IMG/VR virus record: IMGVR_UViG_3300033141_001870
Coordinates: 1 to 43,551 of that record
From: a virus
DNA length: 43,551 nt
Direction: 5' to 3' (one strand)
Shown here one piece after another: positions 1-43,551 of this stretch (position 1 is the stretch's first letter; every line of letters starts with the position of its first letter). The notes under the pieces were generated by a model that was given only the letters and a program-made list of their open reading frames with translations, had not been told where the DNA came from and did no database searches. The translations under genes were made by a program, and so were the position numbers.

Positions 1-10
1 ACGGACACGC

Positions 11-51
11 CGCGATAAATGGAACGGGGAATCGCGATAAGTGGGTCGCGA
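11..51 (+). repeat. Left-end transposase binding sites (two direct repeats)
   Basis: Two 12-base repeats, CGCGATAAATGG at 11-22 and CGCGATAAGTGG at 33-44, differ at one base and start 22 bases apart, about two helical turns. The 15-mer ATAAGTGGGTCGCGA at 37-51 recurs in inverted orientation at 43417-43431. Paired sites that are inverted at the opposite end are the expected layout of MuA-type end sites. The function is inferred from position and symmetry. Confidence 0.75.
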
Positions 52-59
52 CTTCGGTT

Positions 60-101
60 GGGCCGGGAGGGGTGTGAAGGGGTGAAAATGGGGCGGGAGG
101 G
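60..101 (+). other. G-rich tract with seven G-runs near the left end
   Basis: G-runs of three or four occur at 60-62, 65-67, 69-72, 79-82, 90-93, 95-97 and 99-101, enough for one or more G-quadruplexes on the + strand. The tract lies between the transposase sites and the end of the leftward operon. Bases 52-143 hold no gene that I can support. An A8 run at 112-119 would be a U-tract for leftward transcripts, preceded only by a very weak CCTC/GAGG stem. Confidence 0.4.
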
Positions 102-143
102 CAGGTAGTTGAAAAAAAACCTCGGAGGGGAAACAAACGCTGT

Positions 144-284
144 CTATGGGGTAGCGGGGAGCTTGGCCAGCTTGGATTCGACGTCGAGCATCTCGCATGT
201 TTCGGGGTCGAGGATGAGAGCCTTTTCGAGATACGCCCGCGTCTGGGCGGCCAGATCGGGACGGCTTGCCGAGAAGAACATCAT
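144..284 (-). CDS. Small hypothetical protein, 46 aa
   Basis: The start at 284 overlaps the stop of the upstream gene (281-793) in an ATGA arrangement, typical of translational coupling, so I prefer this short form to a longer frame that begins inside that gene. The 46-residue product begins MMFFSASRPDL and is acidic and helical-looking, with a stretch (AYLEKALILDP) like a TPR or helical-hairpin remnant. No family is recognised. It is the last gene of the leftward lysogenic operon, so expression during lysogeny is plausible. Confidence 0.5.
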   Translation of the reverse strand: MMFFSASRPDLAAQTRAYLEKALILDPETCEMLDVESKLAKLPATP

Positions 285-793
285 GGCAGGGCGAGCGTGC
301 GCTTTTCGGCGGCATCGAAGAATTGTAGCGATGGGGTCGAGCCTGCCGTGCCCAATAGGGCTCTGCGCCGAGCGCGGGCATCGTAGAACGCCAGTGACGA
401 TACGTCGTCCTGGCAGCCCAGAATCACCCCCCGCCGGCCTGTTGTGCCCAACATCGCCAGGCTGCATACGCGGTTGGGCGCGAGCGAGAGCTGCACCCGC
501 TCTGTCCCGTCGGGGTCGCTCAGTCCCATCATTGCACTCCCGTCTATCACGCCCATGCTCACCCTCGGGTTTTCCTGCGCATCGAAGAACCCCAGCATCA
601 CGTCGCCCCCCTTGGTCCCCATCATCGCCCGCTTGGTTCCCTTCTCATCGACGAGCACGATATACCGCGCGTACAACACATCGTAGGTGATCTTGTTCGC
701 TCCCACTGCCTCCCGCGGCCGGAGCCATTCCGAGATCCCCGCCCCGATCACCACGCCCAGCGCGACCAGTCCGACCGTTGCGAGACGTTGCAT
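281..793 (-). CDS. Probable membrane-anchored repeat protein (lysogenic-conversion candidate)
   Basis: 170 aa. Residues 1-20 (MQRLATVGLVALGVVIGAGI) form one hydrophobic segment after a short basic start, which suggests an N-terminal membrane anchor or signal. The rest repeats short units of the style 'alanine/methionine-LG...G...L.F.D', with a glycine turn and an aspartate about every 20-25 residues; this looks like stacked beta-hairpins or a small beta-solenoid. It follows the repressor on the same strand with only two bases between them, so it is probably co-transcribed in the lysogen. A surface role such as superinfection exclusion fits the position but is unproven. No named family is claimed. 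Confidence 0.6.
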   Translation of the reverse strand: MQRLATVGLVALGVVIGAGISEWLRPREAVGANKITYDVLYARYIVLVDEKGTKRAMMGTKGGDVMLGFFDAQENPRVSMGVIDGSAMMGLSDPDGTERVQLSLAPNRVCSLAMLGTTGRRGVILGCQDDVSSLAFYDARARRRALLGTAGSTPSLQFFDAAEKRTLALP

Positions 794-795
794 CG

Positions 796-1581
796 CTATC
801 CCTCCTGAGAAAACAAGTCCATCGCCACGAACACCACCCGCCCGACGATCGCCTCGGGGGCAACCACCAATCTGCCGTGCGCGGGGTTAGCGGGATCGAG
901 CATCAGCACGTCGCCGACCTGCTCGACGTATCGGATCGCGACCGACTCGGCAACCTCGGGGTCCAGCCTGGCCGCGATGATGCGGCGGCCCTTCCACTTG
1001 GCCGCGGCGATCTCTGGCGAGCGGTCGTCGTGATCGATCACAGCGATCGAGCCGCGCAGGATCGTTGGCTCCATACTGTCGTCCGGCACACGCATCGCCG
1101 AGAGCGTGTGCCCCTCTGGCAACACCCCCCGGCGCACGACCACCGCGCCGTCCTCGGCCCCCTCCCTAGTACAAGCTATGCACCTATACTCCTCATCGTC
1201 GCCCACGGGTTCTCCCTCTCGCGCAAAACGCCACACGTGCTCGACCGATTCCCCCCGCGCCTCGGCCGCCCGCACGCGAGCCGCCACCCGCTCCAGTTCT
1301 TCCGCGACGGACATCTGCGGTTCTTCGCCCTGGTAGGCCTCCGCCCTCTCTTTCACCCGCTCGGGGAACGCCTCCCCCTCGCCTGTCAGCAGCCACCGCG
1401 GATCACATTGCGTCTGCGTAACAATCGAGCGGATGTGGTCCGCGTCCGGTGTTGCGCCGCGGGTCCATCGCTGCACCGTGGCGGTCGCCACGCCGACGGA
1501 CCGACCAAACGCAGCCATGCCACGAGCCCCGTGGAAATGTTCCACTAAGGCGGTGATTCTGTCGGATAGTGAGGTCTCCAT
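796..1581 (-). CDS. CI/LexA-like phage repressor (HTH + S24 domain)
   Basis: 261 aa; start chosen at 1581 because GGAGG lies five bases upstream, while the longer in-frame TTG start would add a signal-like leader. Residues about 20-45 (containing FGRSVGVATATVQRWTRG) form the helix-turn-helix. A linker leads to a C-terminal S24 peptidase-like domain with VPDDSMEPT around residue 169, the serine motif of self-cleaving repressors. The segment where a catalytic lysine is expected reads SVAIRYVE, with arginine 217 in its place, so RecA-driven self-cleavage may be lost. It diverges from the Ner-like gene across the 1582-1731 control region and should maintain lysogeny. Confidence 0.85.
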   Translation of the reverse strand: METSLSDRITALVEHFHGARGMAAFGRSVGVATATVQRWTRGATPDADHIRSIVTQTQCDPRWLLTGEGEAFPERVKERAEAYQGEEPQMSVAEELERVAARVRAAEARGESVEHVWRFAREGEPVGDDEEYRCIACTREGAEDGAVVVRRGVLPEGHTLSAMRVPDDSMEPTILRGSIAVIDHDDRSPEIAAAKWKGRRIIAARLDPEVAESVAIRYVEQVGDVLMLDPANPAHGRLVVAPEAIVGRVVFVAMDLFSQEG

Positions 1582-1659
1582 ATTCGCCTCCCCCCCCAAA
1601 CATGTGGCTGCCAAAAGAACCGCGGCGACAGAAAAAGTGCGTAGCCGCAAGTTTTCCGC

Positions 1660-1687
1660 TTGACTCCTGTTGCGCCTGCGGTATAAT
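1660..1687 (+). promoter_or_regulatory. Early rightward sigma70-type promoter
   Basis: TTGACT at 1660-1665 and TATAAT at 1682-1687 are separated by 16 bases. This near-consensus promoter lies 45 bases before the Ner-like start and points into the early operon. It is the best promoter match I found in the window. Confidence 0.8.
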
Positions 1688-1705
1688 TAGGTGTGTTCAA
1701 ACCTA
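1688..1705. promoter_or_regulatory. Candidate repressor/Ner operator
   Basis: TAGGT at 1688-1692 and ACCTA at 1701-1705 form a dyad with an eight-base spacer directly downstream of the -10 box, where a bound repressor or Ner protein would block early transcription. I saw no second clear copy, so assignment to one regulator is inference. Confidence 0.45.
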
Positions 1706-1731
1706 TGCCACCGGCAAAAGGAGTATATCAC

Positions 1732-1932
1732 ATGAACGGGAGGAAGGTCAAACGGATTCGCAAGAAGATGATCGACAGGGGCATCCCGTCAGTCTCTGCT
1801 CTTGCGCGACAGATAGGGGAAGACCAGAGCTACGTATCCAGGATATTGAAGGGCAAGCGCAAAGCCGACCACATCAGAAAAAAGATTGCGCAGGCGCTAC
1901 GTCTCCCACCCCAAGCTCTCGACGTAGCATAG
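1732..1932 (+). CDS. Ner/Cro-like HTH regulator
   Basis: 66 aa, starting at 1732 behind an AAAGGAG ribosome site. A very basic N-terminus (MNGRKVKRIRKKM) is followed by an XRE-type helix-turn-helix at about residues 21-45 (SALARQIGEDQSYVSRILKG) and a short helical tail. It is the first rightward gene, divergent from the CI-like repressor and directly below a near-consensus promoter. That is the position of Ner in Mu and Cro in lambda, which dampen early and repressor transcription. The family call rests on the HTH pattern and location. Confidence 0.75.
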   Translation: MNGRKVKRIRKKMIDRGIPSVSALARQIGEDQSYVSRILKGKRKADHIRKKIAQALRLPPQALDVA

Positions 1933-1958
1933 TCCCCAACTCAACAGGAGGAGCGGTG

Positions 1959-2108
1959 ATGGATACCCTGTCGTCTGTTCTGGCCGTCGCTGTCAGTGCC
2001 GCTGTGATTATCACCAGCTTGATGTATTTAGAGGTGCTCATTCTCTCCAGAGACATCCGCACTTCTCTTGCCCATTTGAAGGAAATCATTCTGAGGGGAG
2101 GGGGCTGA
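1959..2108 (+). CDS. Small single-span membrane protein, 49 aa
   Basis: Start at 1959 behind AGGAGGAG. Residues about 5-30 (containing LAVAVSAAVIITSLMYLEVL) form one membrane segment, followed by a charged amphipathic tail. The stop overlaps the next start (TGATG), so the two are translationally coupled. No family recognised. A role in host takeover or superinfection exclusion is possible from early expression, but nothing in the sequence shows it. Confidence 0.6.
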   Translation: MDTLSSVLAVAVSAAVIITSLMYLEVLILSRDIRTSLAHLKEIILRGGG

Positions 2109-2293
2109 TGGTTCGTAGCTTCTTCGTCAAGTTCGCCACCTACGTCGCCCTGATCGTTCTGTATCTGGAGATGTGGTGGCTGGTGACCGAGTTCGGCGGC
2201 CAGTCCATGGGCGCCGACTACGTGTTGTTCTGTGCGACCGCGACCCTCGGTGTCGCCGCCGCCGGTGTGGCCGATCTCACGATTCGATTCTAA
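2108..2293 (+). CDS. Small two-span membrane protein, 61 aa
   Basis: The start at 2108 overlaps the previous stop. Two hydrophobic stretches are visible, about residues 7-27 (FVKFATYVALIVLYLEMWWL) and 37-56 (ADYVLFCATATLGVAAAGVA), joined by a short polar loop. Together with its coupled neighbour it may form a small membrane complex. No homolog recognised. Early location argues against a holin, which would be expected with the late genes. Confidence 0.6.
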   Translation: MVRSFFVKFATYVALIVLYLEMWWLVTEFGGQSMGADYVLFCATATLGVAAAGVADLTIRF

Positions 2294-2306
2294 GGAGGAG
2301 TGGTGG

Positions 2307-3218
2307 ATGGTAGAAGACAAAAAGACCGCGGCAGATGGCACACAAGTTGCTACCCATGGCGACACGTCGCCATCGAATCCCCCCACATTGGTGCAAAACC
2401 AAAGGAAACATGGCGGCGTGTCGCCATCGGGGTCGCTTTGCGACGCAAAGCGTGTGCCGCTGCAAGATCAGGAATTCTGCCGGGCAATGGGCAGGCTCGA
2501 TGCCACGGGCATATTCGAGCAGATCAGCGCCGCGTTTTCGACCGCCGAACTCAAGAGCGTCCGCGACAACAAGCTCTATCTGCGCGGTGGCTACAAATCG
2601 TTCGAGGATTTCGTCGACGCGGAGCTGCCACTGGCTCGACGCACCTACGAGGAGCGCATCCAGAACTTCGAGACGCTCGGCCCGAAGTTCGTCCAGTGGG
2701 CTGACCGCAACAAGCTGACCGTCCGCGTGATGCGCTCCCTCCGCCAGCTCCCCGCCGGCGAGATCAAGAAGTTCTGCGGTCGAGTCGAGCGCGGCGAGGC
2801 GACAGACGAAGAACTCGTCGCCATGGCCTACGACTACCACCGCCGAACAGAGGAACAGCGCGAGGTCGAGCAATCCCTCCTGCGCCAGGGCGAGAAGATC
2901 GGCTACCTCCAAGACAAGGCCAAGAAGGGCGGCGAGGAAATCGCCAAACGCGACGAGGACATCAAGAAGCTCAAGGCCGAACTCAAGATCGCCCAGAACC
3001 CGAAGAGCCTCACCGAGGAGCAGAAGGCCAAGGCTTGCGCCGACGCCAAGCAGCATTTCCACCGGGGCTTGAGTCTCGTTCGCGGGATTGATCTCTCCGA
3101 TGCCGATGTGCATCTCCGGGCCAGCGTCGTCGGGATGCTCGCCGAGGCCACCACCGCGCTGACCAACTACGAGCGGCTGTATCACCTCGAGGCGGTCGAG
3201 GGGAGGGACGACGAATGA
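2307..3218 (+). CDS. Early coiled-coil protein with palindrome-derived N-terminus
   Basis: 303 aa; start at 2307 behind AAGGAGGAG. Residues 1-55 are low-complexity and are encoded largely by a hairpin cluster (2356-2452). Residues about 60-180 form a helical domain with IFEQISAAFSTAEL and a conserved-looking YKSFEDFVDAELPLARRTYEERI helix pair, resembling ParB/DUF3102-type DNA-associated proteins. Residues about 195-250 are a strongly charged coiled coil rich in K, E and D. A helical C-terminus follows. The stop overlaps the next start. A role in DNA partitioning or replication control is possible; the family is not certain. Confidence 0.7.
   Translation: MVEDKKTAADGTQVATHGDTSPSNPPTLVQNQRKHGGVSPSGSLCDAKRVPLQDQEFCRAMGRLDATGIFEQISAAFSTAELKSVRDNKLYLRGGYKSFEDFVDAELPLARRTYEERIQNFETLGPKFVQWADRNKLTVRVMRSLRQLPAGEIKKFCGRVERGEATDEELVAMAYDYHRRTEEQREVEQSLLRQGEKIGYLQDKAKKGGEEIAKRDEDIKKLKAELKIAQNPKSLTEEQKAKACADAKQHFHRGLSLVRGIDLSDADVHLRASVVGMLAEATTALTNYERLYHLEAVEGRDDE
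2356..2452. repeat. Cluster of four hairpins inside a coding region
   Basis: Hairpin 1 is 2356-2373 (ATGGCGA/TCGCCAT, four-base loop). Hairpin 2 is 2388-2402 (TTGGT/ACCAA). Hairpin 3 is 2410-2427 (ATGGCG/CGCCAT), which is nearly hairpin 1 reversed. Hairpin 4 is 2434-2452 (CGCTTTGC/GCAAAGCG, three-base loop). The frame stays open through all four, encoding the HGDTSPS, HGGVSPS and SLCDAKR stretches. This is consistent with palindromic elements inserted into a disordered N-terminus. Confidence 0.7.
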
Positions 3219-3664
3219 AGGCGCTCACCATCAAGCAACCCTGGGCCGCGCTGATCGCGGCCGGCTACAAGACCATGGAAGTCCGCTCATGGAAGACCGA
3301 CTACCGCGGGCCGATCGCCATCCATGCGGGCATGAGCTTCGACGAGAACGCTCTCCCGGTCATCCTCGATCACGCTACACGCCACGGGGTCATGGACATG
3401 CATCTCCCTCTCTGCTCAGTGGACGTCGGCGCGGTTGTCGCCGTTGCCGAGCTGGCCACGGTCAAGGCCCTCTATGGCCACGGCTACCACAAGGCGGCGC
3501 TCTGCGATTATGACATCGATGGCGGGCAGTATGGCTGGGTGCTGAATTGCGTCAGACCCCTGGTCCGCCCGGTCGTTTGTCGGGGCGCTCAGCGGCTGTG
3601 GGAATTGAGCGAGAGACAAGTGGAGGCGGTGAACCGTAGGCTTGGCGCAGGAGCGACGGCCTAA
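3215..3664 (+). CDS. ASCH-domain protein
   Basis: 149 aa. The N-terminus has the ASCH pattern: KALTIKQPWAALIAAGYKTMEVRSW followed shortly by YRGPIAIHA, that is, a 'hydrophobic-QPW-A-LI..G.K..E.R.W' strand/helix and then a 'RG...IHA' strand. ASCH/PUA-like domains bind RNA or modified nucleotides; some are nucleases or amidohydrolases acting on modified cytidine. Its start overlaps the coiled-coil gene and its stop overlaps the transposase start, placing it in the early operon. In a phage it could sense or edit RNA or modified bases, but the substrate cannot be read here. Confidence 0.8.
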   Translation: MKALTIKQPWAALIAAGYKTMEVRSWKTDYRGPIAIHAGMSFDENALPVILDHATRHGVMDMHLPLCSVDVGAVVAVAELATVKALYGHGYHKAALCDYDIDGGQYGWVLNCVRPLVRPVVCRGAQRLWELSERQVEAVNRRLGAGATA

Positions 3665-5289
3665 TGCCGCGCCAGCTCGCAACCAACCAGTTCGCCGCGC
3701 TGCTCGCCGAGTGGGAGGCCGCGCCCTTCGGCACGAAGGGCCGCGTGATCGACGCGTGGGCCGCGACTACCGGGCGGTCGCGGTCCGCGCTCGCGCGTGA
3801 GATCGCCCGACGCGCCGGCCGCACGCGCAGCCCCCGCGCGGACGCGGGGCAATACTCCGATGCCGAGGAGGCCGCCTACCAGGAGGTGCTCACCTGCATT
3901 ATGAAGCACTCGCCCGACGCCAAGCCCAACGGCCGGGGGCGCTGGTATCCGACCGAGATGGCCGTCGCCAAGTGCGAGCGCGATGGCCGTCTCGAGCCGG
4001 GCGAGATGAGCGTCTCCAAGTTCCATCGCATGACCAAGCGGATCGACGGACGCCGCCTGCGCAACGCATCCCACCGATTCGAGGCCGAGCGCTCGAATGA
4101 GCTGCACCAGATCGACTCCTCGGGCAGTGAATACCTCCGCCCGCTCGAACGCGACGGCGACGACTGGGTGCTGGAGATCACGTCCCGCTCGGGCGGCGCC
4201 TGGAAAAACAAGCGCACCGGCGAGCGCATGGGGCTGTGGATCACGAACGTCGTCGACGACCACAGCCGCGTGGTCAGTGGCCGCTACTCATGCTACCCCG
4301 GCGAGAGCGCGACCATGGTGATCGAGGCGCTCATGGAGATCTGGGGTGCGTTCGACTCGCTCCTGGCGCTCCAGGGGATCCCCGAGCATGTCTACTGCGA
4401 CCACGGGCCGTTCCAGAACTCAGCGCAGGGCAAAGCCTTCGCCGAGAGCCTCGGGTTCGAGTTCCTCGGCGCCAGGCCGGGCAACTCACGCGCACGCGGC
4501 AAGGTCGAGGGCAACTTCCGCACGATGTGGCGGCGCTTCGAGATGGACCTGCTTGGCCGCGAGGGCGAGCACATCAAGCTCAGCGAACTCAATGAGCTTT
4601 ACGTGCACTACCTCGCGCAGATGCAGGCCAAGTCACACCCGTGGTATCGCGATCAGTCGCGGCTCGACGTGTATCTCGCCGGCCTTGGCGAGGTGCGCGC
4701 CCTGCCCGACGACGCAGCCGCGGCCGCGTTCAACACCGAAGACAGGTATGTCCGGCCCGATCGGCTTGTGTGGTATCGCAATGGGCGCTACGAAGCCCCG
4801 GGCAGGCTGGTTCGCCAGAGGATCAAGGTGCACCGCATGGGCGACGGCCGGCTCGTGGGCGAGAGCGCGGACGGCGAGACGTTCGACCTCGAACCCTACG
4901 AACTCAACCGCATCGGCGAGTTCAGCGCGGACAAGTTGACTCTCGCGGAGCGCGCCAACGCGGCCGCGGCGGACCAGACCTACAGCATCACCTACGACGA
5001 GCGCCCAGCGCAGACCCACGTGGTCGCACGCCCCAGCGCGCCCGTCGAGAACGCATCCCCGATCGCGCAGCACGACCGGGGCGCTAACTTCGCGAACGCG
5101 GAGGAGGCGAAGGCCGCGATGGCGAGCATGATCGGCTGCGCGATCGAAGACATGAGCGCGGAGGCGCAACGCCTCGTCAAGGTCGCCGTCGAGCACTCGC
5201 TTGATCGGCGCTGGGTGCTGCGGTTCGCCGCGGACCTGAGCGGGATGCGTGAAGAGGAAGAGGAGCGGTTCAAGGTGGTGAGAGCATGA
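3664..5289 (+). CDS. DDE transposase (MuA/TnsB superfamily)
   Basis: 541 aa. The catalytic RNase H-like core is clear: D151 in LHQIDSSGSEYL, D246 in VYCDHGPFQNS and E282 in SRARGKVEGNFR, giving a DD35E spacing. MuA itself has a wider second gap, so this enzyme resembles TnsB and IS3-type spacing inside a Mu-like phage. Residues 1-130 are basic and helical, suited to binding the paired end sites at 11-51 and near 43420-43458. A beta-barrel-like Mu C-terminal region follows at about 320-400, and an acidic helical tail (to 541) may contact the MuB-like ATPase encoded at 7540. It carries out replicative transposition. Confidence 0.93.
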   Translation: MPRQLATNQFAALLAEWEAAPFGTKGRVIDAWAATTGRSRSALAREIARRAGRTRSPRADAGQYSDAEEAAYQEVLTCIMKHSPDAKPNGRGRWYPTEMAVAKCERDGRLEPGEMSVSKFHRMTKRIDGRRLRNASHRFEAERSNELHQIDSSGSEYLRPLERDGDDWVLEITSRSGGAWKNKRTGERMGLWITNVVDDHSRVVSGRYSCYPGESATMVIEALMEIWGAFDSLLALQGIPEHVYCDHGPFQNSAQGKAFAESLGFEFLGARPGNSRARGKVEGNFRTMWRRFEMDLLGREGEHIKLSELNELYVHYLAQMQAKSHPWYRDQSRLDVYLAGLGEVRALPDDAAAAAFNTEDRYVRPDRLVWYRNGRYEAPGRLVRQRIKVHRMGDGRLVGESADGETFDLEPYELNRIGEFSADKLTLAERANAAAADQTYSITYDERPAQTHVVARPSAPVENASPIAQHDRGANFANAEEAKAAMASMIGCAIEDMSAEAQRLVKVAVEHSLDRRWVLRFAADLSGMREEEEERFKVVRA

Positions 5290-5438
5290 AGCTGCCCCAC
5301 ATGCGCACCAAGACCCTCACCGTGCTCGCCGTTGAGCAGCAGATGTATTTCTTCGTCTGGAACGCCAGGCATACGTTCATGGTCCGGTGGCCGGTCGGCG
5401 GCTTCACCGCGATCACGCCCAAGAACAGCGCGAACTGA
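5286..5438 (+). CDS. Small hypothetical protein, 50 aa
   Basis: ATG at 5286 overlaps the transposase stop (ATGA), which suggests coupled translation. The 50-residue product starts MKLPHMRTKTLTVLAV and contains a beta-strand-like aromatic stretch (MYFFVWNARHTFMVRW) followed by a glycine turn. It is not a membrane protein and no family is recognised. Support comes from the stop-start overlap, the sensible length and the clean gap to the next ribosome site. Confidence 0.5.
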   Translation: MKLPHMRTKTLTVLAVEQQMYFFVWNARHTFMVRWPVGGFTAITPKNSAN

Positions 5439-5452
5439 AACCAGGAGGAACA

Positions 5453-5998
5453 ATGGACGAGCAGCGACTGATCTTTGTGGACTGCGATGGCGTGCTGGCG
5501 GACTTCGTCGGCGGCGTGCGCCGAGTATGGCATCGGAGCGACCTGGTCCCAGAGCAATACGACCTGGCCGAGCAGCTCGGCCTGACCCTCGAGGAGTTCT
5601 GGGGCACGATCGACAGGCTCGGGCCGGCCTTCTGGTCGCAGCTCGAGGCCTACCCATGGGCGGTCTCGCTCTGGGGCGCGGCACAGAACGCCGGCGAGGC
5701 CTACATCCTCACGCAGCCGTCGCTGTCCCCCGCGTGCGCCGCTGGCAAGACCGAGTGGATCGCCCGCGAGCTGGGCACGCGGAAGTATCTGCTCGCCCCA
5801 CACAAAGCCGCGTGCGCCCGGCCTGGCGCACTGCTCATCGACGACAACGAGGCCAACTGCCGCGAGTGGGAAGCCCGCGGCGGCACGGCCTGGCTTTTCC
5901 CCCAGCCCTGGAACGGCTCGGCCCTGCAGGCCTGGGACGTGATCAACGGACTCGTCAAGCTCTCGCTCAAGGGCGAGCTGGAACCTTTGGTGGCATAA
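5453..5998 (+). CDS. HAD-like 5'(3')-deoxyribonucleotidase
   Basis: 181 aa; start at 5453 behind CCAGGAGGAA. HAD motif I is LIFVDCDGVLADF (nucleophile D10 and acid D12). Motif II is probably the threonine in AYILTQPS. A lysine follows in the KYLLAPHK region, and motif IV is ALLIDDNEANCREW. The layout matches the NT5C/YorS group of small nucleotidases that dephosphorylate deoxynucleoside monophosphates. In phages such enzymes adjust nucleotide pools or remove a canonical nucleotide when a modified one is used. It sits just before a DNA methylase in the early operon. Confidence 0.8.
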   Translation: MDEQRLIFVDCDGVLADFVGGVRRVWHRSDLVPEQYDLAEQLGLTLEEFWGTIDRLGPAFWSQLEAYPWAVSLWGAAQNAGEAYILTQPSLSPACAAGKTEWIARELGTRKYLLAPHKAACARPGALLIDDNEANCREWEARGGTAWLFPQPWNGSALQAWDVINGLVKLSLKGELEPLVA

Positions 5999-6008
5999 GG
6001 AGCAACAG

Positions 6009-6953
6009 ATGGGCCGTGTAATCATGACGGATGCCCTACAACCCCACAAGCCCGTCCGCTCACCCATCCCCTGGTTCGGCGGCAAGTGCCGCCAGGCCAA
6101 GCGGATCATCACCCACTTCCCGCGCCATCACACCTACGTCGAGCCCTACGGCGGCGCGGCCAGCGTGCTGCTCCGCAAGCCGCCATCGCCCGTCGAGGTC
6201 TACAACGATCTCGACAGCGGGCTCGTGACGTTCTTCCGCGTGCTGCGCGACGAGACCATGCGCACCGAGCTGATCCAGCGGCTCGACCTCACGCCATACA
6301 GCCGCGAGGAGTTGTATACCTGCCGCGACGCTACCGGCGGCAGCCAGGTCGAGAGGGCGTGGAGATTTGTCGTGATCGCAGGTCAGAGCTTCTCGGCCGA
6401 GTCCGTGGGGCGCGGGGCCAGCTGGGGCTACGATCGCAAGGGATCGCATCGCGGCATGGCAGGCAACTGCTCCAAGTGGTTGTCGGCCATTGACCGTATC
6501 CCCGAGACCGCGACGCGCCTGCGCATGGTGCAGATCGAGCATCGGCCCGCGCTCGACGTGATCGGCCGCTTCGACACGGCCGACACACTGTTCTATCTCG
6601 ACCCGCCCTATGTATCGGCCACGCGCCGCAACGGCGAGTATGCCCACGAGATGACCGAGGCCGATCACGCCGAGCTGGTCGACGCACTGCTCGGCATCGA
6701 TGGCATGGCCGTGCTCAGCGGCTACCGCACGCCGGTCTACGAGCCGCTCGAGGCCGCCGGCTGGGAGCGGGTCGAGCATCGCGTCCACTGCCATGCCGCC
6801 GGCCGTACCCGCGGAACGGGCATGCTCGGCGCCGGCTCGGCCTCACACCACACGCGCACTGAGTGCCTTTGGATCAACCCCCTGGCCCAAGACCGCCGCG
6901 AGGGAGCGGCGCTCGGACAGCAGTCATTATTCCCCGCGGAGGCGCGAGCGTGA
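6009..6953 (+). CDS. DNA adenine methylase, D12 class (Dam-like)
   Basis: 314 aa; start at 6009 with AAGGAG seven bases upstream. The SAM-binding motif PWFGGK is at residues 21-26, VEPYGGAASVLL follows at about 44-55, and the catalytic DPPY is at 198-201 in FYLDPPYVSATR. This order is typical of alpha-class D12 enzymes, which methylate adenine N6. In phages they protect DNA from restriction or mark sites for regulation, like the Dam-sensitive mom operon of Mu. The last ~40 residues are less conserved. The target site cannot be read from sequence alone. Confidence 0.88.
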   Translation: MGRVIMTDALQPHKPVRSPIPWFGGKCRQAKRIITHFPRHHTYVEPYGGAASVLLRKPPSPVEVYNDLDSGLVTFFRVLRDETMRTELIQRLDLTPYSREELYTCRDATGGSQVERAWRFVVIAGQSFSAESVGRGASWGYDRKGSHRGMAGNCSKWLSAIDRIPETATRLRMVQIEHRPALDVIGRFDTADTLFYLDPPYVSATRRNGEYAHEMTEADHAELVDALLGIDGMAVLSGYRTPVYEPLEAAGWERVEHRVHCHAAGRTRGTGMLGAGSASHHTRTECLWINPLAQDRREGAALGQQSLFPAEARA

Positions 6954-6988
6954 ACCTTTTCTGCATTCTCCAACGCGACTCGCGCCTC
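6939..6988. other. Long-loop stem, possible attenuator or processing site
   Basis: GAGGCGCGAG at 6939-6948 pairs perfectly with CTCGCGCCTC at 6979-6988 across a 30-base loop. It spans the end of the methylase gene and precedes the ribosome site of the next gene. There is no following U-run, so a classic terminator is unlikely. Confidence 0.4.
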
Positions 6989-7014
6989 TGCACAATTCAA
7001 CAGGAGGAACCCTC

Positions 7015-7230
7015 ATGGGCGAAGACGTGGTGATGAACGCGACAACCGCGGCGCTTGTGCGCGATGCGCTCAAACTCGGCAGCAGACGCGATGCTCGCCA
7101 GCGCGTGCGTGTGGCCTGCAGCCGAGCGCTCAAGGCCATGGACAACCACATGGCCATCCGCGACGAGCCGACCGACGACGTGAACGAGGACAGTAAACCC
7201 AAGCCCAAGGCCAAGAAGCCGCGGAAATAG
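7015..7230 (+). CDS. Small basic hypothetical protein, 71 aa
   Basis: Start at 7015 behind CAGGAGGAAC. Residues 1-45 are helical and arginine-rich (LGSRRDARQRVRVA). The C-terminus is an acidic turn followed by a lysine/proline tail (KPKPKAKKPRK), which suggests nucleic-acid binding. It lies between the Dam-like methylase and a small cysteine-rich gene. No family is recognised. Confidence 0.6.
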   Translation: MGEDVVMNATTAALVRDALKLGSRRDARQRVRVACSRALKAMDNHMAIRDEPTDDVNEDSKPKPKAKKPRK

Positions 7231-7241
7231 AACTCCCTTCT

Positions 7242-7511
7242 ATGACCTACTGGCTAATCATAATCAGACGCGGTCGTGTAGTGCGCATCTACGACAGCCT
7301 GTTGCCAAACATGATCCCTGACCGGGCACTCGACATGATGGTGGTGGGCGCCGTGGAGGAGATGGGGCTGTGCTCAAATTGCCCAGTGGCGAGACATTGC
7401 CATGTGCTACAGCCAGTCGCCAACACGAGGAAAGTATATCGCAAGTTGTGCCCAGTCTTGTTTCACGACGCCGTGCGCCCTCGCTCTTGGCGCGTGGAAG
7501 AGTTGGCTTGA
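7242..7511 (+). CDS. Small cysteine-containing hypothetical protein, 89 aa
   Basis: Start at 7242 after a weak ribosome site. A beta-strand start (MTYWLIIIRRGRVVRIY) is followed by an acidic helix and then CSNCPVARHCHVL, whose C-x2-C and later C/H residues could bind zinc. The local base composition is lower in GC than its neighbours. Its position just before the MuB-like gene makes an early role likely, but function is unknown. Confidence 0.5.
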   Translation: MTYWLIIIRRGRVVRIYDSLLPNMIPDRALDMMVVGAVEEMGLCSNCPVARHCHVLQPVANTRKVYRKLCPVLFHDAVRPRSWRVEELA

Positions 7512-7539
7512 CCTTATCCCTTAGAGAGGAGCTGCGGTG

Positions 7540-8448
7540 ATGAACAGCATCCTGGAAACGAGTGACCTGAAACGATTGAAGAAGGCGATCCGCGGAGCGG
7601 TCAGCGACCACGCGTGGCTCGCCATCATCGGAGACGCGGGCAGCGGCAAGACCACCGCTGTCAACACCGTGCTCGCCGACATGCCCACCGTGGCCGCGAT
7701 CCAGCCGCCATGCCTGCGTGCCGAGAAGATCGACATCGGCTACGTGCTCTCGTGGTGCGTCTGGGGGCTGCAACAGCACGGCCAGGGCGAGGGAGAGAAC
7801 CCGCGCCGGAGCCTCGCGGCCCGCGAGGTGCAGGCCTGCCGTTTCCTCGGCGAGGCCGCGCAGGGCCGTGAGGTGGTGATCGTGCTCGAAGAGTCGCAGC
7901 GCCTCCACTGGCGCACCATGACGAGCCTCAAGCGCATGCGCGAGATGAGCTTCGCCGGGCAGAGCCCGCTCTTCACGCTCATCCTCGTGGGCCAGCCTGA
8001 ACTCCGCCAGCGGCTCGCGATCCGACGCGAGGTCAACTACCGCTGCCAGCGGCTCGACGTGCGCGGCCTCAGCCCGAGCGAGTTCGCGGTCTATGCCGAC
8101 ATGGAGGGCTGGGGCAAGCTCGCCACGCCCGACGCGCTCGACCGGCTCGAGCAACTCACGTGGGACGATCAGAACGGGCGATCCTACATCCACGTGCAGG
8201 CCAAGCTCGACGACGCATCCCACCTGGCCAACGTGCGCGGCCACAAGCGCATCGAGGTCGGCGACGTGGACGACGTGTTCACCTCGCTCGTGGCGCGACG
8301 GGTCAAGGTCGGCATGACCTATGGCCGGCTCGGCAAATTGATCGGCGAGCCGAAATCGAGCGTGCACGCCGCGCTGGAAGCTGGCGTCGGGCCTGTGTTC
8401 GAGAAGGCGCGTGAAGCCATCGAGAAGGCCGAGCGCAAGACAGCATAG
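7540..8448 (+). CDS. MuB-like AAA+ ATPase, transposition target protein
   Basis: 302 aa; ATG at 7540 preferred over the GTG at 7537, behind GAGAGGAG. The Walker A motif is GDAGSGKTT at residues 31-39 and Walker B is EVVIVLEESQ at 111-120, with the ExxQR-type continuation of the MuB/TniB/ExeA group. A sensor-like stretch (FTLILVGQPELRQRL) follows. The C-terminal ~60 residues look like a small helical DNA-binding domain. MuB-type proteins coat target DNA, stimulate the transposase and give target immunity. It is separated from the transposase by five small or accessory genes, a wider gap than in Mu. Confidence 0.85.
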   Translation: MNSILETSDLKRLKKAIRGAVSDHAWLAIIGDAGSGKTTAVNTVLADMPTVAAIQPPCLRAEKIDIGYVLSWCVWGLQQHGQGEGENPRRSLAAREVQACRFLGEAAQGREVVIVLEESQRLHWRTMTSLKRMREMSFAGQSPLFTLILVGQPELRQRLAIRREVNYRCQRLDVRGLSPSEFAVYADMEGWGKLATPDALDRLEQLTWDDQNGRSYIHVQAKLDDASHLANVRGHKRIEVGDVDDVFTSLVARRVKVGMTYGRLGKLIGEPKSSVHAALEAGVGPVFEKAREAIEKAERKTA

Positions 8449-8456
8449 GAGCGCGC

Positions 8457-8750
8457 ATGAAACTCTTCACGACCAAGGATTGCGGCCGCTGCCAAGAGGT
8501 CAAGCGCCTGCTCGACGAGGCCGAGATCCAATATGCCGAGTTCGACATGATGCGCTCCGAGGGCATCTGCGCATACTGCATGATCGTCGAGGCCAAGCGC
8601 GAGCTGCCGTTGCTCGTCGACCCTGAGGGCTGCCAGTGGGCCGGGCGAGCGGCAGTCGTAAGGGCTGAGCGACTGCTCAATGCCCAGCGCTATATCGAGC
8701 GGTCAGAGGCCGCGCAGGAACAAGCTGATGCAAGCCTCATACAAGAGTGA
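8457..8750 (+). CDS. Glutaredoxin/NrdH-like thioredoxin-fold protein
   Basis: 97 aa; starts eight bases after the ATPase stop. It begins MKLFTTKDCGRCQEVKRLLDE, a first strand followed by a redox CGRC motif at residues 9-12 and the first helix. A second cysteine pair (CAYC) sits near residue 38, and the cis-proline site is ELPLLVDPEG. Such proteins reduce disulfides and often feed ribonucleotide reductase or PAPS reductase. The PAPS-reductase-family gene at 10614 is a plausible partner. The C-terminal ~25 residues are an extra helix. Confidence 0.75.
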   Translation: MKLFTTKDCGRCQEVKRLLDEAEIQYAEFDMMRSEGICAYCMIVEAKRELPLLVDPEGCQWAGRAAVVRAERLLNAQRYIERSEAAQEQADASLIQE

Positions 8751-9078
8751 CAACCTACCCGACGCGGTGGCCGCGTATCTGCGCTGCCACTGCGCCGGCC
8801 GAGCCAACGCCCAGACCAAGAAGCGCATCGCGCAGGCGCTGGGCATCGACATGCGGGAGCTGCACGACGTGGTCGCCGCGCTCATCGAGCGCAAGCGCAT
8901 GCCGATCTGCAGCGCATGCCGAGAGCCGATGGGCTACTACCTCGCGACCGCGGCGGGTGACCGCCGCGAGACCGTGCACGCACTACGCCGCCGTGCTATT
9001 GCTATCTGGCGGCGAGCCACCGCGTTGAAGTGCTCGCCGCTCTATCCTGGGGTCCCCAAACAGGGTCAACTGTTCTAA
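8728..9078 (+). CDS. Phage winged-helix DNA-binding protein
   Basis: 116 aa; ATG at 8728 overlaps the glutaredoxin end by 23 bases. The pattern is the phage winged-helix type: helices with KKRIAQALGIDMRELHDVVAAL, then ERKRMPICSACREPMGYYLAT forming the wing, and a final helix rich in arginine (ALRRRAIAIWRRATAL). Proteins of this kind often accompany replication genes, and this one lies just before a zinc-ribbon protein and the DnaB-like helicase. It may act as an origin-binding or regulatory factor; DNA target unknown. Confidence 0.65.
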   Translation: MQASYKSDNLPDAVAAYLRCHCAGRANAQTKKRIAQALGIDMRELHDVVAALIERKRMPICSACREPMGYYLATAAGDRRETVHALRRRAIAIWRRATALKCSPLYPGVPKQGQLF

Positions 9079-9088
9079 GGAGATCATC

Positions 9089-9289
9089 ATGGTATCGACA
9101 ATCAAGCCACGACCGGGCATAACGACTTGCCTCCGCTGCCACCGCGATTGGCGCTCACCGGACGTGCCGCGACTCCGGATCTGCCCACGCTGCACCAGGG
9201 TCAACGAACACGCCCAACGCACTGGCCGTCCGCATCCCGCCCGCGTGCGACTGTCGCGGCCAGCGACCCGAGGAGACGCATCAGAATGA
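9089..9289 (+). CDS. Small zinc-ribbon protein, 66 aa
   Basis: Start at 9089 behind AAGGAGA. C-x2-C (CLRC) at about residues 14-17 and C-x2-C (CPRC) at about 32-35 make a four-cysteine zinc ribbon, followed by a basic arginine-rich tail. It overlaps the helicase start by four bases (ATGA). Probably a nucleic-acid-binding accessory of replication; no specific family is claimed. Confidence 0.6.
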   Translation: MVSTIKPRPGITTCLRCHRDWRSPDVPRLRICPRCTRVNEHAQRTGRPHPARVRLSRPATRGDASE

Positions 9290-10614
9290 TCGCTGCCCCA
9301 TCCACTCGGCAACAGCCCCAGAACCTCGACGCCGAGATGGCTGTGCTCGGCGCCATGCTGCTCGACGCCGAGGCCGCGGACGAGGCCATCGAGGCGCTGA
9401 CCGCTGAGCACCTCTACAGCCGCGCCAACCAGATCGTGTTCACGGCCATCGCCGAGATGCGCGACCAACAGCAGGCCATCGACGCGGTCATCCTCCGCGA
9501 GCGTCTCCAGTCCGCTGGCACGCTCGACAAGGCCGGCGGTGCGGGCTACATCATGGCGCTGTTCGACGCGGTGCCCACCTCGGCCAACGTGGGCTACTAC
9601 ATCGACATCGTGCGCAAGGCCTGGCTCCGCCGTCGCATCATCAGCGTGGGCCGCAACATGGTCAGTGATGCCTACGACGGCGACGACATCGATGACATGC
9701 TCGACAAGGCCGAGCAGGACGTGCTCGCGATCAACGATGGCCGCGGGGGCGAGTTGTCCATGAGCGACATCCTCGCTGGCCTCTTCGACACGATCGATGC
9801 CGGCGGCGTCGGCGCGGACGCCGTGCCCACCGGGTTCTACGATCTCGACGACCTCGTCGGCGGGATGCGCAAGAGCGAGTTCATCGTCGCCGCGGCGCGG
9901 CCCAGCATCGGCAAGACGAGTTGGTGCCTCAACGTGGCGCTGCACGTCGCGATCGAGCACAGCACACCCGTGGCGGTCTTCTCCCTGGAGATGGGCGCCG
10001 AGCGCGTCGCACAGAACATGCTCGCCATGCACGCACGGGTCGACGGCGCCCGGCTGGGCAAGGGCCTGATCTCCGATACCGAGTGGGCGGCCGTGACATT
10101 GTCAACTGGCGAACTCACCGCAGCGCCCGTGTTCGTCGACGACACGACCCCGCTCTCGATCCGAGAGTTGCGTGCACGCGCTCGCCGGCTGCATCAGCGG
10201 CATAACATCGGCCTCGTGATCGTGGACTACCTCCAGCTCCTCGACGCACCCGACCGCCGCCGCGATGGCCGCGTGGGCGAGTTGGGTGCGGTAAGCCGCG
10301 GGCTCAAGGCCTTGGCCAAGGAATTGCGGATCCCCGTGCTCGCGGCCGCGCAACTCAACCGCGGCGCGGAGGGCGACGGCGACAAGCCCCGCAAGCCCCG
10401 CATGTCGAACCTGCGCGAGTCGGGCTCGATCGAGCAGGATGCGGACGTTGTCCTGCTCCTGCATCGGGACGACTACTACGACCCCGACGAGCGCCCCGGC
10501 ATCGCAGACGTGATCGTGGCCAAGGATCGCAACGGCCCGACCGGCCAGATCGAGCTGGTCTTCCGTCGCGAGATCATGCGGTTCGAGAGTCTATCACGAC
10601 AAACCGTATCGTGA
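9286..10614 (+). CDS. dnaB: Replicative DnaB-like helicase
   Basis: 442 aa; ATG at 9286 coupled to the zinc-ribbon gene. Residues about 10-110 are the DnaB N-terminal domain (NLDAEMAVLGAMLLD). The RecA-like core has Walker A ARPSIGKTSW near residue 205, Walker B LVIVDYLQLL, and the AAAQLNRGAE and SGSIEQDADVVLLLHR motifs typical of DnaB. It unwinds the fork. Mu normally recruits the host DnaB, so a phage copy in a transposable phage is unusual and may free replicative transposition from host supply. A loader protein is not evident nearby. Confidence 0.92.
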   Translation: MIAAPSTRQQPQNLDAEMAVLGAMLLDAEAADEAIEALTAEHLYSRANQIVFTAIAEMRDQQQAIDAVILRERLQSAGTLDKAGGAGYIMALFDAVPTSANVGYYIDIVRKAWLRRRIISVGRNMVSDAYDGDDIDDMLDKAEQDVLAINDGRGGELSMSDILAGLFDTIDAGGVGADAVPTGFYDLDDLVGGMRKSEFIVAAARPSIGKTSWCLNVALHVAIEHSTPVAVFSLEMGAERVAQNMLAMHARVDGARLGKGLISDTEWAAVTLSTGELTAAPVFVDDTTPLSIRELRARARRLHQRHNIGLVIVDYLQLLDAPDRRRDGRVGELGAVSRGLKALAKELRIPVLAAAQLNRGAEGDGDKPRKPRMSNLRESGSIEQDADVVLLLHRDDYYDPDERPGIADVIVAKDRNGPTGQIELVFRREIMRFESLSRQTVS

Positions 10615-11399
10615 TGAAGCTAACCCAACAACCGCTCTGGTTCGAGTCCACAGAGGCCAAGGTCACCGAGGCCGTCGAGTTCATGCGCGATCACGAACCA
10701 CCCGAAGGCTACGGCCTGGGCTTCTCCGGCGGCAAGGACAGCATCGTGCTCCACTGGCTGGCAGAGCGAGCGGGCGTCACGTTCCGGGCGCACTACGCGG
10801 ACACCACCGTTGACCCGCCAGAGCTGCGGCGGTTCATCCGCAAGCACTACCCGCACGCCCGGTGGGTGCGCAGGCGTAAGGAGCATATGTGGCAGAGGAT
10901 GATTGCTAAGCGCATGGTGCCAACACGAGTGAGGCGATGGTGCTGTCATGAATACAAGGAGGTGGGTTCCTCCATCACACGAGAGCGGCATGTCCTCCTC
11001 GGCATTCGCGCCGAAGAGAGCGCGCGACGCAAAGCCTATCCGCGCCACCACATGCACACGGGCGGTTTTCACACTCACCTCTATTACCCCGCGCTCTGGT
11101 TCAACCTGGCCGACGTGTGGGAGATTATCGAGGGCGAGGGCCTGCCATACCCCGCCCTCTACGACGAGGGCTTCGATCGGCTGGGCTGTGTCGTCTGCCC
11201 CTTCCGCAGCGGCAACGCACACACCCCCTGGGAGGAGCGGTGGCCGCGGCACTATCGCCAGTTCAAACGATGCCTCTGCAGGCTCGTTGACAACAGCAAG
11301 CGGTATTGGTTCCTACGCAACGTCCACGATGGCTACCAACTGTATGACCTATGGCGGTGCGGAAACGGCGCGCTACGCGGCAGGGAGGTGCACGAATAG
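10614..11399 (+). CDS. PAPS reductase / PP-loop family protein
   Basis: 261 aa; ATG at 10614 overlaps the helicase stop. The PP-loop is GLGFSGGKDSIVLHW (SGGKDS at residues 38-43), the adenylating motif of PAPS reductase, DndC and related sulfur-transfer enzymes. Further cysteines occur as WCCHEYK (near 107) and GCVVCP (near 190), which could hold a metal cluster. Phage members of this family are common but mostly uncharacterised; sulfur incorporation into nucleic acid or a nucleotide is one possibility. No dndB/D/E partners are visible. The glutaredoxin at 8457 may supply electrons. Confidence 0.8.
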   Translation: MKLTQQPLWFESTEAKVTEAVEFMRDHEPPEGYGLGFSGGKDSIVLHWLAERAGVTFRAHYADTTVDPPELRRFIRKHYPHARWVRRRKEHMWQRMIAKRMVPTRVRRWCCHEYKEVGSSITRERHVLLGIRAEESARRKAYPRHHMHTGGFHTHLYYPALWFNLADVWEIIEGEGLPYPALYDEGFDRLGCVVCPFRSGNAHTPWEERWPRHYRQFKRCLCRLVDNSKRYWFLRNVHDGYQLYDLWRCGNGALRGREVHE

Positions 11400-11421
11400 C
11401 GAACAGAGAAACAGTGACAGC

Positions 11422-11439
11422 GCCGGCAACGTCGCCGGC
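11422..11439. terminator. Short hairpin between PAPS-reductase and Gam genes
   Basis: GCCGGC at 11422-11427 pairs with GCCGGC at 11434-11439 around a six-base loop. There is no U-run, so it is at best a weak or Rho-assisted pause site before the Gam gene. Confidence 0.3.
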
Positions 11440-11465
11440 TCACCCTAACCCGATTGGAGGTCAGA

Positions 11466-12047
11466 ATGGCGAAGGCGAAAACGAAGGAGTCAGTGTATCG
11501 GAGCACAGCGGACATCGACGCTGCGCTGGGCGAGATGATCGCCCTCGAGCTGGAGGCGCAACACAAGACCGTGCGCATCCGTCAGAAAATGGCCGCGCTG
11601 CAACAGGAGATGGTCGCCGAGGCGGGCGAGATCCCCGGCAAGACCAAGGCGATCGAGGATCAGATCAAGCTCTTCTGCCAGGCACATCCCGAGGTGTTCG
11701 GCGACAAGCAGACGCTCGATCTCAATAACGGCTCGGTGTCCTTCCGCGAGGGCAACCCCTCCGTGAAGATCGCCGGCAAACACGACGAGGACGGCGCGCT
11801 GGAGAAGTGCCGCGAACTGAACTATCCGCAGTTCGTGGCCACGTCGCCGCGGCTCGACAAGGAGGCCATCTTGCGCGCTGTGCGCGAGGAACAGATCACC
11901 GCCGAAGAGCTGGCCAATCTCTGGATGCGCGTCGAACAGCGCACCACGTGGACGGTCAAGCCCAACGTGCCAGAGGAGATCAAGGGCATTCTCGACGAGA
12001 CGGAGACGGCGATCAAGGCCGGCAAGAAGAAGAAGGCAGCGGCATAG
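11466..12047 (+). CDS. gam: Mu Gam-like nuclease inhibitor
   Basis: 193 aa; ATG at 11466 behind TTGGAGG. The N-terminal half is a long helix of alternating charges (IALELEAQHKTVRIRQKM and on), as in Gam, followed by the small core with LDLNNGSVSFREGNPSVKI, the beta hairpin typical of Mu Gam and eukaryotic Ku. Gam binds double-stranded DNA ends and blocks exonucleases such as RecBCD. The length and gene neighbourhood (before GemA) match Mu and its relatives. A lysine-rich tail ends the protein, and a strong hairpin follows at 12057. Confidence 0.9.
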   Translation: MAKAKTKESVYRSTADIDAALGEMIALELEAQHKTVRIRQKMAALQQEMVAEAGEIPGKTKAIEDQIKLFCQAHPEVFGDKQTLDLNNGSVSFREGNPSVKIAGKHDEDGALEKCRELNYPQFVATSPRLDKEAILRAVREEQITAEELANLWMRVEQRTTWTVKPNVPEEIKGILDETETAIKAGKKKKAAA

Positions 12048-12056
12048 GCAGTCGAT

Positions 12057-12083
12057 GGGCAGGCGGCACATCGCCGCCTGCCC
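12057..12083. terminator. Strong hairpin after the Gam gene
   Basis: GGGCAGGCGG at 12057-12066 pairs perfectly with CCGCCTGCCC at 12074-12083, with a seven-base loop. There is no long U-run, so it may be a partial terminator or mRNA-stabilising stem that lowers expression of the genes after Gam. Confidence 0.5.
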
Positions 12084-12103
12084 GCTCTGACAAGGAGGAG
12101 AAC

Positions 12104-12325
12104 ATGCAAAACCCACCCATAGCATATCTGATTGGTGGCCCCCACGATCTGATGAAACTCGCAGTAGAGCCCGTCGATAACACGAAACCGCCCAACACTC
12201 TGTACCTCACGTTCCCGGCAGACCCCCATGCCCCGTGGGACGGACTGCGGCGTGCCCGCTACGAGCGGTGGCAGCAGATGCGGTTCGGTTACATATATCT
12301 CTATGCTGGCGATGAAGAGGCCTGA
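12104..12325 (+). CDS. Small hypothetical protein, 73 aa
   Basis: Start at 12104 behind AAGGAGGAG, shortly after the hairpin. The sequence has alternating strand-like and aromatic stretches (IAYLIGGPHDLMKLAV, LYLTFPADPHAPW, GYIYLYAGDEEA), suggesting a compact beta-rich fold. No motif or family recognised. It ends one base before the GemA-like start, so it belongs to the same transcript. Confidence 0.6.
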   Translation: MQNPPIAYLIGGPHDLMKLAVEPVDNTKPPNTLYLTFPADPHAPWDGLRRARYERWQQMRFGYIYLYAGDEEA

Positions 12326-12326
12326 G

Positions 12327-12881
12327 ATGGCAACGGCAACCAAACGAAAAGCACAAACGAGGATGAACGCGCGGCGTGCGTTCCTTGGGCTGTGCAATCA
12401 GCACGGCATCTCAGACGATGACAGGCACTCGATCATCAGTTCGATCACGGGCGGACGGACCGAGAGCGTGGCCAACCCCAAGCGCGGCAAAGCCACGGCA
12501 ACGACAGTCGAGATCATCGACGCCATCCAATGGGTCGAAGGTCAGTATGGCAGAAGTGAGCACTCGCCCAAGGCCAGGCCCGAGCGGCACATGCCAGCGG
12601 ATGCTGACTGGGTGGAGATCCCCCATTGCCCCGTGCGGCCGGGCATGGCCACCGCGGCTACCGTCAAGAAGATCCTCGCCATGGCCCGCGCCGCGTTGGG
12701 CCTGCACTGGCAGGAGCGGCTCGCTGGCCTCGCGCTCGGCGACCACAAGCGCAACCCGATCCCCCCGTTCCACCGCGCCCGCGCGGCCGCGGTGGCTGGA
12801 GGCATCGGCGAGCAGCTCGCGGAGTTGCCCGAGCGCGAGGCGGCGAAGGTGATCCAATTACTCAGCAGGAGGAAGTGGTGA
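12327..12881 (+). CDS. GemA-like (Mu gp16, DUF1018) regulator
   Basis: 184 aa; ATG at 12327 directly after the previous stop. The N-terminus has the DUF1018 pattern: a basic leader, RRAFLGLCNQHGISDDDRHSII, then TGGRTESV and a helix (EIIDAIQWVEGQ). Mu GemA modulates host gene expression and DNA topology. The middle (VEIPHCPVRPGMATAATV) and C-terminus are longer than in many relatives and helical. The place after Gam and before an HTH gene fits the Mu semi-essential early region. Confidence 0.7.
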   Translation: MATATKRKAQTRMNARRAFLGLCNQHGISDDDRHSIISSITGGRTESVANPKRGKATATTVEIIDAIQWVEGQYGRSEHSPKARPERHMPADADWVEIPHCPVRPGMATAATVKKILAMARAALGLHWQERLAGLALGDHKRNPIPPFHRARAAAVAGGIGEQLAELPEREAAKVIQLLSRRKW

Positions 12882-12882
12882 C

Positions 12883-13089
12883 ATGATAGCGACCGAGTCG
12901 GGCACGCGATGGATCTATCCCCGGACAGCCGCGGACCGACTCGGCGTTGACGTGCGAACGATCTACCGCTGGATACGGGATGGCTGGCTCGACTCTCGTA
13001 ACGTCGGCGTGCGCAAGACGCGCGTGTCGGCCGCGAGCGTCGAGCGCCTCATCGAACGACAATCACTCGAACGGCAAGGAGAATGGTAG
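12883..13089 (+). CDS. Excisionase/MerR-type HTH protein, 68 aa
   Basis: ATG at 12883, one base after the GemA-like stop codon and behind AGGAGG. It holds a winged-helix HTH of the HTH_17 excisionase type: WIYPRTAADRLGVDVRTIYRWIRDGWL, then GVRKTRVSAASVERLIE. In Mu this interval carries Mor, the middle-transcription activator. No Mor/C-type protein is visible here, so this small HTH protein is a candidate for late-gene control, although its fold is unlike Mor. Confidence 0.7.
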   Translation: MIATESGTRWIYPRTAADRLGVDVRTIYRWIRDGWLDSRNVGVRKTRVSAASVERLIERQSLERQGEW

Positions 13090-13364
13090 TGGACGAGAAT
13101 CAAACAACGATGGCAGATGCAGAGAGCTTGGACAAGCAGCCTGAGGCAACGCCTCCCGGGGGGTGCCCCGAGCCGATGGAGGCTCAGTTCGAGCACGTGA
13201 ACCACTGGGAGAACGTCACAGTATGCGGCATCACTCGCACGGACGTGATCTGGGCGGCGCTGGCCTGTGCCGTCGCGTGCCTCCTTGGCTGGCGATGGGA
13301 ATGGGCGGTGGTCGCGTTCGCCGCGGCCGCGGGCATCCGGGGCTTGGCCGCACACACAGACTAA
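13083..13364 (+). CDS. Small membrane protein, possible holin
   Basis: 93 aa from ATG 13083, overlapping the HTH gene by seven bases; a GTG at 13089 is an alternative start. The first ~55 residues are polar and acidic. Then two closely spaced hydrophobic stretches appear (VIWAALACAVACLLGW and WAVVAFAAAAGIRGLAA), a membrane hairpin. It sits at the border of early and late genes. Location and two spans fit a holin or an early membrane protein; neither is proven, and no adjacent endolysin is present. Confidence 0.5.
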   Translation: MVVDENQTTMADAESLDKQPEATPPGGCPEPMEAQFEHVNHWENVTVCGITRTDVIWAALACAVACLLGWRWEWAVVAFAAAAGIRGLAAHTD

Positions 13365-13409
13365 GCGACACAAGCGACAGCGGCCCTATGAAGTGACGGA
13401 GATGGCGCG

Positions 13410-13415
13410 TACAAT
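13410..13415 (+). promoter_or_regulatory. Possible late promoter -10 element
   Basis: TACAAT at 13410-13415 lies in the 13365-13505 gap that precedes the whole structural module. The base pattern at the -35 distance (TATGAA) is far from consensus, as expected of an activator-dependent Mu-type middle or late promoter. The gap also holds AGCC/GGCT followed by TTT (about 13462-13476), a possible weak terminator of the early operon. Confidence 0.3.
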
Positions 13416-13505
13416 GTAGAGCAGACGAACACAGACCATCACCGCGGCGAGCCCTCGCGAGAGCCGGTAAGGCTTTTGCGGGGGCTTCCGTTTTATGGGG
13501 ACTCG

Positions 13506-13961
13506 ATGCGAAACCTCGCCCTCGTCATTCTGGTCGCTCTCGCTGGCTGTCGCGCACCCGCTGACCAGTCCGCAACTCAGCAGGCACGCAACGTCCAGCG
13601 CCAGACCGCGGAGGCTGGACACACGGCTCGCCAGGACGAGACGAGCATCACCGACCAGCGGCAGCAGCAGACGAGCGGCAGCGCGCCCGTCGCCACCACA
13701 GCCCGCGACGTCGGCGCCATGTCAGTGACCGCGAACGCTGAGTTCCACGACCTCGGCAAACACCAGCTCGAGCTGGAGAAGCAGCGCCAGCGATCGGCGG
13801 CGCGATACCAGGCCATGATGGTCGGCGTGCTGCTCGGCGTGACGCTTATCGCGTTCACCACGAGCCCGCTGTTCCGCGGCGGCACGGCCAAGACCACCGC
13901 CCGGCTGTTTGCGTTGGGCCTGATCGGCGTGTCGTGCCTCATCCCCCTGTTGATCCCGTAG
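13506..13961 (+). CDS. Lipoprotein with C-terminal membrane segments
   Basis: 151 aa; start at 13506 behind GGGGA. Residues 1-16 form a lipoprotein signal ending in the lipobox LAGC (MRNLALVILVALAGC). A Q/T/S-rich helical middle with coiled-coil character (KHQLELEKQRQRSAARYQ) is followed by two hydrophobic stretches (MMVGVLLGVTLIAF and LFALGLIGVSCLIPLLIP). It opens the late operon, where lysis and spanin genes are usual. An outer-membrane-linked spanin-like role is possible, but the double membrane hairpin is unusual for Rz1. Confidence 0.6.
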   Translation: MRNLALVILVALAGCRAPADQSATQQARNVQRQTAEAGHTARQDETSITDQRQQQTSGSAPVATTARDVGAMSVTANAEFHDLGKHQLELEKQRQRSAARYQAMMVGVLLGVTLIAFTTSPLFRGGTAKTTARLFALGLIGVSCLIPLLIP

Positions 13962-13969
13962 AGGCGAGC

Positions 13970-14197
13970 ATGGCCACGAACACCGAGCGGATCGCACAGA
14001 TGGAGCAGGCCCGCAAGGGCGACGTCGAGAAGCTCGACGCAATCAAGTTGGTAGTCGATAGCAACGCCACGGCGCTCGGTGAGTTGCAGGTGAGCCATGC
14101 CGAGCACCTCCAGGCGCACAAGACCACGCGCCGCATCGCCACGGGCATCCTCGCCGCGGCGATGTTCTTGCTCGCGTTATTCGGACTGACGAAATGA
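13970..14197 (+). CDS. XhlA-like small membrane protein, 75 aa
   Basis: ATG at 13970 behind GAGG, nine bases after the lipoprotein stop. Residues 1-50 are a charged amphipathic helix (MATNTERIAQMEQARKG...), followed by one C-terminal membrane span (IATGILAAAMFLLALFGL). This is the layout of haemolysin XhlA and several phage lysis accessory proteins. Its stop overlaps the HU start. With the neighbouring lipoprotein it may form a small lysis module lacking a recognisable muralytic enzyme. Confidence 0.55.
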   Translation: MATNTERIAQMEQARKGDVEKLDAIKLVVDSNATALGELQVSHAEHLQAHKTTRRIATGILAAAMFLLALFGLTK

Positions 14198-14511
14198 ACC
14201 AAGGCCAACTCATAGAGCGAATCGCTACCCGATGCAAAATCAGTCGGGAGTTCGCGACGGACACGATCCACGTCGTGCTCGACGAGATCGCGCTTGCGCT
14301 CTGCCGAGATGAGGAGGTCGTGCTCGTGAGGTTCGGCCGGTTCCGCAACCGGCGCTTCACCGAGCGCACGACCCGCAACCCACAGACGGGCCAGCCCGTG
14401 CACCTGCCCGCCCGGTTAAATCCAGAGTTCCGATCGGCCCCCGATCTCAAGCGCCGCGTGAACGAGGCGCAGGGGATCACGGGGATCGACCATAAGTGGA
14501 GTCGCGGCTGA
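14194..14511 (+). CDS. HU/IHF-family DNA-bending protein
   Basis: 105 aa. The HU signature is clear: an N-terminal helical pair (MNQGQLIERIATRCKISREF...), then VVLVRFGRFRNRRFTERTTRNPQTGQPVHLPARLNPEFR with the basic beta arm and the proline tip. Mu needs host HU and IHF for transpososome assembly and for its centre of supercoiling, so a phage HU could assist transposition or DNA packaging. Here it is placed with late genes, next to the terminase, which favours a packaging or head role. The C-terminus has a short extra tail. Confidence 0.88.
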   Translation: MNQGQLIERIATRCKISREFATDTIHVVLDEIALALCRDEEVVLVRFGRFRNRRFTERTTRNPQTGQPVHLPARLNPEFRSAPDLKRRVNEAQGITGIDHKWSRG

Positions 14512-15098
14512 TGGCCCTGCACTCGACGAGCCAGCGCAAGCGCAATCGACGCATCAGCGAGAAGTATCGCGTATATCTCGCTGATCTGGCGCGGATCTAC
14601 GTCGAGGCATCGGAGGCGCCGGGCAAGGCCGCGACGCTCACACACGAGCAACTCGGCCTCGCCCCGGTCAACGCCAAGAGCTTCCGCCGATGGATTGAGG
14701 ATCCCGAGTTCGCCGCGTTCGTCAAGACCGAGCGAGAGCGCCAGGCGAACGAGGCTCGCACGGAGCCCGCTGTCCGCGGCCCGCAGAATATCGCATGGCT
14801 CTGCAAGGTCGGCATCAAACTTCGTGAGATGTATGACCACCCCGACGACGAGAAGGACCGCGTGGCGATCCTCAAGGCGATCCACGGCAACAACGCCGAG
14901 ATACGAGCCGAGGAGCGGCACTACGAAGAGCTGAAGACCGCGGCCGCTCGGCGGGATTTCGCGACTTTCCTGCGCAACCTCGTCAAGTGGGTCAAGCTCA
15001 ACTACTCGACGACCTACAAGATCGTGTTCCCGATCCTGCGCGACGCCCTGAAACGGCTCGACCAGATCATGGCGGGCATTGAGACGGTGGACGAATGA
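14511..15098 (+). CDS. Putative small terminase subunit
   Basis: 195 aa; ATG at 14511 overlapping the HU stop. It is wholly helical and charged, with a basic start (SQRKRNRRISEKYR), an N-terminal HTH-like region (LTHEQLGLAPVNAKSFRRWIE) and an acidic C-terminal helix. It overlaps the large terminase start by four bases, the usual site of the small subunit that recognises DNA for packaging. The family match is by position and HTH style rather than a strong motif, so moderate confidence. Confidence 0.6.
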   Translation: MALHSTSQRKRNRRISEKYRVYLADLARIYVEASEAPGKAATLTHEQLGLAPVNAKSFRRWIEDPEFAAFVKTERERQANEARTEPAVRGPQNIAWLCKVGIKLREMYDHPDDEKDRVAILKAIHGNNAEIRAEERHYEELKTAAARRDFATFLRNLVKWVKLNYSTTYKIVFPILRDALKRLDQIMAGIETVDE

Positions 15099-16873
15099 TC
15101 GCGACCGACATCGGACAAGCCCAATTCGCTGGCCTCGCGGCCCTGGACGCGGCCGAGCGCGAACTCGACGCGCGGCACGCCACCGTCGTGGCCCGGCACT
15201 CCGGCGACCGCTGGGCTGATGCGATGGCGCTGCGAGACGACTTCGCGCATAACCACCACCGCACGACCAAAGGCGACCCGCTCGACCTCACGCCGCGCTG
15301 GCTCATGAAGATCTACGCGGAGACAGCGCTGAACATGGTCGTCAAGAAGAGCGTGCAGTGCGGTGTCAGTGAGTGGCTCGTATGCCTCGAGCTGGCACTC
15401 GCCGCGGTTGGGTTCACAACTTTCCATGTGCTCCCGACCTATGACGTCCGAAACCGCTTCGTGCAGCAGCGCGTTAACCGCGAGATCCTTATGGTGCCTC
15501 GGTATCAGGAGCTATCGCTCACCTCCATCGGCGAGGTGGACAACCTGCGCGTCAAGAACTTTGGCGACGGCGTGCTCTACTTCGCCGGCTCGAACACGCC
15601 GAACGAGTTCATCGAGATCCCCGCCGACGTGAAACTCGTGGACGAGATCGACAGATGCGATCAGCGGAACCTCGCGATGGCCGACGACCGCATCAGCGGT
15701 CCGGGCATGAAAGCGTCGGTCATCATCGGCAACCCGACCCACGCGGACTATGGCATCTCCGCGGCCTACGAGGCCAGCGACCAGCGGCAGTGGCACATCA
15801 AGTGCCGTTCGTGCGGCGACTGGCAGCCGCTCGACTTCTTCGTCAACGTCGTGCATGTGGACCGCGACGCGGAGGGCAACGCCCGCGACTACACGCTGCT
15901 CGACCAGAAATGGAATGAGGACAACGACGAGGACATCAAATGCTACTGCCGCAAGTGCCACGCGCCGCTCGACCGCCACGAGAACGACCCGAAGCACTGC
16001 CGCTGGATCGCGACGTATCCGAAGCGCAAGGTGGTCGGCTACCACATCAGCAAGCTCTTCACGCGGCAGACCACGCTCGCCGCGCTGTGGCTCAGGTTCC
16101 GCAAAGCGCTCGACGACGCGTGGGAGTTCCAGATCTTCATGAACTCCGACCTCGGGATCGAATACTCGCCCCCGGGTTCGGCGCTCACTGACGATCTGCT
16201 CAACGCCTGCTGCCGCGACTACATGATGCCCGGCAGCATCGGCGATCGGTCGTGCTCGATGGGCGTGGACGTTGGCGCCACGATGGACGTGCGCATCAGC
16301 GACCGCCCGGAGTCGGGCGTGCGCCGCGCCGCGTTCATCGGACGCGTCAAGAGCTTCGACGACCTGACCGCCCTGTCCAAGCGCTACCACGTGCGCCGGT
16401 GCGTGATCGACGCGGAGCCCGAGGTGCGCAAGACCATCGAGTGGGCGGACTCGTTCGGCACGGGCCGCAAGCGCCGCGTGTGGCGCGCAGATCTATTCTC
16501 ACAGCAGACGGCCCGCGACCTGCCGAACGCGAAGCAAGACGACTCCGACGATGGCTTGCTGCGTCTTGACCGCACGCAGCTCCTCGACATGGCCACCGCG
16601 GACATCATGCGGCAACGCAACTGGCTCCCACGCAACGCGGCCAGCCTGATGCGCGGCGACTTCTATAAACAGATGAAAGAGCCTAAGCGCGTCATGGTCA
16701 CCGCGCCGGATGGCACGCAGCGATGGACGTGGACCAAGGGCGTGGATCACCAGCGGTTCGCCGACGCGTTCGACTGCTATGCGTCGAGCGGCCTTGGCAT
16801 CACCATGGCCTCGGCCGAGTCGTGGGCAGAGGTCACTGGCGTGTCTGTTGACTCGCCCTACGAGGGATATTGA
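15095..16873 (+). CDS. Terminase large subunit, GpA-like
   Basis: 592 aa. The ATPase half has a modified Walker A at NMVVKKSVQCGVSEW (KKSxQxGxSE style of GpA terminases) and Walker B LVDEID. Two cysteine pairs between the domains (CRSCGDW and CYCRKCHAPL) form the zinc-ribbon region common in GpA proteins. The C-terminal nuclease half begins at SMGVDVGATMDV, an RNase H-like first aspartate strand, followed by RRCVIDAEPEVRK. The protein cuts and translocates DNA into the prohead. Its stop overlaps the portal start (TGATG). Confidence 0.88.
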   Translation: MIATDIGQAQFAGLAALDAAERELDARHATVVARHSGDRWADAMALRDDFAHNHHRTTKGDPLDLTPRWLMKIYAETALNMVVKKSVQCGVSEWLVCLELALAAVGFTTFHVLPTYDVRNRFVQQRVNREILMVPRYQELSLTSIGEVDNLRVKNFGDGVLYFAGSNTPNEFIEIPADVKLVDEIDRCDQRNLAMADDRISGPGMKASVIIGNPTHADYGISAAYEASDQRQWHIKCRSCGDWQPLDFFVNVVHVDRDAEGNARDYTLLDQKWNEDNDEDIKCYCRKCHAPLDRHENDPKHCRWIATYPKRKVVGYHISKLFTRQTTLAALWLRFRKALDDAWEFQIFMNSDLGIEYSPPGSALTDDLLNACCRDYMMPGSIGDRSCSMGVDVGATMDVRISDRPESGVRRAAFIGRVKSFDDLTALSKRYHVRRCVIDAEPEVRKTIEWADSFGTGRKRRVWRADLFSQQTARDLPNAKQDDSDDGLLRLDRTQLLDMATADIMRQRNWLPRNAASLMRGDFYKQMKEPKRVMVTAPDGTQRWTWTKGVDHQRFADAFDCYASSGLGITMASAESWAEVTGVSVDSPYEGY

Positions 16874-18315
16874 TGCGCAAGCACGGAGACATCTGGGTGC
16901 CTGAGACATACGCCGAGACCGCGCCAAAGCCGCGCACCGGCGAGGTGGCCACTGTCCGCAGCGACCCCGACTGGGATCAAGAGTGGATGGGCGAGGCGCG
17001 CACCAACCCCGACGAGATTCTGCGCAAGCGGGCCACCGAGTCCGGCGGCGACGCGATCAAACTCTACGACGAGATGGATCGCAAGGACCCCCAGCTCAGC
17101 TCGTTCGTGCAGACGCGCATCAACGGCGTGCTCAGCAAGGATCGACGCATCGTGCCCGGCGAGGACAGCGACGCTGCGCGGGCCATCGCCGAGGGTGCGC
17201 AGGCCATGTTCGACCGCATCCCGGACTTCGAGCAGGACCTGCGCGAGATGATGCGGGCCATCAGTCACGGCTTCTCCGTCGCCGAGGTCATGTGGCAGCG
17301 CAACGGCAACGCGCTCGACATCGCCGACCTCGTGTCGCGGCCTCAGCGCCGGTTCGATTTCGACATGGACTGGCGCCTGCGGATGCTCACCAAAGACAAC
17401 CAGGTCGACGGCGAGCCGGTCGAGAAGCGCTACCCGCGCAAGTTCCTCGTCCACACCCACAACCGCGCCGGCATGAACCGCTACGGTCGCGGCGAATACC
17501 AATTCGCCTACTGGCCCTACTTTTTTAAGAAGAACTGCCTCAAGTTTTGGGCGATCTTCATCGAGAAACGCGCCCTCCCGATCATCGTCGGTCGCTACGA
17601 CCGTGAGAATAGCGGCAAAGACCAACGAAGCGACATCAAGAAGGCGATCAGAGAGGTCGTGCATGACACGGGCATCATAATCCCCGACGACATCGAACTG
17701 GAGTTCGTCGAGGTCACGTCGAGCGTCCCCGTGCGCACGATGAAGGACTTCGTCGAACTCATGGCCGACTGGCAGGCACAGCGCATCCTCGGCCAGACGC
17801 TGACCACTGGCAAGGGCGCGGCTGGCCTCGGCCAGGGCGGCGTCGCCGCGCAGCACGGCGCGGTCCGCCAGGAATACATCGAGGCCGACTCGAAAGAGCT
17901 GCTGCCCGTGCTCGACCAGGCCGTGCGGTGGTATGTCGATGTGAACCACGGGCCGCAGGAGGCCTACCCTCACTGGCAGATCGACTACGAGCCAGCCAAA
18001 GACCTCAAGACCGCGGTCGAGGTGGACAAGGTTTTGATCGTAGACATGGGCCTGCCCGTTGTGGCCGAGGACATCTATGAAAAGTATGGGTGGCGGAAGC
18101 CCGAGGACGAGGACGAGCTGCTGACTCCCGCCGCGCCCAAGCCCAAAGCCGAGCCGTTCGGCGAGCTGTCGCCGCGGCAACAGCTCGCGCTCGGTCGCAT
18201 CGATCGAGACACTCAGCAGATCACCGGCGACGGTGTCGCCGATGGCAAGACCTTCTTCGACCAGTGGCGGCAAGCGCTGATCGAAGACCTAAAAAAAAAA
18301 GCGCCGACGAGCTGA
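16873..18315 (+). CDS. Portal protein, DUF935 (Mu gp29-like)
   Basis: 480 aa; ATG at 16873 rather than the TTG at 16870. DUF935 features are present: an early TPRTG-like region (AETAPKPRTGEVATV), the helical body with MFDRIPDFEQDLREMMRAISHGFSVAEVMW, and the stretch FFKKNCLKFWAIFIEKRALPIIVGRYD that characterises the family. The portal ring is the DNA gate of the head. The frame stops at 18315, five codons after an A10 tract, with MuF continuing in the -1 frame. The length is close to Mu gp29. Confidence 0.9.
   Translation: MRKHGDIWVPETYAETAPKPRTGEVATVRSDPDWDQEWMGEARTNPDEILRKRATESGGDAIKLYDEMDRKDPQLSSFVQTRINGVLSKDRRIVPGEDSDAARAIAEGAQAMFDRIPDFEQDLREMMRAISHGFSVAEVMWQRNGNALDIADLVSRPQRRFDFDMDWRLRMLTKDNQVDGEPVEKRYPRKFLVHTHNRAGMNRYGRGEYQFAYWPYFFKKNCLKFWAIFIEKRALPIIVGRYDRENSGKDQRSDIKKAIREVVHDTGIIIPDDIELEFVEVTSSVPVRTMKDFVELMADWQAQRILGQTLTTGKGAAGLGQGGVAAQHGAVRQEYIEADSKELLPVLDQAVRWYVDVNHGPQEAYPHWQIDYEPAKDLKTAVEVDKVLIVDMGLPVVAEDIYEKYGWRKPEDEDELLTPAAPKPKAEPFGELSPRQQLALGRIDRDTQQITGDGVADGKTFFDQWRQALIEDLKKKAPTS
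18291..18300 (+). other. A10 tract, candidate -1 frameshift or transcript-slippage site
   Basis: Ten adenines run from 18291 to 18300 in the last codons of the portal gene (CTA then AAA AAA AAA). A -1 shift here passes directly into the MuF frame as KKKSADEL. The MuF frame has no ATG with a ribosome site before its conserved region. A one-base length error in assembly or a natural variant would look the same. Confidence 0.55.
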
Positions 18316-18344
18316 CTGGCCTCCGCCTGCCGACGCTTCGCTCT

Positions 18345-19061
18345 TTGAAACTTGACGTTCCGTTCGCCGACCTGGTGCGCGATGTCAATGTGCTCGCGGG
18401 CCTCACCGCTCACTATCACGTGTGCGAGGAGGTGCGCGAGGCCACGGGCATCGACGTTCGCGCCGAGCGCTTCGCTGCCGACTACACCGACGCGATCGAC
18501 TGGACGCTCAGCAAGACGGCCATGACCCGCGACGCGTTCGACGCGCTGACCCTGGTCGAGCAGGCCAACGCGTTCACCGTGGCGCGGATCACCGACGAGG
18601 TCGTGATCGGCCGCATCCAGAAGGCGGTCGGCAAGGCCGTGGCCGAAGGCCTCGACATGGAGACCTTCCGCCAGCGCGTCGATGGCATCGTGTCGAGCGC
18701 CGGGCTCGACACGCTCAACCCGTGGCACCTCGAGACGATCTTCCGCACGAACGTGCAGGACGCCTACGGCGCCGGCCGCTGGGAGGCCTTCAACGCGCCG
18801 GGCGTCGACGAGCATATCCTCGGCTACGAGTATGTGACCGCGGGCGACGACCGAGTCCGCGAGACGCATCAACAGATGGACGGCAACGTCTATACCAAGA
18901 ACGATCCGGTGTGGAGTATCTGGTGGCCCCCGAACGGCTTCATGTGCCGCTGCCAGGTGCTCCCCGTGTTCGCCGGCGAGCGCATGACACTGAGCGAGCC
19001 GCCGATGTATAAGCCCGACCTCGGGTTCGAGCGCAACCCAGCATGGAAGACAGCCGCATGA
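18345..19061 (+). CDS. MuF-like minor head protein, possibly translated by frameshift from the portal
   Basis: About 238 aa from the TTG at 18345, which has no convincing ribosome site; the open frame extends back through the A10 tract, so a portal-MuF fusion is plausible. The conserved MuF core is clear: ADYTDAIDWTLSKTAM, ETIFRTNVQDAYGAGRW, then RETHQQMDGNVY and PPNGFMCRCQVLP, the C-terminal Cys/His motif of phage head morphogenesis proteins. Portal-MuF fusions are known from other phages. It overlaps the next start (ATGA). Confidence 0.7.
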   Translation: MKLDVPFADLVRDVNVLAGLTAHYHVCEEVREATGIDVRAERFAADYTDAIDWTLSKTAMTRDAFDALTLVEQANAFTVARITDEVVIGRIQKAVGKAVAEGLDMETFRQRVDGIVSSAGLDTLNPWHLETIFRTNVQDAYGAGRWEAFNAPGVDEHILGYEYVTAGDDRVRETHQQMDGNVYTKNDPVWSIWWPPNGFMCRCQVLPVFAGERMTLSEPPMYKPDLGFERNPAWKTAA

Positions 19062-19762
19062 GCCTGGCAACCGTAAAAGCACGAATCCTCGATGATGGCA
19101 CTCGCAAGCGCCTCAACGCCGCGGCCGACGCGTGCGCGGGCAAGAGCGCCCGGCTGGAAGAGGGCTTCCGCCTCGCCGGCGTGCGCTTCCTCCGCGACAC
19201 GCAGCGCGAGTTCAAGAAGTTGTCGCGGCGCGAGCGCCGCGGCTGGAAGAAGCTCAGCCCGGTCACCGTGCTCCAGCGCCGACGCGGACGCGGCAAGAAG
19301 ATCGAGGATTGGGACGACATCGAGCGACGCCGGTCGGAGATAGCGATCCTCAACGATTCTGGCCGCCTCGCCGCGAGCCTGTCGCCTGGCGCCACGGGCA
19401 ATGTGCTCAAGGTCAAGCGGCTGTCGGTCGAGTGTGGCACGAACGTGAGTTACGCGGACACGCATCAGCGTGGCAAGCGTTCCACGTTCGAGTTCGACGA
19501 GGGACAGTTCGAGAAGAACGTCAAGAAGATTTTACCGGGCAAGAAGCCCAAGAAGACCGCGAGCGGCAAGAAGTCGCGAGCTAAACGGAACTGGAACACG
19601 ATGTATTTCGTCGCCCGCAACTGGCTCCGCCGGCTCGACGGCAAGCGCTTCAAGGTTCCCAAGCGCGTCATTATCCGCAAGCCGACGCGTGCTCAGGTCG
19701 CCCAATACGTGGCGCCCATCACACGGGCCATCAACGCCGTGCTGCGTGGAAGGGCGCAATGA
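19058..19762 (+). CDS. Virion morphogenesis protein (Mu gpG-like)
   Basis: 234 aa; ATG at 19058 in ATGA overlap with MuF, preferred over an upstream ATG at 19043. A helical basic body (RLEEGFRLAGVRFLRDTQREFKKL) leads to LSPVTVLQRRRGRG, then LNDSGRLAASL and a later VSYADTHQRGKR, the pattern of phage virion morphogenesis proteins (tail completion, Mu gpG). The C-terminal half is very lysine/arginine-rich, longer than usual. It follows MuF as in Mu. Confidence 0.8.
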   Translation: MSLATVKARILDDGTRKRLNAAADACAGKSARLEEGFRLAGVRFLRDTQREFKKLSRRERRGWKKLSPVTVLQRRRGRGKKIEDWDDIERRRSEIAILNDSGRLAASLSPGATGNVLKVKRLSVECGTNVSYADTHQRGKRSTFEFDEGQFEKNVKKILPGKKPKKTASGKKSRAKRNWNTMYFVARNWLRRLDGKRFKVPKRVIIRKPTRAQVAQYVAPITRAINAVLRGRAQ

Positions 19763-19828
19763 GGAGTCCGCGTGCGCCCTGGACGATCATGGACGGCTTG
19801 CTGGCGAAAACAGAGAGAGGTTAGACCC

Positions 19829-21190
19829 ATGCCGAACACGAAACAACATAGCGCAGTAATCCGAGACGCGAAAGCGTTCGATGCCGACAGCCTCCGGGCC
19901 AAGCCGCTGGATGCCGGCGTATCGCTCGTCGTGGGCAAACTGCGCGGCGGCGACGGCATGGAGAAGGTCCAGGGCTACCAGTTCGCCGAGGGGCAGTTCA
20001 GCGCGACGCAGGCGCGTGGCTGGCTCAAGGATCGCGGGGTAGCGAGCTACATGTTCGCCCCCGCCGATGCCGCCGCGGAGACGTTCGCGGAGATCCGCGA
20101 CATGGAGATCTTCGAGGCAGGCACTTACCGCGGGAAGGTCTATACCAACAAAGACCTCGACAAGATCATCGACAATTTCCGCCAGAGCCCCGTCGAACCC
20201 CCGTTGGTCGTCGGGCACGGCGAAGATCAAGAGTTCCTCAAGCGTGAGGGCCTGCCCGCGGCGGGATGGCTGACCGCGCTCAAGCGGGTAGGCAGCAAGT
20301 TGGTGGCCTCGTTCGGAGACGTGCCTCGGGTGATTGCCGAGGCCATCGAGCGCAAGGCCTACAAGCAACGGTCGGCCGAAATCTATCACGACTTCCAGGG
20401 GCGCGGCATGACGTTGCGGCGCGTGGCGCTGCTCGGCGCCGACGTCCCCGAAGTCAAGACCTTGTCCGACGCGGTTGCGCTCTACGGAGACGACGACCCC
20501 GACTACGAGACTCACGAGTTCGCAGCGGCAGATGGCGACGCCATAGTCACCCTGCCGCGCTCAGCACAACCCACGGGAGATAAACCCATGCCCGAAGCAA
20601 CCAACGAACAGCCTCGGACGTTCACCGAGGACCAGATGCAGACGCTCATCAACGCGTCCGTCCAGAAAGCCGTCACAGAGCAGACCACCAAGCTCTCCGA
20701 GCAGGTCACCAAGCTCACCACCGAGCGCGACGACCTCAAGAAGAAATCCGAGCAGCACTCCGAGGCCGAGGCCAAGCACGCGGCCGAGTTGCACAAGATC
20801 GAGCTGGAGCGCTTCATCGAGAAGCTCAAGACCGCCGGCACGCTCCCGCCCGCGTTCGAGAAAATGGGCCTGATCAAGTTCATGGCCAGCCTCGATCACG
20901 GCGAAGGCGACGACGTTGCGGTCGTCGAGTTCGGCGAGAAGGAAGAGAAGGTCGCCCAGCTCGCCTGGTTCGAGAAGTTCCTCGAGCAACTGCCCAAGGT
21001 CGTCACGTTCGAGGAGGTCGCGCCCGACGCGTCCTCGCCCGACGATGACGATGCGGGCAAGGGCGACCTGCCGAAGACGATGGACGACAAGCCCGTCGAC
21101 CCCGAGTCGGCCAAGCTCGTGGCCAAGGCCGAGGCGTATGCCGAGAAACACGAGTGCGACTTCGAGACCGCGCTCATCGCGGTGAGCTGA
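19829..21190 (+). CDS. Prohead protease and scaffold, Mu gpI-like
   Basis: 453 aa; start at 19829 chosen over an upstream start without support. The N-terminal half is the protease (Mu I): FEAGTYRGKVYTNKDLDKIIDNF, a histidine in LVVGHGEDQEFL, and SAEIYHDFQGRGMTLRRVALLGADVP, which holds the serine-bearing stretch. The C-terminal half is an acidic and lysine-rich coiled coil with many glutamates, the scaffold. An internal start at 20588 probably also gives free scaffold. The protease matures the prohead. Confidence 0.85.
   Translation: MPNTKQHSAVIRDAKAFDADSLRAKPLDAGVSLVVGKLRGGDGMEKVQGYQFAEGQFSATQARGWLKDRGVASYMFAPADAAAETFAEIRDMEIFEAGTYRGKVYTNKDLDKIIDNFRQSPVEPPLVVGHGEDQEFLKREGLPAAGWLTALKRVGSKLVASFGDVPRVIAEAIERKAYKQRSAEIYHDFQGRGMTLRRVALLGADVPEVKTLSDAVALYGDDDPDYETHEFAAADGDAIVTLPRSAQPTGDKPMPEATNEQPRTFTEDQMQTLINASVQKAVTEQTTKLSEQVTKLTTERDDLKKKSEQHSEAEAKHAAELHKIELERFIEKLKTAGTLPPAFEKMGLIKFMASLDHGEGDDVAVVEFGEKEEKVAQLAWFEKFLEQLPKVVTFEEVAPDASSPDDDDAGKGDLPKTMDDKPVDPESAKLVAKAEAYAEKHECDFETALIAVS
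20588..21190 (+). CDS. Nested scaffold protein (Mu gpZ-like internal start)
   Basis: In-frame ATG at 20588 behind GGGAGA with an eight-base spacing lies exactly at the protease/scaffold border. It would yield a 200-residue scaffold starting MPEATNEQPRTF, with a coiled-coil centre (KLSEQVTKLTTERDDLKKKS). Mu uses the same arrangement for genes I and Z. The internal initiation is inferred from the ribosome site and domain boundary. Confidence 0.6.
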   Translation: MPEATNEQPRTFTEDQMQTLINASVQKAVTEQTTKLSEQVTKLTTERDDLKKKSEQHSEAEAKHAAELHKIELERFIEKLKTAGTLPPAFEKMGLIKFMASLDHGEGDDVAVVEFGEKEEKVAQLAWFEKFLEQLPKVVTFEEVAPDASSPDDDDAGKGDLPKTMDDKPVDPESAKLVAKAEAYAEKHECDFETALIAVS

Positions 21191-21250
21191 CCCGACCGAT
21201 CTAACCCGCCACGAACGTGGCAGCCCATAGCATCAGAGGAGTAATACCTC

Positions 21251-21640
21251 ATGTCTGCAAAAGTCCGAAACAAGCCTTCCGAGATCGTGGGTGGCGTGGC
21301 CACTGGCACGTTCACGAAGCACTACGCGGCCGTGCGCGACGCAACCGATCCCGAGAAGTTCGCGCAGGCGGACGCCATCAACGATGGCGAGATCGCCGGC
21401 CTCTTCATGAACTCCGGCGTGGCCGGCGACATCGCCCAGGTCTGCTCGGGCGGCTACTTCCCCGGCAAGGCCGGCGACACCTCCGCTGTGAGCGGCCGCA
21501 TTGCGGTCGCCAACGCGGCCGGCAAGATCATCGGCTACGCGGCCGGCTCGACCGGCGTGAACGCGGTTGGCGAGATCTGGAGCGACGCGGCCGCGGCCGA
21601 CGAACTCGTCACGATTCGCGTTGCCCCCACGATCCGCTGA
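21251..21640 (+). CDS. Capsid decoration protein, DUF2190-like
   Basis: 129 aa; start at 21251 behind GAGGAG. The protein is alanine/glycine-rich and beta-like, with GDIAQVCSGGYFPGKAG, AVSGRIAVANAAGKIIGYA and EIWSDAAAADELVTIRV, the pattern of small DUF2190/gpD-like head decoration proteins. It lies between the protease/scaffold and major capsid genes, where the decoration protein is usual. It should stabilise the expanded capsid. Confidence 0.7.
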   Translation: MSAKVRNKPSEIVGGVATGTFTKHYAAVRDATDPEKFAQADAINDGEIAGLFMNSGVAGDIAQVCSGGYFPGKAGDTSAVSGRIAVANAAGKIIGYAAGSTGVNAVGEIWSDAAAADELVTIRVAPTIR

Positions 21641-21645
21641 TCCCA

Positions 21646-21706
21646 ATGGAGCACAGTCGCCCCCGACTGTGTTCCTTTCCCCCAGCCGAGGGCGGCTGGG
21701 CTCCAT
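21646..21706. repeat. Double-hairpin palindromic element, copy 1
   Basis: The outer stem is ATGGAGC (21646-21652) with GCTCCAT (21700-21706). Inside are two hairpins: CACAGTCG/CGACTGTG (21652-21671, loop CCCC) and CCCAGCCG/CGGCTGGG (21681-21700, loop AGGG), together a three-way or cruciform shape. Copies recur at 31201-31257 and, inverted, at 41804-41861. This copy lies between the decoration and capsid genes; 21707-21780 holds nothing else recognisable apart from the capsid ribosome site. Confidence 0.9.
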
Positions 21707-21780
21707 GTGCCGCGGTGATGGACCGTGATCTAACTTCTGGCCCTCACGGGTCGCCCTTGGCCGAACGATAGGAGCTAATC

Positions 21781-22728
21781 ATGCCCACGGCTAAGGATGT
21801 CCATGTCAACGCAGCGTTGTCCAATTTCGCTGTCAAGAAAGGCGTCGGCGGCGGTTTCGTCGCGGACGAGCTGTTCCCGGTCGTCCCTGTCAAGAAAAAC
21901 TCGGACGAGTACTACGTGTATGCGCAGGACGAGATGGACGACGACGTCGAGACCGCCGTCTCCGAGCGCGAGCTGGCGAACGAAATCGACTGGTCGACCT
22001 CGACGGCGGAGTATCTCCTCGTCAAGCACAAGCTCCGGCACTTCGTGTCGGACGACGTGATGGCCAACGCGGACAAGCCGCTGCGTCCGAAGATGCGAGC
22101 GACCGAGCTGCTCGTCCGCCGGCTCAGGATGGGCGTCGAGAAGCGTGTCCGCGATCTCGTGGTGGACACCACCACGATCACCAACGCCACGCCCGCCGTC
22201 AAATGGGACGCTGGGGCCGCGGTCGTGATCGAGAAAAACATCGACGACGCCAAAGAGGCCTTCGCGGTCGCGGCGGGCGTCGAGCCCAACATCATCGTGA
22301 TCCCGCCCGCGGTCGCGAAGGTGATGAAGCGCGACAGCACCGTCCGCGAGCTGATCAAGTATACGCAGAGCAACCTGCTCGTGAACGGTGACCTGCCCCC
22401 GACGGTGTTCAATCTCCGGGTCGTCATCCCCGGCGCGCTCGCCAACTCCGCCAACGCCGGCCTCACGCAGAACGTGGCGCGGCTGTGGTCGGATGACAAG
22501 GTCATCCTGGCCTACGTCGAGCCAAACCCAGGCACGGAGGCCATGACCGCTGGCGTGCAGGTCCGCAAGACCCACGGCCAGACCGCCAAGGGCGTGCAGA
22601 TGACCATCCCGGTCAAAGAGTATCGCGTGCCCGGGCTCGACGGCGTGTTCGTCGAGGCAGGCTTCAAGGTCGACGAGGTCGTCGTGTGCAGCGATGCCCT
22701 CTACATCCTCAACGATGTGCTCACCTAA
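21781..22728 (+). CDS. Major capsid protein
   Basis: 315 aa; start at 21781 behind AGGAGC. The sequence has an HK97-type look: an early acidic stretch (DEYYVYAQDEMDDDV), then the long spine-helix region RATELLVRRLRMGVEKRVRDLVVD, a beta core (NIIVIPPAVAKVMKRDS) and the C-terminal LYILNDVLT. It follows the decoration gene and precedes a strong hairpin, as expected for a heavily expressed structural gene. Mu gpT is the functional equivalent. Confidence 0.87.
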   Translation: MPTAKDVHVNAALSNFAVKKGVGGGFVADELFPVVPVKKNSDEYYVYAQDEMDDDVETAVSERELANEIDWSTSTAEYLLVKHKLRHFVSDDVMANADKPLRPKMRATELLVRRLRMGVEKRVRDLVVDTTTITNATPAVKWDAGAAVVIEKNIDDAKEAFAVAAGVEPNIIVIPPAVAKVMKRDSTVRELIKYTQSNLLVNGDLPPTVFNLRVVIPGALANSANAGLTQNVARLWSDDKVILAYVEPNPGTEAMTAGVQVRKTHGQTAKGVQMTIPVKEYRVPGLDGVFVEAGFKVDEVVVCSDALYILNDVLT

Positions 22729-22746
22729 ACGGTGCGGTGCGTGCCA

Positions 22747-22781
22747 GGGCTGGGTGGGTGCCCCTCCTTCCCACCCAGCCC
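22747..22781. terminator. Strong hairpin after the capsid gene
   Basis: GGGCTGGGTGGG at 22747-22758 pairs perfectly with CCCACCCAGCCC at 22770-22781, a 12-bp GC-rich stem with an 11-base loop, 19 bases after the capsid stop. There is no U-run, but it may end capsid transcription or shield the message, and it lies just before the tRNA gene. Confidence 0.65.
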
Positions 22782-22787
22782 GCTTAT

Positions 22788-22858
22788 AGCAGGGTAGAGT
22801 AACGGTCACTCAGCGGCTTCATGAGCCGCCCAAGCGGGTTCGACTCCCGCCCCTGCCA
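22788..22858 (+). tRNA. tRNA with CAU anticodon (Met or Ile2)
   Basis: The cloverleaf folds with acceptor AGCAGGG/CCCTGCC, D arm GAGT/ACTC, anticodon stem GCGGC/GCCGC with loop TTCATGA (anticodon CAT), four-base variable loop, and T arm GCGGG/CCCGC with TTCGACT; discriminator A858, no encoded CCA. The first pair is an A-C mismatch. The anticodon stem lacks the three G-C pairs of initiator tRNA, so it is probably an elongator Met or a lysidine-modified Ile2 tRNA. tRNA genes are uncommon in Mu-like phages. Confidence 0.85.
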
Positions 22859-22893
22859 AGTAGTCGGCAACCCCAACTGACCGGAAGTGCAGC

Positions 22894-23916
22894 ATGGCGA
22901 CGTACTGGAAAATTGAATGCGACCCGAGCGCGATCATCGGCGCTGCGCTGACTGACCAGGCAGTGGTCCTGCCCGCGGCTCCCGCTGGGCTCATTACAGA
23001 TTGCGGCGGGACGCTTAAAGACAACGTGGCCATTTCTGATACCCCGGGCGGCAGCCCGTTCAAGTATGGCGTCGAGGATAACAGCATCATCCACGTCAAC
23101 GCGGACATCGCTGACGCGTCACAGTACTTCTGGGCGCGGGCGGAAGCGAATGCCGAGGACAAATCCGGCGTGCCTAGCAGCGACACCGAGTGCTACTGGC
23201 CTCTCGGTGAGTCGAGTAGCCCCGCGGTCAACTGGGCGAACGCGGGCACGCTTGATGGCGTGGGTGTGGGTTCACCGACGTGGGGCGCGGCTGGCCAGAT
23301 TGGTGACGCGGTGGCGTTCAATGGCAGCACGCAGTACTTGGTCCATGGAAACTACCAATTCCCCGCGGCTGTAACCATAGGCTTCTGGGCCAACTGGAAC
23401 TTATCTACCGAGCAGATTGGATTTCCCATTGCAACTGGGGCTTCGAATGCAGCGAACACCTATGGGGTATTCATCTACAAGGTCGACGCAACACACGTTC
23501 GGATCGACCTCTACTTTTTCGCAAATAGCAGCCATTGGCGAGATTGGACGTGGCTCTATACTGATGCTGCGGTGCCGGACAATACTTGGTACAGAATTCT
23601 CATTTCGCAGGCCAGCGCGCTTGCTACTCCAGACCTCTATCTGAATGGAGTTCTCCAGGGAGCGCCATCTCTAGGGTCTGCTGGGACTCCGACCCGCAGC
23701 ACCCAGGCGTTAGCAATTGGGCGACGCGGCGCATACGATCTCCAGAACTTTTCCGGCACTATTGACGCGGCGTTTATCTGCGCACGGGTGCTGTCGAGCG
23801 ACGAGGCGACCTTCGACCACGCCTGCGGCACGGGCAGCATTTTCGGAGCGTGGCAAGAGGTGCCAGACACGGTCGTGATCCCGCCGCTGTTCAACCGACT
23901 CGCGATTGGAGCCTAA
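22894..23916 (+). CDS. LamG-like (concanavalin-fold) virion-associated protein
   Basis: 340 aa; start at 22894, 35 bases after the tRNA. After an N-terminal ~100-residue beta region, residues about 100-320 look like a LamG/concanavalin-type jelly roll: YWPLGESSSPAVNWANAGTLDG, GDAVAFNGSTQYLV, then ILISQASALATPDLYLNGV and IDAAFICARVLSSDEATF. Such domains bind carbohydrates. The middle of the gene (about 23340-23760) is visibly lower in GC than its neighbours, a sign of recent acquisition. It lies with head/tail genes, so it may decorate the virion. Confidence 0.75.
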   Translation: MATYWKIECDPSAIIGAALTDQAVVLPAAPAGLITDCGGTLKDNVAISDTPGGSPFKYGVEDNSIIHVNADIADASQYFWARAEANAEDKSGVPSSDTECYWPLGESSSPAVNWANAGTLDGVGVGSPTWGAAGQIGDAVAFNGSTQYLVHGNYQFPAAVTIGFWANWNLSTEQIGFPIATGASNAANTYGVFIYKVDATHVRIDLYFFANSSHWRDWTWLYTDAAVPDNTWYRILISQASALATPDLYLNGVLQGAPSLGSAGTPTRSTQALAIGRRGAYDLQNFSGTIDAAFICARVLSSDEATFDHACGTGSIFGAWQEVPDTVVIPPLFNRLAIGA

Positions 23917-23919
23917 CCC

Positions 23920-25272
23920 ATGCCAACCAAAGGCCAGAGCTTCACCGCGCACGTGCTCATCTGGAATACAGCGGACAACGAGCCACGCGCCAACGACGCG
24001 GCCAATCTCACGCTCAAGCTGGTGCGTGACGGGCAGGCCGCGGTGGGCGCGGGCAACTCCCCCGCAGACGTGGACAACGGCATCGTCTCGCTCGTGGTGA
24101 CCGCGGGCGAGGCCGGCAGTTACAACCTCATCACGGTCGAGGGGGTGAGCAGCACCGGCGACACGGTGGTCATCCCGATTAGCTACGCGATGGTGGACGC
24201 GCCCGCGCTCGCCGCGCATTGGACCGAGGCGCGGGCGGGCTACCAAGACAATCTCAACATCGGCGAGAACGTCGCGGGCACGTCGGAAGTGACCGCGATC
24301 CAGAACAACACCCGATGCGTGCGCGTGGTGCCAGCCATCCTCGAACGCCCCGACACTGGCAGCACCGTGTTCATGCTGCACCTCTACCTCTACGACACCG
24401 AGGGCAAGATGGAGGCCCCCGACGCCGCGCCGACCATCCACGCCTACGGCCCGGCGGACGCGAGCCGCGACAGCAACCTCGACTCCACGACCATGACGCT
24501 GGTCGGGACGGGTCACTACAAGAGCACCTATACCGCGGCGAGCGACCATGCCATCGAGCAGGTGCGCTTCGAGTTCAGCGTGGTCGAGGGCGGCGAGACG
24601 CTCAAGTTCGGCAACACCGCGCAGGTCGTCGATACGACCGCTGTGGACTTCACCGCGGCGGACCGCACGAAGCTCGAAGCGATCAACGGTAAGCTCCCCT
24701 CGGGCACCATCAGCGACTTCGACGAGACGACCGACAGCGTGACGATCACCACTGCCGCACAGACGAGCCTCGTCGCTGCCATCTGGGCATACACCGGCGC
24801 GCCGGCAGTGACGCTGCTCAGCAACCTCGCCACCTACTTCTGGGAGACGTTCACCAACCGCACGCTCACCCGCGCCGCGGCCGCGGACGAGATCGCCGCC
24901 GCCGGCACGACAGTCACCCATGCGGTCGCAAACAGCCCATACTCGCAGACCGCCAAGCTCATCACCGTCGACCAACACTCGGCGTCGACCGTGACGTTCA
25001 CGATCTACCTCGATGGCTCGGTGCGCGACGTGTCGAGCTACACGTTCGCACTCACCGCCTACGGCGACAAGAACACGCTGCTCTTCTCTAAGAGCCACAG
25101 CGACTTCGTCGTTACAGGCGCGGCGAGCGGTGTGATCCGCGTGCCGTGGTCTGCCGCCGACCTCGCCACCGCCTGCCGTGCGGGACGCGTCGAGCTGAAG
25201 ATGAGCAAGACCGGCGAGAGCGAGCGCCCGCTCAAGCGCCGCCTCACGATCAAATCCTCTGACCAGAGCTAA
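23920..25272 (+). CDS. Beta-rich, Ig-like virion protein
   Basis: 450 aa; start at 23920, four bases after the LamG gene. The sequence is threonine/valine/alanine-rich and strand-like throughout, with several Ig- or fibronectin-like stretches: DNGIVSLVVTAGEAGSYNLITV near 50-75, TMTLVGTGHYKSTY near 195, and a C-terminal block HSASTVTFTIYLDG to RLTIKSSDQS. No enzymatic motif is seen. It probably forms an elongated head or tail surface protein with its LamG neighbour. Family not certain. Confidence 0.6.
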   Translation: MPTKGQSFTAHVLIWNTADNEPRANDAANLTLKLVRDGQAAVGAGNSPADVDNGIVSLVVTAGEAGSYNLITVEGVSSTGDTVVIPISYAMVDAPALAAHWTEARAGYQDNLNIGENVAGTSEVTAIQNNTRCVRVVPAILERPDTGSTVFMLHLYLYDTEGKMEAPDAAPTIHAYGPADASRDSNLDSTTMTLVGTGHYKSTYTAASDHAIEQVRFEFSVVEGGETLKFGNTAQVVDTTAVDFTAADRTKLEAINGKLPSGTISDFDETTDSVTITTAAQTSLVAAIWAYTGAPAVTLLSNLATYFWETFTNRTLTRAAAADEIAAAGTTVTHAVANSPYSQTAKLITVDQHSASTVTFTIYLDGSVRDVSSYTFALTAYGDKNTLLFSKSHSDFVVTGAASGVIRVPWSAADLATACRAGRVELKMSKTGESERPLKRRLTIKSSDQS

Positions 25273-25276
25273 CACC

Positions 25277-25759
25277 ATGGCCATCATCGACAGAGACATC
25301 CTCTATCAGGTCGCCGCGGCCAAGCGCGTCCGCCTCCACGTCGACGACGACAACGATGGCATCGTGTCCGACGAGGAGGAGGAGAACATCACGCAAGCGA
25401 TGAGCGCGGCAGAGTCCGACGTGATGGGCAAGATCGGCGGCGAGTTCGCTCAGGCCACGATCGAGGCCAACGACTTCGTCACCGAGATCACCGCGCTCCG
25501 TGCGATTTTCTATCTCAACCAGCGCCGGCCTCCGTTGCAGAAGGGCGTCTTCGAGCTGTTCGAGTGGACCGGCCGCATGCTCGACGAGCTGCGCACGGGC
25601 AAGCGCGACCTCTGGGACGGCTCGGCCGTGGCGCCGAGGATCGAGGCGTTCGTTCAAAGCACAACCGCCGACCAGCAACCGATCTTCAGCCAGACCGAAT
25701 ACGACACAGACGGCGAAGAGATGGAGCCTGACGTTAAAGGCACACTGGACGAATACTGA
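25277..25759 (+). CDS. Head-tail connector, DUF1320 (Mu gp36-like)
   Basis: 160 aa; start at 25277. A helical core matches the phage DUF1320 group: ENITQAMSAAESDVMGKI, then EITALRAIFYLNQRRPPLQKGVFELFEWTGRM. The N-terminus carries an acidic DDDNDGIVSDEEEE stretch. It precedes the tail-terminator-like gene and the tail tube, the usual place for connector proteins joining head to tail. Stop overlaps the next start (TGATG). Confidence 0.72.
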   Translation: MAIIDRDILYQVAAAKRVRLHVDDDNDGIVSDEEEENITQAMSAAESDVMGKIGGEFAQATIEANDFVTEITALRAIFYLNQRRPPLQKGVFELFEWTGRMLDELRTGKRDLWDGSAVAPRIEAFVQSTTADQQPIFSQTEYDTDGEEMEPDVKGTLDEY

Positions 25760-26289
25760 TGAAGAGCAAATTCGAGATAGCGTTCGACGCGATCACGGCC
25801 GCGTTCCAAGCGGACGAGAACCTCGCGGCCGCCATCGACGAGATGCAGGGCCGCTGGATCTTCTACGAGAACGTCGACGATGACTACCCGATGGGCTCGG
25901 ACGATGCCCAGGGCATCAACGCCGCGGACCTGCCGTGCGTCATCCTGCGCATGACCGACTGCGACTGGGACTGGCCGTTCAACGTGCCCATGGTCTTCCC
26001 GCTCACCACGCTCGTGGACATCCGCGTCGGCGAGCAGGATCAGCGCAAGGCCGTGCGGCTCTTCGCCCACGTGCTCCAGGTGATCTGCGACCAGGCCGAC
26101 ACGAACTGGTCGCTCAACGGCGACGACGACAACCCCGCCTGCGACAAGACCGAAGTCAAGGGCATGTCGATGAAAAACTTGGCGAACGAAGAAGAGGCCG
26201 GCGGCACGTGCTGGCAGATCACCTTCAACCTCACCCTGCATCTGCGTATCAATCCCAATTCGACAGGCCTCTTCGAGGCCACCTCTTAA
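25759..26289 (+). CDS. Tail terminator / gp37-like head-tail joining protein
   Basis: 176 aa; ATG at 25759 overlaps the connector stop. A helical start (KSKFEIAFDAITAAF) is followed by a beta core (LPCVILRMTDCDW, TTLVDIRVGEQDQRKAVRLFAHVLQVIC) and a C-terminal strand pair. The length and position between connector and tail tube fit Mu gp37 or a tail terminator. No strict motif is available, so the call rests on order and fold style. Confidence 0.6.
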   Translation: MKSKFEIAFDAITAAFQADENLAAAIDEMQGRWIFYENVDDDYPMGSDDAQGINAADLPCVILRMTDCDWDWPFNVPMVFPLTTLVDIRVGEQDQRKAVRLFAHVLQVICDQADTNWSLNGDDDNPACDKTEVKGMSMKNLANEEEAGGTCWQITFNLTLHLRINPNSTGLFEATS

Positions 26290-26304
26290 CGAGGAGGAGC
26301 GACC

Positions 26305-27207
26305 ATGTCTCAGGCTTACGTCAGAATTTGCAAGGAAGACTCTTGGGGCGACGGCGTGCCGGGGGCGCCGACCTGGAAGTACTTCCCGATCGAGTCGGAC
26401 GCGTACAACCTCCGGCTCAAAGTCCCCACATGGAAGCCGGAACTCAACGTCGGCTACACCGGCCGCAAGTTCCAGATCCCCAACAAGCACGACCTCAGCG
26501 GCGGTCGGCTGCAACTGCGCCCACAGCCGGCGAACATCGAGTTCCTCCTGTGGATGGGCTGGCAGCGCGATGCCAACGACGAACTGAATAGCTATGTGAT
26601 CGAGTATGAGGATAGCCAGCGCGTTCTCCGGCACAGTGGCGTGCGCGTGGCGACCATGACGTTCTCGTCCGAGCCCGAGACCGGCCCGCAGTTCGAGTTC
26701 GACATCACCGCCAAGGCCCAGGCCACGGGCACGACGTTCAAGTCCACGGCCAAGGCCGGCATCAGCGGCGTGACGTTCTTCAAGCACCAAGATTGTGCGT
26801 TCACGCTCCAAGCCGCGGGCGGCTCGGCAACGTCGATCACCACGTTGACCAACTTCAGCCTGTCGCTCGACAACAATCTCAACGCCGGCCCGCACCTCGG
26901 GTCGTCGCATTACATCGCGTGGCTCAAGGCCGGGCTGCGCTCCGTCTCGTTCGACGCGACCTTCCTCCACGAGGCCACCACGTGGATCGATGCGATGGAG
27001 GCCGAGACGAAGATCCTCGCGTCGTTCATCGGGCAACACCCCGCGGGCGGCACGGACGCGCGGTTCACCATCCACTGCGCGGATGGCAACCTCGAATCGG
27101 CGGAGACGCCGGACAACGTGAACGAGCCGACCCAAGCGAGCTACCACTTCGAGGGCGAACTGGACTCCGCCAACAACGACATCCTGGTCACCGTCGGCGA
27201 CGTCTGA
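26305..27207 (+). CDS. Major tail (tube) protein
   Basis: 300 aa; start at 26305 behind GAGGAGG. The sequence is beta-rich (YVRICKEDSWGDG, FQFDITAKAQATGTTF-type strands, TNFSLSLDNNLN) and ends with a distinctive strand (LDSANNDILVTVGDV). It stands where siphophage tail tube proteins occur, followed by a terminator-like hairpin. The usual tail assembly chaperones with their frameshift are not found next to it. Confidence 0.75.
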   Translation: MSQAYVRICKEDSWGDGVPGAPTWKYFPIESDAYNLRLKVPTWKPELNVGYTGRKFQIPNKHDLSGGRLQLRPQPANIEFLLWMGWQRDANDELNSYVIEYEDSQRVLRHSGVRVATMTFSSEPETGPQFEFDITAKAQATGTTFKSTAKAGISGVTFFKHQDCAFTLQAAGGSATSITTLTNFSLSLDNNLNAGPHLGSSHYIAWLKAGLRSVSFDATFLHEATTWIDAMEAETKILASFIGQHPAGGTDARFTIHCADGNLESAETPDNVNEPTQASYHFEGELDSANNDILVTVGDV

Positions 27208-27220
27208 TCGCACGTTGCTC

Positions 27221-27250
27221 TGGGGCGAGCCGCGCACGCGGTTCGCCCCA
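27221..27250. terminator. Strong hairpin after the tail tube gene
   Basis: TGGGGCGAGCCGC at 27221-27233 pairs with GCGGTTCGCCCCA at 27238-27250 with one G-U pair and a four-base loop. It follows the tube stop by 13 bases. Bases 27251-27329 show only the ribosome site GGAGGAG before the next gene. This may separate structural from sugar-cassette transcription. Confidence 0.6.
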
Positions 27251-27329
27251 ACCCTCGCATCGCAGCGGCCGTGTGCGCTGTGAACGGTCTTGGACGGCTT
27301 GCCGCTATAACGACACCGAAGGAGGAGAC

Positions 27330-28307
27330 ATGAAGTTTGCGGATCTACTCAAGCGGAAGCGGCCATCTATTCTGATCGAGCGCCACCTCGGTGGGCTCGG
27401 CGATGTCGTGTGCATGCGCGAGGCCGTGGCGTCGCTCAAGGAGGCTCACGCCGATCACGACCTGATCATGCACGTGCAGCGGTGGTATTTCGATTTGTTC
27501 ACCGATCTCGCGGACGCGCTGGTGCCATACGAGGACGCGGGCCTGCCGATCATGTGGCCGATGTCGATGGCGCTCGGCGCGGGGCATCCCCCGATCATCG
27601 CGCACCAGTGCTTCTGCCCGTGCGGCGTCCACGAGAACGAGACCGACTTCCGGCCGACGCGCAATCGGATCGAAAACTTCGCGGACCAGCTCGGAGTCGA
27701 GCCGCGCAAGCCCGACCTCTGGCCGCTGCTCAAGGACTGGGGCAAGCGCCTGGCCAAGGGCCGCCGCAAGCGCGCAGTGATCGGCTTGCAGATCAAGTCG
27801 ATGAACCCGAGCAAGGACTGGCCACTGAGGCGCTGGCAGTCGCTGGCCAAGCTCTTCGGCGAGATCGCCAATCTCGGCCGCGTGCGAGTGTTCTCGCATC
27901 AGCGCGAGACGTGGAAGATGCCCAACGCCGAGCACGTCTGCGCCAAGACATGCCGCGAGCTGATCGAGTCCACGGCCGAGTGCGACCTGATGATCGCCCC
28001 CGACTCGGGGCTGATGCACGTCGCGGCCGCGCTCGACATCCCGACCGTCGCCATGTTCGGCCCGACCGACGGCGCGCTCACATGCAAGTATTACCCGAGC
28101 GTGCGCGTGATCGAGCATCGGGATCCCGAGCGCACGTGCCGCCAGCCCTGCTACTACAACGTCGACAACAACCGCTACCACTGCTACGCGGACGCCAGCG
28201 ACGAGGACACGCCGCGCATCGGCGACTGCATGGTCGGGATCACGGTCGTCGAGGTCTACCACGCGGCGCTCGATCTGCTCCACGAGAGCGGGAGGCTGGC
28301 AGCATGA
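27330..28307 (+). CDS. Glycosyltransferase family 9 (heptosyltransferase-like)
   Basis: 325 aa; ATG at 27330 behind AAGGAGGAG. The GT9 features are LIERHLGGLGDVVCMREAVASL near the start and the C-terminal signature MIAPDSGLMHVAAALDIPT followed by VAMFGPTD, where the sugar nucleotide binds. GT9 enzymes transfer heptose or similar sugars to lipopolysaccharide. In this phage it opens a sugar/methyl cassette between the tail tube and tape measure, suggesting modification of host surface or virion glycans. Stop overlaps the next start (ATGA). Confidence 0.88.
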   Translation: MKFADLLKRKRPSILIERHLGGLGDVVCMREAVASLKEAHADHDLIMHVQRWYFDLFTDLADALVPYEDAGLPIMWPMSMALGAGHPPIIAHQCFCPCGVHENETDFRPTRNRIENFADQLGVEPRKPDLWPLLKDWGKRLAKGRRKRAVIGLQIKSMNPSKDWPLRRWQSLAKLFGEIANLGRVRVFSHQRETWKMPNAEHVCAKTCRELIESTAECDLMIAPDSGLMHVAAALDIPTVAMFGPTDGALTCKYYPSVRVIEHRDPERTCRQPCYYNVDNNRYHCYADASDEDTPRIGDCMVGITVVEVYHAALDLLHESGRLAA

Positions 28308-28915
28308 ACCCCGCCATCGACTACAAGGGCGTCTACGATGAGGTCTTCGGTCGCAGTCGCGAGAGCGGCCGCTGCCTCGGCTTCTCGACCTACATGAACG
28401 GCAAGATCACGTTCGGCATCGCCGGCAAGACCGTGCTCGACGTGGGGTGTGGCAAGGGCGACCTCATGGTCATGCTGCGCGAGCGCATGGCCGACGTGCA
28501 GGGCGTGGACGTGGGCCGCTACGTGCTCGACGAGACGCTTCCCGTCGAGGTCGTGCCCACCGCGGCCAAGCTGCCCCACGAGCGCGACTCGTTCGACCTC
28601 GTGACGTGCAGCCACATGCTCGAGCACGTGGTCATCACCGAGCTGCCGAGCGTGATCGGCGAGCTGTTCATCGTGGCCAAGAGCTACGTAATCATCAGCG
28701 TGGGCCTGCCCGACTGCCCCGAGCACATGAGCGTGCTGCCGTGGTCGGAGTGGGTGGTGATGATCGATCGTAGCGCCCGCGCCCATGAGTTCGCCTGCAT
28801 CCGCGCCGAGCAGGACGGCCTCAGCGGCAACAACATCCTCATCTATCGAGCCATCGCCGAGTGCACCGAGAAGGAGTATCAGCCCCGTCGGATCAAAAGG
28901 AGGTATGGAGAATGA
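28304..28915 (+). CDS. Class I SAM methyltransferase
   Basis: 203 aa; ATG at 28304 in ATGA overlap with the GT9 gene. The SAM-binding motif is TVLDVGCGKGDLMVML, with the acidic end of strand 2 at VQGVDVGRYV and the DLVTCSHMLEHVV stretch of Methyltransf_11 proteins. It probably methylates a sugar or other small substrate made by the neighbouring transferases. The C-terminus is basic (RRIKRRYGE) and its stop overlaps the next start. Confidence 0.85.
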   Translation: MNPAIDYKGVYDEVFGRSRESGRCLGFSTYMNGKITFGIAGKTVLDVGCGKGDLMVMLRERMADVQGVDVGRYVLDETLPVEVVPTAAKLPHERDSFDLVTCSHMLEHVVITELPSVIGELFIVAKSYVIISVGLPDCPEHMSVLPWSEWVVMIDRSARAHEFACIRAEQDGLSGNNILIYRAIAECTEKEYQPRRIKRRYGE

Positions 28916-29310
28916 ACATTGAGTCAATGGAACTGGGCTACCTGCCCCACGCGGATGACAGAGAGTATCTGTTTCGGCGCTACACGCTCGTGCGATCGGG
29001 CCAACTTGGCCAGGCGTGCGTGATCGTGTCCACGCTTGGCTCGCGCCTCCCGGTCGGCGCGAGGGCGATGGCAGAGATGTCGCCTGGAGTCACGCACCAA
29101 ACAACGGTTCATGCTGCCCTCCAGGACGACGATTGTTACTGGATGCCTGTTCTCGTCCCCCCGATCATCTTGCGTGGTCCGTCCAGCGTCGCCAGTCTCG
29201 GGAGTCACGACTGTGGGACCAACCATAGGGCGTGGCGAAACCACGAGGCTGCGGTCGCAGAGATGATGGCTCGAATGCGAGCCGGCGAGGACTGGGGGGA
29301 GGCGAGCTGA
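28912..29310 (+). CDS. Hypothetical protein in the sugar cassette, 132 aa
   Basis: ATG at 28912 overlaps the methyltransferase stop, preferred to a longer start at 28861. The product has an aromatic, strand-like start (MNIESMELGYLPHADDREYLFRR) and later prolines and two cysteines (DDDCYW, HDCGTN). No family recognised. The tight overlaps on both sides argue for a real gene in the cassette; it lies two bases before the next transferase. Confidence 0.6.
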   Translation: MNIESMELGYLPHADDREYLFRRYTLVRSGQLGQACVIVSTLGSRLPVGARAMAEMSPGVTHQTTVHAALQDDDCYWMPVLVPPIILRGPSSVASLGSHDCGTNHRAWRNHEAAVAEMMARMRAGEDWGEAS

Positions 29311-29311
29311 C

Positions 29312-30280
29312 ATGAAGACCGCAATCATCTGCCCGCATCAGCCCGGCCCGATCATGCTGTTTGAGAGGCACGCGCCGGTCCACTCGTGGCCGCAATGGGT
29401 CAACGTGCTGCCCGACTGCATCATCGGGTTCGGCTCAGAGATAACGTCCGAGACGCCCGTGCGGCTGTCCGACCGCGAGCTGTTCGTCGTGATCGGCGGG
29501 GCCCAGGCGTTGCACGTCATGCAACAACTGCGGACGCTCTTCCCCGGCGTGCCGGTCGTCGCGCTCCAGGACGGCAACACCGCGTGGGGCTCGCCCTACA
29601 TGGGCGCCCTCTCGTGGCACGACCAATACCCCAAGCTGGTCGAGTTCTACCAGACCGCGGACGCGATCTTCAGCGCCACGGGCAACGCTATGGAGTTCTA
29701 TGGACTACTCAATCCGCGCGTGTCTTACATCGGCCTGCCGTATCCCGAGGAGTATCTCGACTACGCGCTGCCCGACGACGAGCGCGAGGACGATCTGCTG
29801 CTGCTCGGGTGCAGGCATCCGATGGGCGCCGACCTCGTGATCGGCGTGCAGATTGCCAAGCGCCTCGGGATGCGGGTCATGCTGCCCGGCGATCCCGCGG
29901 GTCAGACCAAGGCCTTGTGCGACACGTTCGGCGTCGAGTCTGAGCGCGTCGAGCCGGGACTCGATCAGGTGAGCTGGCTCAAGCGCGTGGCCAAGTGCAA
30001 GGCCGCGCTCTACCTCGATGGCATGGGCAGCGTCGGGCGTTTCGTCCGCGACTGCGCGGCCCTGCGGATCCCGTGCCTCTACAACAGCAGGGCGGACGCA
30101 CCTCTGCCCCTCCGACAAATAAACCCAGATTACCATGTGGTGAGTGTGGAATATTTGCTGGGCGATGTTTTAGAGAACGAGTGGGGGTCCTTAGCGGATC
30201 GTCAGTTTGAGGTGTTGCAGCATTCCTTCACCGCCCCCTCCCGCGCCCGCTTCGAGGAGGCCTGCTCATGCCTCTCGTAG
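29312..30280 (+). CDS. GT-B-fold glycosyltransferase-like protein
   Basis: 322 aa; start at 29312. Rossmann-like elements include an N-terminal strand (TAIICPHQPGPIML), LFVVIGGAQALHVMQQL, a middle ADAIFSATGNAMEFYG and a C-terminal half with LLLLGCRHPMGADL and AALYLDGMGSVGRFVRDCAALRIP, the nucleotide-sugar site style of GT4/GT-B enzymes. The last ~60 residues are coded by lower-GC sequence. It fits a glycosyl transfer role beside GT9 and two methyltransferases; specificity unknown. Confidence 0.65.
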   Translation: MKTAIICPHQPGPIMLFERHAPVHSWPQWVNVLPDCIIGFGSEITSETPVRLSDRELFVVIGGAQALHVMQQLRTLFPGVPVVALQDGNTAWGSPYMGALSWHDQYPKLVEFYQTADAIFSATGNAMEFYGLLNPRVSYIGLPYPEEYLDYALPDDEREDDLLLLGCRHPMGADLVIGVQIAKRLGMRVMLPGDPAGQTKALCDTFGVESERVEPGLDQVSWLKRVAKCKAALYLDGMGSVGRFVRDCAALRIPCLYNSRADAPLPLRQINPDYHVVSVEYLLGDVLENEWGSLADRQFEVLQHSFTAPSRARFEEACSCLS

Positions 30281-30498
30281 CCCCACCACTCATGCCGCGC
30301 CCGCGCGTCGGCGCACGGGTCCGCGTCACGGCCCCGCTCGTCGGCGGCACGTTGCAGCCGGGCGAGGAGGGCACGGTCATGCAGACTGGCAGCCGCGGCG
30401 ACTTCGGCGACGGCACGTTCTACTTCATGGTTACGTTCCCCAACCACATGGGCTGGTTCAATTTCACCGAGCGCGACTCGGGATTGGAGATTGTATGA
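30268..30498 (+). CDS. Small SH3/KOW-like protein, 76 aa
   Basis: Start at 30268 overlaps the transferase end by 13 bases. After a proline-rich leader comes a small barrel pattern: GARVRVTAPLVGGTLQPGEEGTV, then a glycine turn and FYFMVTFPNHMGWFNF. This resembles SH3-like or KOW-type barrels. Function unknown; it overlaps the next methyltransferase by four bases and belongs to the cassette. Confidence 0.6.
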   Translation: MPLVAPPLMPRPRVGARVRVTAPLVGGTLQPGEEGTVMQTGSRGDFGDGTFYFMVTFPNHMGWFNFTERDSGLEIV

Positions 30499-31196
30499 AT
30501 CCGTTCGCGGAGGCGACAAGCTATTTCGAATTGACCGAGGGCCGCGGCAAGGGCAGCGAGTTCTATGACTACTACAAGAACGAGCGCGGGCTTGATCTGT
30601 TCGCGTTCGGCACGTGGCAGGTGCAGTATGCCGACATGGTCATCAGCGCGTTCGGTCTCACTCCCGGCACGAAGCTGCTCGACATCGGCTGCGGCGGCGG
30701 CGCTAACACGAAGGCGTTCCTCTCCCGCAACATCGACGCCTGGGGCGTGGACATCAACCGCTGGGTGATCGAGAACTCACCCCACGCCAACGGCCGCCTG
30801 AGCGTGGCAGGCGCGGACGACCTCGCACTCTACGACGATGGCCTGTTCGACTTCCTCCATTCGCAGCAGGTCTTCGAGCACATCGCCGAGGAGCGCTGCG
30901 ATGCCATGTTCGCAGAGCTGCGTCGCGTGGCCAAGCCCAACGCGCTATTGTTCGCCGGCCTCGTGGTAGCGCCCGAGCCGAAGCGCGACGACACATGCGC
31001 GGCCGAGCCAGACATCGTGCGCGAGTTTGACCCCGACGACGACCCGACGCACATCAACGTCAAGCCCTGGTCGTGGTGGCATGAGTTGGCCACCAACCAC
31101 GGGTTCGTGCGGCAACGGGTTTACGAGACCGCGCTGCGATGCCACCCATGGTTCGACGGGCACGCGTTCGACTTCGCCGTCTGGCGCAGAACGTAA
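30495..31196 (+). CDS. Class I SAM methyltransferase
   Basis: 233 aa; ATG at 30495 in ATGA overlap. It starts with FAEATSYFELTEGRGKGSEFYDYYKNERG, then the SAM motif KLLDIGCGGGANTKAFL, strand 2 WGVDINRWVI, and FDFLHSQQVFEHIAEERCDAMFAELRRV, typical of Methyltransf_11 enzymes on sugars or small molecules. It ends the first cassette five bases before palindromic element copy 2. Confidence 0.87.
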   Translation: MNPFAEATSYFELTEGRGKGSEFYDYYKNERGLDLFAFGTWQVQYADMVISAFGLTPGTKLLDIGCGGGANTKAFLSRNIDAWGVDINRWVIENSPHANGRLSVAGADDLALYDDGLFDFLHSQQVFEHIAEERCDAMFAELRRVAKPNALLFAGLVVAPEPKRDDTCAAEPDIVREFDPDDDPTHINVKPWSWWHELATNHGFVRQRVYETALRCHPWFDGHAFDFAVWRRT

Positions 31197-31200
31197 GACC

Positions 31201-31257
31201 ATGGAGCACAGTCGCCCCCGACTGTGTTTTCCCCAGCCGAGGGCGGCTGGGCTCCAT
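31201..31257. repeat. Double-hairpin palindromic element, copy 2
   Basis: ATGGAGC (31201-31207) and GCTCCAT (31251-31257) enclose CACAGTCG/CGACTGTG (31207-31226) and CCCAGCCG/CGGCTGGG (31232-31251). It is nearly identical to copy 1 but with a shorter linker between hairpins (TTTTC in place of TTCCTTTCC). It fills most of the gap between the methyltransferase and tape measure genes, and the tape measure ribosome site follows within ten bases. Confidence 0.9.
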
Positions 31258-31267
31258 CGAGGAAATC

Positions 31268-34153
31268 ATGGCCGACAAAACCACAATCATCATCGAAGGC
31301 AAGGACAAGGCCTCGGCGGTCTTCAAGAAGATCGCCCAGGCATACGCGTCCATGGAGTCGAAGGTCTCCAAGAGCAGTATGGCTGGCGCGGGCATGATGG
31401 GCGCGGTCATGGGCCTGCCCGGGATGATCCTTGGCGTGATGGGCACGTCGCTCAAGATCGTCACCGGCGGCATGAGCGCTATCCTCAACGTCGCCACCAA
31501 GACCATCGGCCTCGTGGTCGGCGTGGTGCGCGGTGCGGCGAGTGCCGTGCTGGCCGTCGTGTCTGGCGTCGTGCGCACGATCACGTCGATCGTCGGCGCG
31601 CTTGTGGGGGTTGCCACGCGCATCGCGGGAGTGATCGTGGGCATCGTGGCCAAGGCGACGCTCGCGGTCGGCGCGGCCGCGGCCGCGATGTTCGCGGCCA
31701 TCGTCTACCAGGGCGTCAAGTTCGAGCGGCAGATGGCGGAGGTATGGACGCTCGTCTCCGAGCAGGGGCAGGGCGAGTTCGCCAAGCTCAAGAGCGGCGT
31801 GATCTCGATCTTCCGCGACCTGCCCACGAGCTTGACCGGCCTGACCAGGGGACTCTACGACACGATCAGCGCCGGCATCACCAACGCCGACGACGCGCTC
31901 ACCGTGATGCGCGAGGTGAGCAAGGCGGCCATCGCTGGCGTGTCCGACGCCGGCACGATGGGCAGCGCCTTCATGACCGTGATGCAGGGCTTCAAGATCC
32001 ACGCGTCGAAGGCCAAGGACATCTCCGACGCCTTCTTCGCCACGATCAAGCAGGGCCGCCTCGTGGCCAACGACCTCGCCCAGGGGCTCGGGTTCGTCGC
32101 GGGCATGGCCGGCAACATGGGCATCAAGTATCGCGAGGCGCTCGCTGCCATCGCGGTGGCCACCCGCACGTTGCGACCCGAGATGGCCTTCGTCGGCATG
32201 GCGCAGTTCCTCCAGGCGCTCATCAAGCCCGCGGACGCCGCGGCCAAGGCCATCGAGCGCATGGGCCTGCGCTTCTGGAAGGTCGGCAAGAACGGCAAGA
32301 AGACGTTCGTCGGCTTGAAGAACGCCATCGATCAGATCATCAAGCTCAAGCTCGACCCCACCCAGGTCGCGGAGCTGTTCCCCGAGGCACGCGCCCAGCG
32401 CTTCGTGCTCGCGCTCATGGCGCAGCGCAAGGAATACAACCAGATCTTCGCGGACGTGAAGGGCGCGTCGGGCACCGCGAAGACCGCGTTCGACATCATC
32501 GCCAACACCGCGGGCGCCCAGATGCAGCTCGCGTGGAACAAGGTGCGTGCGGGCGGCCTGAGCGTATGGGAGGAGATCAAGAAGGCCGCGCTGCCCACGC
32601 TCAAGCTGATGAACGAGAGCATCGACAGGATCAGCGACGCGCTCGACGACGCGCTCGCCAGCAAGGCGTGGAAGGACTTCTCCGCGTCGGCGCAGACCTT
32701 CCTCGAGGGCGCGGCCAACGACGTGGTGCTGTGGCTCATGGATCTGCCCGGCCACATCGACACGGCCACCACGAAGCTCGCCGAGTGGACCAAGCCCGTG
32801 CGCGAGGCGGTTGACTACCTAAGCCGCATCGACCTCACCGCGACCGCGGCGAAATACGGCACGGCATGGGCCACCGCGCAGAAGAGCATCAGCGAGGGCG
32901 CGCAGCGCGTGCGCGACTGGCTCATCGACACCGCGGCCGCCGCGGCCAAGGCCATGCTCGGCATCGGCGTCTCGTTACTCATGGGCTTCCAAGAATCCCT
33001 GCCTCAGATCAACTCCATCCTCGCGGGCATCGCCGACCAGATCAACACCGTCGCTGCGTCGCTGCAGTGGGTGCTGTCGGCGGGGATCGGCGCGGAGATC
33101 GGGCATCAGAAGAACATCCAGCGAGACCAGATGGGCAAGGCCGATGCTGCCGAGAAGGGCAGCCCCGAATGGAAGGCCGCGTATAAGGCGTGGCGAGAGG
33201 CCGCACAGCGAGAGAAGGAGCTGACCGAGCAGCGCAAGAGGCTCGTCGAGGGCGGCGACATTATCGACTTCAAGCCCATCGACGTCACGGTCATCCCCCT
33301 CGCCCGCAAACTCAACGAACTCAAGAAGGGCGTCGACCAGAACGCCGCGGACCTCAAGAAGGGCAAGCTCCCCGAAGCGGTCGACGACCTCGCCAAGAAG
33401 ATCAAGGACGCGGCGAACAAGATCGCGCCGGTCATGCGGCCTCCCGCGGAAGCACCACCCGCCGCGCAGCCCGCCGCACCACCCGCGGATGATGCCCCCG
33501 CGGAGAAGCCCAAGCGCAAGCGCCGTCGCACGATCGCCGACGTCCTGCGCGACCGCAAGCGTGCCCGCATCGCCAAGCGCAAGGCGGAGCGCGAGGGCGG
33601 AGCGGGTCCCGAGCCCGCGATCGATGGCGGCGATGCTACCGAAGACCAGGGGGGAGCCCCTGCCGCTCAGCCACAACGCCGCAACCCTGCTCGCGATATC
33701 TTCACGGGCCGCGGTCGCAGGCGTCGACGCAAGCGCCGCCGACGCGACCCCCTCCGCTATGCGCGGAAGCGCCGCGGTGGCGCCGAGCGCGAGCCAGTCG
33801 AGTGGGAGGAGGTCAATGACCCCGAGACCGCGGCACGCGTGCGCGGTGAGATGGAAGAGCGCATGGGCGGCGGCGCCAAAGAACTCGCGCAGGACAAGGG
33901 CGCTGAGATGCAGCGCGCCACCGACGAGCGCCAGGCCGCGGCCGCGGAGAAGGCCGCCGCTATGGAGGAGTCCGTCGCGGCGGCGCAGGAGGAGGCCGCG
34001 ACCAACATGGAGCGCATGGCCGACGCCGCGGAGAAGAATGCCGAGCAAACCGAGAAGTTAGCCGCCACCGCCAAAGACCGCCTCGCGACCATCGAGGCGG
34101 CCTTGGCCAACGCCGAGTCGCAGATCGCTGCGCTCGCACAGCCGGGAGGCTAA
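31268..34153 (+). CDS. Tape measure protein
   Basis: 961 aa; start at 31268 behind GAGGAAA. The N-terminus has an alanine/glycine/valine-rich hydrophobic region, about residues 40-170 (for example GVIVGIVAKATLAVGAAAAA), then QMAEVWTLVSEQGQ and the TP901-type core with TRGLYDTISAGITNADDAL, LAQGLGFVAGMAGNMGIKYRE and AQRFVLALMAQRKEYN. A lysine/arginine-rich part near 780-870 and an alanine/glutamate coiled coil to 961 follow. It sets tail length and enters the host membrane. It is separated from the tail tube by the sugar cassette. Confidence 0.9.
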   Translation: MADKTTIIIEGKDKASAVFKKIAQAYASMESKVSKSSMAGAGMMGAVMGLPGMILGVMGTSLKIVTGGMSAILNVATKTIGLVVGVVRGAASAVLAVVSGVVRTITSIVGALVGVATRIAGVIVGIVAKATLAVGAAAAAMFAAIVYQGVKFERQMAEVWTLVSEQGQGEFAKLKSGVISIFRDLPTSLTGLTRGLYDTISAGITNADDALTVMREVSKAAIAGVSDAGTMGSAFMTVMQGFKIHASKAKDISDAFFATIKQGRLVANDLAQGLGFVAGMAGNMGIKYREALAAIAVATRTLRPEMAFVGMAQFLQALIKPADAAAKAIERMGLRFWKVGKNGKKTFVGLKNAIDQIIKLKLDPTQVAELFPEARAQRFVLALMAQRKEYNQIFADVKGASGTAKTAFDIIANTAGAQMQLAWNKVRAGGLSVWEEIKKAALPTLKLMNESIDRISDALDDALASKAWKDFSASAQTFLEGAANDVVLWLMDLPGHIDTATTKLAEWTKPVREAVDYLSRIDLTATAAKYGTAWATAQKSISEGAQRVRDWLIDTAAAAAKAMLGIGVSLLMGFQESLPQINSILAGIADQINTVAASLQWVLSAGIGAEIGHQKNIQRDQMGKADAAEKGSPEWKAAYKAWREAAQREKELTEQRKRLVEGGDIIDFKPIDVTVIPLARKLNELKKGVDQNAADLKKGKLPEAVDDLAKKIKDAANKIAPVMRPPAEAPPAAQPAAPPADDAPAEKPKRKRRRTIADVLRDRKRARIAKRKAEREGGAGPEPAIDGGDATEDQGGAPAAQPQRRNPARDIFTGRGRRRRRKRRRRDPLRYARKRRGGAEREPVEWEEVNDPETAARVRGEMEERMGGGAKELAQDKGAEMQRATDERQAAAAEKAAAMEESVAAAQEEAATNMERMADAAEKNAEQTEKLAATAKDRLATIEAALANAESQIAALAQPGG

Positions 34154-34156
34154 CCC

Positions 34157-34945
34157 ATGCGCGGCGTGTTCGACGACGGCTCCTCAACGATCACCCTCGG
34201 CAGCGACTGCTACCTCGTCCCGAGCAGCATGTCCGAGCGCGTGCGCCACGCGCCGCTCAACCGCACGCAGGAGTTCATCTTCGACGTCGGCGGCGGCTAC
34301 TACAACCTCGTGGTCGCGGGCGAGATCGAGCGCCACAACCAGGGCGACGCGGAGTGGTGGCTCTACCAGAAGCTGCTCGCACTCGGCGCCAGCGGCCTCG
34401 GCGACCTCAGCGTCAACGGCCACAAGTTCCCCAACGCCATGTTCACCAGCGGCCGCGGCTACGTCAACGCGTTCAAGGCGGTCACCTACTGGTATCAGTT
34501 CGCCTGCTCGCTGCCCGAGCGGAGCGCGTCCCTCGCCGCGGGCGACAGCGCCGGCGCGGACGAGGCCGAGTATGCCGGCCGCGGCTCGTGGGACATCTAC
34601 CACCTCGCGGGCGAGCAGCTCGGCACGATGGGCGCGCTCGAGATCGCGGTGAGCCGGCCCGTCGAGATCAAACGCCTCACCCGATGCTATGGCGTGCGCA
34701 TCGAGGATCTGTCCCGCGGGCGGCAGGTGAGCCTGACCTACAGCGGCGATCACCACCACGACACCTACGCCGACCTCTGCGAGTGGTGCTGGCAGTTCCA
34801 AGCACGCATCGGCTACCAGGAGGCCACGCTCACCGGCTGTGGCAACACGTTCGACAACGTCTTCCTCCAGAGCATCACCCCCGAGACCGACGCGGACCGC
34901 AGGCAACTGCGGTTCACGGCCCAGATGATCCAATACGCAGCATGA
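34157..34945 (+). CDS. Distal tail-like protein
   Basis: 262 aa; start at 34157, three bases after the tape measure. A beta-rich sequence (STITLGSDCYLVPSSMSE, EFIFDVGGGYYNLVVAGEIER) with a later YWYQFACSLPERSASL stretch and a C-terminal strand region (GNTFDNVFLQSITPET) fits a distal tail protein that caps the tube. The evidence is position and fold style. Stop overlaps the next start. Confidence 0.55.
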   Translation: MRGVFDDGSSTITLGSDCYLVPSSMSERVRHAPLNRTQEFIFDVGGGYYNLVVAGEIERHNQGDAEWWLYQKLLALGASGLGDLSVNGHKFPNAMFTSGRGYVNAFKAVTYWYQFACSLPERSASLAAGDSAGADEAEYAGRGSWDIYHLAGEQLGTMGALEIAVSRPVEIKRLTRCYGVRIEDLSRGRQVSLTYSGDHHHDTYADLCEWCWQFQARIGYQEATLTGCGNTFDNVFLQSITPETDADRRQLRFTAQMIQYAA

Positions 34946-35118
34946 ACCGACGACGCACACCCATGATCAACGGCTACGAATACGACATGCTCACCACGTG
35001 GCGGCGGAACGCCCATAGCAACCGCGGGCGGTCCGACTGGGCCAAGCGCTCCTATCGCCGCCGCGTCCGCCGCTCCGAACGCACCGAGATCGAGCAAGCC
35101 CTCACCGACAGCGAGTAG
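34942..35118 (+). CDS. Small basic protein, 58 aa
   Basis: ATG at 34942 overlaps the distal tail stop (ATGA). Very arginine-rich (NRRRTPMINGYEYDMLTTWRR, later SYRRRVRRSER). No motif recognised. It lies between two tail genes and ends three bases before the next, so it is probably translated in the tail operon. Role unknown. Confidence 0.55.
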   Translation: MNRRRTPMINGYEYDMLTTWRRNAHSNRGRSDWAKRSYRRRVRRSERTEIEQALTDSE

Positions 35119-35121
35119 ACC

Positions 35122-39386
<4,265 letters not shown>

Positions 39387-39389
39387 CCC

Positions 39390-40190
39390 ATGCACATCAC
39401 CGCCATCTGCCCGACCTACGGACGCTTCGAGCTGCTGCGTGCAGCGGTGGGATGCTTCGTCACGCAGACGCACGCGGACCGCGACATGCTCATCCTCAAC
39501 GACGCGCCTGTGCCGATCGAGTGCGACGTGCCCGGCGTGCGGGTCATCAACAACACACACGACTTCGGCTCACTCGGCGGGAAGTATGCCCATATGCTGG
39601 ACGAGGCCGAGGGCGACGTGATCGCGCACTGGGAGGACGACGACCTCTATCTCCCGTGGCACCTCGCGTCCGCGGCCGAGGCGATGGACGAGCCCCGCCT
39701 CGCAACGAAAGGGGACACGATTCCGAATCGTGTCCCCTTCCCCGGCGTGGTCAAGCCCCGCCTGTCGTGGTGCGTGGTCTGGGATGGCGAGCGCTGGAAG
39801 CTCGGCGGCCGGACCAATGCGCTCTGCGAGGCCAGCACGGTCTACCACTTTGCCGCGTGGACTTACTGTGGGGGCTACCGACCCGAGCACTCGACCCACA
39901 GCCGCGCAACGCTGTTGCAGGCCGATAGCATGGGCATGCTGCGTCGCTACGACCCCCGGCCCTGCACGGGCTACGTCTTCTGTCGGCTGCACCCTGGCAT
40001 CCGACACGGCAGCGGCCTGCTCGACCGCCGCGACGGCAAGGCCATCTTCGAGGCGGGCAACAAGGACTTCGGCGACGGCCAGCCACTCACCCCCGTGTTC
40101 GACGACGGCCGGCTCGCGGCCTTCCGCGATGGCCTCAGCGCAAAACTCCCCCCTGAACAGGAGCGGCGCGTTGCATCCCAACTCGCGTAA
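39390..40190 (+). CDS. GT2-type glycosyltransferase
   Basis: 266 aa; start at 39390, three bases after the previous gene. The N-terminus is a GT-A nucleotide site (HITAICPTYGRFELLRAAV, DMLILNDAPVP), and the metal motif is WEDDDLYLPWHL (residues 82-85). Residues 107-117 are encoded by a palindrome (39709-39739). The C-terminal half, with GYRPEHSTHSRATLLQADS, is less typical. It probably adds a sugar in the same pathway as the preceding enzyme. The end overlaps the methyltransferase start. Confidence 0.78.
   Translation: MHITAICPTYGRFELLRAAVGCFVTQTHADRDMLILNDAPVPIECDVPGVRVINNTHDFGSLGGKYAHMLDEAEGDVIAHWEDDDLYLPWHLASAAEAMDEPRLATKGDTIPNRVPFPGVVKPRLSWCVVWDGERWKLGGRTNALCEASTVYHFAAWTYCGGYRPEHSTHSRATLLQADSMGMLRRYDPRPCTGYVFCRLHPGIRHGSGLLDRRDGKAIFEAGNKDFGDGQPLTPVFDDGRLAAFRDGLSAKLPPEQERRVASQLA
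39709..39739. repeat. Perfect palindrome inside the second glycosyltransferase gene
   Basis: AAGGGGACACGATT (39709-39722) pairs with AATCGTGTCCCCTT (39726-39739) around CCG: a 14-bp stem in 31 bases. The frame stays open, encoding KGDTIPNRVPF between the metal-site helix and the next conserved strand. A different family from the 38904 palindrome. Confidence 0.85.
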
Positions 40191-40644
40191 GCTCATGGCC
40201 GCGTTCGTGGCCACGTTGCCGCCGCCGCCCCTGCGCATCATCGACGTCGGCGCACAGAACGTCAACGGCGTCTACCGCGATCTGTTCGCCGGCTACGACT
40301 ACGTGGGGGCGGACATCTGCGCCGGCCGCAACGTGGATGTGGTCATGCACAGCCCCTACGACTGGCGTGTGGGCGCCGATTGGGACGTGGCGATCTCTGG
40401 CCAGTGCGTCGAGCACGTGCCCGACGTGGCCGCGTGGGCTCGCGAGTTCGGCGCCCTGTTGAGGCCAGGGGGATGGGCCTGCATTATCGCCCCGTGGAGG
40501 TGGGGCGAGCACCGTTACCCCGTCGATTGCTGGCGCGTCATGCCCGATGGCATGGCATGGATCATGGAGACGGCTGGACTGATCGCTGTCAAGACGCGTA
40601 TGGATCAAAACGACTGTATAGGCACCGCAAGGAGGTCATCGTGA
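40171..40644 (+). CDS. Class I SAM methyltransferase, small
   Basis: 157 aa from a TTG at 40171 with AGGAG eight bases upstream; this start gives MHPNSRKLM, a common opening of this methyltransferase group, while ATG 40195 is the alternative. The SAM region is LRIIDVGAQNVNGVYRDLF, then YVGADICAGRNVDVV and AISGQCVEHVPDVAAW, followed by RPGGWACIIAPW. The canonical glycine-rich loop is modified (DVGAQN). It probably acts on a sugar or lipid-linked intermediate in the second cassette. Confidence 0.75.
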   Translation: MHPNSRKLMAAFVATLPPPPLRIIDVGAQNVNGVYRDLFAGYDYVGADICAGRNVDVVMHSPYDWRVGADWDVAISGQCVEHVPDVAAWAREFGALLRPGGWACIIAPWRWGEHRYPVDCWRVMPDGMAWIMETAGLIAVKTRMDQNDCIGTARRSS

Positions 40645-42011
40645 GAATCTGCTTCATCAACCCGCCACGGCCGTGGCTCGTCAACCCCCACGCGCAAGCG
40701 CCCATCGGCATCCTCTACCTCGCTGCCGCGCTCGAGCGCGCCGGGCATGACGTGCGCATCGTCAACTGCGCTGGGCATCAGCAGGCCAGGCAACTCAACG
40801 TGGCCGATGTCTACTGCATCACCGGCACGTGGCTCGACGTGCCCCAGGTGAATGAGATCGCCGAGTTCCTGAAGGGCACGTTCGGTCGCTGCCGCATCCT
40901 CGTCGGCGGCCCCATCGCACTCTCGCCCGACGAGCTGAGCGACGATATCGACGTGATCGTGAGGGGAGAGGCCGAGGCGGACATCCTGTCCATTGTGGAC
41001 ATGGAGTCCATCCCATGCAGCGGCCTCTACACCTGCGAGCCCCCCGACGACCTCGACGCGCTCCCATTCCCGGCCCGCCACCTCTGGGCGGGGCCGTTTG
41101 GCGGGAACGTGTTCATCGGCGGCGAGAACTATTTCGGCGGCGGCTCGACCACCATCCTCAGCTCGCGGGGCTGCCCCTACGACTGCGCATTCTGCGCGTC
41201 GAGCGCGCTCGCGCCGCGCAAGGTGCGGTTCCGCTCGGCCGAGAGCGTGGTCGAGGAGATGGAGCAGTGCGTCGTCGACTTCGGCGTGCGCCAGTTCCGC
41301 TTCTCCGACGAGAACTTCAACGCATGCCTCCATCGTGTCGAGGCGCTGTGCGATGCGATCATGTCCAGCAAGATCCTCGGCCACGGCGACGGCGTGGCCT
41401 GGCGAGCGTCCATCGCGGTGCGGCCGATCAACGTTGGGACGTTCGACTACATGGCCGACGCCGGCTGCAAGGAGGTCTCCATCGGCGTCGAGTCGGCCGA
41501 CTCCGCGGTGCTCGAACTGATCTGCCCGGCCAAGCTCAAGAGCCCCAACGGCGCGGTCAAAGCGCTCGCCATGGCCACGAGCGCCGGCCTCAAGACCCGT
41601 GCCCTGATGATGGTCGGCACGCCCGGCGAGAACGCGGACACGGCCCGCCTCAACATCGACTTCATGCATGACATCTGTAACACGCTGCCAGGCCCCTGGT
41701 CAACAGAGCGTGCCCTCTGCGACGCGCTCGCGGTGACCGTCTTCACCCCCATGCCTGGCAGCGACATCTACAACCATCCCGAGCGCTACGGCTGTCGCAT
41801 CCGTGGAGCCCAGCCGCCCTCGGCTGGGGAAGCGGACACAGTCGGGGGCGACTGTGCTCCACGCCGCTCCGTTTGCCTCTACGGCCCCGACGGCGCGCAC
41901 GCGCTCGAGCCCACCATCGAACTCGACGACTTCCCCCTCGACGCCCTCCGCCAGTCCATGCGCACCCAAGTCGCCGCGGCCGAGGCCACCGGCAAGATCG
42001 GGAGAGGCTGA
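40641..42011 (+). CDS. B12-binding-type radical SAM enzyme
   Basis: 456 aa; GTG at 40641 behind AAGGAGG. Residues 1-120 form a Rossmann-like B12-binding region (APIGILYLAAALERAGHDVRIV, later RILVGGPIALSPDEL, IVRGEAEADIL). The radical SAM cluster is SSRGCPYDCAFCASS, with C178, C182 and C185. Then come FSDENFNACLHRVEALCDAI and CKEVSIGVESADSAVLELI, the typical barrel stretches. Residues 388-407 derive from palindromic element copy 3. Such enzymes methylate or rearrange sugars, lipids and cofactors; the substrate here is not evident. Confidence 0.85.
   Translation: MRICFINPPRPWLVNPHAQAPIGILYLAAALERAGHDVRIVNCAGHQQARQLNVADVYCITGTWLDVPQVNEIAEFLKGTFGRCRILVGGPIALSPDELSDDIDVIVRGEAEADILSIVDMESIPCSGLYTCEPPDDLDALPFPARHLWAGPFGGNVFIGGENYFGGGSTTILSSRGCPYDCAFCASSALAPRKVRFRSAESVVEEMEQCVVDFGVRQFRFSDENFNACLHRVEALCDAIMSSKILGHGDGVAWRASIAVRPINVGTFDYMADAGCKEVSIGVESADSAVLELICPAKLKSPNGAVKALAMATSAGLKTRALMMVGTPGENADTARLNIDFMHDICNTLPGPWSTERALCDALAVTVFTPMPGSDIYNHPERYGCRIRGAQPPSAGEADTVGGDCAPRRSVCLYGPDGAHALEPTIELDDFPLDALRQSMRTQVAAAEATGKIGRG
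41804..41861. repeat. Double-hairpin palindromic element, copy 3, inside the radical SAM gene
   Basis: Inverted relative to copies 1 and 2: TGGAGC (41804-41809) and GCTCCA (41856-41861) enclose CCCAGCCG/CGGCTGGG (41809-41828) and CACAGTCG/CGACTGTG (41837-41856). It stays in frame, encoding GAQPPSAGEADTVGGDCAPR, between the YGCRIR and SVCLYGPDG parts of the host protein. Confidence 0.9.
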
Positions 42012-43279
42012 TGCCCAACGCCCCCAAGCCCACCTGGCAATCCCCATGCGGCCGCGCAACGCTCTACCACGGCGACTGCCTGGAGATCATGCCCAGCCTC
42101 CCAGAGGCGAGCGCCGATGCGGTCGTCACCGACCCGCCGTATGGGCTGGGCTTCATGGGCGCGGCGTGGGACCACAGCGTGCCGGGCGTGCCGTTCTGGG
42201 AGGCGGCGTTGCGCGTAGCCAAGCCGGGCGCGCACCTACTCGCGTTCGGCGGCACGCGGACGTTCCATCGCCTGGCCGTGGCCATCGAGGACGCGGGCTG
42301 GGAGTTGCGGGACTGCGTGATGTGGGTCTACGGCACGGGCTTCCCGAAGAGCCACGACGTGAGCAAGGCGATTGACAAGGCCGCGGGCGCGGAGCGGGAG
42401 CAGTGGCAGGGCTGGGGCACCGCGCTCAAGCCGGCATGGGAGCCCATCATCGTGGCCCGCAAGCCGCTCGACGGCACGGTCGCGGCCAACGTGCTCGCAC
42501 ACGGCACGGGCGGCATCAACGTGGACGCGTGCAGGGTGGAGGTGGACGCAGCGGATGCAAAGGCCTGGTCGGGCCGAGCGCAAGCGCCTTCGAGTGTGGG
42601 CATGAAGAACATATCCAGTGAGGTTTATGGTGAGGGCTTCAAGCGCAACTATGCTGGCCCCGAGCGCGGCCGCTGGCCTGCGAATCTGATCCACGACGGC
42701 AGCGACGAGGTCGTGGGGCTGTTTCCGAAGCAGAAGTCGCCAGGCAACTACAAATCAAAGACAACAAGCGTTCCAGGGCAGAACGGGACGATGGGCAAAT
42801 GGCCCACGAAAAAGGAGCGCCATTATGGTCATGGCGACTCCGGCTCCGCGGCCCGCTTCTTCTACTGCGCCAAGGCGAGCAAGGCTGACCGCGACGAGGG
42901 ATGCGAGGGGTTGGAGGAGCATAATTCTCAACGACTTCGGCTTCCTGCACAAGAGTCCATAGATCACGATGGTAGGCCCCATCAGACAAGTGGTGCAGAG
43001 CGATACCGACCCCGCCGCAACACCCATCCCACCGTCAAGCCCACCGCGCTCATGCGCTACCTCTGCCGGCTCGTCACGCCGCCAGGGGGCCTGATCCTCG
43101 ATCCGTTCATGGGCTCGAGCTCGACCGGCAAGGGCGCGGGCCTCGAGGGATTCCGTTTCGTCGGCATCGAACTCGACCCCGAGGACAAGGGCTTCCTCGA
43201 CATCGCCCGCGCCCGCATCACCCACGCCATCGCCCAGCGCACCGCCGACATGCCCGTATCCCAGGAGGCCTCAGGATGA
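42011..43279 (+). CDS. DNA methyltransferase, DPPY-type (N6-adenine/N4-cytosine)
   Basis: 422 aa; ATG at 42011 overlapping the radical SAM stop. The catalytic DPPY is at residues 41-44 (VVTDPPYGLGFMG) near the N-terminus and the SAM motif lies at the C-terminus (ILDPFMGSSSTGKGA), the beta-class order. NTHPTVKPTALMRYLCRL is the typical N4/N6 methylase helix. The middle (about residues 195-335) is a long recognition insert of lower GC. It may protect phage DNA at the right end, complementing the Dam-like enzyme. Target unknown. Confidence 0.88.
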   Translation: MPNAPKPTWQSPCGRATLYHGDCLEIMPSLPEASADAVVTDPPYGLGFMGAAWDHSVPGVPFWEAALRVAKPGAHLLAFGGTRTFHRLAVAIEDAGWELRDCVMWVYGTGFPKSHDVSKAIDKAAGAEREQWQGWGTALKPAWEPIIVARKPLDGTVAANVLAHGTGGINVDACRVEVDAADAKAWSGRAQAPSSVGMKNISSEVYGEGFKRNYAGPERGRWPANLIHDGSDEVVGLFPKQKSPGNYKSKTTSVPGQNGTMGKWPTKKERHYGHGDSGSAARFFYCAKASKADRDEGCEGLEEHNSQRLRLPAQESIDHDGRPHQTSGAERYRPRRNTHPTVKPTALMRYLCRLVTPPGGLILDPFMGSSSTGKGAGLEGFRFVGIELDPEDKGFLDIARARITHAIAQRTADMPVSQEASG

Positions 43280-43329
43280 TCACCTGCCACCTCTACGTCT
43301 CAGCCGGTATCGTGGGCAGCGGTAGGCCA

Positions 43330-43358
43330 TTGCGCCTGGTCCCTTGATCCGCTATGCT
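43330..43358 (+). promoter_or_regulatory. Possible outward promoter near the right end
   Basis: TTGCGC at 43330-43335 and TATGCT at 43353-43358 are separated by 17 bases and point toward the host flank. The hexamers are imperfect. Bases 43280-43416 hold no convincing gene; a 23-codon frame at 43276-43347 overlapping the methylase stop is too short to support. Confidence 0.3.
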
Positions 43359-43416
43359 ACCCTCGCCGAGCCACCCCAACTGGCACGCCATTTGAAACCC
43401 CCTCAAAACGGGAATA

Positions 43417-43470
43417 TCGCGACCCACTTATGTCGCTGTTCCTGCCCCGAAAATCGCGCTTGCTCCGACA
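43417..43470 (-). repeat. Right-end transposase sites and inferred phage terminus
   Basis: Read inward from 43470 the strand begins TGTCGGA, then CGCGATTTTCGG (43458-43447) and CGACATAAGTGG (43435-43424), with the shared 15-mer ATAAGTGGGTCGCGA at 43431-43417. The spacing of outer and inner sites (23 bases) is close to the left end (22). TG at the tip agrees with Mu-family ends. Confidence 0.7.
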
Positions 43471-43551
43471 GTGTGCGAGCTTGCCATCGACGAGTTCCTC
43501 CGCGCCGCCGTTGAGCGCGATGTTGTCTTGCGCGATGGCAGACGCGGCCAG
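43471..43551. other. Probable host flanking DNA
   Basis: These 81 bases lie outside the inferred terminus. Both strands keep an open frame; the + frame from 43471 reads VCELAIDEFLRAAVERDVV, the reverse frame LAASAIAQDNIALNGG, so it may be part of a host gene. No match can be named by eye. Confidence 0.5.

Follow-up and report, generated by a model that had tools for sequence, protein, structure and literature searches.

A palindrome in frame within a radical SAM gene of a phage contig

The window analysed here (IMG/VR record IMGVR_UViG_3300033141_001870, 43,551 nt) comprises all of contig 72 in a 4.24-Mb metagenome-assembled genome (MAG) of 362 contigs. It carries genes for a gpA-type terminase, a Mu-type portal, a major head protein and a tape measure protein, and therefore represents a tailed phage or prophage. 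Despite a GC content equal to that of the MAG (0.65), its tetranucleotide usage is only a moderate fit (correlation 0.60, versus 0.77-0.87 for the MAG's own contigs), making the MAG no more than a candidate for the natural host of the phage. The only Rfam match in the window is a tRNA-Met (CAT) gene at 22787-22859, just downstream of the major capsid gene, and a long ORF at 35122-38370 with many 18-nt-periodic repeats probably encodes a tail fibre protein. The features under study are listed by position, strand and basis of assignment.

21646..21706, minus strand: copy 1 of the element, intergenic, between a gene ending about 21642 and the major capsid gene (arm patterns)
21781..22728, plus strand: major capsid protein gene, PHROG 1005, phage context (PHROG match)
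31201..31257, minus strand: copy 2, intergenic, 10 bp upstream of the ATG of the tape measure gene (arm patterns)
31268..34153, plus strand: tape measure protein gene, phage context (domain and PHROG matches)
40641..42011, plus strand: gene for a B12-binding radical SAM protein, 456 aa, host of copy 3 (ORF, Pfam)
41803..41862, plus strand: copy 3, REP doublet of 60 bp, in frame in the radical SAM gene, 20 codons RGAQPPSAGEADTVGGDCAP (arm patterns, fold, ORF position)
41805..41828, plus strand: REP unit A, GGAG-CCCAGCCG-CCCT-CGGCTGGG (sequence)
41829..41836, plus strand: variable linker GAAGCGGA; copy 1 has GGAAAGGAA and copy 2 GAAAA, read in one orientation (sequence)
41837..41860, minus strand: REP unit B, inverted, GGAG-CACAGTCG-CCCC-CGACTGTG (sequence)
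42011..43279, plus strand: DNA methylase gene, downstream of the radical SAM gene and overlapping it at ATGA (ORF, domain match)

The radical SAM ORF matches the Pfam families Radical_SAM (1.4e-18) and B12-binding (5.6e-10). Codons 388-407 are formed by an imperfect palindrome, GTGGAG...CTCCAC, which leaves the frame open and confirms what the initial annotation had noted in this gene. Folded as RNA, the strand of copy 3 reaches -46.3 kcal/mol, compared with -32.4 for shuffled sequences (z = -4.7). Both arm patterns also match at 21646-21706 and 31201-31257, where the expectation from shuffles is 0.

The element had further been described as readable without a stop in at least this orientation, and all six frames are open in all three copies. 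This was rejected as proof of adaptation to coding DNA, since all six frames are likewise open in 12% of random 60-mers at the window's 65% GC and in 15% of shuffles.

The palindrome is an inverted doublet of REP-type units

Each copy consists of two inverted 24-nt units, made up of GGAG and an 8-bp hairpin with the loop CCCT or CCCC, joined by a linker of 5-9 nt. Units of one type have the same sequence in all three copies, and all six units carry the GGAG tag, while the linkers differ in both length and sequence; the CGTC tag of the Rickettsia conorii RPE group is absent. Copies 1 and 2 are intergenic and lie in the orientation opposite to copy 3. A tetranucleotide followed by a short hairpin, in two units inverted to one another so that the ends stay constant and the middle varies (3/3 copies), is the plan of a REPIN (PMC3116915). 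No direct target-site duplication, as looked for in a MITE, was visible by eye at the flanks of the three copies.

Copy 3 as a probable insertion in the host protein

The best homologs of the radical SAM protein are IMG/VR phage proteins, 30-36% identical; an IMG/VR search with a single peptide query for the protein returned nothing. Measured from the Gly of a 'PGS' motif to residue 425, a nearly invariant Thr, the stretch counts 52 residues in the window protein, or 32 without the element's 20 codons. The same spacing is 26-47 in 12 IMG/VR phage homologs and 29-42 in 29 homologs from the phylum. None of the aligned homologs carries the peptide at that site, and the window protein is a length outlier among them, except for the distant protein of Streptomyces phage SF3, which has 57 residues in a poorly aligned stretch. 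Because SF3 reaches 57, length alone is no proof of insertion. The stronger argument comes from the DNA, in which the arms are exactly identical to those of the two intergenic copies.

That identity also bears on the idea that the peptide is a native protein loop matching the repeat by chance, or an assembly artefact. SF3 and one IMG/VR homolog are also long in the PGS-to-Thr stretch, as a native loop would allow; with a shuffle expectation of 0 for the arm matches and the peptide in no homolog, however, we consider this highly improbable. A search for the empty site in a close phage relative found no such sequence. In an AlphaFold model (13 sequences), the insert falls within a stretch of pLDDT<50 (389-448) with a C-terminal helix after it. 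The model fits a tolerated loop and is no proof of one, as its low confidence extends past the insert to residue 448 and says little on the insert itself. Another ~13 residues of the radical SAM protein (TLPGPWSTERALC, window 41681-41730) are also additional in comparison with its homologs and are not a copy of the element.

Occurrence of the unit across bacterial phyla

The unit was found in 106 stretches of MAGs labelled Planctomycetota, Acidobacteria, Chloroflexota and Deltaproteobacteria. One strict pattern counts 8 to 173 copies in most carrier genomes; the MAG of the window has 3, all on the phage contig. A looser pattern, allowing up to 2 mismatches, located 27 unit places in genome G053 of the window's own phylum. 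The rest of the 4.24-Mb MAG yielded no further copy by the pattern used, and neither a Y1 transposase nor a REP-associated tyrosine transposase (RAYT).

With its 8-bp stem and 4-nt loop, the unit hairpin has the form of a REP, a hairpin of 20-40 nt with a conserved stem. The outer stem pair, which the search left unconstrained, is A-T in 167/234 units and G-C in 49/234 (216/234 compensatory), and the inner stem variants CAGGCG/CGCCTG and CAGTCG/CGACTG also covary. The covariation of outer and inner pairs therefore indicates that the hairpin itself is conserved. Among the same 234 units, a set collected with a GGAG pattern, the tag is GGAG in 163, GGGG in 52, GTGG in 11 and GTAG in 3.

Outside this phage, the units in the genomes and viruses searched are single or in direct tandem, with no inverted heteromeric doublet. 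The inverted doublet was absent from the window's own phylum, from 392 genomes of the phylum of G302 and from IMG/VR. Neither a search of IMG/VR for the exact unit nor blastn with the element against phages and plasmids returned a match. Nine loci of the planctomycete MAG PLA4 (L024, L027, L028, L039, L040, L107, L114, L125, L126) contain direct tandem arrays of the same hairpin unit with a period of 27 or 30 nt.

Association of the unit family with RAYTs

Y1 transposases chosen by PF01797 alone had no flanking unit, with one exception in PLA4 where a unit lies ~1 kb away. The link to RAYTs emerged only with the in-frame RAYT of locus L026 as the query, after unit-spanning ORFs had been sorted for real genes. 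RAYTs with REP units of the family on both sides were then found in four carrier genomes (L026, L089, L277, L278), two of which are acidobacterial MAGs with RAYTs related to the query (L277, L278). At L280, the search motif picks out a unit on one side of the RAYT, and inspection by eye one on each side. These RAYT-flanking units carry GTAG, GTGG or GGAG, and at the 3' end of the L026 RAYT lie CAGCCG-CCCT and CAGTCG-CCCC, the same two unit types as in the window doublet. Matches to NCBIfam NF047646 ('REP-associated tyrosine transposase') support the identity of the enzymes. The association with a RAYT that marks REPs is thus found at the level of the family, with no RAYT in the window or its MAG. 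A second REP-like family (GTGGCACGGGCTTGCAGCCCGTG) adjoins a RAYT embedded in an isoleucyl-tRNA synthetase (IleRS) gene (L267) and occurs elsewhere in PLA4 (L110).

Inverted repeats occur near gene starts in some mycobacteriophages, and the hairpins could in the same way be phage-encoded regulatory elements before late genes (a terminator, an RNA-processing site or a start-associated element), with copy 3 as a by-product. Two of the three copies precede the capsid and tape measure genes, and the hairpins are very stable. The unit is nevertheless scattered through the genomes of bacteria from several phyla, where it flanks RAYTs, phages with related capsid genes have no hairpin in front of the capsid gene, and copy 3 is intragenic; we therefore judge such a regulatory role unlikely.

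A probable REPIN-like miniature mobile element

The reading that we prefer, at a probability of roughly 0.8, is that the element is a REPIN-like miniature mobile element of which three copies entered the phage, one being tolerated in frame in the radical SAM gene. The insertion itself is argued from the identical 24-nt arms with differing linkers, the outlying length among homologs and the lack of a hairpin before related capsid genes. A RAYT-linked REP family is argued from the occurrence of the unit in several phyla, the stem covariation and the flanked RAYTs at L026, L089, L277 and L278. Weighing against this reading are the lack of a RAYT and of further copies in the MAG, the non-canonical GGAG tag, the restriction of the inverted doublet to this phage among the genomes and viruses searched, the unsuccessful search for an empty site and the absence of a visible target-site duplication. 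Two inverted GNNG-tagged REP units would have been moved as single-stranded DNA by a RAYT, an HUH/Y1 enzyme of the IS200/IS605 type. The three copies would have entered the tailed phage genome, probably in a host that carried the REP family and its RAYT and was not the binned MAG. Two would have landed between genes and the third in a variable loop near the C-terminus of the radical SAM protein, where 20 codons added with no stop or frameshift could be tolerated. From these sequence comparisons we infer the RAYT-driven movement of the doublet, the donor host and a modified radical SAM protein that still works.

REPINs are two inverted REPs with conserved arms and a variable spacer, which can fold as one long hairpin or two (Bertels and Rainey 2011, PMC3116915). 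The phage element shares all of these features, but is ~60 bp long with a 5-9 nt linker and two unit types per doublet, and it differs in its setting: a phage, 3 copies, one inside a gene, and a MAG without a RAYT. Intragenic REPs have been described, over half of which are dimers or groups of repeats that encode 20-30 residues, and GTAG-tagged REPs have been recorded from both Planctomycetes and Chloroflexi (Di Nocera et al. 2013, PMC3733652). The window units resemble the latter in their 8-bp hairpin and 5' tetranucleotide and in forming an in-ORF dimer that encodes 20 aa; the tag of their family, however, is mostly GGAG or GGGG, with GTGG and GTAG in the minority, whereas GTAG/GTGG is canonical. 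REPs have also been described as species-specific (PMC6006769), in contrast to the one near-identical unit common to several phyla and its phage host seen here.

Units and whole RAYTs in frame inside genes

In-gene units were counted where convincing domain matches flank or span them; the many unit-spanning ORFs of other genomes with no Pfam match were not counted as genes. By this measure, units lie in frame in genes for a UbiD-type decarboxylase (L115), a dihydroorotase (L017), ArgS (L055), an SBP_bac_5 protein (L093) and a TPP enzyme (L023).

Whole RAYTs occupy similar positions. The RarA gene of a Phycisphaerae MAG (L026) is interrupted in frame, first by a unit, then by a complete RAYT (MPDHVHM; VAYLCANPVRKGL) and inverted units, and RarA continues behind them. 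In PLA4 (L089), the glycine dehydrogenase gene (GcvP) holds, between units, a RAYT 72% identical to that of L026. NCBIfam matches in PLA4 show the RAYTs between parts of IleRS (L267) and of GcvP (L089), the IleRS match reaching profile position 592 before the RAYT and resuming at 593 after it. A sample of 392 genomes from the phylum of G300 gave 64 RAYT matches, 15 of them in frames of >500 residues (1/15 with two stops). NCBIfam places a RAYT between parts of ValRS (two genomes, same site), LeuRS and PurH; it splits AlaRS in two genomes at one site, directly before CGGTHV, and a bifunctional salicylyl-CoA hydroxylase/oxidoreductase. The loci are as follows.

L318, L319, L320, L322, L326, L327, L330, in Planctomycetota MAGs: whole RAYTs inside ValRS (two), LeuRS, AlaRS (two), the salicylyl-CoA enzyme and PurH

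Most of the gene-embedded RAYTs are flanked by short hairpins, which belong to several REP families. In the two genomes with an interrupted valS and the one with an interrupted ileS, no other copy of the respective gene scores above the family cut-off; the genomes are mostly MAGs and may be incomplete.

The in-frame units bear on the comparison with the Rickettsia palindromic elements drawn in the initial annotation, and on a stronger form of it in which the phage element would belong to an RPE-type family spreading through coding DNA via a tolerated peptide. The in-frame insertion, the six open frames in 3/3 copies and the in-frame units in real genes of other phyla would suit such a family. 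R. conorii RPEs, however, carry a CGTC tag, and the CGTC superfamily has no dedicated transposase (PMC3733652), whereas the units here have a GNNG tag (GGAG in the window) and are linked to RAYTs; moreover, 2/3 window copies are intergenic and composition explains the open frames in 12-15% of cases. We consider membership in an RPE-type family quite unlikely. The likeness holds for behaviour, that is, a dispersed palindromic insert tolerated in frame in a protein, and not for membership, which the sequences place with the REP/REPIN type. The suggested adaptation to coding DNA is plausible only at the family level, given the in-frame units and whole in-frame RAYTs in other genes.

RAYTs are widely viewed as single domesticated genes, with their REPs between genes. 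The RAYTs at L026, L089, L277 and L278 lie between inverted REPs as in a REPtron (RAYT, or TnpA-REP; PMC6006769, PMC8266576), but several Planctomycetota MAGs differ in having a whole RAYT in frame inside a housekeeping protein. The literature searched contained no description of whole RAYTs in frame inside RarA, GcvP, IleRS, ValRS, LeuRS, AlaRS or PurH, and in one survey unexpectedly long proteins were set aside as fusions or annotation errors (PMC6006769). We tentatively suggest, as a possibility somewhat short of even odds, that RAYTs and REPs are mobile DNA persisting in frame in essential genes, intein-like with no recognised splicing domain. Units and REP-RAYT-REP cassettes may both be translated as domains inserted into proteins that still function (aminoacyl-tRNA synthetases, GcvP, RarA, PurH), and the phage doublet may be the miniature form.

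The RAYT-linked REP doublet is a known kind of element, and REP dimers within genes were reported before (Di Nocera 2013, PMC3733652); the phage setting, the phylum breadth of the unit and the tag variants are new, and the RAYTs embedded in core genes are the larger lead. If the reading is true, phage-borne, in-frame REPs shared across phyla, together with RAYTs in apparently sole valS and ileS, would mean that these elements move and that coding DNA can be a safe place for them. How REPs spread between species would then become testable, with phages as a candidate vehicle.

Further RAYTs lie in long open frames, some of them unassigned, at L321, L323, L324, L325, L328, L329 and L331, including methyltransferase-like, DinG/YoaA-like and LpxC-FabZ-like frames.
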